NCBI GenBank assembly: GCA_001314625.1
Contig: LJSH01000006.1
Location: 62,001-126,000, forward strand
Source of the DNA: Oceanicaulis sp. HLUCCA04
Lineage (GTDB): Bacteria; Pseudomonadota; Alphaproteobacteria; Caulobacterales; Maricaulaceae
Direction: 5' to 3'
DNA length: 64,000 nt
The position numbers and the translations under genes are program-made. Positions 1 through 64,000 of the stretch are shown piece after piece (positions within the stretch are counted from its first letter, which is position 1; each line of letters starts with the position of its first letter). Below the pieces are notes generated by a model. It was not told the origin of the DNA, made no database searches, and was given only the letters and a program-made list of their open reading frames with translations.

Positions 1-2
1 TC

Positions 3-89
3 CAGTCGACGATATTTGTCATTGTCATCGCGGAGATCGTCAGTTGCGCGGTGGTCATTGCCAGCTATCGGAGGGGTTGGCGTGTCTGA
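3..89 (+). CDS. C-terminal end of an unidentified membrane protein (partial)
   Basis: An open frame enters from the left edge and stops at TGA 87-89. It encodes 28 residues: a hydrophobic stretch (FVIVIAEIVSCAVVIA) followed by a positively charged end (SYRRGWRV), which looks like the last transmembrane helix and cytoplasmic tail of a small inner-membrane protein. The stop overlaps the GTG start of the next gene by 8 bases, so the two are probably co-translated. Small membrane proteins encoded just before a YozG-type HTH regulator are a common pairing. Its identity cannot be told from this fragment. Confidence 0.6.
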   Translation, partial: QSTIFVIVIAEIVSCAVVIASYRRGWRV

Positions 90-294
90 ACCCCGGCTTA
101 CCAACACCGTAAAGACATTGCGGTTTCTGGCAGGCGAAATGACCCAGTCCGAGCTGGGCAAGCGCGTCGGCGTTACCCGGCAGACGATAGCCGCCATAGA
201 AACGGGCAAGTACTCGCCCACCCTCGAAACGGCCTACAAGATTGCCGATGTCTTCGGCAAACCCATCGACGAGGTATTCCCGTGGGAACTATAG
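82..294 (+). CDS. Small HTH (Xre/YozG-type) transcriptional regulator
   Basis: A 70-residue DNA-binding protein consisting almost entirely of one helix-turn-helix domain. The core reads TQSELGKRVGVTRQTIAAIE (about residues 20-40), followed by the family-typical GKYSPTLETAYKIADVFG and an FPWEL end. The GTG at 82 is preferred because GGAGGGG lies at 70-76 and the family starts right here; a TTG at 16 would add 22 unrelated residues and has no ribosome site. It overlaps the preceding membrane-protein frame and ends 6 bases from the convergent flavoprotein gene. Regulators of this size usually repress their own operon and act with the upstream membrane protein; that role is inferred. Function is confident at the fold level only. 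Confidence 0.85.
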   Translation: MSEPRLTNTVKTLRFLAGEMTQSELGKRVGVTRQTIAAIETGKYSPTLETAYKIADVFGKPIDEVFPWEL

Positions 295-300
295 GAGGCG

Positions 301-1986
301 CTAGCCGGGCCGGCCAAACTCGGCCAGCGCGGCATGGACGGCGCTGACAACCACTGATCCCTCGCCGACGGCGCTGGCCACACGTTTGACCGAGGCAGAA
401 CGGACATCACCCACGGCATAGACCCGCTCAAGGCTTGTTTCGTAAGCCGACGGCATACGGTCCGCTGCCCATCCTGCCCGCACCAGCTCACGCGGCTCGA
501 TCTGTGTGCCGGTCTTCACAAAACCTTTTGTGTCCCGGGCAAGACCCGGCGGCAGCCAGCCGGTGAACGGGACGGCGCCGATGAAAAGAAACACAAAACC
601 TGCCTCTATTTCAAACTCGCCCTGCGGAGACTTCGCCTTTAGCGCACGCAAACGCTTCAGGTCGCCCTGACCCGTGCCGTCCAGCCCCGAAATTTGGGTT
701 TCCGGGTGGAGTGTGATGTTGGGCTGTTCCTCCAGCCGCCGGACCAGATACTCGCTCATCGTGTCGCGGATATCGGCCCTGCGATAGAGCACGTGGACGT
801 GTCGCGCCGTGCGGGCGAGGAAGACCGCGCCCTGCCCCGCCGAGTTGCCCGCGCCGACAATGACGACGTCAGCGTTGGCGCATAGCTGCGCCTCCAGCGG
901 CGACGCGCCGTAATAAAGCCCCCGCCCCTCATAGATTTCCGCGTCCTCAACCGGCAGGCGCTGATATTGCGCGCCCGAGGCTATCACGACTGCACGGGCC
1001 TCCAGCTTGCGGCCATCCAGCGTGCTGACGCAGTGACACCCGCTGTCGAGACGTTCCAGCGCACTAACCTTCACCGGCGCGGCGAGGCGCACACCGAACT
1101 TCTGCGCCTGAATGGCCGCGCGGTCTGCCAGTTCACGGCCCGACACGCCCATGGGAAAGCCCAGATAATTCTCGATCTTCGAGCTGGTGCCGGCCTGTCC
1201 GCCGGGTGCCTCGGCGTCGAGCGTCACCACGGTCAGGCCTTCGGACGCCGCGTAGACCGCCGCCGCCAGACCCGCCGGCCCGGCCCCGACCACAATTACG
1301 TCCGCCGCCGCGCCATCGGGCAGAAGGTCTGACCCGAAATATTCGGCCAGCGCGCTGACCGTCGGCTGGATCATCACGCGCGAGGCGCTCAGCACCACAG
1401 CGGGCAGCGCGTCGCGGGCGAGCCCCTTGGCCTCCATGATCGGCGCGGCGAGCGGATTGGCGTCCGGGTCCAGCCAGGCATGGGGCAGGCCATGACGGGT
1501 CAGAAAATCGCGCAAGGCAAACACTGACCGGTCCAGCGCCGAGCCGATCACGATGACTGAATAGCCCTCGCGGGCCAGGGCAAACGCGCGCCGCGCCGAA
1601 AGCGTGCGCACGAACACATCGGACAGGGCGGAGTTTTCCACCAGCAGGCGCTGGAACGCGGCGAACGGGATATGCAAGACCTTGCCCGCCTTGCCCATGG
1701 TTGTGCGGGCCAGTGCTGCCTGCCCGGTCAGCACGCCGATATCGCCGGAAAACTGGCCGCGTTCCATCCAGCCGAGCCGCACCGGCCCGTCCATGTCATC
1801 GACAAAGATGTGGGTTTCGCCAGACAGGGTGACGAGGCAATCGCCGCCCCGCTCGCCTTCGCTGACCAGCACCTCGCCCTCCTCGTGCCAGCGCGCCTCG
1901 CCATAAGGCATCAGCGCTGCCAGCTCCGCGTCCGAGAAGGTGTAGTTCACATCGGCAGGCGCCCTGCTGGCGGTCGCGGTGCTCAA
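301..1986 (-). CDS. Crp-domain / thioredoxin-reductase-like FAD oxidoreductase
   Basis: A 561-residue cytoplasmic flavoprotein. Residues about 15-135 form a cyclic-nucleotide-binding (Crp-type) domain. Residues about 228-558 form a thioredoxin-reductase-like module with FAD motif GAGPAG (234-239), GGQAGTSSKIENYLGFP (262-278), NADPH motif GAGNSAGQGA (378-387) and the FAD-closing YAVGDVR (523-529). The redox-active CxxC of true thioredoxin reductases is missing: the equivalent stretch reads YYGASPLEAQ (358-367). It therefore probably passes electrons from NAD(P)H to something other than thioredoxin through the classical disulfide. Residues 140-225 between the domains match nothing I recognise with confidence; they resemble a degenerate thioredoxin fold. 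Such Crp-TrxR hybrids are known in many bacteria, but substrate and effector are unknown. Confidence 0.85.
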   Translation of the reverse strand: MSTATASRAPADVNYTFSDAELAALMPYGEARWHEEGEVLVSEGERGGDCLVTLSGETHIFVDDMDGPVRLGWMERGQFSGDIGVLTGQAALARTTMGKAGKVLHIPFAAFQRLLVENSALSDVFVRTLSARRAFALAREGYSVIVIGSALDRSVFALRDFLTRHGLPHAWLDPDANPLAAPIMEAKGLARDALPAVVLSASRVMIQPTVSALAEYFGSDLLPDGAAADVIVVGAGPAGLAAAVYAASEGLTVVTLDAEAPGGQAGTSSKIENYLGFPMGVSGRELADRAAIQAQKFGVRLAAPVKVSALERLDSGCHCVSTLDGRKLEARAVVIASGAQYQRLPVEDAEIYEGRGLYYGASPLEAQLCANADVVIVGAGNSAGQGAVFLARTARHVHVLYRRADIRDTMSEYLVRRLEEQPNITLHPETQISGLDGTGQGDLKRLRALKAKSPQGEFEIEAGFVFLFIGAVPFTGWLPPGLARDTKGFVKTGTQIEPRELVRAGWAADRMPSAYETSLERVYAVGDVRSASVKRVASAVGEGSVVVSAVHAALAEFGRPG

Positions 1987-2088
1987 GGGGCGTCTCCGGC
2001 AAGAGGATCAGGCCGTTCAGACTAGCGCTGCGCTATCACCGGGCAAGTCTGCGATTTGTGACGGGGGCGGGAGCGATTGACGCCCCGC

Positions 2089-2289
2089 TCAGTAGTGCGG
2101 GGGCTTTTCGGCCGAGGCCGCGGGCAAGCCGGCTTCGAGCTCCGCGATCCGGTCGTCAGAGCGGTGGAGCCGGGCTTTGAGCCGCTCGATATCCTTCTGC
2201 TGCGACGCCAGCGCCTCGGACAGATCATCAATCGCGCGCTGCTGCTGGGCGATATGGATTTCGAGGGCATCGAGGCGGGATTCGGTCAT
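2089..2289 (-). CDS. slyX: SlyX family protein
   Basis: A 66-residue coiled-coil protein. It begins with a long heptad-patterned helix (LDALEIHIAQQQRAIDDLSE, then ASQQKDIERLKARL) and ends in KPPHY, the conserved SlyX tail. Length and end fit the SlyX family exactly. The family's function is unknown despite its wide distribution in Proteobacteria. It lies 47 bases downstream of the antitoxin-like gene on the same strand and 103 bases before the flavoprotein gene, so it could be transcribed with either. Confidence 0.9.
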   Translation of the reverse strand: MTESRLDALEIHIAQQQRAIDDLSEALASQQKDIERLKARLHRSDDRIAELEAGLPAASAEKPPHY

Positions 2290-2335
2290 GGGGGCTACTC
2301 TCGGTCATCAATCCCCGCCAGCTTGCGGGCAGTGT

Positions 2336-2575
2336 TCAGACTATACGGCTTCCATCGCGCTCTTCGCGGATGATCCGGGTTGTGGAGACCGGCAGCTCGA
2401 CCGGCTCCATCGACGCCTGGCGCGCCCGGATCGATGCCCAGTCGGGCCGCTTCAAATCCTGCTCTATCAGGCGGCGCAGATAATCGCTCATGCTCATCCC
2501 TTCCGCCGCCGCACGCGCTTTGAGCGCCTGATGCGTCGCTTCGGGAATGTCACGGAGGTGGATTTGTTTGGGCAT
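2336..2575 (-). CDS. FitA-like ribbon-helix-helix antitoxin, no toxin partner visible
   Basis: A 79-residue protein with the FitA/VapB-type ribbon-helix-helix: a beta strand MPKQIHLRDIPE, then two helices (THQALKARAAAEG and MSMSDYLRRLIEQDL). The C-terminal part (residues 50-79) is the usual flexible toxin-binding tail. In this family the next gene, normally overlapping or within a few bases, encodes a PIN-domain RNase. Here the next gene on the strand is slyX, and the 47 bases between hold no PIN frame. The antitoxin is therefore an orphan, either a relic of a lost module or a repressor or antitoxin acting elsewhere. The RHH assignment is strong; an active antitoxin role is uncertain. Confidence 0.8.
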   Translation of the reverse strand: MPKQIHLRDIPEATHQALKARAAAEGMSMSDYLRRLIEQDLKRPDWASIRARQASMEPVELPVSTTRIIREERDGSRIV

Positions 2576-2608
2576 GTGGAAACCGTCAGAGCGGGGGTGG
2601 GGTCGATT

Positions 2609-3316
2609 TCAATTGGCTGCGAGTCCAGCTGACCAGCGAGCAATCTCACCATTGAAACCTAGGACAACAAGACTGGTATACGGTCGGAAATCTGGGGCTA
2701 TGTTCGCAAAATCGTTAGCTGTGCAGCCCATCCGATCAACTAGAATCAACCAAGACTCTCTGCCCGAAACCTGATCGCTATGACTGACGGCTTTCGCGGA
2801 CTTTCTAGCAACTGCAGCCTCGAGACTCTTGGGGGCATATTCACGCACCCACCCGCCTTCATCGTTGTCAATCCAGCAGCCTAAAACGAACGTCTGACCG
2901 AAGTGTTTGCTCGCCTCATAAACTTCGATCCAGATCTTAGACTTCAAGTGGATTCGTGTCCTGCCATCCGATCTCTTTATGCCTTCAGCCAGCGCTTTTT
3001 CTAGGGCTGCCTCAAATTCCCGCCGTGAGTCAAAAAGCGGCCGCTCGAAGACAAAATCGACGAAATAGGACGTAACCTCAGAACCCCGTCCCTTTTCCTC
3101 GAAAAATTTGATTACGGAATCCAATAATGGCTTTTCTTTTTCAACAAGCGGCTTTCTCGTCGTCGCTTCAGTTTGAAAAAGCCACGTCACTTCCGCCAAC
3201 ACGGAGTTATCGAGAAGGAAATCAGGAAAGGTGCTGCGTCCGTTTGGCTCGTGAATGATTTTCGAAAAACCTTGGCTCGCAAACCAGGCACGAGCGAGTT
3301 CCTCAGCCTTGTCCAC
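2609..3316 (-). CDS. Unknown protein with a PD-(D/E)XK-like N-terminus
   Basis: A 235-residue soluble protein not recognised by family. Near residues 29-45 it reads FPDFLLDNSVLAEVTWL, which matches the PD...(10-12)...E-hydrophobic core of restriction-endonuclease-like folds, with EVT in place of the usual ExK. A charged, helical middle (RREFEAALEKALAEGIKRSDGR) and a WIEVYE strand follow. It starts at GTG with GGGAG six bases upstream, inside the guaA stop region, and is only 3 bases from guaA, so it is co-transcribed. Its DNA is visibly more AT-rich than its neighbours (for example around 3110-3260), which suggests acquisition by transfer. A nuclease or degenerate nuclease is a guess from one motif; coding status is sound. 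Confidence 0.65.
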   Translation of the reverse strand: MDKAEELARAWFASQGFSKIIHEPNGRSTFPDFLLDNSVLAEVTWLFQTEATTRKPLVEKEKPLLDSVIKFFEEKGRGSEVTSYFVDFVFERPLFDSRREFEAALEKALAEGIKRSDGRTRIHLKSKIWIEVYEASKHFGQTFVLGCWIDNDEGGWVREYAPKSLEAAVARKSAKAVSHSDQVSGRESWLILVDRMGCTANDFANIAPDFRPYTSLVVLGFNGEIARWSAGLAAN

Positions 3317-3319
3317 ACG

Positions 3320-4894
3320 CTACTCCCACTCAATCGTCCCCGGCGGTTTGCTGGTCACGTCGTAGACCACGCGGTTGACGCCGCGCACTTCATTGATGAT
3401 GCGCGTGGCGACGCGGCCCAGAAAGTCGTGATCGAAGGGGAAATAGTCCGCCGTCATGCCGTCAACGGATGTGACGGCGCGCAAGGCCAGCACGGCATCA
3501 TAGGTGCGCTCATCGCCCATCACGCCGACCGTGCGCACCGGCAACAGCACGGCAAAGGCCTGCCAGATCACGTCGTAGAGACCGGCCTTCTTGATTTCCT
3601 CGATATAGATGCGGTCTGCAGCGCGCAGAATATCGGCCTTTTCCTTCGTGACGGCGCCGGGAATGCGGATGCCGAGCCCCGGTCCGGGGAAGGGATGGCG
3701 GCCCACGAACGCCTCGGGCAGGCCAAGCTCGCGCCCCAGCGCCCTCACCTCGTCCTTGAAGAGCTCGCGAAGCGGCTCGACGAGCTTCATGTTCATGCGT
3801 GCGGGCAGGCCGCCGACATTATGGTGGGACTTGATGGTGACGGACGGGCCGCCATCAAAGCTGACACTTTCGATCACGTCCGGGTAGAGCGTGCCCTGTG
3901 CCAGGAAATCGGCGCCGCCGGCGAGCTTTGCCTTCTCCTCGAACACATCGATGAAGAGCTTGCCGATGGTCTTGCGTTTTTTTTCCGGGTCATCAATGCC
4001 GTCCAGCGCGGAGAGGAAACGATCCCCCTCATCGGCGGCGACCAGCGGAATATTGTAATGCTCGCGGAAGAGGGTGACGACCTCTTCGGCCTCGCCGTGG
4101 CGCATCAGGCCGGTATCGACAAAGACGCAGACCAGCTGGTCGCCAATCGCCTCATGGATCAGCACGGCGGCAACAGCCGAATCCACCCCGCCCGATAGCC
4201 CGCAGATCACCCGGCCCTTGCCGACCTGTTCGCGGATGCGGGCAATCGCCTCATCCTTAAAGGCGGCCATGGTCCAGTCGCCCTTCATGCCCGCGATCTC
4301 GTGGGTGAAATTCTTCAGGATCAGCGCGCCGCGCGGCGTGTGCACCACTTCGGGGTGGAACTGCACGCCGTAGAACTGGCGGGCTTCGTCCGCGATGGCC
4401 GCAAAGGGCGCGCCGGAGCTGGTGGCGATGACGTGAAAGCCTTCGGGCGCCGCCATTACCCGGTCGCCATGGCTCATCCAGACGCGCTCGGTGTCACCGA
4501 TCCCGCCCAGCCCCGCCAGAAGCGGGCTTTCCAGTACGATCTGGATGTCGGCGCGGCCAAACTCGCGATGGTCGGAGGTTTCCACCCGCCCGCCAAGCTG
4601 GGCGCACATGATCTGTTCGCCATAGCAGATGCCCAGCACCGGCACCCCGGCCTGGAAGATATACGGATCAGCCTTCGGGCTGTCTTCCCAGCTGGTCGAG
4701 TGTGGGGAGCCGGACAGGATGATGGCCTTGGGGCCGTAATCCTTCACAAAATCCGCAGTGGCGCGGTTATAGGGATGAACCTCGCAATAGACGCCGCTTT
4801 CGCGCAGGCGCCGTGCGATGAGCTGTGTCACCTGAGAGCCGAAATCGACAATCAGGGCGCGTTCGTGTTCGAGCGAAGAGTTAATTGCTGTCAT
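3320..4894 (-). CDS. guaA: GMP synthase (glutamine-hydrolysing)
   Basis: A 524-residue cytosolic enzyme that turns XMP, ATP and glutamine into GMP, the last step of guanine nucleotide synthesis. The N-terminal class I glutamine amidotransferase has its nucleophile in VLGICYGEQ (Cys90) and the His-Glu pair in [11 protein letters not shown]. The ATP pyrophosphatase domain carries the PP-loop [11 protein letters not shown] near residue 235. The C-terminal dimerisation domain ends in the family-standard PPGTIEWE. Length and all motifs are normal. Its ATG overlaps the upstream M15-like gene by 4 bases (ATGA), and a GTG-start gene follows after 3 bases, so it sits inside a tight transcription unit with two accessory genes. 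guaB lies 2 kb upstream on the same strand. Confidence 0.98.
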
Positions 4895-5538
4895 TCGGTC
4901 AAAAAGGCCTTCAGGTTTTTCAGGGCAGTATGAAAGTACGGCGTGTCATACGCATCGGCGTGGCTGCTGTCATGGTTTGCCATGCCCGGCTTGGTCAGCG
5001 TGCCCTTCGGCTGAACATAGCTGTCTATGGTGCGCTTGGGATTTTCCGACCAAGTTAGATTGAGCGCGCACAGCTTTGGAAAATAGTACTGACTCGAATA
5101 GGGCAAGTGATCGTGGATAAACCACGCCATAGAGCGCCAGTCGCCGGTCGACTCGAATTGGTCGACATAACTGTTGATCACGATTGTTGCAGTCGCTCCT
5201 AGCGCGCCGTCGCTATCGCGATAGTCATAGATATGACCACTGTAATTGGACGCATTGGACGCGCAGTTCAGCCCCTTACTGTTGCCAAGTTCATTGACTT
5301 CCGGCGAACGGTAGGCTGAACGGATCGAGATTTTGCCGAATGCTGCCGTTAGGGGTTCCAGCAAATTCACGCAAAGCCCGCGCGCGGCTTCTATAGCAAT
5401 ATCAGGAAAGTGCGGCAGATTGGACATGCGATAATAGTTCGCGATCTCGGAGTACAAAAAGTCGCGAAAGAAGAAGTTCGGGGAAAGTCTCTCCCTACCG
5501 AGCTTTTCAAGGACCGCGTAACTCATCGTACTTCTCAT
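4891..5538 (-). CDS. Peptidase M15-like (hedgehog/DD-peptidase fold) protein, possibly inactive
   Basis: A 215-residue protein of a scattered family of unnamed accessory proteins. The start [15 protein letters not shown] and the block [15 protein letters not shown] resemble M15 D-Ala-D-Ala peptidases. Later blocks are [46 protein letters not shown] and GTLTKPGM. M15 enzymes bind zinc through an H-x6-D and a terminal HxH-type site; here the second site is not evident ([10 protein letters not shown]), so catalysis is doubtful. There is no signal peptide, which also argues against a wall hydrolase. It overlaps guaA by ATGA (4 bases). Base use is AT-richer than the neighbours. The start could also be the ATG at 5526. 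Confidence 0.7.
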
Positions 5539-5599
5539 GGGCAGCGATTAGCCGAGATTCTTGTCCATGGCGAGAGGGGGAGTGGATTCGGGAACCGCC

Positions 5600-6913
5600 C
5601 TACCCCGCCTTCTCCAGCCCGCACACGTAAAATCCGTCCGTGCCGGTGCGCGCCGGGGTGAGTTGCAGCGCGCCGTGCGCGCCAGCGCAGGCGGCAAGGG
5701 TCAGCGCGCCTTCCTCGGTGAGCTGGCCTGACGCAACAAGGGCGTCCATCACCGGCACGGCGCGAAAATCGGGGTTGTTATTGAGGAAGACCTCCACCCG
5801 GTCGCCATTTTCCTCTGGCAGGACCGAGCAGGTGACATAGACCATGCGTCCGCCGGGGCGCACATATTTGGCGGCCTTGGCCAGCACCTCGTCCTGCTGG
5901 GTGATGCGCGTGGCGAGCGCCTTTTCCTTCAGGCGCCATTTGGTATCCGGCCTGCGCCGCCAGGTGCCGGAGCCCGTGCAGGGCGCATCGATAAAGACGA
6001 GGTCCATCTTGCCTTCCAGATCGTTCAAGGCTTCCGCTTCCTTGCCGGAGCGCACCTGCACATTGCGCACACCGGCCCGCTCAAGCCGCGGCCAGATGGC
6101 GCGCAAGCGCCGCCAGTCAAAATCCCACGCGTAAAGCTGGCCGGTATTGTTCATCAGCGCGGAGAGAGACAACGTCTTGCCGCCTGCGCCGGCGCAGAAA
6201 TCAAGCACTTGCAGGCCCTCGACCGGCGCGGCGGCGAGCGCGGCGATCTGGCTGCCGATATCCTGCACCTCCACCCAACCCTTGCCATAGGCGGGGATGG
6301 AATCGGCGGGCGGGGATTTCGCGCGCGGATCGCTGCCGGGAATGCGGATGGCACTGGTGATGAGCACGGACGGCTCGGCATTGATCTGCGCGCGCACCGC
6401 CGATATGGCCTTTTCCGGATCGGTTTTGAGCGCATTGACGCGCAGATCCACCGGCGCACGATTGGCCATGGCCGCGCCTTCAAGCGCCGCATCATCGCCA
6501 AAGCCGCGTTCGAAGCTGGCAGCAAGCCAATCAGGGATTTCCGCGCGCGCAGGCAGTGGCGCATCACCGGGCAGGCTGGCTGTCATCCCGGCACGCTCTG
6601 CATCGGTCAGCGCTTCGGGCGCGTGCTCATCGCCGTCAAAGATCGCGGCGACCGCATCCGGCCCCGTTTCCCACTCATGAGCGAGCGTACCGAGTACCAG
6701 AGCGCGCGGAGTGTCTGCGCCCATCAGCAGGCTGAGCGACGCCCGGCGGCGCAGGGCGTCCAGCACGAGGCCGGAAATCCAGGCGCGGTCGCCAGAGCCT
6801 GCGTAGCGGTTGGCCTTGCCCCAGTCGCGCATCGCCTCCTTCACCGGCTGGTGCCGGTTCAGGACGGTATCGAGCACCTCGATGGCGGCGGCTATTCTGC
6901 CTGCATCACGCAT
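5600..6913 (-). CDS. rsmB: RsmB-type rRNA (cytosine-C5) methyltransferase
   Basis: A 437-residue SAM-dependent RNA methyltransferase of the RsmB/NOP2 group, predicted to methylate a 16S rRNA cytosine (C967 in E. coli). An N-terminal NusB-like helical region (about residues 1-130) precedes a Rossmann methyltransferase. SAM motif I is LDFCAGAGGKTLSLSALM, the base-binding Pro-Cys is in DAPCTGSGTWRRRPD, and the catalytic Thr-Cys is in YVTCSVLPEENGDR. Both cysteines of the family are present. Its ATG shares one base with the guaB stop (TGATG), so it is translated together with guaB. Some relatives in alphaproteobacteria carry the same guaB-rsmB order. The exact target base is inferred. Confidence 0.9.
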   Translation of the reverse strand: MRDAGRIAAAIEVLDTVLNRHQPVKEAMRDWGKANRYAGSGDRAWISGLVLDALRRRASLSLLMGADTPRALVLGTLAHEWETGPDAVAAIFDGDEHAPEALTDAERAGMTASLPGDAPLPARAEIPDWLAASFERGFGDDAALEGAAMANRAPVDLRVNALKTDPEKAISAVRAQINAEPSVLITSAIRIPGSDPRAKSPPADSIPAYGKGWVEVQDIGSQIAALAAAPVEGLQVLDFCAGAGGKTLSLSALMNNTGQLYAWDFDWRRLRAIWPRLERAGVRNVQVRSGKEAEALNDLEGKMDLVFIDAPCTGSGTWRRRPDTKWRLKEKALATRITQQDEVLAKAAKYVRPGGRMVYVTCSVLPEENGDRVEVFLNNNPDFRAVPVMDALVASGQLTEEGALTLAACAGAHGALQLTPARTGTDGFYVCGLEKAG

Positions 6914-8403
6914 CAGTTCGGACTGGGATAGTTCGGTGCTTCGCGGGTGATGGTCACGTCATGGACATGGCTCTCGCGCAGACCCGCATTGGTAATGCGC
7001 ACGAAAACGGCATTCTTCTGGAAGTCCGCAATCGTCTTCGCACCCGTATAGCCCATGGCGGCGCGCAGCCCGCCGACCATCTGGTGCAGGATCGGGCCGA
7101 CCGGGCCTTTATAGGGCACCTGACCTTCAATGCCTTCGGGCACCAGCTTCATACGGTCGGTGACTTCTTTCTGGAAATAGCGGTCTGCCGAACCGCGCGC
7201 CATGGCGCTGACCGAGCCCATGCCGCGATAGGATTTGTAGGAACGGCCTTTGTACAGGAAGACTTCGCCGGGCGCTTCTTCGGTGCCCGCCAGCATGGAG
7301 CCCATCATCACGCAGTCGGCCCCCGCCGCGATAGCCTTCGCCAGATCACCGGAATACTTGATGCCGCCATCAGCAATGATGGTCCCGTCAAAGCCTTCGG
7401 CCGCGCGGCGCGCTTCCATCACGGCGGTAAGCTGCGGCACGCCGACCCCGGCCACGATGCGCGTGGTGCAGATCGAGCCCGGCCCGATGCCGACCTTCAC
7501 ACAGTCCGCGCCGACATCGAACAGGCTGCGCGCGCCGTCATAGGTCGCGATATTGCCCGCCACGATCTGGGTGGTGTTGGACGCGCGCTTTATGCGTTTG
7601 ACTTGCTCCAGCACGGCCGCGCTCATGCCATGGGCGGTGTCGATCACGATCACGTCCGCGCCGGCATCCATCAGCGCCTCGGCGCGCTCGAACCCGGCAT
7701 CGCCTACAGTCGTGGCAGCGGCGACGCGAAGGCGCCCTTGCGCATCCTTCGCGGCGTTGGGATGGGCTTGCGCCTTCTCCATGTCCTTGACGGTCATCAG
7801 GCCGACACAGCGCCCGTCCTCGTCAACGACCAGCAGACGCTCAATGCGATGTTTGTGGAGCAGGCGCTTGGCTTCGGCCTGATCGGCGCCCGGGCGCACG
7901 GTGACGAGATGATCACGCGTCATCAGGCTGGCAACGGTGGCGTTAGGGTCATCGGCAAAACGCACATCACGATTGGTGACGATGCCGATCAGCTTGCCCG
8001 GCCTGGCACCGGCTGCGCCGCCCTTGCCTCCACCTTCGACCACAGGGATACCGGAAATGCGGTGATGATCCATCAAGGCCTTCAGGTCGGCCAGCGTGGC
8101 CTCCGGGCCGATTGTGACCGGGTTGACGACCATGCCGCTCTCATAGCGCTTGACGCGTCGCACTTCCTCGGCCTGCTCGCCATTGGTCAGATTGCGGTGA
8201 ATAACGCCGAGCCCGCCCGCCTGTGCCATCGCGATCGCCAGCGGCGCTTCGGTAACGGTGTCCATCGCTGCCGAGAGGATCGGGATATTCAGTCCCACGT
8301 CGCGGGTGGCGCGGGTGCGCACATCGGCATCGGCAGGGATTATCTCGGATGCGCCGGGCTGCAAGAGCACATCGTCGAAGGTAAGACCTTCACGTATCTC
8401 CAT
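6913..8403 (-). CDS. guaB: Inosine-5'-monophosphate dehydrogenase
   Basis: A 496-residue enzyme that oxidises IMP to XMP with NAD+, the committed step to GMP. The ATG at 8403 is chosen because GAGGAGGT lies 8 bases upstream and the family begins [14 protein letters not shown]; an upstream in-frame start at 8463 would add 20 unrelated residues. A pair of CBS domains (about residues 95-215) is inserted in the TIM barrel. The first CBS domain holds a glycine-rich insertion ([13 protein letters not shown]). The catalytic cysteine is in GPGSICTTR (Cys312), and the flap RGMGSVSAM is intact. It ends in a TGATG overlap with rsmB. It acts with guaA downstream. Confidence 0.97.
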
Positions 8404-8410
8404 GGCGGAG

Positions 8411-8418
8411 ACCTCCTC
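8411..8418 (-). promoter_or_regulatory. Strong ribosome-binding site deciding the guaB start
   Basis: AGGAGGTC-type Shine-Dalgarno on the minus strand (forward GACCTCCT), 7-8 bases before the ATG at 8403. It rules out the longer in-frame start at 8463. Confidence 0.75.
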
Positions 8419-8480
8419 TATCTCTTGCGGGGCCGCTCTAACGCTGAAACCGGCAAGAGGCAAGGCCAGTCTGCGCCTGA

Positions 8481-9710
8481 TCAGCCAGCCGCGTCTTTCA
8501 GCCGCGATACATCACTTTTGTGCGCCATGGCAGCGCTGGCCCGTTCAATGATCTCGGCGGTCAGGCTTTTCGCCTCATGGCTGAGGTTCAGCCGGTCCAG
8601 CCTGGCTGCCAGCGAGCACAGCTCGATCAGCGCACGCAATACCTCCAGCTGGCTGGCCCCGTCGCGCGCCAGCGCAATAACCGGTTCGCGCAGCGCCTGC
8701 GCGGCGTCAATCGCCGGATAGACCACGCGCGATAGCGGCGCGCATTCCGGCGCGTCATTGACGGCGTCACTCCATTCGGCAAAGCAGCGCTCCAGAGCGC
8801 GAATCGCCGAGATGGCCGTTCCGGGATCGTTGACACCGGGCGACAGGGCGCGCGAGCCGATCTCGCTCAAGGCCGTCAGGCCAAAGCATGGATCAGCCTC
8901 CAGCGTGCGCCGTTCGCCGCGAACAAAGCAGGGCAGCAGCCGGGCAGCCGTTTCGGCGCTGTCGGCGCCGAACACTTTTGCCAGCTCGCGCGATGGCCCG
9001 CACCGCTCACCCGGCAGGGCCGTCACTTCCACGGTCACGTCCAGCTTTTCGGCTGCATCATCCAGCGCGCGGAAATCAACCATCTGCACATAGCCGGGCC
9101 GCTGTGCGTACAACAGATAGGGCTTGCCCTTGCCAAGGGCGCTGCGCTCTGCCGGTCCGGGCAGGCGAGCTTGGGCGCGGAATGCAGCCTGCGCGGCAAC
9201 CTCCACCTTGGAGATGGCATCCTCGACATCACCCAGCGTCGACAACTGCCGGATCCACTGGATGAGCACGACGACCACCATCAGCGTTGCGATCACTGTC
9301 AGCGCGAACAGTACCGCCTCCGCGCCGGACCCCAGAAGCCCGCCATTGAGCGAAACCAGGCCGATGACGCTGAAGATGAAGGCGCCCAGAAAGGTGGCGA
9401 TGGCATTTTGCGCACTGCCGCCGCGTATGAGAATCGGCCGGGCGCGCGGCGTGGCGGCGTCACTGACCGCTTTCAGCGAGGTCGCCATGGTCGTCAGTGA
9501 GAAAATCGTCACGGCCAGCAGGCTGGACGAGAGAATGTTCAGAACGGTGCGGACCGCCTCCACATCAAGCGCATCGGCCAGCCAGTCCGGCACCAGAAAC
9601 TCGGTAAGCGGCGCCGCCAGAACCACGCCCATCGCACCCGCAGCGTACAACGCCGGTAAGAACCAGAGCGAGCTGGTGATCCGGCCGACAATCAACTTGA
9701 TGCGTTCCAT
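8481..9710 (-). CDS. DUF2254 family membrane protein
   Basis: A 409-residue inner-membrane protein of the DUF2254 family. The N-terminal half has four predicted membrane segments (about residues 12-32, 55-80, 100-125 and 130-155), with a positively charged SLWFLPALYAAG start typical of the family. The C-terminal half is soluble, with a conserved LSPGVNDPGTAISAI motif. Function is unknown; a channel or stress-related role has been suggested only by position in other genomes. ATG 9710 is preferred over a GTG seven codons upstream because the family starts there. It stands alone, divergent from the SDR gene and 77 bases from guaB. Confidence 0.85.
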   Translation of the reverse strand: MERIKLIVGRITSSLWFLPALYAAGAMGVVLAAPLTEFLVPDWLADALDVEAVRTVLNILSSSLLAVTIFSLTTMATSLKAVSDAATPRARPILIRGGSAQNAIATFLGAFIFSVIGLVSLNGGLLGSGAEAVLFALTVIATLMVVVVLIQWIRQLSTLGDVEDAISKVEVAAQAAFRAQARLPGPAERSALGKGKPYLLYAQRPGYVQMVDFRALDDAAEKLDVTVEVTALPGERCGPSRELAKVFGADSAETAARLLPCFVRGERRTLEADPCFGLTALSEIGSRALSPGVNDPGTAISAIRALERCFAEWSDAVNDAPECAPLSRVVYPAIDAAQALREPVIALARDGASQLEVLRALIELCSLAARLDRLNLSHEAKSLTAEIIERASAAMAHKSDVSRLKDAAG

Positions 9711-9854
9711 CAGAACCCCGCCATTACGCACCTCGCTTTAACCCGCCCAGCAGACAGGCGTTCCAACAGCCCTGCAAGCGCGAACAGACTTGCGGCCCGC
9801 CCGGTTTGCGCGCCAGTGTGCATCAACCACTCACTGACCAGGGATACAGCGAAA

Positions 9855-10724
9855 ATGAGCACACGTCTGGACGGCAAGATCGCGGTTATTACCGGCGGCG
9901 CCAGCGGCATTGGCAAGGCGAGCGTGGAGCGCTTCATCGCCGAAGGTGCACATGTGGTGATGGGCGATCTGGAAACCGGACGCGGCGAGGCGATGGCCCA
10001 GTTTCACGGACCAAAGCTGGCCTTCCGCACTACGGACGTGAAAAGCGAATCCGATATCAAGGCCCTGATTGATCTGGCAATCGAGCGCCACGGCCGGCTC
10101 GATATCCTGTTCAATAATGCAGGGTCGGCTGAACCTGACTATCCGGTTGAAAAGATTGAGGCGGACGCTTTCGACCACGTGATGCATCTGCATCTGCGCG
10201 CCGCGCTGTTTGGCATCAAGCACGCCTTGCCGCACATGCAGGCGGCAGGCGGCGGATCCATCATCTCCACCTCCAGCGTGGCCGGTATCGGGGTGAATTA
10301 CGGCCCTCTCCTGTATTCGGTGGCCAAGGCCGGGCTGATCCACCTGACCAAGACGGCCGCCGTGCGGCTGGCACCCCACAAAATCCGTGTGAACTGCATC
10401 AATCCGGGCATGATCGCGACGGCGGTATTCGGGCGCGCGTTTGGCCTTGATCAGGATGCCGCCGAGGCCGCCCAGCCCAAGCTTGAAGAGCTGGGGGCCT
10501 TTGCCCAGCCCTTGCCGGTGGGCGGCAACCCGGCCGACATTGCCAATGCGGCAGTGTATCTCGCCAGCGATGAATCGCGCTTCGTGACCGGACAGGCGCT
10601 GATTGTTGATGGCGGACTGACAACGGGCACCGTGCCCGACCCCAATGGCGGGACAGCCGCCATACTCGCTGACGTACTCGGCGTTGATCTGGCAGAATGG
10701 AAGGCCGGGCACGGCATCAGTTGA
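9855..10724 (+). CDS. SDR family NAD(P)-dependent oxidoreductase
   Basis: A 289-residue classical short-chain dehydrogenase. The cofactor motif TGGASGIGKAS is near residue 12, NNAG near 88, catalytic Ser in ISTSSVAG, Tyr-Lys in YSVAKAG, and the C-terminal GQALIVDGGLTTG. The aspartate in VVMGDLE after the second strand favours NAD+ over NADP+. ATG 9855 is chosen because the longer frame (9816) adds 13 unrelated residues. A 35-residue extension after the usual end (VPDPNGGTAAILADVLG...) is longer than in most SDRs. It is a single gene with no pathway partners next to it, so its substrate cannot be named. Confidence 0.88.
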   Translation: MSTRLDGKIAVITGGASGIGKASVERFIAEGAHVVMGDLETGRGEAMAQFHGPKLAFRTTDVKSESDIKALIDLAIERHGRLDILFNNAGSAEPDYPVEKIEADAFDHVMHLHLRAALFGIKHALPHMQAAGGGSIISTSSVAGIGVNYGPLLYSVAKAGLIHLTKTAAVRLAPHKIRVNCINPGMIATAVFGRAFGLDQDAAEAAQPKLEELGAFAQPLPVGGNPADIANAAVYLASDESRFVTGQALIVDGGLTTGTVPDPNGGTAAILADVLGVDLAEWKAGHGIS

Positions 10725-10729
10725 TGCCA

Positions 10730-10744
10730 TTAACCTCCTGCTAA
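10730..10744. promoter_or_regulatory. Possible CtrA-like box upstream of the acetyltransferase gene
   Basis: TTAA, seven bases, then CTAA followed by CC. The CtrA consensus of Caulobacter and relatives is TTAA-N7-TTAA(C), so this has one mismatch. It lies about 87 bases before the ATG at 10831. Only sequence similarity supports it. Confidence 0.3.
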
Positions 10745-10830
10745 CCGTGCACGCAACACCCGCGCCCGGCATATCGCGTCTGGCACGATAAATGCGAGTC
10801 CCGGCACGACGTCTTTATGGAGGCATGTGC

Positions 10831-11973
10831 ATGTTGCGCTGTGAGACAATCAAGGCCGATGCCCTGAGTGCGCGGGACCGCAAAGCATGGGCCGAAATGG
10901 CACTTGCGACCGGACTCGCCTCGCCATTGCTGGGCCCTGACTTCGCCATAGCCGTTTCAGCCGTGCGTCAGGACGTCGAAATTGCCCTCTTCCGTGACGA
11001 GCGCGGCCTTGCCGCCGTCTTTGCCTTTCACCGCCGTCCGGGCGGTTTTGCGCGCCCGATCGGATCGGCGTTTTCCGACATTCACGCAATTTTGCGCCGG
11101 GCTGACATCACCGCGCGCGACGAGGACTTGCTGGCACTGGCCGGTATTTCGCGGGCCCGCTTTACCGCCCTTGTCACACGCGACAAACCGCCGGCAGCCG
11201 GGCTGGACGCGGCCGGGCCATCGCTCGCGGCTGTAAAGCGCTCCACGGGCGAAGCGCTTGTCGCCGAATTGCAGGCGAACAACCCCCGCCGTTTCAAGGA
11301 TCTGCGCCGCCGTCTGCGCAAGCTGGAAGCTGAGCACGGGCCGGTGCGCCTTGAGACATGTGATAATCCGGAAACTCTCGGCCAGCTTATAGGCTGGAAG
11401 CGGCGGCAATACCGCGAAACCGGCCGTCATGACGTACTGGCACCGCGCTGGACGACACGCATGATGCAAGTCCTGTTCACCCGGCGCGAGGGCGCGGTCT
11501 GTGGACGTCTGTACACGCTGACAGTCGGAGACAGGCTGATCGCTGCCGAATACGGGCCGGAGGGGCATGGCACCTTCCACCCTTGGCTGGCCGCCTACGA
11601 CCCGGAAATGTCGGCCTATTCGCCCGGACATTTGCTGGTCTACCTGCTCTTGTCACAGATGGACCGGCTGGGCCTTGACCGCTACGAAATGGGCACCGGC
11701 CACGAGGACTACAAGACGCACTTCACCAATCACAGTACAGCGCTACACAATGGCCTCGTACGCGCGCCGCGCCTGGAAGAACAGGTGCGCGCGGCCGCTA
11801 CGCACCTCGTCAGGGTCAGCCTGGCCCTGTGCGGTGAACGCGTGCGCGGGTTCGGCGAACGTCTGCACAGCCGGCTCGACCATATTGCCGCCGCGGAGAC
11901 CAGCGTGGCTGGACGCTGCGCCGGGCTGACGCGCGCCGCCGGGTTCCTGCTGGCCGGTCAGCGCAGCCACTAG
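10831..11973 (+). CDS. FemAB/CelD-type GNAT acetyltransferase (possibly HfsK-like)
   Basis: A 380-residue cytoplasmic protein of the double-GNAT FemAB/CelD (BcsL) group. The N-terminal GNAT-like half covers about residues 25-135. A lysine/arginine-rich helix follows (NNPRRFKDLRRRLRKLEAEHG), then the C-terminal GNAT half with LYTLTVGDRLIAAEYG and a HPWLAAYDPEMSAYSPGHLL motif, where the family's acyl-CoA site lies. ATG 10831 is chosen because GGAGG stands 7 bases before it; two upstream ATGs have poor spacing. In Caulobacter a relative (HfsK) modifies holdfast polysaccharide, and in others CelD-like proteins serve cellulose or exopolysaccharide synthesis. A role in surface polysaccharide modification here is inference. 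It is convergent with the broken subtilase gene. Confidence 0.75.
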   Translation: MLRCETIKADALSARDRKAWAEMALATGLASPLLGPDFAIAVSAVRQDVEIALFRDERGLAAVFAFHRRPGGFARPIGSAFSDIHAILRRADITARDEDLLALAGISRARFTALVTRDKPPAAGLDAAGPSLAAVKRSTGEALVAELQANNPRRFKDLRRRLRKLEAEHGPVRLETCDNPETLGQLIGWKRRQYRETGRHDVLAPRWTTRMMQVLFTRREGAVCGRLYTLTVGDRLIAAEYGPEGHGTFHPWLAAYDPEMSAYSPGHLLVYLLLSQMDRLGLDRYEMGTGHEDYKTHFTNHSTALHNGLVRAPRLEEQVRAAATHLVRVSLALCGERVRGFGERLHSRLDHIAAAETSVAGRCAGLTRAAGFLLAGQRSH

Positions 11974-11993
11974 CTGGCTGGCGGGACGCACGG

Positions 11994-12980
11994 TCAGCGC
12001 TGCGACAGCCAGTCCAGCGCCGCTTGCGCATCTGGCACGCCATGACCGATCAAACGGTCAGGTGTGGACGCAGCGCTGGCGGTCCGACGCAAGGCCTCAG
12101 CAATCAGGGCACGTCCGGCCTCGGGATATTGCTCGCGCAGACACGCCACCAGCCCGGTCACTATTGCGGTAGCCACCGACGACGCCCCGCCCCCCGATCT
12201 CGCCACCAGGTCGGGGCTTGATGAACGCCATATCAGGATTGCCGATGCCGCTTGTCGGCCGTCGTTCGGGCTGCGCACCCCGTGCGCTGCCGACCGTGAT
12301 GGCGTCCTCCACATCGCCCGGCGAGGTCACGAATTGCCAGTCCGAGCGCCCCTGATTGCCGGCACTGACGACCGCAACCAGCATCGGATCGGCCTCTCCA
12401 GCAATGCTGAGAGATGACGCGAAATACGCGCCGTGCGGCCATCCATCATGCCCGGAGCATACGGGCTGGCATCATCAAAACGGGTATATCCCAGCGAAAT
12501 ATTGACAAGCTTCACCCCTTCACTCACCAGCCAGTCCAGGGCAGCAATCACGCCGTCCTCATCCCTGCGCGGCTCGGTCGATTGGTCTTCACCGATGGCC
12601 AGCAGGTATTGCGCGCGGTGCGCCAGGCCGCGCAGACGGCGTCCATCGCGCCCGCCGATGAATTGCGCCATCTGCGTGCCGTGCCGGTCTGCGCTCTCGA
12701 ACGGGGCTGGCCGTTCGCCGGGCACAAAATCGCGGATGGTTTCCACGTCCAGGGCGCGGGTGAACGGGTCTGACCGGAAATTACCGAAGCCGGCATCAAT
12801 AATGCCGATCCGTATGCCGTTTCCCGAAAGCCCCTGATCGGGCCAGTCCGCACCGATAATACCGTCAAGCTCGCGGGCGATCCGCAAGTCGTTGGCGGTG
12901 CCGGCAGGCTGGGGCCCACAAGCGGTCAGGGCCAACGCGCTGGCCATAACGCTGCGGCGCGAAAGCGGGTGCTGCATCAT
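11994..12980 (-). pseudogene. Subtilase (S8 serine peptidase) lipoprotein split by two opposite 1-base indels
   Basis: Read through two frame changes, this encodes a secreted subtilisin of about 328 residues. The start carries SRRSVMASALALTAC, a lipoprotein signal ending at a Cys. The catalytic triad is present: Asp in IGIIDAGFG, His in DRHGTQMAQF, Ser in GGASSVATAIVTG, with the oxyanion Asn in VSAGNQG. The first break is at about 12422-12424, where AAA should be AAAA to join ...GRTARI to FASSLSIAGEADPMLV. The second is at 12213-12216, where GGGG should be GGG to join NPDMAFIK to PDLVARSGGGASS. The breaks are a loss then a gain, both in homopolymer runs, so the end is back in the original frame. 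Either a recent pseudogene or two sequencing errors. Confidence 0.8.
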
Positions 12981-13130
12981 CTCGGCTGTGCCTCTCGCGA
13001 TGAGTTGGCCCAACGCTCAACCCCTGCGCACATGATGATGGCAGGCACCGCAGAGAGTGCACGTTAATTCATGTCCAGATTGCTGATGGCGCCACAGCCG
13101 CGGCCGCCTCCAAAATCGAGCTTAAAGAAA

Positions 13131-13155
13131 AACGCGGCCCCACCGGACCGCGCTT
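13131..13155 (-). terminator. Rho-independent terminator (bidirectional shape)
   Basis: A GC-rich hairpin (CGCGGCC at 13133-13139 pairing with GGACCGCG at 13145-13152, one bulge) is flanked by AAAAA on one side and CTTTTC on the other. On the minus strand it ends with a run of five T. It lies 27 bases past the stop of the lipoprotein gene and would end the rmuC-def-lipoprotein transcript. Confidence 0.7.
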
Positions 13156-13181
13156 TTCATGTCACTTGGAGGCAAGTGGAT

Positions 13182-13973
13182 TTACTCTTCCGCCTCGTCC
13201 TCCCAGCCCCACGGGGCGGGTGGAGCGTCGACCGGATTGGTCAGGTCAAACGTTACCTCGAACAGGCGGTTTGGCCGCGTGAGCGCGTAGGTGAAAGTGT
13301 CGTCGCCGAGCTCCATGATCCAGATATTGTCCATCGAGACCGCCATATCTTCGCGCTCGAACAGATCCCTGGAAAACTCATCGGCCGGGAATTCGGCCCG
13401 CGCTGAAATCGGCGGTGCCACCGTTTCGCCGCCATACTGGGTCAGCGTAGCTTCAGAGCCGTCCTCATGACGGTGATCATGCTTCAGGCGCAGGCGGCCG
13501 TCGTCCAGCCGGGTGATCAACCAGGTCCGTGAATGATCGTCGCCGACATGGAAGGGAATCTGGACTTCATCGTCGGAGCATTCACGCACATGCATGACAA
13601 GACGCTGGCCGGCAAAGTCGGCATCGGCGTCGGTTTCGGGGCTGGTGATCTCGCCCTCGAACGCCTGGCCGCAATACTGAGACAGTCCTTCGATCAGGCC
13701 ATCGTCTGACACAAGTTCAGCCTCAGCCTCTGCTTCGGTCGCAGGCGCTTCCGTCACTGGTGGCGGAGCACCGGCAGGTTCGGCAGACATCCCATCCGGC
13801 GCACCGGCGGCATCTGTGTCGGCATCAGCAGAGGTTTCCGGTTCAGGCACCTCTTCCGGCGCGGGAACGGGCTCCGGCTGAGGCTCGGGAACGGGATCAT
13901 TGGGGTCACACGCAGCAAGGAGTGCTGCGAGAGCTACAGCGCTCCCGAGCATAGCGAAGCGAAGCGAGGTCAT
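13182..13973 (-). CDS. Unknown acidic lipoprotein coupled to def
   Basis: A 263-residue predicted outer-membrane or periplasmic lipoprotein. Signal peptide and lipobox read [10 protein letters not shown] (Cys about residue 22). A Pro/Glu/Ala-rich linker (about residues 25-85) follows, then a globular domain with three cysteines ([10 protein letters not shown] and [10 protein letters not shown]) and several Trp ([28 protein letters not shown]). No family is recognised. The ATG at 13973 overlaps the def stop as ATGA, so translation is coupled to peptide deformylase, an unusual neighbour for a lipoprotein. An upstream in-frame start at 14099 would lie inside def and is rejected. The domain could bind a ligand or the envelope; nothing in the sequence decides this. 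Confidence 0.8.
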
Positions 13974-14488
13974 TGGGCATTCTCCATCCGCGACTTCACG
14001 AGCTTCTGGACCTTCTTCACGGCCCGGTCGCGTTTCAGGCGCGAGAGATAATCGATGAACAGCACACCCTCGAGATGGTCCATTTCGTGCTGGATGCACA
14101 CGGCAAACAGGTCTTCAGCGACCTCCTCGCGGGCGTTGCCATCATAGTCCAGATAACTAACGCTTACCCGGACAGGACGTTCCACTTCATCATAAACTTC
14201 GGGAATGGAAAGACAGCCCTCGCTATAGGGCCGGGTTTCCTCGGTCAGCGGCGTGACAACGGGATTGACGAAATAGCGCGGGGAATCGCGCTTTTCCGAC
14301 AGGTCCATCACGATAACGCGGCTATCCACACCGATCTGGATGGCCGCCAGGCCGATGCCATCGGCATCGTACATGGTCTCCACCATGTCATCCATGAGGG
14401 TGCGAAGCGCATCATCCACCCGCTCTACCGGCTTTGAAACCAGTTTGAGGCGGGGGTCCGGGACGGTGAGAATTGGGTGTACGGTCAT
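13970..14488 (-). CDS. def: Peptide deformylase
   Basis: A 172-residue metalloenzyme that removes the formyl group from new proteins' N-terminal methionine. All three signatures are present: [11 protein letters not shown] (GxGLAAxQ), EGCLSIP with the metal-binding Cys, and [11 protein letters not shown] with two metal His and the catalytic Glu. The start [15 protein letters not shown] at 14488 matches the family; an upstream TTG at 14524 would add 12 unrelated residues. It follows rmuC by 32 bases and overlaps the lipoprotein gene by 4. The usual partner fmt is not in this window. Confidence 0.96.
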
Positions 14489-14520
14489 GCTGGCAGAGGT
14501 AATAGGCAAAGAGGCTTCAA

Positions 14521-15891
14521 TCAAGCTTCACCGGTCTCTTCGCCACCTGACGGCGCAGCAAGCGAGCGCGGCGTTTCATCGACTTGTGCCGGGCCTTCGA
14601 GCGCCTTTGTGCCCGATGCAGAGTTGAGTTCGGCCATCTTGCGCGCCGAGACCAGAACCCGCCCCTCCAGCGAGGCTACCGCACTGTTGTAATTGGTGGT
14701 CGCAGACTTCAGACCGGAGCCGACACGGCCAAGATGGCCGGTAAATGTCTGCAGCCGGTCGTGGATCTCAGCGCCCAGCGCCGCGATCTGACGGGCATTC
14801 TCCTCCAGCGATTGCTGCCGCCAGCCATAAGCCACCGCTTTTGCCAGCGCCAGCAGGGTCGAGGGCGTCACGATGATGACATCCTGCGCGATGGCCTCGT
14901 CGAACAGACCGGGCTCCTCCTCCATCGCCGCAGAATAAAAGCTCTCGCCGGGGATGAAGAGCGCAACAAAATCAATCGCGCCCTCGACCGACTTTGCATA
15001 CTCCTTGCCCGCAAGCTGGCGGATATGGGTCTTCACCTGCATGGCATGGCGGCGCAGATGCTGCTTGCGGGTGGCCTCGTCGGGCGCCTCTACCGCATCA
15101 AGATAGGCCGTGAGCGCTACCTTGGAATCAATGACGAAGCGCCCGCCGCCGGGCAGGCGTACCACGAAGTCCGGCCGCAGAGCCGCGCCCTCGCTGTCGC
15201 GCGTCTGGTACTGGCTTTCATAATCGATCCCCTTGGTCAGGCCCGCCAGTTCCAGCACGTTTTCGACGGTGCGCTCACCCCACTGTCCGCGCGTGGTAGA
15301 CGAGCGCTGAAGCGCGTTGACGAGCTTTGATGTCTCCTGCTGCTGCCCGGCCAGGCCCTGCCGCAGCGCGTTTATTTGCTCTCCCAGCTCGCCGCGATGG
15401 GAGGCGCGCTCCTTTTCGATATTGTCGACCGTGGCCTTGAACTGGTCGAGCTTTTCGCGGATCGGCGTCACCAGCTCCTTTACACTGCCCTCGGCCTTTT
15501 CCTGATTGAGCTTGAAGGTCTCTGCCGCCCGCTCGAGAAACGCCTTCTGGGATTTGTCGAGCGCCTCATTGGCGAGAATCTGGAACTTCTCCTGCACGGC
15601 ATTGGAGAGCTGGGTCAGGCTTTCGCGCTCGCGCCTTACCGCTTCGGCTTCGGTATCGAGGCGGGCTTTCAGCGCAGCGGCGGCCTGTTCGGCTTCCCGG
15701 CGCGCCGCCCGCTCACCCTCCAGCTCGGCCTGCCGCTGTGCGCGCTCTGTTTCGTGGCGGCGCTCGGTGTCAGCGAGACGCTCCTGCAGAGCCGCGGCGC
15801 CTGCGCCGGCATTGCGCATGAACAGCCAGGCCAGGACCAGACCGGCCACGAGGCCACCGCCTGCCATCAGTACGATATTGAGCATTTCCAT
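14521..15891 (-). CDS. rmuC: DNA recombination protein RmuC
   Basis: A 456-residue protein. An N-terminal membrane segment ([18 protein letters not shown], about residues 7-24) leads into a long coiled coil (about 30-180, Glu/Arg/Ala rich). The RmuC nuclease-like domain (about 185-390) carries [36 protein letters not shown] and [19 protein letters not shown], all family hallmarks. RmuC limits recombination at inverted repeats and is thought to act as a nuclease. Length is normal. It heads a three-gene unit with def and the lipoprotein. rmuC next to def is frequent in alphaproteobacteria. Confidence 0.95.
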
Positions 15892-16077
15892 AGCGTCACT
15901 CTGCCTGCCAGTACGCGAATCACAAGGGCAGCCTAGACCAGCACGGCTCGCTTGCCGCCCGGCGCGCTGCCGGTGTTCACAACTATGTCAGCCGGGCAAC
16001 CATGACTGGCCAGCCGCGTTGCCATGACTATGTCTGCGTGTGAACGCCATTTCTGACTTATCGGGGAGATTTATCAC

Positions 16078-17223
16078 ATGATCCGCACCGCACTTGCCTC
16101 CAGCCTACTGCTCACCGCCAGCACCGGCGTTCTCGCCGCGCAGGAGGTCTACGAGACCGAGCAAGCCAATTTCAGCGTCGAAACGATAGCCGAAAATCTG
16201 AACTACCCCTGGTCCATCAGCTTCCTGCCGGACGGCGCGATGCTGGTCACCGAGCGCGATGCAGGCAGTGACGGCCTGCGTCTCATCGAGGCTGACGGGA
16301 CCTTGCGGCAGGCGCCGGTCAGCGGCTTGCCTGGCGACATCGTCGTCAACCGCCAGAGCGGGCTGTTCGATGCCATCCCTCACCCCGATTTTGCCGAAAA
16401 CCGGCTGGTCTATATCTCGTACGCGCAAGGCACGCGCGAGGCGCACCGCACAGCCCTGATCCGCGCCCGGCTGAGCGATGATCTGTCAGCGCTGGAAAAT
16501 GTCGAGGAACTGTTCGCCGTCAATTTCGACATCGCCACCAACCGCCACCATGGGGCCAAAATCCTGTTGGACCGTGACGGCTATCTCTGGCTGAGCCTTG
16601 GCGATGGCGGAGACCATATGGACGAGGCACAAAACCCGTCCAGTCATCTGGGCTCGCTGATCCGGCTGAATGAAGATGGCTCTGTTCCGTCCGATAATCC
16701 GTTTGCCGGTGGTGATGGCGGTGCGCCGGAAGTGTGGAGCTATGGCCACCGCAATATTCAGGGGCTGGTCCAGCACCCTGAGACGGGCACGGTCTGGAGC
16801 CATGAGCACGGGCCGCGCGGCGGAGACGAGATCAATATCCACACCGAGAGCGGCCTGAACTATGGCTGGCCGGAAATCACCTACGGTATCAACTATAACG
16901 GCACGATCATCACCGAGGAGCGTGACCGCGAAGGGCTGGAACAGCCGCTCTGGTACTGGAATCCGTCCATCGCGTCATCGGGCATGACCTTCTACACCGG
17001 TGATGCCTTCCCGCACTGGCAAAACGATGTCTTCGTCGGCGCGCTGGCAGGCATGCACCTTGCCCGTCTGGAAACCGATGGTGACCGCGTAATCGGCCAG
17101 GAACGCCTTCTTGAAGATCTGGAAGAACGCATCCGCGATGTACGCACCGGACCGGATGGCTTCATCTATGTTCTGACGGACAGCGATGAAGGCCGTGTGC
17201 TGCGGCTGGTGCCGGCGGAGTAA
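16078..17223 (+). CDS. PQQ-dependent soluble aldose sugar dehydrogenase
   Basis: A 381-residue periplasmic enzyme of the soluble glucose dehydrogenase/YliI family, oxidising aldoses with PQQ. A signal peptide covers residues 1-21 (cut after VLAA). The six-bladed propeller starts ENLNYPWSISFLPDG. The residues NRHHGAKILLDRDGYLWLSL, DNPFAGGDGGAPEVWSYGHR and EHGPRGGDEINIH are family blocks that hold the PQQ and calcium sites. Start is ATG with GGGGAG 9-13 bases upstream. No PQQ synthesis genes are in the window. The gene stands alone, divergent from rmuC, and is followed by REP-like hairpins. Confidence 0.92.
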   Translation: MIRTALASSLLLTASTGVLAAQEVYETEQANFSVETIAENLNYPWSISFLPDGAMLVTERDAGSDGLRLIEADGTLRQAPVSGLPGDIVVNRQSGLFDAIPHPDFAENRLVYISYAQGTREAHRTALIRARLSDDLSALENVEELFAVNFDIATNRHHGAKILLDRDGYLWLSLGDGGDHMDEAQNPSSHLGSLIRLNEDGSVPSDNPFAGGDGGAPEVWSYGHRNIQGLVQHPETGTVWSHEHGPRGGDEINIHTESGLNYGWPEITYGINYNGTIITEERDREGLEQPLWYWNPSIASSGMTFYTGDAFPHWQNDVFVGALAGMHLARLETDGDRVIGQERLLEDLEERIRDVRTGPDGFIYVLTDSDEGRVLRLVPAE

Positions 17224-17240
17224 GCCACATCACAGTCAAA

Positions 17241-17323
17241 TCCCGGACGCTGCCATGCAGCGATCCGGGACCGCTCTCAGAATAAACATGACCAGACCCC
17301 GGACCGGCGATGCCGTCCGGGGT
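17241..17323. repeat. Paired REP-like hairpins between convergent genes
   Basis: Two hairpins in the gap between the sugar dehydrogenase and recR. The first (17241-17270) pairs TCCCGGA with TCCGGGA and has an inner CGCTGC/GCAGCG stem. The second (about 17297-17323) pairs CCCCGGAC with GTCCGGGG and is followed by TTTCA. The second can serve as terminator for the plus-strand gene. The same two-hairpin layout recurs at 57712-57790. Confidence 0.7.
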
Positions 17324-17344
17324 TTCAATTGTAACATTGCCACA

Positions 17345-17947
17345 TCACGCAGGCCGTCGTGACCTGAACGCCGCCGCCAGCGTGCCGTCATCGAGATAAT
17401 CCAGCTCGCCGCCCACCGGTACGCCGCGCGCCAGCGAGGTGATGGACACGCCGGTATGGGCCAACCTGTCGGCAATGACGTGGGCTGTGGTCTGGCCGTC
17501 CACGGTGGCGTTCAGGGCGAGGATGACTTCGTTGACCACACCGCTGGCTGCCCGCTCGGCGAGGCTGGCAAGGTTGAGATCGTCCGGGCCGACGCCATCA
17601 AGCGCGGACAAGACGCCGCCCAGAACGTGATATTTCCCGGCGAAAGCCCCTGCCCTTTCCAGCGCCCACAGATCGCCGACGGTCTCTACCACGCAGATCA
17701 CGCCGTCGCCCCGCTTGGGGTCACGGCAAACCGTGCAAGGGTCAGACACATCCAGATTGCCGCAAGTACTGCAGGGGCGAATTTTCTGCGCCGCTTCTGA
17801 CAAGGCCGCTGCCAGCGGCTCCATCAACGCCTCGCGCTTCTTCATCATGTGCAAGGCTGCCCGGCGCGCCGAACGCGGGCCGAGCCCCGGCAGCTTGGCC
17901 AGAAGCTGGATCAGGCGTTCAATTTCTGGTCCTGCCGTGCCTGCCAT
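17345..17947 (-). CDS. recR: Recombination mediator RecR
   Basis: A 200-residue protein that, with RecF/RecO, loads RecA on gapped DNA. The helix-hairpin-helix region near the start is [20 protein letters not shown], the C4 zinc finger is [16 protein letters not shown] (about residues 58-73), and the Toprim domain begins [14 protein letters not shown]. The C-terminal [19 protein letters not shown] is the family end. Length is standard. It follows ybaB by 92 bases on the same strand, giving the common dnaX-ybaB-recR order. Confidence 0.97.
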
Positions 17948-18039
17948 CTCATCCTCTGCGAACGCACGAATCAGGTGCGCGTGCCCGGATCGAGACTAGC
18001 GCCAGCCGCGCGCGGCAACAGTCCTGCCAGCGGGAGATG

Positions 18040-18371
18040 TCAGGACTTTATCCCGAACGGCATGTCAAAGCCGGGAGGCAGGCCCAGCCCGCCTGCCGCA
18101 TCGCGCAAGACTTTCGCCTGCGCCTCATCGGCCTTGCGGCGCGCATCGGACATAGCAGCCAGTACGAGGTCTTCCAGGATTTCAGGTTCGGACGGGTCAA
18201 TCAGCGAGGGGTCAATGGACACCTTGCGCGGCTCGCCCTTGGCGGTGGTGGTAATCTTCACCAGCCCGCCACCGGCCTCGCCCGTCACCTCCACCTCGTC
18301 GAGGCGGGCCTGCGCCTCGCCCATTTTCTTCTGCATTTCCTGGGCCTGCTTCATCAGCCCTGCGAGGTCTT

Positions 18372-18375
<4 letters not shown>
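18040..18375 (-). CDS. ybaB: YbaB/EbfC nucleoid-associated protein
   Basis: A 111-residue dimeric DNA-binding protein. The N-terminal helix MKDLAGLMKQAQEMQKKMGE, the strand pair with GGGLVKITTTAKGEPRKVSI and the EDLVLAAMSDARRKA helix are typical of the family. Its ATG overlaps the dnaX stop by 4 bases (ATGA), the normal arrangement. It probably helps organise the nucleoid and may assist recombination with RecR next door. Confidence 0.96.
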
Positions 18376-20180
<1,805 letters not shown>

Positions 20181-20239
20181 GCGGTGTCCTGGCCAGAGCG
20201 CCCGGCTGGCACACCCGGGCACGTCAGGCGAAAGCGGAT

Positions 20240-20345
20240 GGAAGGCGGCGGAAGACCGGACGGCGACCCGAACCGAAACTCGTTACGGCTGCTTCCTTCC
20301 GGACCTGACCGGGTTGGCGAGGGGCTCGTCCGCCGCCGGCCTTCC
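20240..20345 (-). ncRNA. ffs: Signal recognition particle RNA (4.5S type)
   Basis: The minus strand contains GGTCAGGTCCGGAAGGAAGC followed by AGCC, identical to the SRP54 (Ffh)-binding domain of E. coli 4.5S RNA. The ends pair: GGAAGG and GGCGGCGGA at the 5' side with TCCGCCGCCTTCC at the 3' side, giving a small bacterial-type hairpin of about 106 nt. Position just upstream of dnaX is conserved in alphaproteobacteria. The exact ends are estimated from the pairing and may be off by a few bases. Confidence 0.93.
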
Positions 20346-20389
20346 TGAACCTAGTATCGGGATCAAGACAGCGTTTCGCAAGCGCGGTG

Positions 20390-20620
20390 TCAGTCGCGGG
20401 CCGCCTCTCGCAGGAAAGCGGCGTGCTGGCACAAAAGCCCGACGAGGCGCTCATCGCCATTGGCAGCAACCAGCTGGTTCAGCCAGTCCTCGACCACCAC
20501 TGACTGGGTTTCAAGCCAGTCGCGGACACGCGGCTCCAGCGCCCGGCCGGGGTCCAGCTCCGGCATGCGGTCGCGGCGCCTGTCAGCATATCTGACAATT
20601 TCACATACGGCGCGGTTCAT
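20390..20620 (-). CDS. Small unknown protein upstream of the SRP RNA
   Basis: A 76-residue charged, mostly helical protein (MNRAVCEIVRYADRRRDRMP..., then DWLETQSVVVEDWLNQLVAA). ATG 20620 is chosen because AGGAG lies 9 bases upstream; a longer frame from 20677 adds 19 residues without a ribosome site. No family is recognised. It is divergent from nudC and could share a transcript with the SRP RNA 45 bases downstream. The good ribosome site and codon pattern support a real gene, but this is not certain. Confidence 0.55.
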   Translation of the reverse strand: MNRAVCEIVRYADRRRDRMPELDPGRALEPRVRDWLETQSVVVEDWLNQLVAANGDERLVGLLCQHAAFLREAARD

Positions 20621-20780
20621 GGAACGATTCTCCTGATGGCACCGGATAAACTTGCAAGTCATTCTCATTCGCGTCAACAGGCAAACGGTCTTTCCCCTAT
20701 CTGCCTGCAGCGGTCATGACCGCACTTGCAAGAGCCGCCGCATCAGGGCGCAATGCGGCCAAGAAGAGAGGCGTCCGCTC

Positions 20781-21647
20781 ATGCATCTGACATTCACCCG
20801 TTCCCCGCTGGACCATGGCGCGCTCCAGCGGGCCGATCCTGCCTTTGTCGAGGCCAGCCGGAATCACCCGGCAGCCCGCGTGATCCTGCTGACAAACGGT
20901 GATGTGGTGATGTCGCCCGACGCAGAGCCGCATATCGTCCATCCGGCAGAAACAGCAATGATGGCGTTGCAGCCTCCAGGATTGGTGTTTCTGGGACTGG
21001 AAGACGACGCGCCCTGGTTCGCCGCCAGCCTTCAACCCGATTCAGTTCCGCCGGGACTTGATTTCCGGCGCGCCACAATGGTCGCCGATCACGATACAGC
21101 CGCTATTCTGGGCCGGGCACGGGCCATACTGACCTGGCACGCAAGGCGCCGATACTGTTCGAACTGCGCCACACCGAACGTGCCGCATGACGGAGCGACC
21201 AAGCTGATCTGCCCGTCCTGCGCCACCGAGCATTTCCCCCGCACTGACCCGTCGGTGATCATGTTGCCGTTTTCCGGCGACCGATGTGTCATGGGGCGCC
21301 AGCCCGCCTGGCCACCCGGCCTTTTTGCCACGCTGGCTGGCTTCATGGAGCCGGGCGAAACGATCGAGGAGGCGTGCGCCCGCGAAGTACGCGAGGAGAC
21401 CGGACTGAAGGTGATTTCCGCGCGCTATATCGCCAGCCAGCCATGGCCATTCCCGTCCACATTGATGATTGGACTGATGGCGGAAATCGAACCGGGCGAA
21501 CCGGTAGCCGCTGACGACATCGAGGAGGCGCGCTGGTTCACCCGCGAGGAAGTGCGCGAATTATATGAAGGACCGATGATGCGCTGGGGTCCGCCGCACT
21601 ATTCCATCTCACGCCTGCTCATCGATACCTGGTTGAAGAGCGGCTGA
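20781..21647 (+). CDS. nudC: NAD+ diphosphatase (NudC)
   Basis: A 288-residue Nudix hydrolase that splits NAD(H) into NMN(H) and AMP and can remove NAD caps from RNA. A zinc ribbon YCSNCATPN...CPSCATEHFPR lies near residues 132-156. The Nudix box GFMEPGETIEEACAREVREE is followed by TGL and is complete. The NudC-specific SQPWPFPST follows it. ATG 20781 is chosen because GAGAGGC lies upstream and the longer frame from 20652 has no conserved sequence. Single gene, divergent from the small unknown protein. Confidence 0.95.
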   Translation: MHLTFTRSPLDHGALQRADPAFVEASRNHPAARVILLTNGDVVMSPDAEPHIVHPAETAMMALQPPGLVFLGLEDDAPWFAASLQPDSVPPGLDFRRATMVADHDTAAILGRARAILTWHARRRYCSNCATPNVPHDGATKLICPSCATEHFPRTDPSVIMLPFSGDRCVMGRQPAWPPGLFATLAGFMEPGETIEEACAREVREETGLKVISARYIASQPWPFPSTLMIGLMAEIEPGEPVAADDIEEARWFTREEVRELYEGPMMRWGPPHYSISRLLIDTWLKSG

Positions 21648-21814
21648 CGGGCCGCGACGACCTGCCCCATGGCGAGCTGGCGCCAGACTGCTAGACGTTT
21701 GACAGCCCGGCCTGCTATTGGCAGGTGATGTAATCACGCGAAGCGGTTGCGCAGGGCGGGATAGCGTGCCAAACACCGGCACAAATACAGTCATGGCAGG
21801 GCGAGAGGACGTCG

Positions 21815-22567
21815 ATGGGCGATCTGTTCTGGAACAAGGTAGCGGGCGCGGTTCTGGCCATCCTGCTTGTGGTTATGGGCCTGCGCGAAATCGGCGCTAT
21901 TGCCTTTGACGTGGAAGGACCGGAAACGCTCGGCTTCCCGGTCGATCCGGCGCTGCTGGAAGGCCCGGCCACTGCCGAAGAGGAAGAATCAGGCCCGGTT
22001 GATTTCGGCGCTCTGCTGGCGACCGCCAGCGTCGAAGCGGGCGAGCGCGTCGCTCGCCGCTGCGTAGCCTGCCATACGTTCGACCAGGGTGGTGCCAACG
22101 GCACCGGACCGAATATGTGGGGCGTGCTTGGCCGCACAGTCGCGAGCGTTTCCGGGTTCAACTATTCCAGCGCCATGCGCGAGTACGGAGCCGACGGTAC
22201 CGAGTGGCTCTACCAGAACATGTACGATTATCTCGAAGCGCCGCGCCGTTACGTGCCGGGCACGTCCATGGCCTTCGCCGGTCTGCGCAGCCAGGAAGAC
22301 CGTATCAACCTGCTCGCCTACATGCGCTCGATGTCGGACAATCCACCTGCCCTGCCGGAGCCGCTTCCCGAGGAGCCGGAAGCTGAGGGTGAAGAGGGTG
22401 AGACCTCTCAGGTCGCGGCCACCGAAACGCCCGACGCACCCGAGACCGATACCCAGGCCGGCGATGATATGGGCGAACGGGCCGAGCCCGGCGAGGTCCA
22501 GCCCGATGAGGAGCTGGCCGAAGATGTCGAGGACACCGTCGAAGGCGAAGACGACGACGAAGAATAA
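21815..22567 (+). CDS. Membrane-anchored cytochrome c (CycM-like) with acidic tail
   Basis: A 250-residue class I cytochrome c held to the inner membrane by an uncleaved N-terminal helix (about residues 9-22). Haem attaches at CVACH (Cys83, Cys86, His87); the sixth ligand is the Met in VPGTSMAFAGL. This matches the CycM/c552 type that carries electrons between the bc1 complex and cytochrome oxidase in alphaproteobacteria. A 70-residue Glu/Asp-rich tail (about 180-250, ending EGEDDDEE) extends past the haem domain and is unusual. ATG is preceded by GAGAGGA. It is followed at once by a strong terminator, so it is monocistronic. Confidence 0.9.
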   Translation: MGDLFWNKVAGAVLAILLVVMGLREIGAIAFDVEGPETLGFPVDPALLEGPATAEEEESGPVDFGALLATASVEAGERVARRCVACHTFDQGGANGTGPNMWGVLGRTVASVSGFNYSSAMREYGADGTEWLYQNMYDYLEAPRRYVPGTSMAFAGLRSQEDRINLLAYMRSMSDNPPALPEPLPEEPEAEGEEGETSQVAATETPDAPETDTQAGDDMGERAEPGEVQPDEELAEDVEDTVEGEDDDEE

Positions 22568-22595
22568 GGTCCGCTCCGGCCACAAACACAAAAGA

Positions 22596-22620
22596 GCGCT
22601 TCAGCCGAAGCGCCCTTTTT
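22596..22620 (+). terminator. Rho-independent terminator after the cytochrome c gene
   Basis: GCGCTTC (22596-22602), loop AGCC, GAAGCGC (22607-22613), then CCTTTTT. It lies 29 bases past the cytochrome stop. The AAAAGA on its other side gives only a weak reverse terminator for the NlpC/P60 gene facing it. Confidence 0.88.
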
Positions 22621-22658
22621 CATGTGCGGTATCAGCAATCAGGCCTGAATCTGCCCTG

Positions 22659-23441
22659 TCAGGCTATGGCACCAGCCGCCCGGTATATCCCGCTGACGGG
22701 TGCGTGATTATGGGCAATGCGGCGCGCAGCGAGCGCCAGCGGCTCCAGCGCCGTTGCCATGTGGAACGCATTGGCGTGCAGGAGCTGAACGGCGTCGGTC
22801 ATGATCCCGACATGGCCTGGCCAGAAAACCAGATCGCCGCGCTGGAGGCCTGAATACAGATCTGAAACCGGCACCGCACTCCAGCGCGCGCGCGCCCAGG
22901 CTTCCTGATCACCACTATCACGCGGAATTCGAGTGCCAGCCGCCTCCAGACTCATCTGGACAAGACCCGAGCAGTCCAGCCCCAGGCTCTCCTTGCCGCC
23001 CCATAGATAGGGAGAGTGCAGGAAACGTTCGGCGACCGCCACCCAGTCGGGTTCGATGGCCGCGAGCGGAGACAAATGGCCGGTAAATATCCATCCCTGA
23101 CGCTGGCTCTCGGTAAACTTGCCCTCTCGCTTTCCAGCGGCAATCTTGGCATTGAGCGAGACCAGAAAGCGCGGCGCGGATTTCAGGTCAGGCTCGCTGA
23201 ACACATAGGTCCGCATGGCACTGACCCGGTGCGTCGGTATGAGGACAGGGGCTGAAAGAGCGGCCATGTCGACATAGCCTTCATAGCTATCATGGCGAGA
23301 CACGCCCCGCGCCCAGCCATCAGCCTCCTCCTCAACCGAGAAGACTTCGCCGCCGAGCAGCTGGCTGTCCATCATGGCATCGTCCTGCGGCGCGCGGCGG
23401 ATGGCCGCGACGCCGGCACTGACCTGAAAATCCTCAGCCAT
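22659..23441 (-). CDS. NlpC/P60 family peptidoglycan hydrolase
   Basis: A 260-residue protein with an N-terminal SH3-like region (about residues 25-75, containing GGEVFSVEEEADGWARG) and a C-terminal NlpC/P60 papain-like domain. The catalytic Cys is in LGLDCSGLVQMSLEAAG, and the His is in PGHVGIMTD. The family cuts D-Glu-diaminopimelate links in wall peptides. No signal peptide is seen, which fits relatives that recycle wall peptides in the cytosol. It overlaps the end of the M17 aminopeptidase gene by 8 bases; an aminopeptidase and a wall-peptide hydrolase in one unit suggests joint peptide recycling (inference). Confidence 0.9.
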   Translation of the reverse strand: MAEDFQVSAGVAAIRRAPQDDAMMDSQLLGGEVFSVEEEADGWARGVSRHDSYEGYVDMAALSAPVLIPTHRVSAMRTYVFSEPDLKSAPRFLVSLNAKIAAGKREGKFTESQRQGWIFTGHLSPLAAIEPDWVAVAERFLHSPYLWGGKESLGLDCSGLVQMSLEAAGTRIPRDSGDQEAWARARWSAVPVSDLYSGLQRGDLVFWPGHVGIMTDAVQLLHANAFHMATALEPLALAARRIAHNHAPVSGIYRAAGAIA

Positions 23442-24804
23442 GATGGCCTCCGTAACGGGCTTTCAACACTTCGTAGAGCGCACGCCCCGCGAGCATCTCA
23501 CCGCCCAGCGGACGGCCCGGCCGCGCTTTCGGGTTCCAGCCATAGATATCGAGATGAACCCAGGCTTTGGTGTCGACAAACCGGCGCAGGAACAAAGCGG
23601 CCGTAATCGAACCGGCCATCGGTCCGGACCCTGTGTTGGACAGATCGGAAATTTCGCCCTCAATCTGGCTGTCATACCCATCCCAGAGCGGCATGCGCCA
23701 GACCGGATCGTCAACACGGCGGGCGGCCTCGGCAAGGTCAGCGGCAATCGACTCATCATCGGTATACGCAGGCGCCAGTTCCGGTCCCAGCGCGATGCGC
23801 GCCGCGCCGGTAAGCGTGGCCATGTCGATGATCAGTTCAGGCTTGTCCTCGCAGGCACGGGCCAATGCGTCACCGAGCACCAGACGCCCCTCGGCATCTG
23901 TATTGCCGATCTCGACGGTCAAACCCTTGCGCGAGGAAAGGATGTCGCCGGGCCGGAAGGCATTGCCGGAAATTGCATTTTCCACGGCGGGAATGAGAAC
24001 ATGCAGGTGAACAGGCAGACCGGCATCCATGATCATCGAGGCGAGGCCCAGCACGTTGGCTGCCCCGCCCATATCCTTTTTCATCAGCAGCATGCCGGCG
24101 CCGCCCTTGATGTTGAGGCCGCCGGAATCGAAACACACACCCTTGCCGACCAGCGCAATGCGCGGATGTGAGGTATCACCCCATGTCAGCTCGATCAGGC
24201 GGGGCGCATCGGTGGAAGCGCGTCCGACCGCGTGAATCATCGGATAGTTCTGCTTGAGCAGATCGTCACCGGCGATACTTGTCACGTTCGCGCCGCGCGG
24301 CTTTGCGATGGCTCGCACCGCTTCTTCAAGCTGGGTGGGCAACATGTCCGCAGCAGGCGTGTTGATGAGGTCGCGGCACACTGTCACGCCGGCAATGATC
24401 CGCAAGGCGTCTGCCTCATCCGCGCCGGCGGGAAGCTGGAACTGGGCAGGCGCACGCTGCGCCGCGCGGTAGCGGGTGAACTGGTAGCTGCCAAGGCCCA
24501 GTGCCGTCGCCAGGACCGTCGGGTCCCAGGATTGCGGCAGGCCGCCTGCGCGCCAGATACCTTCCGGCAAGCTTGAGGGCGCATTGCCAGCATCAAAAGG
24601 CGTCAGAGCCTCACCCACGCCAAAGAGCGCATCACCCTCACCGGGCAGGATGACCCATTCGCCTGCCCGCCCGGAAAATCCCGACGCGCGGGCATGGGCT
24701 GCCGCTGTCTCGCCCAGACCCGACAAGACCGAATCCAGATCGGCGCGCGCCGTGAAATGGACGGTCCGGGCGCTTTTGGCGGCATCTGCGAAGGTAAAAC
24801 TCAT
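23434..24804 (-). CDS. Leucyl aminopeptidase family (M17) protein
   Basis: A 456-residue cytosolic metallo-aminopeptidase. The catalytic domain has KGVCFDSGGLNIKGGAGM with metal-binding Asp and Lys, and the M17 signature NTDAEGRLVLGDAL, followed by DMATLTGAARIALG. The N-terminal macro-like domain is short and divergent, as in the PepB-like branch of alphaproteobacteria. All metal ligands appear present. It leads a two-gene unit with the NlpC/P60 gene (8-base overlap). It probably trims short peptides. Confidence 0.94.
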   Translation of the reverse strand: MSFTFADAAKSARTVHFTARADLDSVLSGLGETAAAHARASGFSGRAGEWVILPGEGDALFGVGEALTPFDAGNAPSSLPEGIWRAGGLPQSWDPTVLATALGLGSYQFTRYRAAQRAPAQFQLPAGADEADALRIIAGVTVCRDLINTPAADMLPTQLEEAVRAIAKPRGANVTSIAGDDLLKQNYPMIHAVGRASTDAPRLIELTWGDTSHPRIALVGKGVCFDSGGLNIKGGAGMLLMKKDMGGAANVLGLASMIMDAGLPVHLHVLIPAVENAISGNAFRPGDILSSRKGLTVEIGNTDAEGRLVLGDALARACEDKPELIIDMATLTGAARIALGPELAPAYTDDESIAADLAEAARRVDDPVWRMPLWDGYDSQIEGEISDLSNTGSGPMAGSITAALFLRRFVDTKAWVHLDIYGWNPKARPGRPLGGEMLAGRALYEVLKARYGGHHG

Positions 24805-24915
24805 AACTTTCTCTCCAGAACGCTGATCTGGCTGGCATTTGAAATGTTAACGGCTTCTTGACCGGCCCGGCTGATAGATAGTCGCCATAGCTGGCTAAGT
24901 TAACGGGGTTAGATC

Positions 24916-25749
24916 ATGTCGAGGCGATTGTCCGCTGCCGCTCTCACCGCCGCAACTGCTCTGGCTTTGGGCGCATGCGCCACCACGGCGGCACCGCAGA
25001 CCGAGCAGGAATCGGCGCTTATCATGGATATGGAGTCGCGCTCGCTGGTGCCGGCCACCGCAGACGAGCGCGAATCAATCGCCAACCAGGACTTGCTTAC
25101 CCAGGCGGCCTTCTGGGCCGAGGCCTATGAACTCAACCCCGCTGACCGCGAGGCGGCTACAGCCTTGTCCAATGTGCTGCGTCAGATCGGCGGCGTGCCG
25201 CGCGCCATTGAGATTGCGCGCCAGGCACTGGCCCTGTTTCCCGACGATGCAGGCCTGCTTTCGGCCTACGGGCTCGCGCTGGCCGCCGAAGGGCGCGGCC
25301 CGCAGGCCATTGAACCGCTGACCCGCGCTGTGCAGGCCGAACCAGGCAACTGGCGTCTGATCAATGCGCTGGGCGTCTCGCTGGAGCAGGCCGGACGCAC
25401 CAGCGCAGCGCGCGCACGTTTCCAGGAAGCGATGGCAATCGCGCCCGATGAACCGGCCATTCTCTCCAACCTGGCCCTGTCGCACGCTCTGGCGGGCGAA
25501 CCGGACGCAGCTGAACCCCTTCTCCGGCGCGCGATGGACAATGATCTCGCCTCGGCTCAGGTACGGCAGAATCTGGCGCTGGTGCTGGCGCTGCAAGGCC
25601 GGTTTGATGAAGCCGAGCGCATTGCCTCCATCGATACAACTCCCGAAATGGCGGCAGCCAACATGGCCTATATCCGCACGCTGATGTCCAGCCCGCGCCG
25701 CTGGGACAGCCTGAACGAGGCCGCCTTGCGCGGAAGCCAGCAGCGATAA
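24916..25749 (+). CDS. TPR-repeat lipoprotein (TadD-like)
   Basis: A 277-residue lipoprotein with signal LTAATALALGAC (Cys21) and about five tetratricopeptide repeats between residues 65 and 250 (for example AYELNPADREAATALSNVLR, then IEIARQALALFPDDAGLLSA). It resembles TadD of Flp-pilus systems, but no other tad genes are here, so it may be a general scaffold in the envelope. It is followed after 5 bases by a methyltransferase gene on the same strand. Confidence 0.82.
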   Translation: MSRRLSAAALTAATALALGACATTAAPQTEQESALIMDMESRSLVPATADERESIANQDLLTQAAFWAEAYELNPADREAATALSNVLRQIGGVPRAIEIARQALALFPDDAGLLSAYGLALAAEGRGPQAIEPLTRAVQAEPGNWRLINALGVSLEQAGRTSAARARFQEAMAIAPDEPAILSNLALSHALAGEPDAAEPLLRRAMDNDLASAQVRQNLALVLALQGRFDEAERIASIDTTPEMAAANMAYIRTLMSSPRRWDSLNEAALRGSQQR

Positions 25750-25754
25750 ACACA

Positions 25755-26528
25755 ATGGACGAGATAGCGCGCCACAATCAGGCCGCCTGGGACAAAGAGT
25801 CCCGTGCGGGCGGTCCATGGAGCATTCCTGTCAGCGCGAAGGACATTCAACGCGCCCGTGCAGGCGATTGGCACATTATCCTCACACCTCAAAGGCCGGT
25901 ACCGTCAAGCTGGTTCGATGGCAATCTGGCCGGCCGCAGGATACTCGCGCTCGCGGGTTCCGGCGGGCAACAAGCGCCGATTCTGGCGGCGGCGGGCGCC
26001 GACATCACGGTGTTGGACCTGTCTGCCGAGCAATTGGCGCATGACCGCGCCGTTGCCGAACGTGAGGGACTGCGGATACGGCTCGAGCAAGGTGACATGC
26101 GCGATCTGTCACGCTTTGACGACGAGTGTTTCGACCTTGTCGTCAATCCCTGTTCGACCATGTTCGTTTCCGATGTCCGCGCCGTGTGGCGCGAGGTGGC
26201 GCGCGTGTTGCGCCCCGGTGGCCGTTTGATGACAGGGCTGGCCAACCCGGCGCTCTTCCTGTTTGGAGACACCCGGCTCGGTGATGACGGCCTTACCTTG
26301 CGCTATCCCCTGCCGGTGCGCGGCGATGAAGGCCGGTGCCGCGAAGATGCCCTGACTCTGGGCGAGCCCTTCCAGTTCAGTCATACCCTGACTGATTTGA
26401 TTGCCGGTCAGCTGCAAGCTCACTTGCAGATTATCGATTTCTATGAAGACGGCTGGGATGATGCAGATTTGCCGCTGACGGCGTTTTTTCCGCCGTTCTT
26501 CGCAACACTGGCAAGCAAGATACGGTAA
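25755..26528 (+). CDS. Class I SAM-dependent methyltransferase
   Basis: A 257-residue soluble methyltransferase. Motif I reads ILALAGSGGQQAPILAAAGA, followed by the acidic end of strand two VLDLSAEQL, then GDMRDLSRFDDECFDLVVNP and the post-III VLRPGGRLMTGLANP. This variant, with GGQQ and NPCSTMFVSD, is typical of UbiE/COQ5-like small-molecule methyltransferases. The substrate cannot be told. It starts 5 bases after the TPR lipoprotein and meets the next gene tail to tail with 1 base between. Confidence 0.85.
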   Translation: MDEIARHNQAAWDKESRAGGPWSIPVSAKDIQRARAGDWHIILTPQRPVPSSWFDGNLAGRRILALAGSGGQQAPILAAAGADITVLDLSAEQLAHDRAVAEREGLRIRLEQGDMRDLSRFDDECFDLVVNPCSTMFVSDVRAVWREVARVLRPGGRLMTGLANPALFLFGDTRLGDDGLTLRYPLPVRGDEGRCREDALTLGEPFQFSHTLTDLIAGQLQAHLQIIDFYEDGWDDADLPLTAFFPPFFATLASKIR

Positions 26529-26529
26529 T

Positions 26530-27036
26530 TCAGAACGGATCGTGCGAACCGGCACCGCCCGGGCGCGCCATGGGCGGCGGTGCGGTAACGGTGTCTTCGG
26601 TCTTCTTCAGCGGAAACCCGGTCTTCAGTTCGGGTGCGACCAGCGTGTGGTCAAAACGGAAATCATCAACCAGATCACGCAATTCCTGCGGAGCCTTGCC
26701 GTCCTTCGATGCCTCGATGGCCCGGTAAAGCGCAAAGAGGCGCAGATAGCCCTTGTCATCGCGTGACAGATCCGTCTCGTCGAGCCGCGAGCAGATGACG
26801 GTGAGGCGCGTGATTGCCGGCTTGCGCCGTCCCGCCGCCAGGTCAAGCACGGAGGCGACCAGTTCGACCTTCCAGCCTATATCGGCGAAGTCGATTTTCT
26901 TGGGAACAGCGGCCAGCTCTGCGCGGGCCTTGGCGATGTTATCCGCGCGCAGCGCCTCCAGCGCGTTATCACACGCTGACTGCGCCTGACGAATTTCGTC
27001 GCGCCGGCGTTCTTCCGCCTTGCGTCCACCGAACAT
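26530..27036 (-). CDS. Unknown soluble protein
   Basis: A 168-residue charged helical protein starting MFGGRKAEERRRDEIRQAQS, with a central AGRRKPAITRLTVICSRLDE region and a disordered Pro/Gly tail (TAPPPMARPGGAGSHDPF). The ATG at 27036 is preferred because the sequence before it (to 27105) is unlike a conserved N-terminus and AGGGG lies upstream. No family is recognised. It looks like a conserved protein limited to related genera. It converges with the methyltransferase gene. Confidence 0.65.
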   Translation of the reverse strand: MFGGRKAEERRRDEIRQAQSACDNALEALRADNIAKARAELAAVPKKIDFADIGWKVELVASVLDLAAGRRKPAITRLTVICSRLDETDLSRDDKGYLRLFALYRAIEASKDGKAPQELRDLVDDFRFDHTLVAPELKTGFPLKKTEDTVTAPPPMARPGGAGSHDPF

Positions 27037-27268
27037 TTCCAAAGCCCCTGCTGGCCTGAGCGCCAGCCTATACCATGCCAGGGACGGTAAGAACCCTGGC
27101 ATCAACTGATGGCTGATTGCCCCACGGCCTGCATACTTGCGGTTTCGGCGTTTGCCAGAAAGCGCTTTTCGCAGCGTATGGGTTCAAATGCCAGTACAAC
27201 ACCGTGGCAAGGCATTTACACGCCCGTCCGGTGGTGAATAAATCGCGGTGCGGCATGGGAGCATCTTT

Positions 27269-29062
27269 ATGATTGAATGGCTTGGTCCGAATGCCGGATG
27301 GCTGGCGCTTGCCTTTCTGGGCGTGATGCTCGCTGTGTTCGCATCGGAGCGCTTCCCGCCTGAAATGGTGGCGATCGGGGCTGTGGCGGTCTTCCTGCTG
27401 ACAGGGCTGCTCGACAGCTCCAGCATGGTCGGGGCGCTGGCCAACGCCGCGCCGCTGACTATCGCCTGCATGTTCGTGATTTCGGCGGCACTGGTGCGTA
27501 CAGGAGCCATCCTGGAGGTCAGCCGGTTCATTCAGCGCCGGGCCGGATCGAACAAGGCGCTGGTTATCGGTTCAACCTTCGTGCTGACCGTCATCGTCTC
27601 TGCGTTCATGAACAATATTCCTGTCGTGATGATCCTGATCCCGGTGATCACAGGGATCGCCCGCGACCTGAACATGGCACCCTCCAAGCTGCTTTTGCCC
27701 TTGTCCTACTGTGCGATCATGGGCGGCACCTGTACGCTGATCGGCACATCGACGAATCTGGTGGTTGACGGGGCCGCGCGCCAGGCCGGGCTGGAGCCTT
27801 TCGGCATTTTTGAAATCAGCGTGGTGGGTATCGCCGTATCACTGGCCGGAATGACCTATCTGGCGGTGATTGCGCCGCGCATTCTGCCCGACCGCAAGGA
27901 TTTCTCGCTTCTCGATGGGGCCAGCGAATCGCGCTTCATCACTGACGCACGCATCCCCGAAGGATCATCCCTGATCGGTAAAGCACCCTCCGAGGTGCCT
28001 TTCCTCAAACTGCGCGATCTGCGGCTGCTGGATGTGGTGCGCAACTCCCAGACCTTGCGCCATGAGGCCGACCAGATTGAATTGCGGGCGGGCGACCGGC
28101 TGGTACTGGAATCGCCCATGAGCGAAGTGCTCTCCCTGCACCGTGATGGAGAGGTGCGCGTGGGTTCGGACGATCTTGATGATGTCAATGAAAGCCGCGC
28201 TGTGCTGGTTGAGGCGGTGGTCGGGCCGGGGAGCCGGCTGACCGGGGCGCCCCTGAAATCCTACCGCCTGCGCAGACGCTTCGGTGTCTATGTGGTGGCC
28301 GTCCACCGCCATGGCGGCGAGATCAACGAGCATATCGGCCGGATCCGGCTTAATCCGGGTGACAGCGTGCTGCTGGAAGGTACGCCCGAAGATATCGAGC
28401 GCCTCTCGCGCGAGCTGGGGCTGGTTGATCTGGCCCGGCCCGAAGATCAGGCCTATCGCCGCGAGCGGGCGCCCATCGCCATCGCGGCCCTGTTGGGTGT
28501 GGTGGTACTGGCGGCCCTGAACTTCATGCCGATTGTCGGCCTCGCTGTCATTGGCGTTGCCATTGTGCTCTTTTCCGGCTGCCTCGACCCGGAAGAAGCC
28601 TTTGACAGTATTGACTGGCGCATCCTTGCGCTGATCGTGGCCATGCTGGCCATTGGTGCCTCACTGCAAAATACTGGTGCCGTGCAGCTCGTGGCTTCGG
28701 CAGCCGCGCCCCTGCTGTCGATGGCCTCTCCGCTGGTCCTGTTGATACTTGTCTACGTAACGACATCCTTCATGACCGAGACCGTGACCAATAATGCGGT
28801 TGCCATTGTCATGACGCCGGTGGCCATCGCGCTGGCCATGGCGGCAGGGCTAGACCCGAGACCCTTTGTTATCGTGGTGATGATCGGGGCAAGCGCCGCC
28901 TTCGCCACACCAATCGGCTACCAGACCAACACGCTGGTTTATGGTCCAGGCCATTACCGCTTTATCGATTATGTGAAGCTGGGCTTGCCGCTCAACCTGA
29001 TCGTGATGGCGGTTACCGTGACACTGGTGCCGATGATCTGGCCGCTCAACGGCGCAGGCTAG
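27269..29062 (+). CDS. SLC13/DASS family permease with RCK-C domains
   Basis: A 597-residue inner-membrane transporter. Two halves of about five or six helices each surround a soluble middle made of two TrkA-C (RCK-C) domains (about residues 205-385, with EGSSLIGKAPSEVPF and LTGAPLKSYRLRRRF). Both Ser/Thr-Asn-Thr ion-binding motifs are visible: GTSTNLVVDG in the first half and ETVTNNAVAIVM in the second. Substrates of the group are sulfate or dicarboxylates carried with Na+. ATG 27269 has GGGAG eight bases upstream; a GTG at 27248 lacks one. Its stop overlaps the convergent DUF6356 stop by 4 bases. Confidence 0.92.
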   Translation: MIEWLGPNAGWLALAFLGVMLAVFASERFPPEMVAIGAVAVFLLTGLLDSSSMVGALANAAPLTIACMFVISAALVRTGAILEVSRFIQRRAGSNKALVIGSTFVLTVIVSAFMNNIPVVMILIPVITGIARDLNMAPSKLLLPLSYCAIMGGTCTLIGTSTNLVVDGAARQAGLEPFGIFEISVVGIAVSLAGMTYLAVIAPRILPDRKDFSLLDGASESRFITDARIPEGSSLIGKAPSEVPFLKLRDLRLLDVVRNSQTLRHEADQIELRAGDRLVLESPMSEVLSLHRDGEVRVGSDDLDDVNESRAVLVEAVVGPGSRLTGAPLKSYRLRRRFGVYVVAVHRHGGEINEHIGRIRLNPGDSVLLEGTPEDIERLSRELGLVDLARPEDQAYRRERAPIAIAALLGVVVLAALNFMPIVGLAVIGVAIVLFSGCLDPEEAFDSIDWRILALIVAMLAIGASLQNTGAVQLVASAAAPLLSMASPLVLLILVYVTTSFMTETVTNNAVAIVMTPVAIALAMAAGLDPRPFVIVVMIGASAAFATPIGYQTNTLVYGPGHYRFIDYVKLGLPLNLIVMAVTVTLVPMIWPLNGAG

Positions 29063-29280
29063 CCGGGTTTCGCTCCCGTGCGCGCCGCCGTGACACGATC
29101 ATGCACGCGCGTCAGCAAGCGCGAAGCCGTCGTCTTGCACAGGAACGGAAACACGGCGTGGACGATGGCTGCCAGTCCGGCCAGTATAAGCTGAAATCCA
29201 ACGCCGCTGGCGAAACGCAAATGCGTACAATAGGTCTCGCCACTCTCTGCCGGATGCCGGGTGAATATATTGGCGGTCAT
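29059..29280 (-). CDS. DUF6356 family protein
   Basis: A 73-residue small membrane-associated protein. The start FTRHPAESGETYCTHLRFA and the hydrophobic LILAGLAAIVHAVFPFLCKT are the DUF6356 hallmarks: a conserved HP-x-E-x-GETY motif and one membrane segment that runs into a conserved HA..PF. Function is unknown; the family is almost confined to alphaproteobacteria. AAGG lies 7 bases before the ATG. It is divergent from the acetyl-CoA hydrolase gene. Confidence 0.85.
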   Translation of the reverse strand: MTANIFTRHPAESGETYCTHLRFASGVGFQLILAGLAAIVHAVFPFLCKTTASRLLTRVHDRVTAARTGAKPG

Positions 29281-29375
29281 CGGTCTGCCTTGCTGCTGTT
29301 AGTGCCCGTCTGGACACCGATGAGGATACACGCTCCGGCACGTGTCAACCGGCGCCCGCCAAAAGGAACCCTGCC

Positions 29376-31319
29376 CTGACAACCCCGATCGCCAGGCCGC
29401 CCCGTCTTGCCACCCCGGATTCGTGCGTCGATCTCGCGCTGGAGCGCGTCGGCAAGCGCATCGTACTGGCGTTGCCGCTGGGCATTGGCAAAGCCAACCA
29501 TATTGCCAATGCGTTTTACGCCCGCGCGAAAGCGGATCCCGGCATCGATCTGACCATTTTCACCGCCCTGACGCTGGAAGTGCCCAAAGCGCCAAACGCA
29601 CTGGCAGCGCGCCTGCTCGATCCTGTTACACAGCGTCTTTATGAAGGCTATCCAGAGCTTGAATATGCCCGCGACCGGCGGCGCAATTCCCTGCCCGCCA
29701 ATGTGCGGGTGAAGGAGTTCTTCCTGCCGCCCGGCGGGCTTCTGAACAACGCCGCCGCGCAGCGCGACTATGTCAGCGCCAACTACACCCATGCCGGCCG
29801 GGCGATCCTTGATGGTGGTGTCAATGTCACCGCCCAGATGGTCGCGGCCGGGCGGGACGGACGGGTAAGCCTGTCGTGCAATCCCGATCTGTCGCTGGAT
29901 ATCATCCCGGCCCTGCACGCGCGCCGCCGCAGCGGCGAACCAGCGGTCATACTGGGCGAAATCAATGGCGCGCTGCCCTTCATGGGCCAGGCCGCCGACA
30001 TACCCGAAGACTGGTTTGACGCCCTGTATGATGCGGGCAGCTACACGCTCTTTGCGATACCGCGCGATGCGGTCACGCCTGCTGCCCACGCTATCGGCCT
30101 GCATGCCAGCACCCTGGTGCGTGATGGCGGCACATTGCAGACGGGTATCGGTGCCTTGTCGGACGCTGTCGCAGCGGCTTTGAAACTGCGCCATCTGGCC
30201 AACCCGGACTGGCGCGATGCCATCAACGCCTTGCAATGCGACGACACCTTTGCCGCCCGCTGCGGCGGGATGGAGCCTTTCCAGACGGGCCTGTACGGAT
30301 GCAGCGAAATGCTCACACTCGGGCTTCTGGACCTGTTCCAGAGCGGCGTGATCACGCGGCGTGTCAGCGCGCGCGCCGAGCGTCAGCGCGAATTGCTGGA
30401 CGCGCCTGACACGCTCAATGCCGATGAGGGCATCGCCCTCCATGCCGGGTTTTATGCCGGGCCGGGCGAGCTTTATGACCGGCTGCGCGCCTTGAGCCGC
30501 ACCGAGCGGGCGCGTATCGACATGAACTCGGTGTCGCGGGTCAATGATCTTTACGGCCATGAGGAGCTGGCGCGGCTTCAACGACGCGACGCGCGCTTTA
30601 TCAATACCGCGATGATGATAAACGGGCGCGGCGCGGCGATCTCTGACACGCTGGCCGATGGCCGCGTGGTCAGCGGGGTGGGCGGACAGTTCAACTTTGC
30701 TGCCATGGCGCACGAGCTGGACGGGGCCCGCTCCATCATCCTGGTCAGAGCGACGCGCCAGAGCGGCGGCGAAACACGCTCCAACATTGTCTGGACGGGC
30801 GGAGAGATAACCGTGCCGCGCCATTTGCGCGATATCGTTGTGACCGAGTATGGCGCGGCGGATTTGCGTGGCCTGACCGACCGCGAAGTCGCTGTTGCGC
30901 TTGCCGGCATCATGGACAGCCGCTTTCAGGACGCGTTTCTGGAAGAGGCCAAGTCTGCGGGGAAAGTGGAGGCGGACTATCAGTTGCCGGAGGCGGCCCG
31001 GCACAACACGCCGGAGAATCTGGCCGAAAAGCTGCAGCCGTTTGTGAAACGCGGCGTGCTGGTGAAATTCCCGTTCGGCAGCGACCTGACCGATACCGAG
31101 CAAGCCTTGCGCGAAGCGCTGGAATGGCTGGCGCAACGCAATTCCGGCTGGAAGCCGCGCATACGCCTCGTCCTGGCGGCGCTGTTTCGCGCGCCTGCTG
31201 CCGGCCGCTATACCGGCGAGTTGGAGCGTCTCGATCTGGCCAAGCCTGGCAGCCTTGCACAGAAGCTGGAGCAGAAACTCGTCTGTCTGGCGCTCAGCCG
31301 GACCGGCGCTCGCCGCTGA
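29376..31319 (+). CDS. Acetyl-CoA hydrolase/transferase family protein, probable CTG start
   Basis: A 647-residue protein of the long acetyl-CoA hydrolase/CoA-transferase branch. The N-terminal half holds RIVLALPLGIGKANHIANAF and GGVNVTAQMVAAGRDGR; the C-terminal domain has VVSGVGGQFNFAAMAHELDG, GGEITVPRHLRDIVVTEYGAADLRGLTDREV. The family moves CoA between acetate or other acids, or hydrolyses acetyl-CoA. The frame has no ATG, GTG or TTG between an upstream open stretch and TTG 29472, which lies inside conserved sequence. CTG 29376 follows AAAAGGAA by 7-8 bases and gives an N-terminus of normal size, so it is the likely start. An upstream frameshift is the alternative. Confidence 0.82.
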   Translation: MTTPIARPPRLATPDSCVDLALERVGKRIVLALPLGIGKANHIANAFYARAKADPGIDLTIFTALTLEVPKAPNALAARLLDPVTQRLYEGYPELEYARDRRRNSLPANVRVKEFFLPPGGLLNNAAAQRDYVSANYTHAGRAILDGGVNVTAQMVAAGRDGRVSLSCNPDLSLDIIPALHARRRSGEPAVILGEINGALPFMGQAADIPEDWFDALYDAGSYTLFAIPRDAVTPAAHAIGLHASTLVRDGGTLQTGIGALSDAVAAALKLRHLANPDWRDAINALQCDDTFAARCGGMEPFQTGLYGCSEMLTLGLLDLFQSGVITRRVSARAERQRELLDAPDTLNADEGIALHAGFYAGPGELYDRLRALSRTERARIDMNSVSRVNDLYGHEELARLQRRDARFINTAMMINGRGAAISDTLADGRVVSGVGGQFNFAAMAHELDGARSIILVRATRQSGGETRSNIVWTGGEITVPRHLRDIVVTEYGAADLRGLTDREVAVALAGIMDSRFQDAFLEEAKSAGKVEADYQLPEAARHNTPENLAEKLQPFVKRGVLVKFPFGSDLTDTEQALREALEWLAQRNSGWKPRIRLVLAALFRAPAAGRYTGELERLDLAKPGSLAQKLEQKLVCLALSRTGARR

Positions 31320-31430
31320 TGATGTATCGCCGCCTGGCCGGTTTTATACAGATGTATAATTATTTGTTCTTGTTCCTCGCCCAGACTGGTCCTTCGATAG
31401 AGACAAGGGATTCTGACCGGGCGGGCAGAT

Positions 31431-31829
31431 ATGGATGAGCCGAAGATTTTCGCGTGCGACCCCGCACCGGGCTGCCGGTATGTGGCGGTGCTGGGGCCTA
31501 CAAGTTTTGAAACGACCATGCGCAATGCGCAAAAGCTGGTCGACCGCCTTGCGGGCGCCGATTACGGTTCATTGGTGATCGATTATCGCGGGGCTGAACC
31601 CAGCCTGACGCCCGACCAGTACACGGCTTTCTTCAGGTTCATTCTGTCAGAGCTGGCCCGGCTCGACACCGTTGCCTATGTCTACGCGCCGGGCACGCTG
31701 ATGCGGGCCGCTCATGCCACACGCCAGCTGACGGCGATGGGCGTGAAAGCGCGCGCCTTTGGCAACTGGGAGGAGGCAGCGGCCTTCATGGGTATCAAGG
31801 CCGATGACCCGTTCCTGAGGGTGGCCTGA
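31431..31829 (+). CDS. Unknown protein with STAS/SpoIIAA-like look
   Basis: A 132-residue soluble protein. The alternation of strands and helices (RYVAVLGPTSFETTMRNAQK, LVIDYRGAEPSLTP, TVAYVYAPGTLM, KARAFGNWEEAAAFMG) resembles STAS-like proteins, whose last strand-helix often reads FxxxxEAxxWL as here (FGNWEEAAAFMG). Membership is not certain. It lies just outside the integrated element (52 bases before its left end) and is probably an old chromosomal gene. It stands alone. Confidence 0.6.
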   Translation: MDEPKIFACDPAPGCRYVAVLGPTSFETTMRNAQKLVDRLAGADYGSLVIDYRGAEPSLTPDQYTAFFRFILSELARLDTVAYVYAPGTLMRAAHATRQLTAMGVKARAFGNWEEAAAFMGIKADDPFLRVA

Positions 31830-31880
31830 TCAGCCTGCCTGAGCGGGACGGCCACACCACATCAGCTTTATCGGTAAAAA

Positions 31881-31899
31881 GTGGTAGCGGGAGAGAGAC
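31881..31899. repeat. Distal attachment site (att) of the element
   Basis: GTGGTAGCGGGAGAGAGAC, identical to 36157-36175, where it forms the 3' end of tRNA-Met. It is the tRNA-end fragment displaced by integration. Confidence 0.9.
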
Positions 31900-31980
31900 C
31901 AGTCATCCCCGATACCACGGCTCCTGTATCCCTATAACTTTCTGAGACTTAGAGATGTGCCCGCGAACGGCCCTCGATTT

Positions 31981-32005
31981 CTTGTGGGACAGTTTGTGGG
32001 GCAGT
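31981..32005. repeat. Left arm-type repeat of the element
   Basis: Two 12-bp units (GTGGGACAGTTT, then GTGGGGCAGTTT) begin at 31984. With the shared flanks they match 36082-36106 over 25 bases with one mismatch. A third weaker unit (GGGGCCTG) follows. It lies 82 bases inside the left att site, the right place for an integrase arm-binding site. Confidence 0.7.
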
Positions 32006-32160
32006 TTGGGGCCTGTGGCAACTCAGTGGTCGCAGGTAGGCCTAAGCTGGGCCGTGCTTCGCCCATCCCTGCGTCATGCCACGGGTCCCGCAATGGTGGG
32101 TGTAGGTTCTCTCCACAGACATCGGGCCGTCCAGCATACAAAAACGACAGGTAGGCACCC

Positions 32161-32823
32161 TCAGGCCGCCTCCAGCCTCGCCACCACCCGGCTGACGGTG
32201 TTGGGATGCCAGCGCCCTCCGCCCCGCGTCTGGACGCCAGCGGCGTTAAGGGCCTCAGCGATCTCCCGCAGGGTAGCCCCGCGCTCCTTGAGCGGCTTCA
32301 CGATCCCCTCGACGGTCTCCGCAAAGGCGTCCGCCTTGGCACGCTTGGCCGCGTTGATCTGTGCAATGTTGCCTCTGTCGCCCCCCAGCTTCACGCCACG
32401 GGCCTTGGCGGCGGCGAGGGCCTGTTTCGTGCGAAGGGAGATGAACTCGCGCTCTTGCTCTGCCAGCGCGGCGTAGATGTGCAGGGAGAACTTGTCAGCG
32501 TAGGGCATAGAGGCCACCCGGAGGTTCACCCGCTTATCGTCCATGATCGAGGCGATGAACGAGACCTTCCTACTCAGGCGGTCCAGCTTGGCCACTAGGA
32601 GCGTCGCCCCCCGGCTGCGCACTAGGTCCAGTGCGGCCTGTAGCTGAGGCCGGTCCGCCCCTTTGCCGGACAGGACGTCCGTGAACTCCCCTATGACCTC
32701 AAAGGGTGTCTCAGCGTAGGTCTCTAGGAACAGGGAGATGTCCCTGTCCTGTGCCTCCAGCCCCAGACCAGAGCGGCCCTGATCCTCTGTAGATACGCGG
32801 CGGTAGATGACGAACTGGAGCAT
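32161..32823 (-). CDS. Serine recombinase (resolvase/invertase family)
   Basis: A 220-residue site-specific recombinase. The catalytic Ser is in FVIYRRVSTEDQGRSGLGLE (about residue 11), and the conserved arginines are in LLVAKLDRLSRKVSF. The dimer helix holds YAALAEQEREFISLRTKQAL. The C-terminal HTH begins GATLREIAEALNAAGV and ends NTVSRVVARL, as in resolvases. ATG 32823 is chosen because GGGAGG lies 11 bases before it; the frame to 32868 adds 15 unrelated residues. It sits at the far end of the element from the tyrosine integrase. It may resolve dimers or control an inversion, but no target site is seen. Confidence 0.9.
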   Translation of the reverse strand: MLQFVIYRRVSTEDQGRSGLGLEAQDRDISLFLETYAETPFEVIGEFTDVLSGKGADRPQLQAALDLVRSRGATLLVAKLDRLSRKVSFIASIMDDKRVNLRVASMPYADKFSLHIYAALAEQEREFISLRTKQALAAAKARGVKLGGDRGNIAQINAAKRAKADAFAETVEGIVKPLKERGATLREIAEALNAAGVQTRGGGRWHPNTVSRVVARLEAA

Positions 32824-33030
32824 GGCCCCTGCCTCCCTCACGGTTGACTGTGAGAGGGCTTCTAGCATCGTTTGTTACGAATTGCAATGAAGGTTGTGAG
32901 TGTAACAATACGACTAGCTAGGCCGTCTGGGCACGGTCGACCCGACGTTAGGTCAATGTTTACAGTGGGTTGACTGTTTCCCCCGGCGCTATAGCCTCCT
33001 TCCCGTCGATCACTGACCGTGGGGAAGGCT

Positions 33031-33261
33031 ATGACACACACGCAAACCGACACCGCCCATCGTCTGGCAGAGGCCGGACAGGGCAACACAGCGGAGGCCG
33101 CCGCACTCGTAGCGGCCTTGGAGGCAGAGGCAGGCGCAATCGGCGCGGCGATGGAAATGCTGGAGGGTATCAAGGCAGGGGCAGAGGAGGCCCTAGCTTC
33201 CCTCGCTACGCGGCTCTTGCCCGTCGAGGCCGCCCTGATGGCGCTTGAGGATGTGGCCTAG
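33031..33261 (+). CDS. Small Ala/Glu-rich unknown protein of the element
   Basis: A 76-residue acidic, alanine-rich, fully helical protein (EAAALVAALEAEAGAIGAAM, then AGAEEALASLATRLLPVEAA). GGGGAAGG stands just before the ATG at 33031, a good ribosome site. It is the only plus-strand gene in the element. No family is recognised; the heptad pattern suggests a coiled coil. It could be a small regulator or a partner of the ParB-like protein, but nothing shows this. Confidence 0.6.
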   Translation: MTHTQTDTAHRLAEAGQGNTAEAAALVAALEAEAGAIGAAMEMLEGIKAGAEEALASLATRLLPVEAALMALEDVA

Positions 33262-33449
33262 GGGTGTCCGCCCCGAGACGTTCTGAGAGGCCCTCTAGGA
33301 GGCACCGGGGGGTATCGCGACCGTCCCTGTCTCTCAGAGAGCCTCGCAGATTTTTCTGCCATGAATGGACCCCTTCCCGCGTTGCTTCGTGTTGGGGTCC
33401 GCTCGCGTCTCTGCCTACCTGCGCTGGCCTTCCGGGCTATGCCGTTGAC

Positions 33450-34301
33450 CTACAGTGTCCGATCCGGACAGTTTTTGACCTCCAGCCCTTTCCAGCAAGG
33501 CGGAGAGGTTGTCTCTCCGAAGCCATATCCGTCTGTCTCCGGTATCGCACGGGGCTTCTTGCCCGTCAGCTTCCAGTAGGCCTCCTCGGCCGCCGCGATG
33601 GCGTGGCCCTTCGTCTCCTCGGTTCCGCCTAGAGCGATGAGCTGGTCTCGCAGCTTCGCGGCCAGACGCTCCGCCTTGACCTCTTTCCAGTCCCGAAGTC
33701 CGCCGTTCCCTTCGTAGACATCATCGTTCCCCGCCATGGCGGCGGCGATGGAGGGGAAGTCCTGATGCATCCAATCGTGAAGTGTGGAGCGCTTGGCACC
33801 CGGCAGGTCAGCTTCAATTTCCCGGTAGCTCTTGAAGTTCCCCCGGCGCTTCTCTCCTTTGCGGTGCTGGTTTGCCTGCACATATCGCCGGAAGGCTTCA
33901 CGCCGTTCTGCCTTCGTCAGGTTCTTGTGTGCCGTCCAGTTGGCCCGGCTGGCCCACCATCGAGCGGTCACGGCATCGGGGGCCTCTCCCATCGAGATGA
34001 CGGGGAAACGTTCGCGCTCAAGAGCTTTTGGGTCTGTGGCCTGCGCGAAGGCCTCATAGCGGTGCAGCCCGTCGATCAGTGTCCATCGCCCGTTGAGCAA
34101 AGCCACCTTTGCAGGCTCCACATGGCCGCCGCTCTTGAATGCCTGGGCTATCACCTTCACCAGTCCCGGCTCTGTCTTGCCCTTCGCTCGGCAGGTGATC
34201 TCCGGGTCAACGTGAAGCCACTCTAGAGGCAGGTAGGACGGCTCGCCCGGTTTCAACTCGGGGGGCGACGGCGGCGGGGTGGAAATATCGTGTTCGTTCA
34301 T
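33450..34301 (-). CDS. ParB N-terminal domain protein
   Basis: A 283-residue protein with a ParB/Spo0J-type N-terminal domain (about residues 22-110). The core motif reads LLNGRWTLIDGLHRYEAFAQA, where the DGxHRxxA form is typical of mobile-element ParB-like proteins rather than chromosomal ParB (GERR). A helical region (about 125-200) with SYREIEADLPGAKRSTLHDW looks like a helix-turn-helix. Partner ParA is absent from the element, so classical partition is unlikely; regulation or element maintenance is more probable. The start is ATG; the 398 bases before it hold a hairpin. Confidence 0.82.
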   Translation of the reverse strand: MNEHDISTPPPSPPELKPGEPSYLPLEWLHVDPEITCRAKGKTEPGLVKVIAQAFKSGGHVEPAKVALLNGRWTLIDGLHRYEAFAQATDPKALERERFPVISMGEAPDAVTARWWASRANWTAHKNLTKAERREAFRRYVQANQHRKGEKRRGNFKSYREIEADLPGAKRSTLHDWMHQDFPSIAAAMAGNDDVYEGNGGLRDWKEVKAERLAAKLRDQLIALGGTEETKGHAIAAAEEAYWKLTGKKPRAIPETDGYGFGETTSPPCWKGLEVKNCPDRTL

Positions 34302-34699
34302 CTCGCATACTCGCGTTCGTGGGGGTTGTTGATCCCCTCCGTGGTGATGCCTCCATAACGACGAAAGCCCCCACTGGGCTTGCCAGTGAGGGCCTCGCTC
34401 TGTCGCGCCCCGTCAGGCGCTGGATACCCCACGAAGGGTAGCTATCCGGCTCGCGCTCATGCGCGCTCGTGCCGGTCTGGGGAGGAGAACTCTCCTCATT
34501 GACGCTACCTTTTGGGTTTTCGTCCTTCGCCGCCCGGTCACAACAGACCTCTGGGTTGTCGACGGCGGCGGGGATGCCGTCCAGCGTCAAGCGGACAAGA
34601 GGGCGCTCGGTAGGCCCCTAGAAGGCCCTAGGAGCACCTTCACGATACGCGCTTGCAATCCACAGCCCAGCCCGTTCTCAGCGGGCCTCTGCGGCGTTT
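34302..34699. other. 398-bp region without a convincing gene, in the element
   Basis: It lies between the integrase stop and the ParB-like start. A 127-residue minus-strand frame (34207-34590) overlaps the ParB gene and has no recognisable domain. A strong hairpin is at 34367-34393. The region may hold the promoter and leader of the ParB-like gene, a small RNA or an origin-like site. Confidence 0.5.
34367..34393 (-). terminator. Hairpin with short T-run upstream of the ParB-like gene
   Basis: On the minus strand GCCCTCACTGG pairs with CCAGTGGGGGC (11 bp, one G-U), loop of about five bases, followed by TTTCGTCGTT. It fits a weak terminator or attenuator 66 bases before the ParB-like ATG, or the end of a small RNA. 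Confidence 0.5.
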
Positions 34700-36049
34700 C
34701 TAGGGGGCGTCCTGAACGCTCTGGGTTCGCCGGGCGATGGCTTCCCTCTCCGCCTTCAATCTCGCGTCCCAGTCCAGCGAGTTGATGATGTCCCGGAGGC
34801 TCTCCACCGCCGTCTTGTTCCCGTAGACCCCATAGGTCATGCCAGTGTGCTTGTGGCCGGTAATTCGGGCCGCTGTGGCCTCCTGCACACCTAGCTCATG
34901 CAGGCGAGAAGCGAGAGTGTGCCGGAAGCTGTGGAGCACCTTGCTCCGGCCCTCGAAGCCAAGCCCCCGTTTCAGCTCTGAGAACCTGTTGGTGACGCTC
35001 TGGGTGCTCCACGGGTCCGCCACCCAAGCCTTGACGTCATCTCGGATTGCATCGGGACAGGGCAGTGCGCGTTCCCCTGCGTCCGTCTTGGTGGTCTCCC
35101 GGCGAATAACAAGCCAGTCATTCTCCGGGTCATACTCCATCCCGGCGATCTCCTTTGCCCGCGCGCCGGTGTGCAGGGCAATTCGGATCAGGCGTGGCAT
35201 TCTGGCTCCCGCCTTGCCCCGTAGTGCCGTCGCCGCGTCGAGGAGGAGAATGGTCTCTTGCAGCGTCCAGATGTTACGCTTTACGGGTGCTTTGGCGGGT
35301 TCGAAGTCGATACCCTTCCAGATGGCCTTATCCAGCCCTATGTGGCCCCACAGGCGCGAGAGGGCGGAGAGGTGGTTGTTCACTGTCTTGCGTGAGAAAC
35401 CAGAGCCGTCCGCTCCCCCCTCCTCTGCAAGCCATTGCGCGAACATGCGGGCATCCGTCCGGGTAACCTGAGCTGACCGGGGAAGGCGTTCCTGAGCCGT
35501 CTTGAAGAACCGGCGATACTCACGCTTCGTGCCCTCTGTGAGGTCCACCTTGGCCAGCCAGCGCTCCCCCGCTAGCGAGATCGGGATGTTGCCCCTCAAC
35601 GCCTCCATCTGGTCGCGAAGGCGTGCGCCCTCTCTGGTCTCCGCTGTGAAGCGCTCTAGCAGCTCTTCCGGGTCCATCCCCGCGCCGAAGCGGTCAACGT
35701 GTCTCTTATGCCGCCCCCATTCCTGCGCCTTGGTGCTGAGTTCCTCTGAGAGCCGCTCCACCACCGAAGGGGCCGCTGGGTCCAGTTCTCCTCGGCTTGC
35801 CGCCCGGCGCTCTAGCTCCCCCTCAGCGAGGGCACTCTCTAGTGCGCTAGGGTCACCGACGCGGCGGATCAACTCCCATTCCCGCTCCAGCGTGGCCATA
35901 CGAACGTCTCGCCGCCTGCGCGCCTCTCTGACGTCGCGCGTGCGTAGGCTCTCCTCGATCCACTCCCGGCCCACCTCCTCGCGAACGTCGAGGGGCACCC
36001 TCTTGCGGAGATACCAGACCTTCCCTCGCTGTCTCATGTCATGGTTCAT
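34700..36049 (-). CDS. Tyrosine-type site-specific integrase
   Basis: A 449-residue phage-type integrase. The N-terminal arm-binding part begins MRQRGKVWYLRKRVPLDVRE, a core-binding SAM-like domain covers about residues 150-240, and the catalytic domain covers about 255-430. Catalytic residues: Arg in LHTGARAKEIAGME, His-x-x-Arg in LHSFRHTLASRLHELG, His in GHKHTGMTYG and Tyr in YGVYGNK. All are present, so it should be active. The gene reads away from the tRNA, with its start 109 bases from the att site. The start could also be GTG 36073. It catalyses insertion and excision at tRNA-Met. Confidence 0.93.
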   Translation of the reverse strand: MNHDMRQRGKVWYLRKRVPLDVREEVGREWIEESLRTRDVREARRRRDVRMATLEREWELIRRVGDPSALESALAEGELERRAASRGELDPAAPSVVERLSEELSTKAQEWGRHKRHVDRFGAGMDPEELLERFTAETREGARLRDQMEALRGNIPISLAGERWLAKVDLTEGTKREYRRFFKTAQERLPRSAQVTRTDARMFAQWLAEEGGADGSGFSRKTVNNHLSALSRLWGHIGLDKAIWKGIDFEPAKAPVKRNIWTLQETILLLDAATALRGKAGARMPRLIRIALHTGARAKEIAGMEYDPENDWLVIRRETTKTDAGERALPCPDAIRDDVKAWVADPWSTQSVTNRFSELKRGLGFEGRSKVLHSFRHTLASRLHELGVQEATAARITGHKHTGMTYGVYGNKTAVESLRDIINSLDWDARLKAEREAIARRTQSVQDAP

Positions 36050-36081
36050 TACGCGATACCTCGGCACCCTCACTCCTCGCC

Positions 36082-36106
36082 CTTGTGGGACAGTTTGTGG
36101 GACAGT
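36082..36106. repeat. Right arm-type repeat of the element
   Basis: Two 12-bp units (GTGGGACAGTTT, GTGGGACAGTCC) from 36085, matching 31981-32005 over 25 bases with one mismatch. It lies between the integrase start and the att site, 51 bases from the latter. It may be an integrase arm site and could also lie in the integrase promoter. Confidence 0.7.
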
Positions 36107-36156
36107 CCGAGGGCGAAAAACGCTAAACTCTCAGTGATATAGGGCCTTAGATGAAG

Positions 36157-36175
36157 GTGGTAGCGGGAGAGAGAC
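36157..36175. repeat. Proximal attachment site in the tRNA-Met 3' end
   Basis: GTGGTAGCGGGAGAGAGAC, identical to 31881-31899. Bases 36158-36175 are the last 18 nt of the tRNA including CCA, so insertion leaves the tRNA whole. Confidence 0.9.
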
Positions 36176-36234
36176 TTGAACTCTCGACCTCAGGATTATG
36201 AGTCCTGCGCTCTAACCAGCTGAGCTATCCCGCC
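36158..36234 (-). tRNA. tRNA-Met (CAT), elongator type
   Basis: A 77-nt cloverleaf. Acceptor GGCGGGA pairs with TCCCGCT (first pair G-U), D arm GCTC/GAGC, anticodon stem CAGGA/TCCTG around loop CTCATAA (anticodon CAT), T arm GAGAG/CTCTC with loop TTCAAGT, then ACCA encoded. Lack of three G-C pairs at the anticodon stem base and a paired position 1 argue for the elongator rather than the initiator. tRNA-Ile2 (lysidine-modified CAT) is a less likely alternative. Its 3' end is the integration site of the element. Confidence 0.93.
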
Positions 36235-36348
36235 ATTGAAGGCCGTTGGCCGTGCAGCGCACGCATGGTCCGCCGCAGAGGCAGCGGATATACGCAAAGC
36301 CTGCCTGCGAGGCAAGCGCATGCACTCACCTCTGGCATCTCTGACTGA

Positions 36349-38388
36349 TCAGGCTGCGCGCACACCCTCAAGGAAGCGGGCAACCGCGCTACGCAGCGTG
36401 CCGGCTTCCTGCGTCAGGCCGTGAGAGGCCTCATTGACCTGGGCTGCACACTGACCGGTTTCGGACGCTGCAGCGTCCACGCCCTGAATGGCCTGCGACA
36501 CCCGGCGCGCGCCCCCTGCAGCTTCCTGGGCCGAGCGGGTGATTTCCTCTGCCGCTGCGCGCTGTTCTTCCATGGCGGCAGCAATGGCGGTGGAGATCTC
36601 GTTCATCTCGCGAATGACGGTACCGATGGCCGTGATCGCAGTAACGGCCTTGCCGGTCGCGTTCTGGATACCGTTGACCTGTTCGGATATAGAGCCGGTC
36701 GCGCGCGCTGTCTGCTCAGCGAGCGTCTTCACCTCGCTGGCGACGACCGCAAATCCGCGGCCCGCCTCGCCTGCGCGTGCGGCCTCGATCGTGGCATTGA
36801 GTGCCAGCAGATTGGTTTTCTCGGCAATCTCGTTGATCAGACGCACCACGCCATCAATGCGGCCTGCCGCCTCGCTGAGCGCGGTGACATCCGCGCTGGC
36901 ACCTGACACCTCGTCAGCGGCGCTGCGCGCAATGGTGGAGGAGCGCGAAATCTGCTGGGCGATCTCGGCAATCGAGGAGGTCATTTCCTCGGCAGCGGCG
37001 GCAACAGTGTCGACATTCTGCGCGGCGAGCACGCCCGCCTCGTTCACTTCAGCGGTCTGGCCAGCAGCGCTGTGAGAGCTCTCGGTCAGCGCATTGGCGG
37101 CCATTTCCATCTCGCCGGCAGCGGTCGAGACCGCCTCGAGTGCCCGGCTGGAGGTTGATTCAAATTCCAGCACCAGCGCCTCGATGGCGCGGGTGCGTTG
37201 CTCGCGTGCAGCGCGCTCTTCAGCGCTTTGCGTTGACAGCCGGACGCGCTCGATTTCGTTGTCGCGCAAGACGGCAACAGCCCGGGCCATCTCCGCAATC
37301 TCGTCCTGACCGGATGCGTTCAGCTCCAGGCTGGTATCGCCGGACGCCAGCGCCGTGGTGGTGCGCGAAATACGCGTCAGGCGGCGCAAGAGATTGCCGT
37401 TGACATAGAGCCAGCCGATCACACCGGCGATGACGACCGCGCCGATCGCCATGACGACCAGCAGGATCTGGCCCGAAGCGACTGCGGTGAAGCCGTTGGA
37501 GCGAGCGGAGTCTGCCAGCGTGTTGGCTTGCGCAACCACCGCGCCCGCCTCTTCGGCCAGCAAGGCGTGCGCGATACGCGCATCCTCGACAGCATTGGCA
37601 GCGGCCACTTCCGCCTCGATTTCGGCGCGGCGCAGCGCGAAAACACCTTGGGGACCTTCCCCGCGCGAGATCAGTGCCTCGCTGGTCTCGGTGATCACCG
37701 GCGTGGCGGCGTCACCCAGAATGGCAAGGTTCACCAGAAGTTCGTCCATGGCGAGTTCGAAACGTCCCTCGACATCGGCCACTTCACCGGCAGACAGCGC
37801 GCCATCCAGCTCGGCGTACTGGGTCAGGATAAGGTTCAGATCAATGATGATGCGAAGGAAGGTTTCCAGCTCGGCCCGGCCTGCAGCCGTTTCCAAAGCC
37901 TCCTCCAATGCGGCAACGGCCTGAATTCGGTCCTGAATAGCCGAGGCGACGACATCAAGCCGGGCAGTACGCGCGTCCAGATTGGCCGCTGTGGGTGCCT
38001 GCGCCGCATCCACTCCTTCAGCCAGTTCGTCGAGCAAGGCGGTCAGGTTGGCGGTGCGCTCTGCATCCAGTCCCGCGCTGGTCAGCATTGCGACAGAGCT
38101 GCGGGCGTCACCCAGAAGCGCATTGAGACGGGTCTGCGATGCCGTCATGTCTACGGTGTCAATGGAGCGCGCAAACGCGGCAAGCTCGCCAGTGATCGCG
38201 CTGCTGGCGGCATCAAGCCCGTTGGCCGCGTTGGCCATGGGCGCGGCCTCGTCGACCACGGCGCTGAGCGCCCCGCGCGTGCTCTGCAGCGTCACCATGC
38301 CGGCGAGTGCCGCCGCCACCCCTACCAGTGCCACCAGGGCAAACGCCCCATTGAGCCGGGTCTGCACCGAGTGGAGGGTGAATTTCAT
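36349..38388 (-). CDS. Methyl-accepting chemotaxis protein
   Basis: A 679-residue chemoreceptor. Membrane helix 1 is near residues 13-32 and helix 2 near 305-330 ([20 protein letters not shown]). Between them lies a roughly 270-residue helical sensor region rich in Ala/Glu. A HAMP domain ([20 protein letters not shown]) follows, then a coiled-coil signalling domain with the hairpin tip [20 protein letters not shown] and [18 protein letters not shown]. No CheR-binding pentapeptide is at the end. The ligand is unknown. It is followed closely by the tRNA region and preceded by a terminator and the TonB-domain gene. Confidence 0.94.
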
Positions 38389-38430
38389 GATTAGTCTCCC
38401 GTTAGGGTTAACGCGCGTGACGCGAATAAA

Positions 38431-38466
38431 GGCGGCCGGGAATCACCCCTGACGCCGCCTTTTTTG
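38431..38466 (-). terminator. Terminator after the TonB-domain gene (bidirectional shape)
   Basis: GGCGGC (38431-38436) pairs with GCCGCC (38454-38459) around a 17-base loop. On the minus strand it is followed by TTTATT and preceded by six A. It separates the TonB-domain gene from the chemoreceptor gene. Confidence 0.65.
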
Positions 38467-38475
38467 TCTTAGGCG

Positions 38476-38808
38476 CTAGCCTGCAAACGCAAAGTTAAAG
38501 ACCTGCTCGACGCCTTCGGTCGTTTCTTCCGCTGGCGCATATTGCCATTGCTCAAGCGCACGCAGAACCGCACGGTCAAACACGCCAGCCGGTGACGCCT
38601 CAACGATTTCGACATCGGCAACGCTGCCCTCCGGGGTAACGTTATAGCGGACCGACACCGCACCTTCGAGATTGCGCCGTTCGGCGCCACGCGGATATTC
38701 CGGCGCGACCACCTGCACGGCCTCACGATCATTCATCGCCATAGCCGGAGCAACAAAAAGACCCGAAGCCAGCATCGCGGCAACGCATACAGATTTCACG
38801 ATTTTCAT
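38476..38808 (-). CDS. TonB C-terminal-domain protein, secreted
   Basis: A 110-residue exported protein. A Sec signal peptide (MKIVKSVCVAAMLASGLF, cut near AMA) is followed by a TonB C-terminal domain: VAPEYPRGAERRNLEGAVSV, the YNVTPEGSVADVEIVEASPA block, and FDRAVLRALEQWQYAPA. It lacks the membrane anchor and Pro-rich spacer of true TonB, so it is not an energy transducer by itself. Such short proteins are common in Caulobacterales relatives, with unknown roles. ATG 38808 is chosen from the signal peptide; the longer frame from 38883 is not conserved in character. Confidence 0.85.
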   Translation of the reverse strand: MKIVKSVCVAAMLASGLFVAPAMAMNDREAVQVVAPEYPRGAERRNLEGAVSVRYNVTPEGSVADVEIVEASPAGVFDRAVLRALEQWQYAPAEETTEGVEQVFNFAFAG

Positions 38809-38948
38809 GATTTCACCCAACCCGATTGTGAGCCGCCTGAATGCAGCTTCTGATGAACACCCAGCCGGGTCACCGCCCGGCAATGGCGTTATAGCAAGAA
38901 GGGGTTTCTGGCAGTTTAACCGCCCCGCCCATTGCAGGCTTAGGCGGC

Positions 38949-39776
38949 TCAGCGCGAGCCGTTATCCTGTGCTGCCTGACGGGCAGCCAGCGCCTCGCCA
39001 TCCGTACGCGCGCTAGCCGCAGCGGTCTGGAACAGCTGGGCGGCGGCGGCAGTGTCGCCTTGCGCGGCGCGCAGGCGGGCCAGCCCCAGCGCGGCGCCAT
39101 AATGGCCCGGTTCGAAGGCCAGCACGCGTTCGTAGATCACGGCGGCATCATCCTCATTGCCTGATCCGGCCAGACAATCGCCATGCGCCGACATTGCACC
39201 GAGATCCCACGGCGTATCTTCCAGCCGTTCGGCAGTCTGCACGCAGGCTCCGCCGCCGCTGGCCAGCGACACCGGACGCGCCGGGGAGTCAGACGAGGTG
39301 TTTTCAAGTGCCGGGGCGGAGGTGCCGGCTTCGGCATTGGCGGCCGGAGAGGCGCCCGGGTCGGGTCTTGCTACGGCCTGCGCTACGGGGCGCAGCGACA
39401 TGGCGCCCATCTCGATACCGCCCAGCGAGACCAGAACGCCGCTGTCTCCCAGAATAGCGCTCGCATCGCCCCAGCGTCCTTCAAGACGTATGGTACACCC
39501 GCCCTCCTCATTCCCCGCCAAGGATACCCGGCTTACTGGCCGGGCGGCCGGAGGGATGATCTCTCTGGCGATGCAAGGAAACGCGTCAAGAACGAGGTCA
39601 AGAGCGCCGTCGCTGGCCGACACCGTGAGCGCGGAAGGTTGACCGTCCAGCGCCAGCCAGAGATCAGCCGATCCGTCTTCAACAGGGGTCAGCCATGCAT
39701 CGCGCAGGGCGGAACCTGCCGGTTCAGCCTGTGTCAGGGCAATCGCGCTCAAAGTCATCATCAACATGACCGGCAA
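38949..39776 (-). CDS. Unknown exported protein with TPR-like C-terminus
   Basis: A 275-residue protein with a short signal-like start (MPVMLMMTLSAIALTQA). A beta-rich N-terminal part (about 25-125) has two cysteines (DAFPCIAREI and GGCTIRLEG). A low-complexity Ala/Pro/Ser linker covers about 130-165. A C-terminal pair of TPR-like helices follows (DDAAVIYERVLAFEPGHYGA, LGLARLRAAQGDTAAAAQLF). No family name. It follows the lipoprotein gene by 32 bases on the same strand, and the two probably form one envelope-related unit. Confidence 0.65.
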   Translation of the reverse strand: MPVMLMMTLSAIALTQAEPAGSALRDAWLTPVEDGSADLWLALDGQPSALTVSASDGALDLVLDAFPCIAREIIPPAARPVSRVSLAGNEEGGCTIRLEGRWGDASAILGDSGVLVSLGGIEMGAMSLRPVAQAVARPDPGASPAANAEAGTSAPALENTSSDSPARPVSLASGGGACVQTAERLEDTPWDLGAMSAHGDCLAGSGNEDDAAVIYERVLAFEPGHYGAALGLARLRAAQGDTAAAAQLFQTAAASARTDGEALAARQAAQDNGSR

Positions 39777-39808
39777 AATGATGTGAGTCGGCGCCGTTGT
39801 GCGAGTTT

Positions 39809-40645
39809 TCAGCCGACCGGCGTGACAGTGCAGCCATCATGGGCGAGTGCGCCGATAGTACGGCCCTGGGCGTCGCGCACGCTTTCGTAAAGAAAGCAGC
39901 CCTCTCCATCTTGCGGCAGCCTGCCGGGAATGAAGTAGGGATTGCCTTCGCCCGGCTGGCGCGGCTCCTGATCGGAAACCGTCTGCCAGCTTATGCCTGA
40001 CGCATCGTATTCACAGTCAAACCGGCCGCCGCCTTGAACATCAAAGCGCACGACGGCCGAGCCGCCCCTGTGATAGGCGAGGCTGACCCGTTGGCCATTT
40101 CCCGCAGGCGCATCGTCATCGGCAAGACAGGCGTTTACCGCTGGCAGGAATTCACCGATCTCGCGGGTCCAGAGCGGGTGCGGCCCGGTTTCGCGCGCGC
40201 AGCCTTCATGCAGCCGTCCGCCCATATCGAGCGTGGCAAAATGACCATAGCGGACATCACCAATCGCGCATGGCCCGGCTTCGAGTATCAGGGCAATCTC
40301 GCCAATCCGGTCGATGCGGCCTTCATAGCGCTGAACGCCGTCAGCCAGCCAGGGCTCGGCCATGGCAAGGCGCGGCTGCCAGATCAGGGCGGCTCCGGTA
40401 TCGATCAGGGAATCGATCTCGACACCGCCGTCAGGGGCCTCGTCGAACATCAGCTCTGCCGTGAAGCCCGGCCCTTCTGCGATATAGCCGGAGAGCTCCG
40501 GCCGCGACGGCTCGCGGGGTGCGAAATCCGGTCCGGCCTGCATGGGTGAGAACGCACTTTGCAGCCCGCCCGATGTGGTGGGGGCGCAGGCGGACAGTCC
40601 CGCCAGCAGGCACAGCATGCCTGCCATACATGAGATTATCCGCAT
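39809..40645 (-). CDS. Unknown lipoprotein
   Basis: A 278-residue predicted lipoprotein: MRIISCMAGMLCLLAGLSAC, then mature protein from Cys20. The mature part is beta-rich with several cysteines (AGPCAIGDV, HEGCARETG, VNACLADDD, RFDCEYDA, EGCFLYES, DGCTVTPVG), perhaps forming disulfides in the periplasm. Phrases such as LMFDEAPDGGVEIDSLIDTG and GGSAVVRFDVQGGGRFDC are not known motifs. It precedes the TPR-like exported gene by 32 bases and lies 27 bases from the thiolase stop upstream on the same strand. Confidence 0.7.
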   Translation of the reverse strand: MRIISCMAGMLCLLAGLSACAPTTSGGLQSAFSPMQAGPDFAPREPSRPELSGYIAEGPGFTAELMFDEAPDGGVEIDSLIDTGAALIWQPRLAMAEPWLADGVQRYEGRIDRIGEIALILEAGPCAIGDVRYGHFATLDMGGRLHEGCARETGPHPLWTREIGEFLPAVNACLADDDAPAGNGQRVSLAYHRGGSAVVRFDVQGGGRFDCEYDASGISWQTVSDQEPRQPGEGNPYFIPGRLPQDGEGCFLYESVRDAQGRTIGALAHDGCTVTPVG

Positions 40646-40672
40646 ACGCCCCTCCCGGTTTCCGGCAACTGC

Positions 40673-41875
40673 CTAGAAGACTTCGAAAAGCCCTGCTGCG
40701 CCCATGCCGCCACCGACACACATGGTCACGACGACAAATTTCGCGCCCCGGCGCTTGCCTTCGATCAGGGCATGGCCGGTCATGCGCGCGCCGCTCATGC
40801 CGTAGGGGTGGCCGATGGAGATGGCGCCGCCATTGACGTTCAGCCGGTCATCGGGAATGCCCAGCTTGTCACGGCAATAGATAACCTGCACGGCGAACGC
40901 CTCGTTCAGCTCCCACAGGCCGATATCGTCCATTTTCAGGCCGTTGGCTTTGAGAAGCTTCGGCACGGCATAGACCGGACCAATACCCATTTCGTCAGGA
41001 TCAAGACCGGCCACCGCAATACCGCGATAGGCGCCGAGCGGAGTGAGGCCCCGGCGTTCGGCTTCTTTTGCTTCCATCAACAGGCTGGCCGAGGCGCCAT
41101 CGGAAAGCTGGGAGGCATTCCCGGCGGTAATGAACTTGCCTTCTTTCACCTTCTGGCCGTTGGCATGAACGGTGCGAAGGCCCGACAGGCCTTCCAGCGT
41201 GGTGTCCGCGCGGTTGCCTTCATCCTTTTCCAGCTTGGTATCGACCACGGAGATCTGGCCCGTGGCCTTGTCCATCACGCCCATCTTGCTGGCCAGCGGA
41301 ACAATCTCGTCATCGAACTTGCCGGCGGCTTGCGCGGCAGCGGTGCGCTGCTGGGACTGCAGGGCGTACGCATCCTGCGCATCGCGGGAGATGTTGTAGC
41401 GCTCGGCCACGATCTCGGCGGTTTCCAGCATGGACATGTAGAGATCGGGGCGGTGCTCATTGATCCACGGGTCAAAGGCGCGATGGATATTCATATGCTC
41501 GTTCTGGACCAGCGAGATCGATTCCAGACCGCCGCCGACCGTGACGGTCATGCCATCGGAAATGATCTGCTTGGCGGCAATCGAAATCGCCATCAGGCCG
41601 GAGGCGCACTGGCGGTCCACCGTCTGTCCGGAGACGCTTGTGGGCAGCCCGCCGCGGATCAGGCACTGGCGCGCCGTGTTCTGAAAAGTGGTCCCCTGCT
41701 GCATCGCAGCGCCCATCACCACATCATCGACTTCTTTGGGATCCACACCGGAACGCTTGACCGCCTCGGCAATCACGTGACCGCCCAGCTCCTGGGCCTG
41801 AGTGTTGTTGAACGCGCCCTTGTAGGCACGGCCAATGGGCGTGCGGGCGGTAGATACGATGACGGCTTCGCGCAT
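40673..41875 (-). CDS. Acetyl-CoA C-acyltransferase (thiolase)
   Basis: A 400-residue thiolase II that cleaves 3-ketoacyl-CoA or condenses acetyl-CoA. The nucleophile is in [13 protein letters not shown] (Cys about 90). The C-terminal pair is [19 protein letters not shown] and [16 protein letters not shown] 41875 follows GGGAG by about 8 bases; 15 extra residues to 41920 are not conserved. With the SDR and enoyl-CoA hydratase genes upstream on the same strand it forms a beta-oxidation-like set, though gaps of 370 and 147 bases mean they may not be one operon. Confidence 0.94.
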
Positions 41876-42245
41876 GAGGTTTCTCCCTGAAATCCATTGC
41901 CATGCCTTGATAGGCGGCATTCGCGCCCAGTCTTAAACCGTCAGCGCCGCTGATCAAAGCATTCGATGGGCCGGGGTTACATTGCGAAGTTGTAAGGGCT
42001 TGCTGGCCTGGGGCATCATCCACTACCGCAAGCCGGGTCAGAGATTTCCAATCCATCAGGCTGAAACTCCGGACGCGCGGCGGCCCGGGCCTGAGCGCCT
42101 GCCCCACATTCGTCACCCCCGCGCAGGCGGGGGTCCAGGGATCAAAAGGCAAATGCCTTGCAACACGGCTCTGGGTTCCCGCCTTCGCGGGAACGACGAG
42201 GGTGAGATGGAAGCGGCGGAAAGAAATCCTGCCGCGTGATGCCTC
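41876..42245. other. 370-bp intergenic region with a REP pair
   Basis: No gene is supported here. The main content is the inverted REP-like pair at 42110-42199. The rest shows no clear promoter or RNA. Confidence 0.55.
42110..42199. repeat. BIME-like pair of REP hairpins in inverted orientation
   Basis: Hairpin one: ACCCCCGC, loop GCAG, GCGGGGGT (42115-42134). Hairpin two: GTTCCCGC, loop CTTC, GCGGGAAC (42175-42194). Outside them TCGTC (42110-42114) pairs with GACGA (42195-42199). The second is the reverse complement form of the first with compensating stem changes. This matches a repeat type spread widely in proteobacterial intergenic DNA. Confidence 0.85.
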
Positions 42246-43169
42246 CTACCCCAGCTTCACCCCGGCAGCAGCCGCCGCCTTGGCGATGAATTTCATCGTC
42301 TGCTGGCCGCCCTGCTCATAGGGCTCCTGCCCTTTCGGGTCGATGATCTGGTCAAAATGCTTCGCGATGTTTTCCGGCGTCTGCTCCGCGGGCGGCAGAA
42401 AAATGCCATCGGTCTCGTAAATGCGCGTCGCGGCATAGCCGCCCGCCCCGGCGCACAGGACCGTGCGGCTGGGCGCATCCTCGCTGACCAGATAGACCAG
42501 TCCCGCCGACACGCTTTCCACCGTCATCAGCGCCAGTGCCTCTTCGGGGATCAGGCCTTCGGTCATGCGGGTGCGGGCGGTCGGCGACAGCGCATTGACG
42601 CGGATATTGTTTTTCGCGCCTTCCAGATGCAGCACATTCATGAAACCAACCAGGCCCATCTTGGCAGCGCCATAGTTGGACTGGCCAAAATTGCCGTAAA
42701 TCCCGGAGGAGGAGCTGGTCATCACCACGCGGCCATAATTGGCCTCGCGCATGATCTCCCACACCGCCTTGGTGCAGGTCGCCGCGCCCATGACGTGAAC
42801 GTCCAGAACCGCCTTGAAATCCTCAAGGCTCATCTTGGCAAAGCTCTTGTCGCGCAGAATTCCGGCATTGTTCACAAGGATATCGACGCGGCCCCATTCC
42901 TTCAGTGTGGCAGCCACCATGTCAGCCACTTCGTCCGCCTTCGTCACATTGGCGCCATGGGCGATCGCTTCGCCGCCGGCTGCCTTGATCTCGTTGGCGA
43001 CAGACTGCGCGGCGCTCATCGAGCCGCCGGTGCCATCAACGGCGCCCCCCAGATCATTGACAACGACCTTCGCGCCGCGCGCAGCCAGTGCCAGCGCATG
43101 AGAGCGGCCAAGACCTGCGCCCGCGCCCGTGATTATGGCCACACGGCCGTCAAACCGGATATCGCTCAT
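42246..43169 (-). CDS. SDR dehydrogenase, probably 3-hydroxyacyl-CoA type
   Basis: A 307-residue short-chain dehydrogenase resembling the dehydrogenase unit of peroxisomal multifunctional enzyme 2. The start GRVAIITGAGAGLGRSHALA, then VVVNDLGGAVDGTGGS (the D binds NAD+ ribose), NNAGILRDKSFAKMS, SSSSGIYGNFGQSNYGAAKM with the Ser-Tyr-Lys triad, and the extended C-terminal region are typical. It probably oxidises 3-hydroxyacyl-CoA. It lies between thiolase and enoyl-CoA hydratase genes on the same strand. Confidence 0.9.
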   Translation of the reverse strand: MSDIRFDGRVAIITGAGAGLGRSHALALAARGAKVVVNDLGGAVDGTGGSMSAAQSVANEIKAAGGEAIAHGANVTKADEVADMVAATLKEWGRVDILVNNAGILRDKSFAKMSLEDFKAVLDVHVMGAATCTKAVWEIMREANYGRVVMTSSSSGIYGNFGQSNYGAAKMGLVGFMNVLHLEGAKNNIRVNALSPTARTRMTEGLIPEEALALMTVESVSAGLVYLVSEDAPSRTVLCAGAGGYAATRIYETDGIFLPPAEQTPENIAKHFDQIIDPKGQEPYEQGGQQTMKFIAKAAAAAGVKLG

Positions 43170-43316
43170 GGATATTTCCCCTGATTGTTTTCATTGAGGC
43201 GGTCCGCCGGCAGGCCGGGACCGCGAAGCCGATGCGGTGATATACTCCGCCGCTTTGCTGGTGCGAAGCCCACCCTCTTTTGCGCTGCAATGCAACAAGG
43301 AATGGGCGTAGCGGGT

Positions 43317-44099
43317 TCAGCCCCTCCCGAATTGCGGGGCGCGCTTCTCCAGAAACGCGCGGTAGCCCTCCTGGAAGTCGGCGCTGGAGAAGGCTTCCAG
43401 AAACAGGGCGCGCGTTGCCTCATCGTCTTCAGCCTGGCCGGCTTCGACGAGCGCGATCAGTTGTTTGGTGACTTTCGCGGAGTTCGGTGAGGTTGCCGCC
43501 AGAAGGCCCGCATAGGCGTCTACTTCGCCCGCCAGCCGGTCCGGCGGGACGAGCCGGTTGACGAGGCCGATCGAGAGCGCTTCAGAACCGTCCATAAGGC
43601 GCCCGGAAAACAGCATGTCCTTGGCCGCCGGCGCGCCGACAGCGCGTATCAGGCGGGCGGTGTCGTTGAGCGTGTAAACCAGCCCCAGCTTGCCCGGCGT
43701 GATGCCAAACCGCGAGCCCTCAGCCGCAAAGCGCAAGTCACAGGCAAGCGCCAGACCGCACCCGCCGCCCACACACGCGCCCTCGATCATGGCCAGTGTC
43801 GGGCGCGCGAAAGCCGCCAGCGCGTCGAGCGCCGTGGCGATGCTGCGTGAATACGCTTCGGCGCGCTCACGCGTGGCATAGACCTGTTGGAACTCCGAAA
43901 TATCGGCCCCGGCAGCAAAACTGCCGCCGGCCCCGCTGACGACCAGCAGGCGTACCGCGTCATGGCCCAGCGCCCGTTCCAGCAGGACCGGAATGGCTTC
44001 CCACATCGCGGCATTGAGCGCGTTGCGCTTGTCAGGCCGGTTGAGTATGAGATGGGCGGTAGCCCCGCGCACCTCCAGCCGGATCGGATCGTCACTCAT
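43317..44099 (-). CDS. Enoyl-CoA hydratase/isomerase family protein
   Basis: A 260-residue crotonase-fold protein. RPDKRNALNAAMW near the start, the oxyanion region AGGSFAAGADISEFQQVY, IEGACVGGGCGLALACDLRFA and GITPGKLGLVYTLNDTARLI are family blocks. The Glu pair of classical hydratases is only partly present (one lies in GACVGGG... as Ala/Gly), so isomerase or other acyl-CoA chemistry is possible. It heads the minus-strand group with SDR and thiolase genes. Confidence 0.9.
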   Translation of the reverse strand: MSDDPIRLEVRGATAHLILNRPDKRNALNAAMWEAIPVLLERALGHDAVRLLVVSGAGGSFAAGADISEFQQVYATRERAEAYSRSIATALDALAAFARPTLAMIEGACVGGGCGLALACDLRFAAEGSRFGITPGKLGLVYTLNDTARLIRAVGAPAAKDMLFSGRLMDGSEALSIGLVNRLVPPDRLAGEVDAYAGLLAATSPNSAKVTKQLIALVEAGQAEDDEATRALFLEAFSSADFQEGYRAFLEKRAPQFGRG

Positions 44100-44289
44100 G
44101 GTCAGGCCCCTGATTGCTGAAAGCCGGGATTAGCGGGCCGCTGCCGGGTCCGCAACCGCGATGGCGCGCCGCGCGCATTTTCACATACCGGCAATGCCGT
44201 GATGGCGGTACGCAAGGCTTGCACGCCAAGACGCGCACGCGTAGTGGCAGGCGCGCCAGTCACACCCAGTTGAAGGACCCGCCGGGGCC

Positions 44290-44934
44290 ATGGAAATCGA
44301 ATTCTTCAGCCGGTTCCTCGCCGCGCTTTTCGCGATGATCAACCCGCTTGCCGCGATGCCGGTCTTCCTGTCCCTTACGGCGGGCAGCGCGCCGGGCGAC
44401 CAGCGCAAAATGGCAGTGCAGGCCGCCATTGCCACGCTGATTGCCTGTTTCGTCATCGCGATTGCAGGCAAGTTCGTGCTGGGCCTGTTCGGCATCGGTA
44501 TCGACAGCTTCCGCATTGCCGGCGGCATCTTGCTGTTCACTATCGCCCTGACAATGATTTCCGGCGCGCGCCACACCTCCAGCGCCGGCACCGAGCGCGA
44601 GCGTGCCTCACAGGAAAATATCGACAATCCGGCGATCTATCCCTTCACCATCCCGATGACGGTCGGCCCCGGCACGATCACCACGCTGATCATCTTTTCC
44701 GAGCAGGCTTCTGCCAGCCCGGTGAAAATGGGCGTATTTGCCGCCGTGGTGCTGATCGTGGTTGCCCTGCTGCTGGCAGCCCTGCTGATCGCGCCTTTCC
44801 TGGACCGGATGGTGTCGCACAGCGCGCGCACCGTCTCCATCCGCATCATGGGCATCATCCTGGCGGCGCTGGCCGTAGAGTTCGTGATAAATGGCCTAAG
44901 GGGCACGGGCCTGCTGGCGCTTAACGCCGGTTAA
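44290..44934 (+). CDS. MarC family membrane protein
   Basis: A 214-residue inner-membrane protein with six predicted helices. The family signatures are LAALFAMINPLAAMPVFLSL at the start, GIGIDSFRIAGGILLFTIAL in helix three, and IYPFTIPMTVGPGTITTLII in the middle. MarC proteins look like small transporters but have no proven substrate; the old link to antibiotic resistance was withdrawn. Single gene, meeting the lysine gene tail to tail with 12 bases between. Confidence 0.93.
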   Translation: MEIEFFSRFLAALFAMINPLAAMPVFLSLTAGSAPGDQRKMAVQAAIATLIACFVIAIAGKFVLGLFGIGIDSFRIAGGILLFTIALTMISGARHTSSAGTERERASQENIDNPAIYPFTIPMTVGPGTITTLIIFSEQASASPVKMGVFAAVVLIVVALLLAALLIAPFLDRMVSHSARTVSIRIMGIILAALAVEFVINGLRGTGLLALNAG

Positions 44935-44946
44935 GCCGCCGCCAGC

Positions 44947-47520
44947 CTACACCACCGCCTCACCTGCGGGATCGCGCAGATTGTAGTGCGAACTCATCAC
45001 CACGCCGTAGGCGCCCGCCTCGGCGATCAGAATGACATCACCCTCGCGCGTGTCAGGCAACAGCCGGTCTGCGCCCAGAAGGTCCGCGCTTTCGCAGATT
45101 GGCCCGACAATCGAGGCCAGGCCAGAAGGCGCTTCGCCCAGCCGGGTGAGGTTCACGATTTCGTGGCGCGCGCCGTAAAGCGCGGGGCGGATCAGCGAGT
45201 TCATGCCCGTGCTGATACCGATAAAACGGGTGCCGTAGCTCATCTTCACCTGCGTGACGCGCGCCAGAAGCACGCCCGCCTCGGCGACCAGATAGCGGCC
45301 CGGCTCCATCCACAGCTCGATCCCGTCGAGCGCGCGCTTCACCCCGACAAGCTCCCGGTCCACCTCGGCAAGGTCGAGAATCGGCGCATCGGGACTGTCA
45401 GGCACACCCAGCCCGCCGCCCACATTGATGATCTTCACGCCGCCAATACCCGCAGCGGCTTCGCCCAGGATGCGGCCGATCTCACGCCAGTGCCCGGCCT
45501 CGGTAATGCCGGAGCCGGCATGGGCGTGCAGGCCCTGAATGGTAGCTCCCGCCGCTTTGGCCAGCTCTGCTGCATGACCCAGCTGCTCGAGCGGAATGCC
45601 AAATTTCGCTTTCGGCCCGGCGGTGCGCACATGCTCGTGATGGCCCCGCGGACGATCCGGATTGACCCGCAATATGATCTTGCGGCCCTTGAACAGCTCG
45701 GGCCATTCGCGAAGCGGGTGCAGCCCGTCAATCGTCAGATGCGTCCCCAGCGCCAGTGCGGCCTCGTACTCGGCTCGCGGAGCAAAGTTCGGTGTGAAGA
45801 GTATGCGTTCTGGCGGCAGACCGGGCAGGGTTTCGCGAACCCGCTCCACCTCGCCCATCGACACGCACTCAAACCCGATGCCAGAGGCCTCTACGGCTCG
45901 CAACAATTCGCGGTGAGGGTTTGCCTTCATGGCAAACCAGGCCGCATCCACCTGCGCCAGACCCGCAATCGCGGCGGCGCGGGCCGCCACGGTATCGCGG
46001 TCATAGACGTAAAGCCCGCCCGTTTGGGGGGCGATGTCCAGCAAGGCCTTGCGCTTTTCCACCCACCATGGCGACGGGCGCGGCGAAACGGCCGGTTTGC
46101 CAGCCGGCGCATTGATCTCTGCCCAGCTTGGTCCGAACACGCGGTCTTCAGCCACCTGCCCGATCAGGCTCTCATGCAGGCTCTTGGCGAGCGCCGCCCC
46201 GTCAGTCTCGTCAACCACCACCGTGAAGTTGAGGTCATTGGCGGCCTGACTGACCAGATGGACGGGCTTTTGCTGGAACGCCTCAAAGGCGGGCGCAAGC
46301 TGGTGCAGGATTCGCCTTATGCCATAGCCCACCATCGACACCGCCGCCTTGCCCTCCTCGATCCGTACACGGCAGAGCGGGGCCAGCGCGGCGCGCAACA
46401 TGTCCAGACGCGCGGCATCAAGGCCGGGGTCGGGGTCCAGCGACACGGTGACATTGGTCTCCGAGGTCGACACCTGATCGACGGATATGCCGCACTGTTT
46501 GAAGGCGGCGAAAATATCGGCCAGGAAGCCCGCCTGGCGCCACATGCCCGAGCCTTCCATCACCACAAGGCGCACGCCGCTCTTCACTGAGACGGCTTTC
46601 AGGCGCGGCGCATCATCGCCGGGCTGGCCGGTGATGAGCGTGCCCGGCAAGTCGGGGCGGAACGTATCTTTCACGCGCATCGCAATGCCCGCGCGGCGCG
46701 CCGGGCCCACCGAGCGCGGGTGCAGAACCTTGCCGCCCATGGTGGCGATTTCCTGCGCTTCCTCATAGCTCAGCGCGGTGAGCATGCGCGCGCCATCGGT
46801 CAGGCGCGGATCAGCACTGAACAGGCCGGGCACATCGGTCCAGATTTCCAGCCGGTTTGCTCCCGCCCGTGCAGCGAAATACGCCGCCGAAGTGTCGGAC
46901 CCGCCCCGGCCCAGCAGTACCGTGCCGCCACCGGCCCGCGACGCGATAAAGCCTTGGGTGAGGACAACATCATGGGGCGCAAGCCGGTTGATGAGAGCCT
47001 CGTCGCGCTCCTCGCTGACGGCATTGTCGAGCCAGCTGCGTGTCTCATCATTCGTGTTGAGACCCGTCAGCACGTCGCGCGCATCGAGACCCTCGGCCTC
47101 CACGCCCAGCCTTTTCAACAGGGCCAGCCCCAGCGCGGACGCCATCAGCTCTCCCAGCGCCATGGTCTCGGCGCGCACGCGCGCGCTGGCCTCACCCACC
47201 AGAGCCATCCCCGCAGCAAGGGCATCAAGGCGGGCAAACCACGGGGCCAGAAGGGCCGGGCCGTCAAGCCCGGCCTCGTGCGCAAAATCGAGATGGCGCT
47301 GACGGATGGCAGCAGCGGCAGCTTCACCCTCACCGGCCAGTGCCAGACCGGGCAGCGCCTCCAGCAGATTGGAAATGCCTGACAGTGCCGAATGCACAAT
47401 CAGCACCCGCTCTCCATCTGCGAGGCGCTTTCGGGTCAGGCGCGCAATGATTTCCCAGTTTTTCGGGCGCGCAACCGAGGTGCCGCCAAACTTCATCACA
47501 ATCAGGGGACGCGCCGTCAT
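44947..47520 (-). CDS. Bifunctional aspartate kinase / diaminopimelate decarboxylase
   Basis: An 857-residue fusion of the first and last enzymes of lysine synthesis. The kinase half (about residues 1-455) starts MTARPLIVMKFGGTSVARPK, has GRGGSDTSAAYFAARAGA and two ACT-like regulatory blocks (GVRLVVMEGSGMWRQAGFLA, STSETNVTVSLD). The decarboxylase half (about 490-857) has the PLP lysine in AWFAMKANPH, HAHAGSGI, NVGGGLG, EPGRYLVAEAG, CESADLLGADR and EAGAYGVVMSSHYN. The ATG at 47520 has AGG eight bases upstream. Both active sites look whole. Similar fusions are known in xanthomonads. Lysine feedback on the ACT part would control both ends of the path. Confidence 0.95.
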   Translation of the reverse strand: MTARPLIVMKFGGTSVARPKNWEIIARLTRKRLADGERVLIVHSALSGISNLLEALPGLALAGEGEAAAAAIRQRHLDFAHEAGLDGPALLAPWFARLDALAAGMALVGEASARVRAETMALGELMASALGLALLKRLGVEAEGLDARDVLTGLNTNDETRSWLDNAVSEERDEALINRLAPHDVVLTQGFIASRAGGGTVLLGRGGSDTSAAYFAARAGANRLEIWTDVPGLFSADPRLTDGARMLTALSYEEAQEIATMGGKVLHPRSVGPARRAGIAMRVKDTFRPDLPGTLITGQPGDDAPRLKAVSVKSGVRLVVMEGSGMWRQAGFLADIFAAFKQCGISVDQVSTSETNVTVSLDPDPGLDAARLDMLRAALAPLCRVRIEEGKAAVSMVGYGIRRILHQLAPAFEAFQQKPVHLVSQAANDLNFTVVVDETDGAALAKSLHESLIGQVAEDRVFGPSWAEINAPAGKPAVSPRPSPWWVEKRKALLDIAPQTGGLYVYDRDTVAARAAAIAGLAQVDAAWFAMKANPHRELLRAVEASGIGFECVSMGEVERVRETLPGLPPERILFTPNFAPRAEYEAALALGTHLTIDGLHPLREWPELFKGRKIILRVNPDRPRGHHEHVRTAGPKAKFGIPLEQLGHAAELAKAAGATIQGLHAHAGSGITEAGHWREIGRILGEAAAGIGGVKIINVGGGLGVPDSPDAPILDLAEVDRELVGVKRALDGIELWMEPGRYLVAEAGVLLARVTQVKMSYGTRFIGISTGMNSLIRPALYGARHEIVNLTRLGEAPSGLASIVGPICESADLLGADRLLPDTREGDVILIAEAGAYGVVMSSHYNLRDPAGEAVV

Positions 47521-47692
47521 GGCCATAGCCTTGTCATTCAGGGTCCGCAAAAGGGACAGAAACCCCTTCCTTTACTGTTTATGCTGCGCTGCGCAACGGG
47601 TGTGGCGATTTGATCGTCACACATTGTCATGTCACTGACACGCGGCCACGCTATCGCAAATCCAGCCAGAGACCCGCACAGGGGGAGATACG

Positions 47693-48970
47693 ATGAAACC
47701 GATTCAGCTGCTTCTGGCCGCCGCTGCCGCCGCAGCGCTGTCTGCCTGCGCCAGCATGGAGCGGCCCGCCGATATGGACGCTGCGGCCATTGACGAACCC
47801 ATCGTCCTGATGATCGGGGTGGACGGGCTGACCGCCGATGCGCTGGACCGCTTCGAGGCCCCCAATCTGCAAGCCCTGGCGAACCGGGGCGTGCGCCCCG
47901 ACGGCATGGTGCCGGTCATGCCGAGTGTCACCTTCACCAATTTCTACTCGCTGGCGACAGGGCTCTACCCGGAAGATCACGGCATGATCAACAACGCGCC
48001 GTTCGACCGCGAACTCAACGAGGGCTTCGTCAACCCGATGAGCGCGCAGGACAGCCGCTGGTGGAATGGCGAGCCGATCTGGATCACGGCAGAACGCCAG
48101 GGCCTGCCCACCGCCATCATGTTCTGGCTGGGCTCGGAGGTGGAGTTTGCCGGCGACCGTCCCACCCGCTGGACGCCCTATGAGCACAACAAGCCGTATG
48201 AAGAGCGTGTGGCCGAAGTACTGGCCTGGTTTGACGGACCGCAAAATGAACGCCCGCGCTTCGCGGCGGTCTACTTTGATCTCGTCGATACAATCGGCCA
48301 CCGCACCGGGGCGAACACGCCCGAAGTCGGCGAAGCCATTGCCAGTGTCGACGGACATATCGGCGATCTTATTGCCGGACTGGAGGCACGCGGGCTTCTG
48401 GATCGCACCAACATCATTGTGGTCTCTGACCATGGTATGGTGACCAATCCGGAAGATCAGGCGATCCAGTTCGATGACTGGATTGATCTCGACACCGTCT
48501 ACATCCCCGAGATCGAAGGGCGTGGCGGCAATGGTTTTCGTCCCTTCCTGAATGTCTATGGCGAGCCCGCCGATATTGATGCGGCCTATGAGGCCCTGCA
48601 GGACGCCCACCCGCATGTGCGGGCATGGAGGCGCGGCGAGACGCCCGGGCATTTCCGCTTCAACCATCCCACGCGCGGGCCGGACCTGTTCGTGCTCGCC
48701 GATTCAGGCTGGACGCTGACGGCCCGTGATCTGCCGCCGGGGCCCTACCGTTCTTTGGGGGTACACGGCTATGACGTGGCCGATCCGGCCATGCACGCAG
48801 GCTTTGTCGCCGCCGGCCCGGCCTTCCCCGAAGGCACCCGCCCTGCCGCCTTCGAGAACGTGAATGTCTATCTTCTGATCGCGTGTATTCTGGGGCTCGA
48901 CCCTGCCGAAACCGAAGGCGACCCGGCAGTCGTATCGGAGCTGACGGGCGGGCGCTGCACGGTGGAGTAG
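47693..48970 (+). CDS. ENPP-type alkaline phosphatase-superfamily lipoprotein
   Basis: A 425-residue secreted hydrolase of the nucleotide pyrophosphatase/phosphodiesterase family. Lipobox LSAC (Cys19) targets it to the envelope. The catalytic zinc site includes IGVDGLTADALDRFEAPNLQ, the nucleophile Thr in MPSVTFTNFYSLATGLYPED and HG, DLVDTIGHRTG and VVSDHGMVT. Such enzymes cut nucleotide sugars or phosphodiesters. ATG 47693 follows GGGGGAGAT. It stands alone, 172 bases after the divergent lysine gene start. Confidence 0.92.
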   Translation: MKPIQLLLAAAAAAALSACASMERPADMDAAAIDEPIVLMIGVDGLTADALDRFEAPNLQALANRGVRPDGMVPVMPSVTFTNFYSLATGLYPEDHGMINNAPFDRELNEGFVNPMSAQDSRWWNGEPIWITAERQGLPTAIMFWLGSEVEFAGDRPTRWTPYEHNKPYEERVAEVLAWFDGPQNERPRFAAVYFDLVDTIGHRTGANTPEVGEAIASVDGHIGDLIAGLEARGLLDRTNIIVVSDHGMVTNPEDQAIQFDDWIDLDTVYIPEIEGRGGNGFRPFLNVYGEPADIDAAYEALQDAHPHVRAWRRGETPGHFRFNHPTRGPDLFVLADSGWTLTARDLPPGPYRSLGVHGYDVADPAMHAGFVAAGPAFPEGTRPAAFENVNVYLLIACILGLDPAETEGDPAVVSELTGGRCTVE

Positions 48971-49072
48971 ACGGCACCGACAGGGTTTCCCACCATCCCG
49001 GCTTGGCCTGCGCAGTAGGACGGGCTATCGAGGGGAAGACGAGTCTGTTCGCCACAGCAAAGGAAACCCTCC

Positions 49073-49288
49073 ATGTCCAACGCGCCGCACCGCATCACCT
49101 TCATCGCCTCGACTTTTTCGGCCGCCGCGCTGGAATTTCACCGTGGCCGCATGTCCGAGCGCGGCTACCGGATGGAAGGACGCATTGAGCCGACCGTGTT
49201 CCAGCGCATCAATGATGACGGCTCGACCAGCGACGAGTTTGGCGGTGAGCCGGTGTTCACGGTGACCTTCATCAAGCGTGAAGAGTAA
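49073..49288 (+). CDS. Small unknown protein before amn
   Basis: A 71-residue protein, MSNAPHRITFIASTFSAAAL... with conserved-looking FGGEPVFTVTFIKREE at the end. It has no signal or membrane part. AAAGGAAACC stands before the ATG. It ends 14 bases before amn, so it is probably co-transcribed with AMP nucleosidase. No family is recognised. Confidence 0.6.
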   Translation: MSNAPHRITFIASTFSAAALEFHRGRMSERGYRMEGRIEPTVFQRINDDGSTSDEFGGEPVFTVTFIKREE

Positions 49289-49302
49289 CAAGGCTGGCTG
49301 AC

Positions 49303-50802
49303 ATGGTGCCGCCCAGTTCTGTCCGGCCGGAGGCCGTTGCCGATACATTCGAGCCTGCATCCAGCGCCGCTGAAGCGGTTGTGCGCCTGGACGCTCTCTA
49401 CGCACGCTCGGTCGAGGCACTGCGCGCGGCGCTGAAAACCTATCTCGACGGCGGATCGCCGCCGGGCGGAGCCGACCGGGCATCGGGGATGTTCGCCTAT
49501 CCGGAGCTGCGCATCACCTATCGGCCGGACGGGCCGGTGCCCCCGCTCAGCCGGGCCTTCGGCAAGTTCTCCGAAAGTGGCATCTACACGCAGACCATCA
49601 CCCATCCGGAGCTGTTCCGCGCCTATCTGACCGAGCAGATTTCCCTGCTTCAGGGCGAATATGATGTGCTGGTGGAGACCGGGCTTTCGACGCAGGAAAT
49701 CCCGTTCTCCTACGTGCTGGACGGCGCGCAAGATCTCGATATGGACGGAGCGGCGCCCGCCGAGCTGGTGCGCCATTTTCCCTATGCGGACCTGTCGCTG
49801 ATCGACGATGCGCTGCCCAATGGCGAGCGGCCATCGCTGCCCGGCATACCGCGTCCGCTATCGCTGTTTGACGGCGCGCGCACCGATTACTCCCTGCAAC
49901 GCATCAAGCACTATACGGGCACGCCGTTTGAAGATGTGCAGGACTTCATCCTGTTCACCAATTATCACCGCTATGTGGATGCGTTCGTGGCCTGGGGTGC
50001 CGAACAGCTCAAAGCCGATAACGAGTATGAATCGCTGTCGGCTGCCGGTTTCGTCCATGTCAATGCCAATACGCAAGACCCGGTCGGCGTGGTCGAAAGT
50101 GCGCCCTGGCGGCGCTTCCAGATGCCCGCCTATCACCTCAAGGCACCCGGACGGCGCGGGATCACGCTGGTCAATATTGGTGTTGGCCCGTCCAACGCGA
50201 AGAACATCACCGACCATCTGGCCGTGCTGCGCCCCGAATGCTGGCTGATGATCGGCCATTGCGGCGGGCTTCGCCATTCCCAGCGCCTGGGCGATTATGT
50301 GCTGGCACACGCCTATCTGCGCTATGACGCCGTGCTGGACCGCGACCTCCCCGTAGAGATACCGATCCCGCCCATTGCCGAGATACAGATCGCGCTGCAG
50401 GACGCGGTGAAACGCGTCAGCGGTGACAAGGGCGAGGCGCTCAAACGCCGCCTGCGCACCGGCACGGTGGTCACCCATGCGGACCGCAACTGGGAGCTGC
50501 GCTATCTGCAGGAAGCCCGGCGCATCAACCAGTCGCGCTCCATCGCAGTGGACATGGAAAGCGCCACCATCGCCGCCAATGGCTTCAGGCTGCGTGTGCC
50601 ATATGGAACGCTATTGTGCGTGTCCGACAAGCCGCTGCACGGCGAGCTGAAACTGCCGGGCGCGGCGAACCGGTTCTACAACAAGTCGGTATCCGAACAC
50701 CTTCTGGCGGGCATCGAGACGGTACACATTCTCAAGGCTGCCGGGTCTGAGGCCCTGCATTCGCGCAAGCTGAGAAGCTTTGACGAGCCGCCCTTCCGCT
50801 AG
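49303..50802 (+). CDS. amn: AMP nucleosidase
   Basis: A 499-residue enzyme that splits AMP into adenine and ribose 5-phosphate. The N-terminal regulatory domain (about residues 1-220) has the family start with AEAVVRLDALYARSVEALR. The C-terminal phosphorylase-like domain has VNIGVGPSNAKNITDHLAVL, MIGHCGGLRHSQRLGDYVLA, VDMESATIAANGFR and CVSDKPLHGELKLPG. Length is standard. It meets the MHYT gene tail to tail with a 4-base overlap. Confidence 0.96.
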   Translation: MVPPSSVRPEAVADTFEPASSAAEAVVRLDALYARSVEALRAALKTYLDGGSPPGGADRASGMFAYPELRITYRPDGPVPPLSRAFGKFSESGIYTQTITHPELFRAYLTEQISLLQGEYDVLVETGLSTQEIPFSYVLDGAQDLDMDGAAPAELVRHFPYADLSLIDDALPNGERPSLPGIPRPLSLFDGARTDYSLQRIKHYTGTPFEDVQDFILFTNYHRYVDAFVAWGAEQLKADNEYESLSAAGFVHVNANTQDPVGVVESAPWRRFQMPAYHLKAPGRRGITLVNIGVGPSNAKNITDHLAVLRPECWLMIGHCGGLRHSQRLGDYVLAHAYLRYDAVLDRDLPVEIPIPPIAEIQIALQDAVKRVSGDKGEALKRRLRTGTVVTHADRNWELRYLQEARRINQSRSIAVDMESATIAANGFRLRVPYGTLLCVSDKPLHGELKLPGAANRFYNKSVSEHLLAGIETVHILKAAGSEALHSRKLRSFDEPPFR

Positions 50803-52868
50803 GCGCGCCGGGCCGTCGTGGCGGCCAGCGGCGGGCGAGCGTTCTCTCCGCTGATCAGGATGCGCGTGCCCAGCCGGGCGACAATGCCGATCGGTGCAGG
50901 CCGGCCCAGAAGGAAGCCCTGCCCCTCATCGCAGCTTTCCGAATGAAGCAGCGCAAGCTGCTCTTCTGTTTCGATACCTTCAGCCAGAACCGGGATGGAC
51001 AGGCTCTTGGCCAGTGCCAGCACCGCGCGGACAACGGCCAGAGAGCGCGCGTCGGTTTTCAGCTCGTCGGTGAAGGACTTGTCCAGCTTGATCTTGTCGA
51101 AAGGGAAAGTGCGCAGCGTATCGAGCGAGGAATAGCCGGTGCCGAAATCGTCCAGCGCGATGGAGACGCCCAGCGCCTTGATCTGGCGCATGATGTGCAG
51201 CGACTGGACCTTGTCCTTGATCAGCGCCGTTTCGGTCAGCTCGATCTCCAGCCTCGCGGGCGGCAGGCCGGTTTCGATCATGACCTGATGAATCTGCTGG
51301 GGCAGGCCGGAATGGGTCAGCTGGATCGCTGACAGATTGACGGCCACCTTGTGCGGGTGCGGCCAGGAAACGGCATCTTCGCACGCCTTGCGCAACACCC
51401 AGTCTCCCAGCGGCAGGATCAGACCATTGGCTTCGGCCAGCGGAATGAAGTCCGCAGGCGATATCGCCCCCAGCTTGGGATGGGTCCAGCGCAGAAGCGC
51501 CTCATAGCCGCGTACTTCGCCGGTGCCGATGGCGGTCTGGACCTGATAGTGCAGGGCCAGCTCGTCATTATCGATCGCGTGGCGAAGATCATTGGCCAGC
51601 TGGCGCCGCTCGCGCACAATTTCGCCAATCTCGGCGTTGTAGAAGCAGACTTTCTGCAAGGGATCACTCTTGGCGCGATACATCGCCAGGTCGGCATTGC
51701 GCACCAGCGTCTCGCGATCTTTGCCATCCTGCGGGAAAACCGCCACGCCGATACTGCCGCCGGTCGTGGTCTCAAGCGCGCCGTAGGCGATTGGCAGGGA
51801 CAGCAATGTTTCAAGCTGCTGGACGAGTTGTTGCAGCTCGGCCTCATCGCCCGTTTTCAGGATAATGCAGAACTCGTCACCGCCAAGCCGGGCGGCAAAG
51901 TGGCGCGCGCCGTCAAACTTGCGCAGCCGTTCGGCCAGCTCGCACAGAACATGATCTCCGGCGGCATGGCCCCAGCTATCATTGATTTCCTTGAAGCGGT
52001 TCAGATCAATCGCGGCCACCGCAGTCTGGCCCGCCACCTGTCCGGCTAGCCGGGCGTCAAGGCGCGCGTAAAAGCTGGTGCGATTGGGCAGACCGGTCAG
52101 CGGATCGTGCAGGGCCATGTGGCGCAGCTGCTCCTCAGACGTCTCGCGCATCCGCTTTTCGATGTAAAATGTCGCAAGGCCGGTACCCAGTATGAGCGCA
52201 CCGGCAATCGCGACCGCAACCGCCATAACACTGAACGCCTCGGAGCTGGCACCGGGCTGATACCCGTTGATCGGCTCGACCATGAAGGCGGCCATGCCGG
52301 TAAAGTGCAACAGCACGATACCCGTCACCAGCGTCAGCGACGGCACCATGCAGCACCAGCCGCCATGCCAGCGCGGCGTCAGGTGCATCGCAGCAGCGCC
52401 AAACCCCACCGCCAGCACAATGGCGGCAATGATGTAGCCCATGTCCCATGTGACGATGCCATCGACACGGTAGGCGAACATGCCTGTGAAATGCATGGCG
52501 GTGATCGTCAGGCCCAGAAGGGCACCGCCCAGCATGGGCGCGAATTTCACCCGGCGGATGCCTGCCACCAGGAAGGCAATCGCCGATCCGGCTATGGCGA
52601 TGACACCCGAAGAGATCGTCAGCCAGGAATCCAGCGTTACGGCTGTTCCTGGCTGATAACCCAGCATCGCGATGAAATGGGTTGTCCAGATGGCGGAGCC
52701 GGCACAGATCGCGGCCAGGAACGCCCAGCCCAGCCGGGACATCCCCTCGGTCCGCACAACCTGCCTGTAGAGCCGGATGGTGATTGTCGCCCCGACCACG
52801 CACATGATCGCGGCCAGCAACACAAACCACAGATTATGCTCTGTGAAGAGGCATGTGAAAACGCGCAT
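50799..52868 (-). CDS. MHYT-GGDEF-EAL cyclic-di-GMP protein
   Basis: A 689-residue membrane protein. Residues about 1-240 form a seven-helix MHYT sensor with repeated motifs (THFIAMLGY, MHFTGMFAY, LHFTGMAAF), thought to bind copper or sense gases. A GGDEF domain (about 265-425) has RLGGDEFCIIL. An EAL domain (about 440-680) has YEALLRWTHPK, and LDDFGTGYSSLDTLRTFPFD. Both catalytic motifs are present, so it may make and break c-di-GMP, with the EAL part probably dominant in such hybrids. It governs motility or attachment by inference. It is convergent with amn and divergent from the phosphatase gene. Confidence 0.94.
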   Translation of the reverse strand: MRVFTCLFTEHNLWFVLLAAIMCVVGATITIRLYRQVVRTEGMSRLGWAFLAAICAGSAIWTTHFIAMLGYQPGTAVTLDSWLTISSGVIAIAGSAIAFLVAGIRRVKFAPMLGGALLGLTITAMHFTGMFAYRVDGIVTWDMGYIIAAIVLAVGFGAAAMHLTPRWHGGWCCMVPSLTLVTGIVLLHFTGMAAFMVEPINGYQPGASSEAFSVMAVAVAIAGALILGTGLATFYIEKRMRETSEEQLRHMALHDPLTGLPNRTSFYARLDARLAGQVAGQTAVAAIDLNRFKEINDSWGHAAGDHVLCELAERLRKFDGARHFAARLGGDEFCIILKTGDEAELQQLVQQLETLLSLPIAYGALETTTGGSIGVAVFPQDGKDRETLVRNADLAMYRAKSDPLQKVCFYNAEIGEIVRERRQLANDLRHAIDNDELALHYQVQTAIGTGEVRGYEALLRWTHPKLGAISPADFIPLAEANGLILPLGDWVLRKACEDAVSWPHPHKVAVNLSAIQLTHSGLPQQIHQVMIETGLPPARLEIELTETALIKDKVQSLHIMRQIKALGVSIALDDFGTGYSSLDTLRTFPFDKIKLDKSFTDELKTDARSLAVVRAVLALAKSLSIPVLAEGIETEEQLALLHSESCDEGQGFLLGRPAPIGIVARLGTRILISGENARPPLAATTARRA

Positions 52869-52986
52869 CCGATAACCCCACCTAATGACGCATTGCTATG
52901 CGTTTTGACCGTTTGATAGATCGGAGAAGTTAAATTTCCCTGTTCCGGCGTGCGGAAGGCTTGCTGGCCAAGGGCGGGCGGGCTAG

Positions 52987-53766
52987 GTGAACACTATGAG
53001 CGATCGCGTCCTGCGCCTCGAAGGCGTCCACAATTTTCGCAAGTTTGGCAGCTACGCCCTCGCCGAAGGCGGCAGGGTGCGCGAGGGGTTGTACCGGTCC
53101 GGGCAGTTCTCCCGCGCCACGCCTGCCGATCTGGAAACCATGGACAGCCTGTCGATACGGCTGGTGGCTGATCTGCGCCGCCCGCGCGAACGCGAGGCGG
53201 AGCCCTCCCACTGGCCCGAGCGCGAGGGTGTCACCGTGCTGGCCAGCGACCATGCGGGATCGGACGAGCCGCCCCATCTGGTCTTCCTGCGCGAGAGCGA
53301 CATGTCGAAGGAATCGATCCGCGGCTTCATGATCGAGACCTATCGCCGCCTGCCCTTCGATCCGGGCAATCAATGGGTGTTTGCCAACGGGCTGCGCCAG
53401 CTGGCCGACAGCAAGCCGGAGGACGGCTTCATCGTGCATTGCGCCGCAGGCAAGGACCGTACGGGCCTTTTCTGCGCCTTCCTGCTGACCGCTCTGGGCG
53501 TGGACGAGGAAGAGGTGCGCGAAGACTATCTGATGACCAATACGGCGGTGGATTTCGACCGCCTCGTCCCGCTCATCGGCAAACGTCTGGAAGAAACACT
53601 GGGCAAAAAGGCCGGCCACGAGGAATTGCGCGCCTTTCTGGGCGTTGAGGCGGCCTATTACGATGCCGCGATGGAAGCGGTTGGCGACCAGCGCGCCTAT
53701 CTTCGCGACGTACTGGGGCTGGAGGATGCGGTCATCGAGCGCCTGCGCGAGAACCTGACCGGATAA
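52987..53766 (+). CDS. Protein tyrosine/serine phosphatase-like protein
   Basis: A 259-residue phosphatase of the bacterial tyrosine/serine (IphP-like) type. The start VHNFRKFGSYALAEGGRVRE, then GLYRSGQFSRATPADLETM, and the P-loop HCAAGKDRTGLF (CX5R complete) are typical. The general acid Asp precedes in DLRRPRERE. It could act on proteins, phosphoinositides or small phosphates. ATG 52987 is preceded by AGGTGAAC. It is followed by pabB after 6 bases, an unusual neighbour that puts it in a folate operon. Confidence 0.9.
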   Translation: MNTMSDRVLRLEGVHNFRKFGSYALAEGGRVREGLYRSGQFSRATPADLETMDSLSIRLVADLRRPREREAEPSHWPEREGVTVLASDHAGSDEPPHLVFLRESDMSKESIRGFMIETYRRLPFDPGNQWVFANGLRQLADSKPEDGFIVHCAAGKDRTGLFCAFLLTALGVDEEEVREDYLMTNTAVDFDRLVPLIGKRLEETLGKKAGHEELRAFLGVEAAYYDAAMEAVGDQRAYLRDVLGLEDAVIERLRENLTG

Positions 53767-53772
53767 TGTGTC

Positions 53773-55095
53773 ATGGCTGAACCGGCGGCCCCTGACGGCC
53801 TTGGCCTGCCGCTGGCCTGGCGTGCGCCGGTCGCCTGCCTCGCCCATATCGCCGATGAGCCCGGCGCGCTGCTCCTGTCAGGCGGCGATGCCTCGTCACG
53901 CGGACGCTTCAGCTATCTGACGGGCTTCCCCCGGGAGATCATCAACGCGCCCGGCGATGATGATCCACTTCCACCTCTAAGGGCAGCGCGCGCACGCTGC
54001 CCGCAAGCATGGATCGGCGGGCTGTTCGGCTATGATCTGGCCCGCCGGTTCGAGAATCTGCCTGCGCCGGACCATCCCGTAACCCGCTGGCCGGACATGA
54101 CGCTGGGCGTGTACCCGGCGATAGCCGTCTTCGATCACTCGGAACGCACCATCACGATAAAAGGCGAGGCGAGCGCTGCGGCCCGCCTGCACGAGGCACT
54201 ATCATCAACGCCCGCCCCTGCACCGCAATCCATCCTGCTTGCGCCACTCGCCCCGGTCTGGGACGAAGCGCGCTATCTGGATGCTGCCCGCCGCGCGCGC
54301 GGCTATGTGCAGGCAGGCGATGTGTTTCAGGTCAATCTTTCCCATCGCTTCGGCGCGCGCATTCAGGGCAGGCAGGCACCGCTGGCGGTAATGCAGTCTC
54401 TGGCCAGCACCAGCCTGGCGCCGTTCGCCGTCTATATGCGCCTCGACGAGAGCCGCGCGGTCATTTCCAACTCGCCGGAGCGCTTCTGGTCACTGGACAG
54501 CCAGGGCCGCGTCGAGACACGGCCCATCAAGGGCACGCGCCCGCGCGGCACCGACCCCGCAAGCGATACGGCGCTGGCCGCCGAGCTGAGCGCGTCGGCC
54601 AAGGACCGGGCGGAAAACCTCATGATCGTGGACCTGATGCGCAATGATCTGTCGCGCGTGTGCGTGGCGGGCAGTGTTGGCGTGCCTGAGCTGTTCTCGG
54701 TCGAGAGTTTTGCCAATGTGCATCATCTGGTCTCGGCGGTAACCGGACAGCTCGAAGAGGGCCGGGATGTGTGCGATTTACTCGCCGCGACCTTCCCGCC
54801 GGGCTCCATCACCGGGGCCCCCAAAGTACGCGCCATGGAGATCATATCGCAGCTTGAGGGCGAGGCGCGCGGACCCTATTGCGGGTCAGCGGGGCTGATT
54901 GCGCCCGATGGCAGCGCCCAGTTCAACGTGATGATCCGCACGGCGGGCTTTGTCGCCGAAGGCGATAGCTGGCAGGTAGAGGCGCGCTCGGGCGGTGCCA
55001 TCACCATCGACAGCGTTGCTGAGGCCGAACTGGCCGAGACTCATGCAAAGATCGCCATGCTGAAGCGGGCGATCGGCGAGGCGGGGCGAAAATGA
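53773..55095 (+). CDS. pabB: Aminodeoxychorismate synthase component I
   Basis: A 440-residue chorismate-binding enzyme that, with a PabA glutaminase, makes 4-amino-4-deoxychorismate for folate. The C-terminal core has QVNLSHRFGARI, SPERFWSLD, RPIKGTRPRGTDP (the PIKGT lysine marks PabB rather than TrpE), NLMIVDLMRNDLSRV, SFANVHHLVSAVTGQL and PPGSITGAPKVRAMEII. The N-terminal part is short and divergent. pabA is not in the window. It overlaps pabC by 4 bases (ATGA). Confidence 0.94.
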   Translation: MAEPAAPDGLGLPLAWRAPVACLAHIADEPGALLLSGGDASSRGRFSYLTGFPREIINAPGDDDPLPPLRAARARCPQAWIGGLFGYDLARRFENLPAPDHPVTRWPDMTLGVYPAIAVFDHSERTITIKGEASAAARLHEALSSTPAPAPQSILLAPLAPVWDEARYLDAARRARGYVQAGDVFQVNLSHRFGARIQGRQAPLAVMQSLASTSLAPFAVYMRLDESRAVISNSPERFWSLDSQGRVETRPIKGTRPRGTDPASDTALAAELSASAKDRAENLMIVDLMRNDLSRVCVAGSVGVPELFSVESFANVHHLVSAVTGQLEEGRDVCDLLAATFPPGSITGAPKVRAMEIISQLEGEARGPYCGSAGLIAPDGSAQFNVMIRTAGFVAEGDSWQVEARSGGAITIDSVAEAELAETHAKIAMLKRAIGEAGRK

Positions 55096-55907
55096 TCTGG
55101 CTCAATGGCACGATCATGGCACAGGCAGACGCGCGCATCGGCCCGGCGGACCGGGGCGTGCTGCTGGGTGACGGGTTGTTTGAAACCATGCGGTTTGAAG
55201 GAGGCGTCTTGCGCCGCTGGAACCGGCACAAGGCGCGCCTGACTGACGGGCTGAACACGCTGGCTATCGCGTTCGACGCGGCGCTGGATATCCCTGCCAT
55301 CGCTGCTGAGCTGGCGCGCCGCGAAGGGCTGGACGCAGCGATCATCCGGCTGACCGTCACGCGCGGGGAAGGCGGGCGGGGGCTGGACCCGGCCGAAGCG
55401 CCACCGACCGTAATGATAACGGCAAGCGCGCTGGCTGAACCCTCTGACGGACTGCGCCTTGCGACGATACAGGCACCGCGGCGCGCGCCATTATCGCTGG
55501 CAGCGCATTTCAAGATCATCGGTTATGGCGACAACATTCTCGCCCGCCGTCTGGCACGCGGGCAAGGCGCGGACATGGCCGTCATGCTGTCACCGGACGG
55601 ACGCATCGCCTGCGCCGACAGCGCCAACCTCTTCTGGGTGACGGGGCGCACCGTCTACACGCCGTCGCTGGACACCGGGGCGCTGGCAGGCACTACCCGC
55701 GCGGCGATCCTTGATGCTTTCGCCAGCAAGGGCTTGCACATCGAACAGGACCATTTCCGACAAGAATCCCTGGCCTCGGCGCAAGCCGTCATCGTCACCA
55801 ATGCGAGCATCGGGGCGGTGGCAGCAACCACGCTGGACGGCCGGCCACTGGAAACGGGTTTGCCCCTCGTCAAGCTGATCTGCGATATCGAGCGCGACGC
55901 ACCCTAG
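55092..55907 (+). CDS. pabC: 4-amino-4-deoxychorismate lyase (aminotransferase class IV)
   Basis: A 271-residue PLP enzyme that releases pyruvate from aminodeoxychorismate, giving p-aminobenzoate. Fold-type IV blocks: DRGVLLGDGLFETMRFEGG near residue 17, the PLP lysine in SLAAHFKIIGYGDNILARR, CADSANLFWVTG and ALAGTTRAAILD. It is the last gene of the phosphatase-pabB-pabC unit. A D-amino-acid or branched-chain aminotransferase is the alternative, but the pabB overlap supports PabC. Confidence 0.92.
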   Translation: MIWLNGTIMAQADARIGPADRGVLLGDGLFETMRFEGGVLRRWNRHKARLTDGLNTLAIAFDAALDIPAIAAELARREGLDAAIIRLTVTRGEGGRGLDPAEAPPTVMITASALAEPSDGLRLATIQAPRRAPLSLAAHFKIIGYGDNILARRLARGQGADMAVMLSPDGRIACADSANLFWVTGRTVYTPSLDTGALAGTTRAAILDAFASKGLHIEQDHFRQESLASAQAVIVTNASIGAVAATTLDGRPLETGLPLVKLICDIERDAP

Positions 55908-55918
55908 GCCGATACAGC

Positions 55919-56689
55919 CTAGCGTCCGGCCCGGTTGAGATCCCAGTCATAGGCGTGACCCGTGATACGCGGGTTAGCTTCGATCTGCTCTGCCAGTTCC
56001 GGCTCTGCAAAGCGCAGCAAATGCGCAATGACGCCTTCATCATTGCCGCCGAAATCTTCCTCATACCATTTGTAGATACGCGAGATCACAAGGCCGCGCG
56101 GTGTGACAGCGACACCACGCGGATGGTTCACATAGGCGCGCGCCGCCGCTTCAAGGTTTTCCTGCAGGCGCTCTGCCCGCCAGGCGCGAAGCCCGATATT
56201 GGGACAGCCGATGGAGGCGCAATTTACGGCGTAATGAACCAGCGCCGCCTCGAACTCCTCGCGCATGATGTCATGCTCGATATTGTCGAGCGACAGGGCG
56301 CCCCCTTCATTGCGCGTCAGCTCCATACCCCAGGGGCCTATCGAGAACAGGGTGGGCCGTATCTGGCGGATCGAATCCTCGGGCGCCTCATCAAGGATCA
56401 GACGCACCGTCACCGCATTGTAGAGATTGGCCCAGAAGGCAAAGCGCTCATCATCCGGCAGGCCAGAGGCAGGTATATCCTCAAGCGCCGAAATATAGGC
56501 TTCCAGCGCTGCGCGGTCTCCGGCGTCCGACCTCCAGCGAGCATAATCGACAAGATCGATCCCGCTGGCTGACCGGGTGACGTAACGCTCCAGCAGCGTG
56601 TCCCATGGGGCATGGATATCAGATTGCCCGTATCCGGCAGGACCGGCGGCCAGCATCAGCGCCAGAGCGGCAAGCAATGAACGCCACAT
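55919..56689 (-). CDS. DUF547 domain-containing exported protein
   Basis: A 256-residue protein with a Sec signal (MWRSLLAALALMLAAGPAGY) followed by the DUF547 domain: VDYARWRSDAG, FWANLYNAVTVRLILD, LDNIEHDIMREEF, VNCASIGCPNIGLRAW. The Cys in NCASIGCP and a His in DNIEHDIM suggest a thiol-protease-like site, but no activity is proven for the family. ATG 56689 follows AGGAG by 8 bases; the frame to 56755 adds 22 unrelated residues. It is convergent with pabC and divergent from the hydrolase. Confidence 0.92.
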   Translation of the reverse strand: MWRSLLAALALMLAAGPAGYGQSDIHAPWDTLLERYVTRSASGIDLVDYARWRSDAGDRAALEAYISALEDIPASGLPDDERFAFWANLYNAVTVRLILDEAPEDSIRQIRPTLFSIGPWGMELTRNEGGALSLDNIEHDIMREEFEAALVHYAVNCASIGCPNIGLRAWRAERLQENLEAAARAYVNHPRGVAVTPRGLVISRIYKWYEEDFGGNDEGVIAHLLRFAEPELAEQIEANPRITGHAYDWDLNRAGR

Positions 56690-56826
56690 GATATGCACTC
56701 CTGTTATTGCTACCCGGATATACGATAATCTGGCGCCTGCGGATGGCGGTGCCATGCACCTGCGCCTTGATCAACGGGCAAACACGCGCATCTTCGCAAG
56801 CGCAACACTATCCGGAAGGGGCCAGC

Positions 56827-57705
56827 TTGCCAGACACCGCAACCGATACGCGCCGGTTTGCCTTGCCCGATGGCGAGATCGCCGCACTGATCTGGCCGCA
56901 CCCGGACGCCACCCGCATCGTCTATCTGCATGGCAACAGCTTCAATGCGCTGTCAGGGCGCAAGCTGCTGGAACGTCTGGCCGGACGCTATGAGATTATC
57001 GCGCCGGATTTGCGCGGTCATGGGGCGACGACCCTGCCTGCGGACCCGTCGCGCCATCGCGACTGGCATGTCTATGCGCGCGACCTCATCGCCCTGCTGG
57101 ACCAGCTTGATGACCGCCCGCTCGTGCTGGCGGGGCATTCCATGGGCGCGGTGACAGCCCTGTTTGCGTCGCAAATGCTGGAGAGGAAGCCGCAGGGCCT
57201 CGCGCTGATTGATCCCGTTATCCTGCCGGGTAGCTTTTATGCCCTCAACCATACCCCGCTCTGGCATTTGATGTGGCAGCGCTTCCCGCTTGTGCAAAGC
57301 GCGCTGCGGCGCAGTAATTTCTGGCCGGATGCGGACGCTGTGAGGGAGCGCTATGGCGCCCGGCCGCCCTTTGCCCGCTGGGCCAACGGTGTGCTGGATG
57401 ATTATCTCGCAGGCGGGCTGGTGGAACGTGGCGGCGGCGTTGCGCTCGCATGCGATCCAGCCTGGGAAGCGGCCAACTACGCCTCTCATCGGCATAATCC
57501 GGTGAGGGCCGCACACAATGCAGGCGCTCCGATCCGGATTCTCAAAGCCGGAAGCGGCTCCACCGTCCGCGATGTCAGGAGCCTCTCGCGTGCGGGCGCG
57601 GTGATAACCGAGCTGCCCGGCCATTCGCATCTGGCACCGCTGGAAAACCCGGTTGCGTGCGCCGACTGGCTTGCTGAGCAGGTGGAGGGGTTTGTTTCAT
57701 CTTAG
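56827..57705 (+). CDS. Alpha/beta hydrolase, TTG start
   Basis: A 292-residue serine hydrolase. The oxyanion strand reads IVYLHGNSFNALSG, the nucleophile elbow LVLAGHSMGAVTAL (GHSMG), and the catalytic His LPGHSHLAPLENP near the end. The acid is likely the Asp in ALIDPVI or nearby. TTG 56827 is chosen because GGAAGGGG lies 5 bases before it and the preceding 40 residues from 56707 look non-coding and overlap the divergent DUF547 leader. A lipase/esterase or haloperoxidase-like enzyme; the substrate is unknown. Confidence 0.85.
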   Translation: MPDTATDTRRFALPDGEIAALIWPHPDATRIVYLHGNSFNALSGRKLLERLAGRYEIIAPDLRGHGATTLPADPSRHRDWHVYARDLIALLDQLDDRPLVLAGHSMGAVTALFASQMLERKPQGLALIDPVILPGSFYALNHTPLWHLMWQRFPLVQSALRRSNFWPDADAVRERYGARPPFARWANGVLDDYLAGGLVERGGGVALACDPAWEAANYASHRHNPVRAAHNAGAPIRILKAGSGSTVRDVRSLSRAGAVITELPGHSHLAPLENPVACADWLAEQVEGFVSS

Positions 57706-57711
57706 CTGAAC

Positions 57712-57790
57712 TCCCGGCCAAGCGCAGCGCAGAGCCGGGATCAGGTGCAGGTCAATCGGGACAAGGCCCCGGATCGCTTCGCGTCCGGGG
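57712..57790. repeat. Paired REP-like hairpins between convergent genes (second copy)
   Basis: Hairpin one pairs TCCCGGC (57712-57718) with GCCGGGA (57734-57740), with CAAGCGCAGCGCAGA between. Hairpin two pairs CCCCGGA (57767-57773) with TCCGGGG (57784-57790), followed by TTTCA. Layout and ends match 17241-17323. The second hairpin probably terminates the hydrolase transcript. Confidence 0.7.
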
Positions 57791-57809
57791 TTTCATCACG
57801 CGGCAAATA

Positions 57810-57998
57810 TCATCTCACCTTCGCCTCATAGGCCGCGCGCCGCTCATCAAGCACGGGTTTCACCGCTTCGCGCTCGGCATCGCTCATCTTCGCCCACCGG
57901 CCCAGTTCCTCCATCGTGCGGAAACAGCCCACGCAGATTTCCTCGCGCGGATCGACGAAACAGACTTTGATGCATGGTGACCAGACAGGTGTGTTCAT
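57810..57998 (-). CDS. DUF1289 family protein
   Basis: A 62-residue protein with the DUF1289 cysteine pattern: SPCIKVCFVDPREEICVGCF, then RTMEELGRWAKMSDAERE. Four cysteines (two CxxxC/CxxC-like pairs) suggest a metal or Fe-S site; some relatives sit near cytochrome and Fe-S genes. ATG 57998 is chosen from the family start MNTPVWSPC; the ATG one codon earlier is equally possible. Single gene, convergent with the hydrolase. Confidence 0.92.
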   Translation of the reverse strand: MNTPVWSPCIKVCFVDPREEICVGCFRTMEELGRWAKMSDAEREAVKPVLDERRAAYEAKVR

Positions 57999-58137
57999 CA
58001 TTCTCACATAGGCCGTGCAGCCCCATGCCCGCAAGCGCTTCCCCTTTGCGTGCACCCTGCCTATTGTGCGTTAACGCATTGCGGGCTAGCACCCGCCGCG
58101 ACCTTGTCTAACGGCTGTGCCGCCCCGGGGGATATTC

Positions 58138-59418
58138 ATGGAAGATTTGGGCCTGCAGGTGCGCAGCCTTCTGGGCGTGTTTGCCTTTGTTGCCATCGCC
58201 TGGCTGCTTGGCCCGCGCAAGATGCCGCCCTGGCTCCTGATCCTGGGCGCGGTCATCGTACAGTTCGCCATTGCGTTTGCGCTCTACAGCTTTGAACCCA
58301 CACGCTCCTTCCTGGCCTCATTGACCGGCGTGGTGGAAGTGCTGCAAGCGGCAACCACGATGGGCACGAGCTTCGTATTCGGCTATGTCGGCGGCGCAGA
58401 AAGCCCCTTCCTGCTCAATCCCGAGGCGGATGCCTCGACCTTTATTTTCGCCTTTCAGGCATTACCGATGGTGATTGTGCTGTCGGCGATCTCCGCCCTG
58501 CTCTGGCGCTGGCGGGTGCTGGAATTTGCCGTGCGCGGCTTTGCGCTCCTGTTCCGGCGTATACTGAACCTGTCCGGCGCGGCCAGCCTTGGCGCGGCGG
58601 CCAACATCTTCCTTGGCATGACCGAGAGCCCCGTGCTCATCCGTCCGCGCCTGCCCACGATGAGCCGGTCTGACCTGTTCCTGATCATGACGGTCGGCTT
58701 CTCCACTGTCGCCGGTTCGGTGATGGCGATCTATGTCAGCCAGCTTTCGGGCATCGTCGCCGATGCCGCTGGCCACATCCTCACCGCCTCCTTGATCTCG
58801 GTGCCGGCCGCCGTGCTGCTGGCGCGCCTCATGCACCCGCAGGACGAAACCGAAGAACAGGCGAACAAGGAAAAGGTGCCGGTCAATCTCTACCACTCGT
58901 CCATGGACGCGCTGACGACGGGCGTTTCGGACGGGGTGCGCCTGTTCGTGAACATTATCGCCATGCTGCTGGTCTTCACAGCCATTGTTGCGCTGATCAA
59001 TTTCTCGCTGGCGGCAGCGGGCGAGATTAATGGCGCGGCGCTCTCGGTGGAACGGGTGCTGGGCTGGCTGTTTGCGCCGCTGGTCTGGCTGGCCGGCATT
59101 CCCTGGGCGGAGGCCCAGACCGCCGGATCGATCATGGGGCTGAAAACCGCGCTGAACGAGATATTCGCCTATGACGCGCTGGCGGACACCGGTGATGCGC
59201 TATCTGCGCGCTCGCGCCTGATCATGACCTATGCGGTGTGCGGGTTCGCCAATTTCTCCTCCGTCGGCATCCTGATTGGCGGTCTCATTGCGGTGGCACC
59301 CTCGCGCCGGGCGGACATTCTGTCTCTGGCACCGCGCGCGCTGATCTCGGGCACTTTGGCGACCCTGATGACCGGCGCGGTCATCGGTGCCCTGCCGGCC
59401 GGCCTATTCGGGCTATAA
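58138..59418 (+). CDS. NupC-type concentrative nucleoside transporter
   Basis: A 426-residue inner-membrane symporter of the CNT family with about 10 helices. Family blocks: FVFGYVGGAESPF, AANIFLGMTESPVLIRPRLP (the GMTESP-type substrate site), MTVGFSTVAGSVMAIYVS, and KTALNEIFAYDALA, plus CGFANFSSVGILIGGL. It imports nucleosides with H+ or Na+. ATG 58138 follows CGGGGGAT by about 6 bases; an upstream ATG/GTG at 58117 is less well placed. It stands alone before the SQR gene. Confidence 0.94.
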   Translation: MEDLGLQVRSLLGVFAFVAIAWLLGPRKMPPWLLILGAVIVQFAIAFALYSFEPTRSFLASLTGVVEVLQAATTMGTSFVFGYVGGAESPFLLNPEADASTFIFAFQALPMVIVLSAISALLWRWRVLEFAVRGFALLFRRILNLSGAASLGAAANIFLGMTESPVLIRPRLPTMSRSDLFLIMTVGFSTVAGSVMAIYVSQLSGIVADAAGHILTASLISVPAAVLLARLMHPQDETEEQANKEKVPVNLYHSSMDALTTGVSDGVRLFVNIIAMLLVFTAIVALINFSLAAAGEINGAALSVERVLGWLFAPLVWLAGIPWAEAQTAGSIMGLKTALNEIFAYDALADTGDALSARSRLIMTYAVCGFANFSSVGILIGGLIAVAPSRRADILSLAPRALISGTLATLMTGAVIGALPAGLFGL

Positions 59419-59493
59419 ACCAACCGGCGGCATGTGAAACGCCTTGGTAACCGCAAAGTCCATACTTATGTTATGGGTTTCGCGGGAGTCTTC

Positions 59494-60849
59494 ATGAGCT
59501 ATTCCAGACGGGCGTTGCAAAAGGTCAGATTACCAACGCAAACCGGACTTGCGCGGCGCGAGTTCCTACAGCTTGGAGCTGCAGGGCTTGCGGGCGCAGG
59601 CTTATTGTCCGCCTGTTCGCCCCGGCCTGACCGCGTCCAGACCAGCGCCCATATCGTCATTGCAGGGGCTGGCGCCGCCGGGCTGACAGCAGCCTCGCGC
59701 CTCGCCCAGCGGCTGGATGGCGCGCGCATCACCATTATCGACCCGCGCGTGCGCCATCTCTATCAGCCGGGCTTCACCTTGATCGCCGCCGGCCTGCAGC
59801 CCGCGCGCTACGCCGTCAGCAACACCGGCTCCTATCTGCCGCGCGATGTGAACTGGATCGAGGCGGGCGTCGCCGAGTTCGATCCGGAAGCCAATGCGGT
59901 GGTTACGAGTACCGGCCAGCGGGTGGAATACGACTATCTTTTTGCCGCCGTCGGCATCGATCTCGACTACGACGCCATCGAAGGCATGGATACCAGCCTG
60001 ATCGGGCAGAACGGCCTGGGCAGCGTCTATCACAGCCCGGAAGCGGCCGCGGCCACCTGGCGCGAGCTGGACCGGTTTGCCGAAACCGGCGGCGATGCCC
60101 TCTTCCTGCGGCCCGCGACGGAAATGAAATGCGCCGGCGCGCCGCTGAAATACACCTTCATCGTTGACGACATATTGCGCCGGCGCGGCACGCGCGGCCG
60201 GTCCGAGCTGACCTATGCGGCCCACAATAACGTGCTGTTCAGCGTGCCTATCGTGTCTGAAAAGGTGCGGATGCTCTATCAGGACCGCGAGGTCGACACG
60301 CTCTACAGCCATGTCCTTAAGTCGATCGATCCGGGCGCGCGCCGCGCCGTGTTCGACACGCCCGGCGGCGAGGTGGAGCGCCCCTATGACTTCATCAACG
60401 TGATCCCGCCCATGCGCGCGGCGACGGCGCTGCGCAACAGCCCGCTGGCCTGGACCAGCGGCCCCTACGCCTTCGATGGCTGGGCGGAGGTGGACCGCCA
60501 CACCCTGCGCCATGCCCGCTTCCCGAACGTATTCGTTGTCGGCGATGCGGCCGGTGTGCCCAAGGGCAAGACAGCCGCCAGCGTGAAATGGCAGGTGCCG
60601 GTCGCCATCGATCATCTGGCCGCAGAGTTAGCCGGCACGCAGAGCGGGAGCCGCTATGACGGTTACACCTCCTGCCCGCTCATCACACGGCTGGGCCGGG
60701 CGATGCTGGTGGAGTTCGACTATCAGGACAATCTCACCCCGTCCTTCCCCGGCGTGATCGCGCCGCTGGAAGAATTGTGGATTTCCTGGGTCATGAAGAC
60801 GATCGCACTGAAGCCGACCTATGTGTCGATGCTGCGCGGCGAGGCGTGA
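59494..60849 (+). CDS. Sulfide:quinone oxidoreductase-like flavoprotein, Tat signal
   Basis: A 451-residue FAD enzyme. A Tat signal ARREFLQLGAAGLAGAGLLS leads to a possible lipobox Cys (LLSACS). The FAD motif is IVIAGAGAAGLTAASRLAQ. Cysteines of the sulfide site appear in EMKCAGAPLKYTF and GYTSCPLIT. The end region with VGDAAGVPKGKTAASVKWQ is typical. It oxidises sulfide and passes electrons to quinone at the membrane. ATG 59494 has GGGAG six bases upstream; 20 more residues to 59434 are not conserved. It is followed after 12 bases by DUF5368, a frequent SQR partner. Confidence 0.92.
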   Translation: MSYSRRALQKVRLPTQTGLARREFLQLGAAGLAGAGLLSACSPRPDRVQTSAHIVIAGAGAAGLTAASRLAQRLDGARITIIDPRVRHLYQPGFTLIAAGLQPARYAVSNTGSYLPRDVNWIEAGVAEFDPEANAVVTSTGQRVEYDYLFAAVGIDLDYDAIEGMDTSLIGQNGLGSVYHSPEAAAATWRELDRFAETGGDALFLRPATEMKCAGAPLKYTFIVDDILRRRGTRGRSELTYAAHNNVLFSVPIVSEKVRMLYQDREVDTLYSHVLKSIDPGARRAVFDTPGGEVERPYDFINVIPPMRAATALRNSPLAWTSGPYAFDGWAEVDRHTLRHARFPNVFVVGDAAGVPKGKTAASVKWQVPVAIDHLAAELAGTQSGSRYDGYTSCPLITRLGRAMLVEFDYQDNLTPSFPGVIAPLEELWISWVMKTIALKPTYVSMLRGEA

Positions 60850-60861
60850 GGAGGCTCTGCC

Positions 60862-61296
60862 ATGCAGGAACTTGATCCGGGCGTCATGCTCGCCGTGCTG
60901 CTGGAAATGATGGGGATATGGTTCTGGCTGCTGGGATTGCTGGCGGTCATCGGCCTCGTCAGCTTCGGCTGGCTGCTGGTGCGCGAGCGTGCGCTGGTCG
61001 CCTCGCGGCTGGTACGCGCCCAGGCCTTTGCCCTGCTGGCAGGTGCCGGAGCCTTGGTGCTGATGGCGCATGTCACCAAGTCGGGTTTTACCGATGCGGG
61101 CGGGCCGGTGGACTGGCTGTTGATCGTGGCCATCTTCGCCGGTGGCTGGATTGGCGGCACCATCCTGATCTACGCGCTGATGGGCTGGTGGCCACATATT
61201 CCGGGCCATGAACGCCTTGCCGCGCTGTTCGCGCGCCCGCCACCCGGCAGCTTGAAGCGGTCTAGTCGCCTGCCCTCGGGAAGAGCCGGCTCCTGA
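60862..61296 (+). CDS. DUF5368 family membrane protein
   Basis: A 144-residue protein with three predicted helices (about residues 18-42, 55-72 and 82-106) and conserved FWLLGLLAVIGLVSFGWLLV and HVTKSGFTDAGGPVDWLLI. This is the DUF5368 pattern, often next to sulfide:quinone oxidoreductase genes as here (12 bases apart). It may anchor or assist SQR; that is inferred from context. Its last 35 bases overlap the end of the acyltransferase gene on the other strand. Confidence 0.85.
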   Translation: MQELDPGVMLAVLLEMMGIWFWLLGLLAVIGLVSFGWLLVRERALVASRLVRAQAFALLAGAGALVLMAHVTKSGFTDAGGPVDWLLIVAIFAGGWIGGTILIYALMGWWPHIPGHERLAALFARPPPGSLKRSSRLPSGRAGS

Positions 61297-61984
61297 ACCA
61301 GCCAAGTGTGGAATTGCCTTTCAGAGCGTCCTTGTACGCATTCTCCATGAAAGCATTGAGGCTTGACGGATCGCCGAGCATGTCCATGCGGGTCTTGTAA
61401 GGCCCGTCCGGGTCTAGCGCCTTGACGGGCTTTGCCGGATTACCAGCCACCACCGTGTTGGCCGGCACATCGCGCGTCACCACGCTGCGCGCGCCGATGA
61501 CGGCATTGTCACCGACAGTAATGCCCTTGCCGATGAAGGCTCCGTCGCCGACCCAGACATTCCTGCCCAGCACGACCGGCTTGCTCTCGGGCCGGGGGTC
61601 AATACGGTCATAAAGACCATGCCAGTCAGAATCGGTGATGGTCACCGATTTCGCGATCAGTGCGCCATCGCCAATGGTGATCGAGCCGCCTGCCAGCAGG
61701 CGCACCCCGCCTGCAAAAAAGCAGCAATCGCCAATCGTGATCTGGCCGGGCACATCGCCAGGAGACCAGACCGTGAAGCTGACCGGCTGGTCGAGGCGCG
61801 AGACCACGTGCAGGGCGCGCCCGGCGCGGATGTTCGGGCCGAACACTTCCATATTCCAGGGCCGTACGATCTTGGCATGCTCGCCCAGCGCCTCGAAATG
61901 GGGCCTGACGAAATGGGTGAGCCAGGCGTTCTCATACGCCTCCCAAAAGCGGTGCATCCAGTAAGGGCGGTGGTCACGGCGCAT
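61262..61984 (-). CDS. Hexapeptide-repeat acyltransferase (CatB/Maa-like)
   Basis: A 240-residue left-handed beta-helix acyltransferase. Hexapeptide repeats run from about residue 85 to 190: ITIGDCCFFAGGVRLLAGG, ITIGDGALIAKSVTITDSDW with the catalytic-type His in DSDWHGLYD, VVLGRNVWVGDGAFIGKG, then ITVGDNAVIGARSVVTRDVP and NTVVAGNPAKPVK. It moves an acetyl or other acyl group from CoA to a sugar or similar acceptor. ATG 61984 is preferred; TTG 62053 gives 23 more residues but would overlap the divergent DUF3253 gene. Its 3' end overlaps DUF5368 by 35 bases. Confidence 0.88.
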   Translation of the reverse strand: MRRDHRPYWMHRFWEAYENAWLTHFVRPHFEALGEHAKIVRPWNMEVFGPNIRAGRALHVVSRLDQPVSFTVWSPGDVPGQITIGDCCFFAGGVRLLAGGSITIGDGALIAKSVTITDSDWHGLYDRIDPRPESKPVVLGRNVWVGDGAFIGKGITVGDNAVIGARSVVTRDVPANTVVAGNPAKPVKALDPDGPYKTRMDMLGDPSSLNAFMENAYKDALKGNSTLGWFRSRLFPRAGD

Positions 61985-62005
61985 GTTCGGCGCTATCTCC
62001 AGTCC

Positions 62006-62293
62006 ATGAGCAAGGACACGATAGAAAGCGCGATTCTCGCCCTCGTCGAGCAAAGGGGTGCGGGCAAATCCATCTGCCCGTCAGAAGCCGCACGCGCCGT
62101 ATGGCCGGAAGTCTGGCAAAACCGCATGCGTCAGGTGCGCAATGTGGCGGTCGGCATGGCCCGCAAGGGCGAGATTGCCATATTGCGCAAGGGCAAGCCA
62201 GTGGATCCCGATGACTTCAAGGGCGTTTACCGCCTGTCCCTGCCTGCAACGCGGGATGCCGGACCTGACGCCACACCCGAGGCCGATGCCTGA
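62006..62293 (+). CDS. DUF3253 family protein
   Basis: A 95-residue protein with a winged-helix-like fold: IESAILALVEQRGAGKSICP, SEAARAVWPEVWQNRMRQVR, GEIAILRKGKPVDPDDFKG. This is the DUF3253 pattern. It may bind nucleic acid; function is unproven. It overlaps the uracil-DNA-glycosylase-like gene by 8 bases, which points to a shared role in DNA repair. Its start is only 21 bases from the divergent acyltransferase start. Confidence 0.9.
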   Translation: MSKDTIESAILALVEQRGAGKSICPSEAARAVWPEVWQNRMRQVRNVAVGMARKGEIAILRKGKPVDPDDFKGVYRLSLPATRDAGPDATPEADA

Positions 62294-62882
62294 GGATTTC
62301 GACACGCTGGCCGGACACATCTGCGCCTGCAGGGTTTGCCAGCCCTGCCTGTCCCACCCCTGCCGCCCGGTATTGCAGGGCAGCTCTGCTGCCCGCATCC
62401 GCATTATCGGCCAGGCGCCGGGCACGCGGGTGCAGGCCTCCGGCCAACCCTTCACCGATCCGTCCGGTGACCGCTTGCGCAGCTGGATGGGGATAAGCAA
62501 GGCGCAGTTCTATGACCCGCGCCTGTTTGCCATCACGCCGATGGGTTTCTGCTTTCCCGGCCTGGACGCAAAGGGGGCAGACCTGCCGCCCCGGCGCGAG
62601 TGCGCCGAGCTCTGGCAGGACCGGGTGACGGCGGCACTTCCAGATGTGGAAATGACACTTCTGGTCGGACTTCATGCCCAGCGCCGCTATCTCGCCTTGC
62701 CGTCATCAGCCAGCCTCACCGCCACTGTGCTGCGCTGGCGAGAATTCTTTCCGCATTTTGTTGCGCTGCCGCATCCCAGCTGGCGCAATTCGGGATGGTT
62801 AAAGCGGAACCCATGGTTTGAAAACGAGGTTTTGCCCGCCCTGCGCCTTCGCATCCGCGAAATTCTTGGTCCTGCACTTTGA
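62286..62882 (+). CDS. Uracil-DNA glycosylase family protein
   Basis: A 198-residue protein of the UDG superfamily. An N-terminal cysteine cluster (CACRVCQPCLSHPC) is followed by motif 1 IIGQAPGTRVQASGQPFTD, then FAITPMGFCFPGLDAKG, TLLVGLHAQRRYL, and motif 2 VALPHPSWRNSGWLKRNPWF. ATG 62286 overlaps the DUF3253 stop. It probably acts on damaged bases or nucleotides, but the catalytic motif (GQAPG) differs from classical Ung (GQDPY), so substrate is open. Confidence 0.9.
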   Translation: MPEDFDTLAGHICACRVCQPCLSHPCRPVLQGSSAARIRIIGQAPGTRVQASGQPFTDPSGDRLRSWMGISKAQFYDPRLFAITPMGFCFPGLDAKGADLPPRRECAELWQDRVTAALPDVEMTLLVGLHAQRRYLALPSSASLTATVLRWREFFPHFVALPHPSWRNSGWLKRNPWFENEVLPALRLRIREILGPAL

Positions 62883-63061
62883 CCGGACAAACTGCGTTAT
62901 ATTTCCGCGACTTGCCTTAGGCCCGCGCGCCGAGTAAACGGCAGCGGCGAAACAGGCGTATCCGGACTGAAGGCATCTATCGGGCACCAGACCCGGCCCC
63001 GCCGTTAATGCGGCCAGCGCGCCGGGCGTCCGGCGCGTTTTCAAGGAAAAGGAACTCCCCC

Positions 63062-64000
63062 ATGAGCGTGCCTGCCAGCGTGTTTGAACACCCCGCTTTC
63101 GACGACCACGAGAAGGTGCTGTTTGCCAGCGATCCGGCCACCGGGCTGCAGGCCATTCTGGCTGTCCACTCCACGGTGCGCGGCCCGGCTGTCGGCGGGT
63201 GCCGCATGTGGGCATATGAAAGCCCGTCGGACGCCGTGACGGACGTGCTGCGCCTGTCACAGGGCATGAGCTACAAGAATATCATGGCCGATCTGCCGAT
63301 TGGCGGCGGCAAGAGCGTCATCATCAGACCGAAAGGCGATTTTGACCGCGACGCGCTGTTCCAGGCGTTCGGCCGTGCCATCGATTCCCTGAATGGCCAT
63401 TATATTTCGGCTGAGGATGTGGGTGTAAGCCCTGAAGACATGCTCAGCGCGCGGCGCGCCACCCGCCACGTTGTCGGCCTGCCCGACGGAACGGGCGACC
63501 CCTCCCCCACCACTGCCAAGGGCGTATTCCTGGGCATTGAGCTTGTGGCGCAGAAGGCACTGGGCAAATCATCTCTCGCCGGCGTGAAAATCGCGGTGCA
63601 GGGCGCCACCGGCCATGTCGGCTCCTACCTTTGCGAACACCTCGCCAACGCCGGCGCAGAGCTGATCCTGACCGACATCAACGAAGAGGCCTTGCAGGCG
63701 CTGGCCAAAAAGCTCGGCGCGAAAACCATCGGCAAGGATGACATCTACGATGCCGAAGCTGACATCTTCACGCCCTGCGCGCTCGGATCGGTCATCAATG
63801 AGAAGACCATCGACCGTCTCAAAGTGCGCGCAGTTGCCGGTGCAGCCAACAACCAGCTTGCCAAGCGCGAGATGGGTGCCGAGCTGATGAAGCGCGGTAT
63901 CGCCTACGCCCCCGACTACGTCATCAATGCCGGCGGCATCATCAATATCATGGGCGAGATTGACAGCCGCTTCGACAAGAAGTGGGTTGAAGGCAAGCTG
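63062..64000 (+). CDS. Leucine/phenylalanine/valine dehydrogenase (partial, 3' end beyond window)
   Basis: The first 313 residues of an NAD-dependent amino-acid dehydrogenase; the frame is open to the window end. It starts at ATG 63062, after AAGGAAAAGGAA. The catalytic lysine region reads GMSYKNIMADLPIGGGKSVI, with SAEDVGVSPEDM following. The NAD domain has VQGATGHVGSYLCEHLANAG, where the usual GxGxVG loop is GATGHVG. TPCALGSVI, AGAANNQLA and PDYVINAGGIINI are family blocks. It deaminates leucine, valine or phenylalanine to keto acids. About 40 residues are missing at the end. Confidence 0.93.
   Translation, partial: MSVPASVFEHPAFDDHEKVLFASDPATGLQAILAVHSTVRGPAVGGCRMWAYESPSDAVTDVLRLSQGMSYKNIMADLPIGGGKSVIIRPKGDFDRDALFQAFGRAIDSLNGHYISAEDVGVSPEDMLSARRATRHVVGLPDGTGDPSPTTAKGVFLGIELVAQKALGKSSLAGVKIAVQGATGHVGSYLCEHLANAGAELILTDINEEALQALAKKLGAKTIGKDDIYDAEADIFTPCALGSVINEKTIDRLKVRAVAGAANNQLAKREMGAELMKRGIAYAPDYVINAGGIINIMGEIDSRFDKKWVEGKL

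Follow-up and report, generated by a model that had tools for sequence, protein, structure and literature searches.

A putative compact mini-island in the tRNA-Met gene of Glycocaulis species, with a tyrosine integrase, a small serine recombinase and a ParB-like protein

Introduction

Tiny genomic islands that lack transfer genes are common, and how they move is a known puzzle. What is the minimum that such an island needs? The question is raised here by a unit of about 4.3 kb (4,276 bp between its core repeats) inserted in the 3' end of a tRNA-Met(CAT) gene, and found in a stretch of DNA of 64,000 nucleotides that we call the window. Its gene set is small enough for gene-by-gene deletion, its cargo slot is seen both empty and full at one tRNA, and a marker gene of gene transfer agents is present in the hosts. 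This system could show what the movement of an island requires at the least and the role of a ParB without ParA, and also how anti-phage genes are swapped in and out.

Boundaries of the element

The preliminary description of this locus claimed a perfect repeat of 19 bp, the second copy of which forms the end of tRNA-Met. Both the sequence (31881-31899 identical to 36157-36175) and ARAGORN agree. The common core (TGGTAGCGGGAGAGAGAC, 31882-31899 and 36158-36175) is only 18 bp long, since the base preceding it differs among relatives, and it corresponds to the tRNA 3' end including the CCA. Rfam also matched the tRNA, plus one antisense match under the cut-off. The integrase adjoins the tRNA gene, whose 3' end is duplicated at the far end of the element (Table 1).

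The GC content of the element (0.631) matches that of the window (0.634), as would be the case if the repeat had arisen by chance within ordinary chromosomal DNA. However, between 31700 and 36400 the only exact direct repeats of at least 18 bp were the att pair (19 bp) and an arm-like pair of 20 bp (31981 and 36082), and the former exceeds the longest repeat (17 bp) of all 300 Markov-1 simulations. It also falls on the 3' end of a tRNA with an integrase next to it, and the core bounds related units in four genomes. A chance origin is thus extremely improbable, and the comparative data already refute it. The host genome holds the core twice (at up to one mismatch), both copies at island ends.

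Paired arm-like repeats, a feature absent from the preliminary description, were found inside both ends of all four Glycocaulis tRNA-Met elements, in the same place at the left end, and they also flank the G. profundi element. The exact arm 9-mer was not found in the loci L098, L099, L101, L159, L161 and L199. At the level of sequence, the integrase, the arm repeats, the core sites and the tRNA end define the unit.

Table 1. Features of the element, in positions of the window
Feature	Position	Strand	Remarks
attL core	31882..31899		18 bp = tRNA-Met 3' end; start of G001/G002 element homology
Inverted half-site CCCCGATACCA	after attL core, to about 31918		possible core-type integrase site
Left arm-type-like direct repeats	31981..32005	+	2x TGTGGGRCA, 12-bp period
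Cargo slot, left end to serine recombinase	32006..32160		no gene recognised in the window copy
Small serine recombinase	32161..32823	-	220 aa; likely start 32823, GGGAGG stretch upstream
18-bp dyad CTCAC..GTGAG	32837..32854		upstream of serine recombinase; candidate accessory site
37-bp dyad TTGTTAC..GTAACAA	32872..32908		candidate crossover site; edge of block common to 5 elements
Small ORF	33019..33261	+	80 aa from GTG 33019, 76 aa from ATG 33031; homologues in G001, G004
ParA-less ParB/Noc/KorB-fold protein (predicted)	33450..34301	-	last 22 aa run beyond the stop used in G004
Stretch upstream of parB, no gene recognised	34302..34699		84-91% identical to G004; rnhA position in G002/G005
DUF6538 tyrosine integrase	34700..36073	-	457 aa; Pfam DUF6538 + Phage_integrase
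Right arm-type-like direct repeats	36082..36106	+	2x TGTGGGACA
tRNA-Met(CAT), target gene	36158..36234	-	attR core 36158-36175 = its 3' end

Gene content

The genes announced in the preliminary description were recovered. The tyrosine integrase is complete and the serine recombinase lies at the far end, both with Pfam domains and intact motifs that we take to be the catalytic ones (R, K, HxxR, H and Y are all there in the integrase). The Resolvase domain of the serine recombinase (Pfam, 3.9e-26) spans both resolvases and invertases, and the longest ORF of this gene would reach 32868 (235 aa). The 76-aa gene is also there, although an upstream GTG would make it slightly longer. As claimed, none of the ORFs scanned in the window copy was recognised as cargo. 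No RNase HI was recognised either, and the search for an rnhA remnant gave a best E of 0.14, which we count as none found.

The claim of a ParB without ParA stood as well. No gene for ParA was recognised among the ORFs scanned, and the protein is predicted to have a ParB/Noc/KorB fold over some 200 residues: its model (pLDDT 76) matched 7nfu_A in Foldseek with an E of 2.3e-6, a TM-score of 0.42 by query and an rmsd of 10.2. The assignment by HMM is weak (phrog_1033, 2.8e-4), with no Pfam family above the cut-off. Alignment A2 of 11 ParB-like sequences has an invariant GxxRxxA (11/11) and an altered ENxxR, both spotted by eye and presumably the motifs known by these names in ParB proteins.

Relatives at the same tRNA and evidence of movement

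Four of the six Glycocaulis genomes carry related elements of 4.2-6.7 kb at the same tRNA-Met. These elements vary in size, in cargo and in the sequence of their genes. When G001 and G002 were compared, the left flanks were unlike and the homology began exactly at the core. G. profundi keeps the junction of right end, core and left end. In G003 two contigs (C28 and C13) terminate exactly at the core; we found no relative of the integrase, serine recombinase or parB in this genome, and nothing element-like by eye in its small contigs C29 and C30. G005 has no related element at its tRNA-Met. In the comparison of sister genomes that had been proposed, none of the Glycocaulis genomes provided a clean empty site that is allelic and shares the left flank, and the left-flank genes of G003 and G005 lie in rearranged flanks. 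The case named beforehand as a refutation, in which all close relatives have the region in place and an empty site is missing, did not clearly arise. Four of five outgroup tRNA-Met loci, inspected by eye for ORFs of at least 100 aa within 5 kb, had no integrase at the 3' side (L034, L035, L037 and L038), and the fifth (L036) had a serine recombinase and restriction-like genes at the tRNA-Met.

Between the window copy (G000) and G004 the dS values were 0.09 for parB, 0.18 for the small ORF (orf80), 0.26 for the integrase and 0.40 for the serine recombinase, against 1.04 for the flanking MCP gene. Since the values of the element genes are far below that of the flank, they show that the unit moved between species after these had split. 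With respect to the genes of its host it was acquired horizontally.

The preliminary description had also considered a reduced remnant. In this case, the element would be what is left of a larger island or satellite after the loss of cargo and rnhA, immobile and fixed in the tRNA. Actually, both cargo and rnhA are missing from the window copy, its parB has lost the stop codon used in G004 (22 residues are added), and the gene set of G004 is reduced in the same way. However, both recombinases keep their motifs, the arms and cores are intact, and dN/dS against G004 is below 0.5 in all four ORFs (0.13-0.45). Besides, the reduced version is found in G004 at low dS, so that it probably moved in reduced form. 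The gene set is indeed reduced, but a degraded, immobile remnant is an unlikely explanation.

The serine recombinase block and the cargo slot

The serine recombinase and its upstream dyads form a block found in the five copies compared (window, G001, G002, G004 and G560), with two dyads in each, imperfect in some, and with imperfect arms in G002. On one side homology stops at the stop codon of the recombinase. On the other it stops at the outer edge of the 37-bp dyad, except between the window copy and G004. Its dS was about 0.40 between the window copy and each of G001, G002 and G004, while the integrase gave 1.30 and 1.33 against G001 and G002. The block behaves as a cassette, which argues for an exchange enzyme that swaps parts at the 37-bp dyad, or for an invertase that inverts a segment. 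In the same way, the best matches are named invertases: the top PHROG was "DNA invertase" (4e-37), among PDB chains the DNA invertases were best (9e-12 versus 4e-6 for gamma-delta resolvase), and the best NCBIfam model was an invertase, with a score far under its cut-off. On the other hand, homologous recombination in a conserved gene yields the same mosaic, and the cargo end would be swapped too if a single crossover took place at the dyad. No second copy of the 37-bp dyad was found in the element in either orientation (the next best had 19-20 mismatches in 37), so that there is no visible substrate for inversion. With the dyad in single copy, paired sites would require a dimer. We find exchange or inversion rather unlikely, and the invertase-named matches weaken the resolvase reading.

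In the slot from the left end to the recombinase, which is empty in the window copy, G001 carries an OLD/GajA-like gene of 606 aa and G002 a gene of 235 aa. Cargo and modules vary between copies; the G001 element, for instance, has the serine recombinase and no parB. Three bounded relatives carry defence-like cargo. The defence genes at L097, L099, L100 and in Woodsholea may sit outside the elements, because no borders are defined there.

A wider family of small islands

The search for the same gene set elsewhere that had been proposed was positive, and the window element appears as a member of a scattered and modular family of tiny islands with integrase, serine recombinase and ParB-like genes. 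The set recurs at tRNA-Glu in Xanthobacter (L098, 6.8 kb, with a 17-bp copy of the tRNA tail at 10752), at tRNA-Ala in Micavibrio (L101, 9.2 kb, 21-bp copy at 785) and, in another genus, beside a large serine integrase. At tRNA-Leu in G102 (L161) there is an 18-bp tail copy at 15877, with a weak ParB match (30% over 88 aa). Altogether, three of the four tRNA-borne loci tested had a far copy of the tRNA tail; L099 gave none. The pairing of a tyrosine and a serine recombinase in so small an element had been considered unusual. This is not so within the family: the small serine recombinase accompanies 11 of the 12 ParB-like members examined (none is near parB in G015), and also the parB-less G001 element. 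An rnhA gene lies within 0.5 kb of parB in 6/12 members, with a 4-bp overlap in five of these six.

In the family-wide search 17 of 137 genomes passed, six of them with near full-length matches. We dropped G559 (a partial ParB match on a 5.6-kb contig without integrase or recombinase match) and ten weak matches, of which only G102 was examined. A class-wide search with the A2 profile gave 55 of 385 genomes at E 1e-6; besides the window these were partial matches (best 4e-13), most likely generic ParB-N-like domains, and were not counted as members. Four weak-match loci were fetched: L161 and L163 (G523) had both ParB and serine recombinase matches, L164 (G316, at tRNA-Phe) matched the serine recombinase and, in part, the integrase but not ParB, and L162 (G155) matched none of them. 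Wider relatives of the serine recombinase (42-57%) at eight loci of 8.8-17 kb had no parB match nearby (0/8); only L199 (G009) had a gene like the window integrase (int_win), and in L205 the integrase matched weakly, at the end of the locus. The viral contigs searched contained six relatives of the recombinase, the best at 57% (L088), with no comparable dyad upstream by eye. Two ParB relatives, L100 and L101, lie close to genes that look phage-like by eye.

How the island would move

We consider the element, with a probability somewhat better than even, a compact integrative mini-island in the tRNA-Met 3' end of Glycocaulis species, the cargo-free form of a modular family, in which the serine recombinase resolves multimers. 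The integrase would bind the paired arm and core sites, excise the island as a circle and put it back into the tRNA end. The role of the serine recombinase would be like that of plasmid resolvases: acting at the dyads just upstream of its own gene, it would resolve multimers of the island in its replicated or concatenated state. Maintenance or control of the free form may fall to the ParA-less ParB-fold protein, together with RNase HI in the members that have it. Relatives fill the slot between left end and serine recombinase with cargo, and in the window copy this slot is empty.

Among the five element ORFs scanned we found no relaxase (Pfam; four of the five also against PHROG) and no AlpA-type excisionase (AlpA/HTH_17, Pfam), nor any replication initiator (Rep) by Pfam/PHROG; the RNase HI of the relatives is no initiator. 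Genes for transfer or for virions were not recognised, so the element could pass from cell to cell as a hitchhiker on a helper particle or through simple uptake of DNA. The preliminary description had proposed a satellite-like element with a helper. The first part stands, as the element is compact, bounded by an integrase and horizontally acquired. A helper is the natural inference for an element without recognised mobilisation or virion genes, but none was found. To call it a true phage satellite, which would have a packaging signal of its own for a helper phage, would go further. Size, tRNA site and absence of virion genes resemble satellites, and so would the surroundings of L100 and L101 suggest. 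However, we recognised in the window copy no gene for capsid remodelling, for a terminase, for a primase or for AlpA, and the viral contigs and phage records searched hold no ParB relative, which makes a true satellite quite improbable.

More speculatively, and with a low probability, these elements could represent an undescribed family of minimal integrative replicons. ParA-less ParB (in some coupled translationally to RNase HI) and the small serine recombinase would maintain the excised circle, and the integrase would be interchangeable, so that either a tyrosine or a large serine type could serve. The Glycocaulis forms, at 4-7 kb, would fit whole in the gene transfer agent particles of their hosts. 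If true, a domesticated gene transfer agent particle would be the vehicle of a mini-island. Our literature search, mostly outside subscription journals, found no description of this island family and nothing on Glycocaulis together with genomic islands.

Comparison with known systems

Small serine recombinases (DNA invertases; Tn3, gamma-delta and Sin resolvases) share the catalytic domain with that of the element, and the upstream dyads, as candidate sites, resemble res sites. In sequence, invertases are nearer to it than resolvases are, yet sites arranged as an inverted pair were not seen. As to the ParB/Noc/KorB CTPase-fold proteins, the predicted fold and GxxRxxA are alike, whereas the element has no ParA partner and an altered ENxxR. 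Roseomonas marmotae p1318-9 (NZ_CP061100) likewise has a ParB-family protein related to that of the element (about 25% identical) and a small serine recombinase, which is nearer to the G. profundi subtype (57%), but it is listed as a plasmid of 3,454 bp with no integrase among its three annotated genes.

Islands of the Pseudomonas I55 family are presumably larger than the Glycocaulis elements (4.2-6.7 kb). In the parts of its description available to us, this family comprises tRNA/tmRNA-integrated islands with a tyrosine integrase, defence cargo and no transfer genes (PMC12595487). Within those parts, the shared traits are insertion at a tRNA/tmRNA 3' end, direct repeats, the tyrosine integrase, defence genes (in some of our relatives) and the absence of recognised autonomous transfer genes; the backbone of ParB-fold protein, serine recombinase and RNase HI, the host lineage and the lack of cargo in the window copy differ. 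PICMI satellites are defined, in the available sections of their description, by an integrase, an AlpA regulator, a primase and insertion at fis (PMC10803314). On that definition, the minimal gene content, the comparable size (with 8 copies in some 49 kb), the integrase and the defence genes in some copies are alike, while the window element, in which neither AlpA nor primase was found, is located in tRNA-Met instead of fis and has in addition a serine recombinase and a ParB-like protein.

Borders and genes of the element

The window sits on contig 9 of a 2.76 Mb host genome, which its relatives place in Glycocaulis. The preliminary description had reported a repeat whose second copy forms the 3' end of a tRNA-Met gene, and this was borne out, since the 18-bp core TGGTAGCGGGAGAGAGAC is present at both borders and its second copy is the 3' end of tRNA-Met(CAT). 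No third copy was detected in the host genome allowing up to one mismatch. Paired 9-mers (TGTGGGRCA, 12-bp period) lie inside both ends, the left pair 83 bp in from the left core and the right pair with its end 53 bp short of the right core. Going by tyrosine integrases in general, such placement and pairing suggest integrase arm sites.

Coordinates and core-to-core lengths of the features
Feature	Genome	Position	Length (bp)
Left core	window	31882-31899	18
Right core	window	36158-36175	18
Element	window		4,276
Element	G001		5,790
Element	G002 (G. albus)		6,695
Element	G004		4,190
ser, likely start	window	32823	
Small dyad upstream of ser	window	32837-32854	18
Large dyad upstream of ser	window	32872-32908	37
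parB frame difference	window	33450-33520	
Large serine recombinase	G. profundi	L031:8886-10601	
Junction	G. profundi	L032:7728-7800	
ser, parB and large serine integrase	G560	L159:8230-11949	
ser and int relatives	G009	L199:5095-10490	
SIR2-type and short Argonaute genes	Woodsholea maritima	L033:3488-6717	

The integrase (int) carries DUF6538 (3e-15) and Phage_integrase (3.7e-11) domains as well as the motifs R, K, HxxR, H and Y. The serine recombinase (ser), with a Resolvase domain (3.9e-26), is a small one. The parB product was barely detected by HMM. With a profile of 11 relatives the matches were to chains of Noc, sulfiredoxin and ParB (best 1.1e-5), and the predicted model of the ParB-like protein (pLDDT 76) matched the folds of Noc, ParB and KorB (best E 2.3e-6) with a TM-score of 0.42 by query length and an rmsd of 10. 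The GxxRxxA motif is unchanged in all 11 sequences aligned, and the ENxxR motif is altered. In the window copy of parB the stop codon of G004, another Glycocaulis, is missing and there are 22 extra residues. Scans of five element ORFs, with a second scan of four of them and a separate one of the small ORF (orf80), led to no recognised ParA, cargo gene, relaxase, replication initiator, AlpA or virion gene.

Relatives in Glycocaulis and evidence of movement

An int-ser element occupies this tRNA-Met in four of the six Glycocaulis genomes (window, G001, G002 and G004). In G002 the left flank is other than in G001 and the homology of the element begins at the core. The slot between left end and ser holds a 606-aa OLD/GajA-like gene in G001 (PADLOC Old, 3.2e-65), where parB was not found, and a 235-aa gene in G002, whose element also has RNase HI and a 335-aa gene; neither the 235-aa nor the 335-aa protein had a PADLOC or Pfam match. 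The same slot in the window and G004 elements showed no recognised gene. In G003, two contigs terminate exactly at the 18-bp core: C28 (L180) does so behind a gene that by eye is acyl-CoA-dehydrogenase-like, and C13 (L030) at the tRNA. Such paired ends are what an assembler leaves at a fork; no relatives of int, ser or parB were found in this genome.

Comparing the window with G004, dS was 0.088 for parB, 0.18 for orf80, 0.26 for int and 0.40 for ser, against 1.04 for a flanking chemoreceptor gene. The dN/dS of the element genes was 0.13-0.45, with 0.23 for the small ORF, which has homologues in G001 and G004. Against G001, ser had a dS of 0.41, and int (1.30) and the small ORF (1.29) were near the flank (1.07). 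These values indicate that the element reached the window, G004 or both after their split, and that its modules have separate histories. This mosaic might reflect site-specific or homologous exchange alike.

G. profundi (G005) has its own int-parB element elsewhere, on contig 351, with arm repeats at both ends. Its left core shares 17 bases with the host tRNA-Met 3' end, and to the left of it there is a 43-bp copy (98%) of the element's own right end; the 19.9 kb surrounding the element yielded no tRNA. The order right end, core, left end is intact at this junction, as in a circle or a tandem copy. As we read it, this one locus comes closest to being evidence of an excised form. At the tRNA-Met of the same genome, a 571-aa large serine recombinase directly adjoins the 3' end, so that integrases unrelated to each other may share this tRNA as a hotspot.

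The region upstream of ser

We aligned the regions upstream of ser from the window, G001, G002, G004 and G560 (another genus). In the window a GGGAGG stretch precedes the likely ATG. The two dyads are present in all five, the arms of the large one being imperfect in G002 and both altered in concert in G004. Outward of the large dyad only the window and G004 still resemble each other, each of the other three having an unrelated sequence. On the opposite side the homology of all five reaches as far as the stop codon of ser and ends there. There is no second copy of the large dyad within the window element, and the dyads would resemble a res site able to pair only in a dimer. Counting against a res site, the named sequences nearest to ser are invertases: the nearest PHROG is 'DNA invertase' (4e-37), and the nearest PDB entries are invertases (9e-12), with gamma-delta resolvase at 4e-6.

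The wider family and its cargo

The ParB alignment gave eight loci in named genomes, with G. profundi, G. albus and Woodsholea already being G005, G002 and G015; adding G004, the window, G560 and a Roseomonas plasmid there are 12 distinct members. A small serine recombinase accompanies 11 of them (not G015), 4.1 kb away in the Micavibrio locus L101. RNase HI (rnhA) lies within 0.5 kb of parB in six (G002, G005, L097-L100), overlapping it by 4 bp in five of these; the two RNase HI proteins scanned were above the NCBIfam cut-off. At L098, from Xanthobacter aminoxidans, tRNA-Glu is followed in turn by a DUF6538 integrase, rnhA, parB, ser, cargo and att, the 17-bp att repeat being 6.8 kb away. Of two cargo proteins scanned there, one was RmrA-like (2.2e-66). 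At the tRNA-Ala of L101 there is a 21-bp repeat whose copies are separated by 9.2 kb. L161 (genome G102), which has a weak ParB match and is outside the 12, has an 18-bp repeat at tRNA-Leu, with 13.8 kb between the copies, and a type IIG restriction gene. For L099, at tRNA-Thr, the far repeat was not found in 14.6 kb.

In G560, ser (93% aa) and parB (68%) are beside a 562-aa large serine integrase, which stands in place of the tyrosine integrase. The 3.45 kb Roseomonas plasmid carries a serine recombinase and a ParB relative. Eight loci with ser relatives at 42-57% identity had no parB match beside them. In G009, of another genus, some 5.4 kb has a serine recombinase (57%) at one end and a DUF6538 integrase (34%) at the other, with parB match and tRNA absent nearby.

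Among 20 proteins searched with PADLOC, 10 matched at 1e-10 or better, one weakly (L101) and nine, the window small ORF included, not at all. Considering the copies with known ends, strong defence matches were found in G001, L098 and L161, a weak one in L101 and none in G002 and G005. Near the ParB relative of Woodsholea maritima there are genes of the SIR2 type and for a short Argonaute (PADLOC Aga_SIR2, pAgo_I), an HTH_17 gene and, judged by eye, an integrase of a different type.

Comparison with known systems

All six Glycocaulis genomes, and 18 of the 21 searched in total, have PF13547, a marker gene of gene transfer agents. The capacity of related particles is about 4 to 8 kb. As an idea only, such particles could be the helper, and the Glycocaulis elements could fit them by size.

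PICMI is defined by integrase, AlpA, primase and a fis site (PMC10803314); in the window element neither AlpA nor primase was recognised in the ORFs scanned, and the site is tRNA-Met. Two other reports deal with tmRNA islands with defence genes, one borne by a jumbo phage (PMC12595487), and with such elements as helper-dependent hitchhikers (PMC11389934). In outline, the window element works as the elements of these three sources do. In the literature searched we found no description of a backbone of ParB, RNase HI and serine recombinase; we infer its function and the transfer vehicle. The window element is real, mobile in evolution, modular and small. It belongs with the tRNA islands, a broad class and a known kind, and its backbone is unusual.
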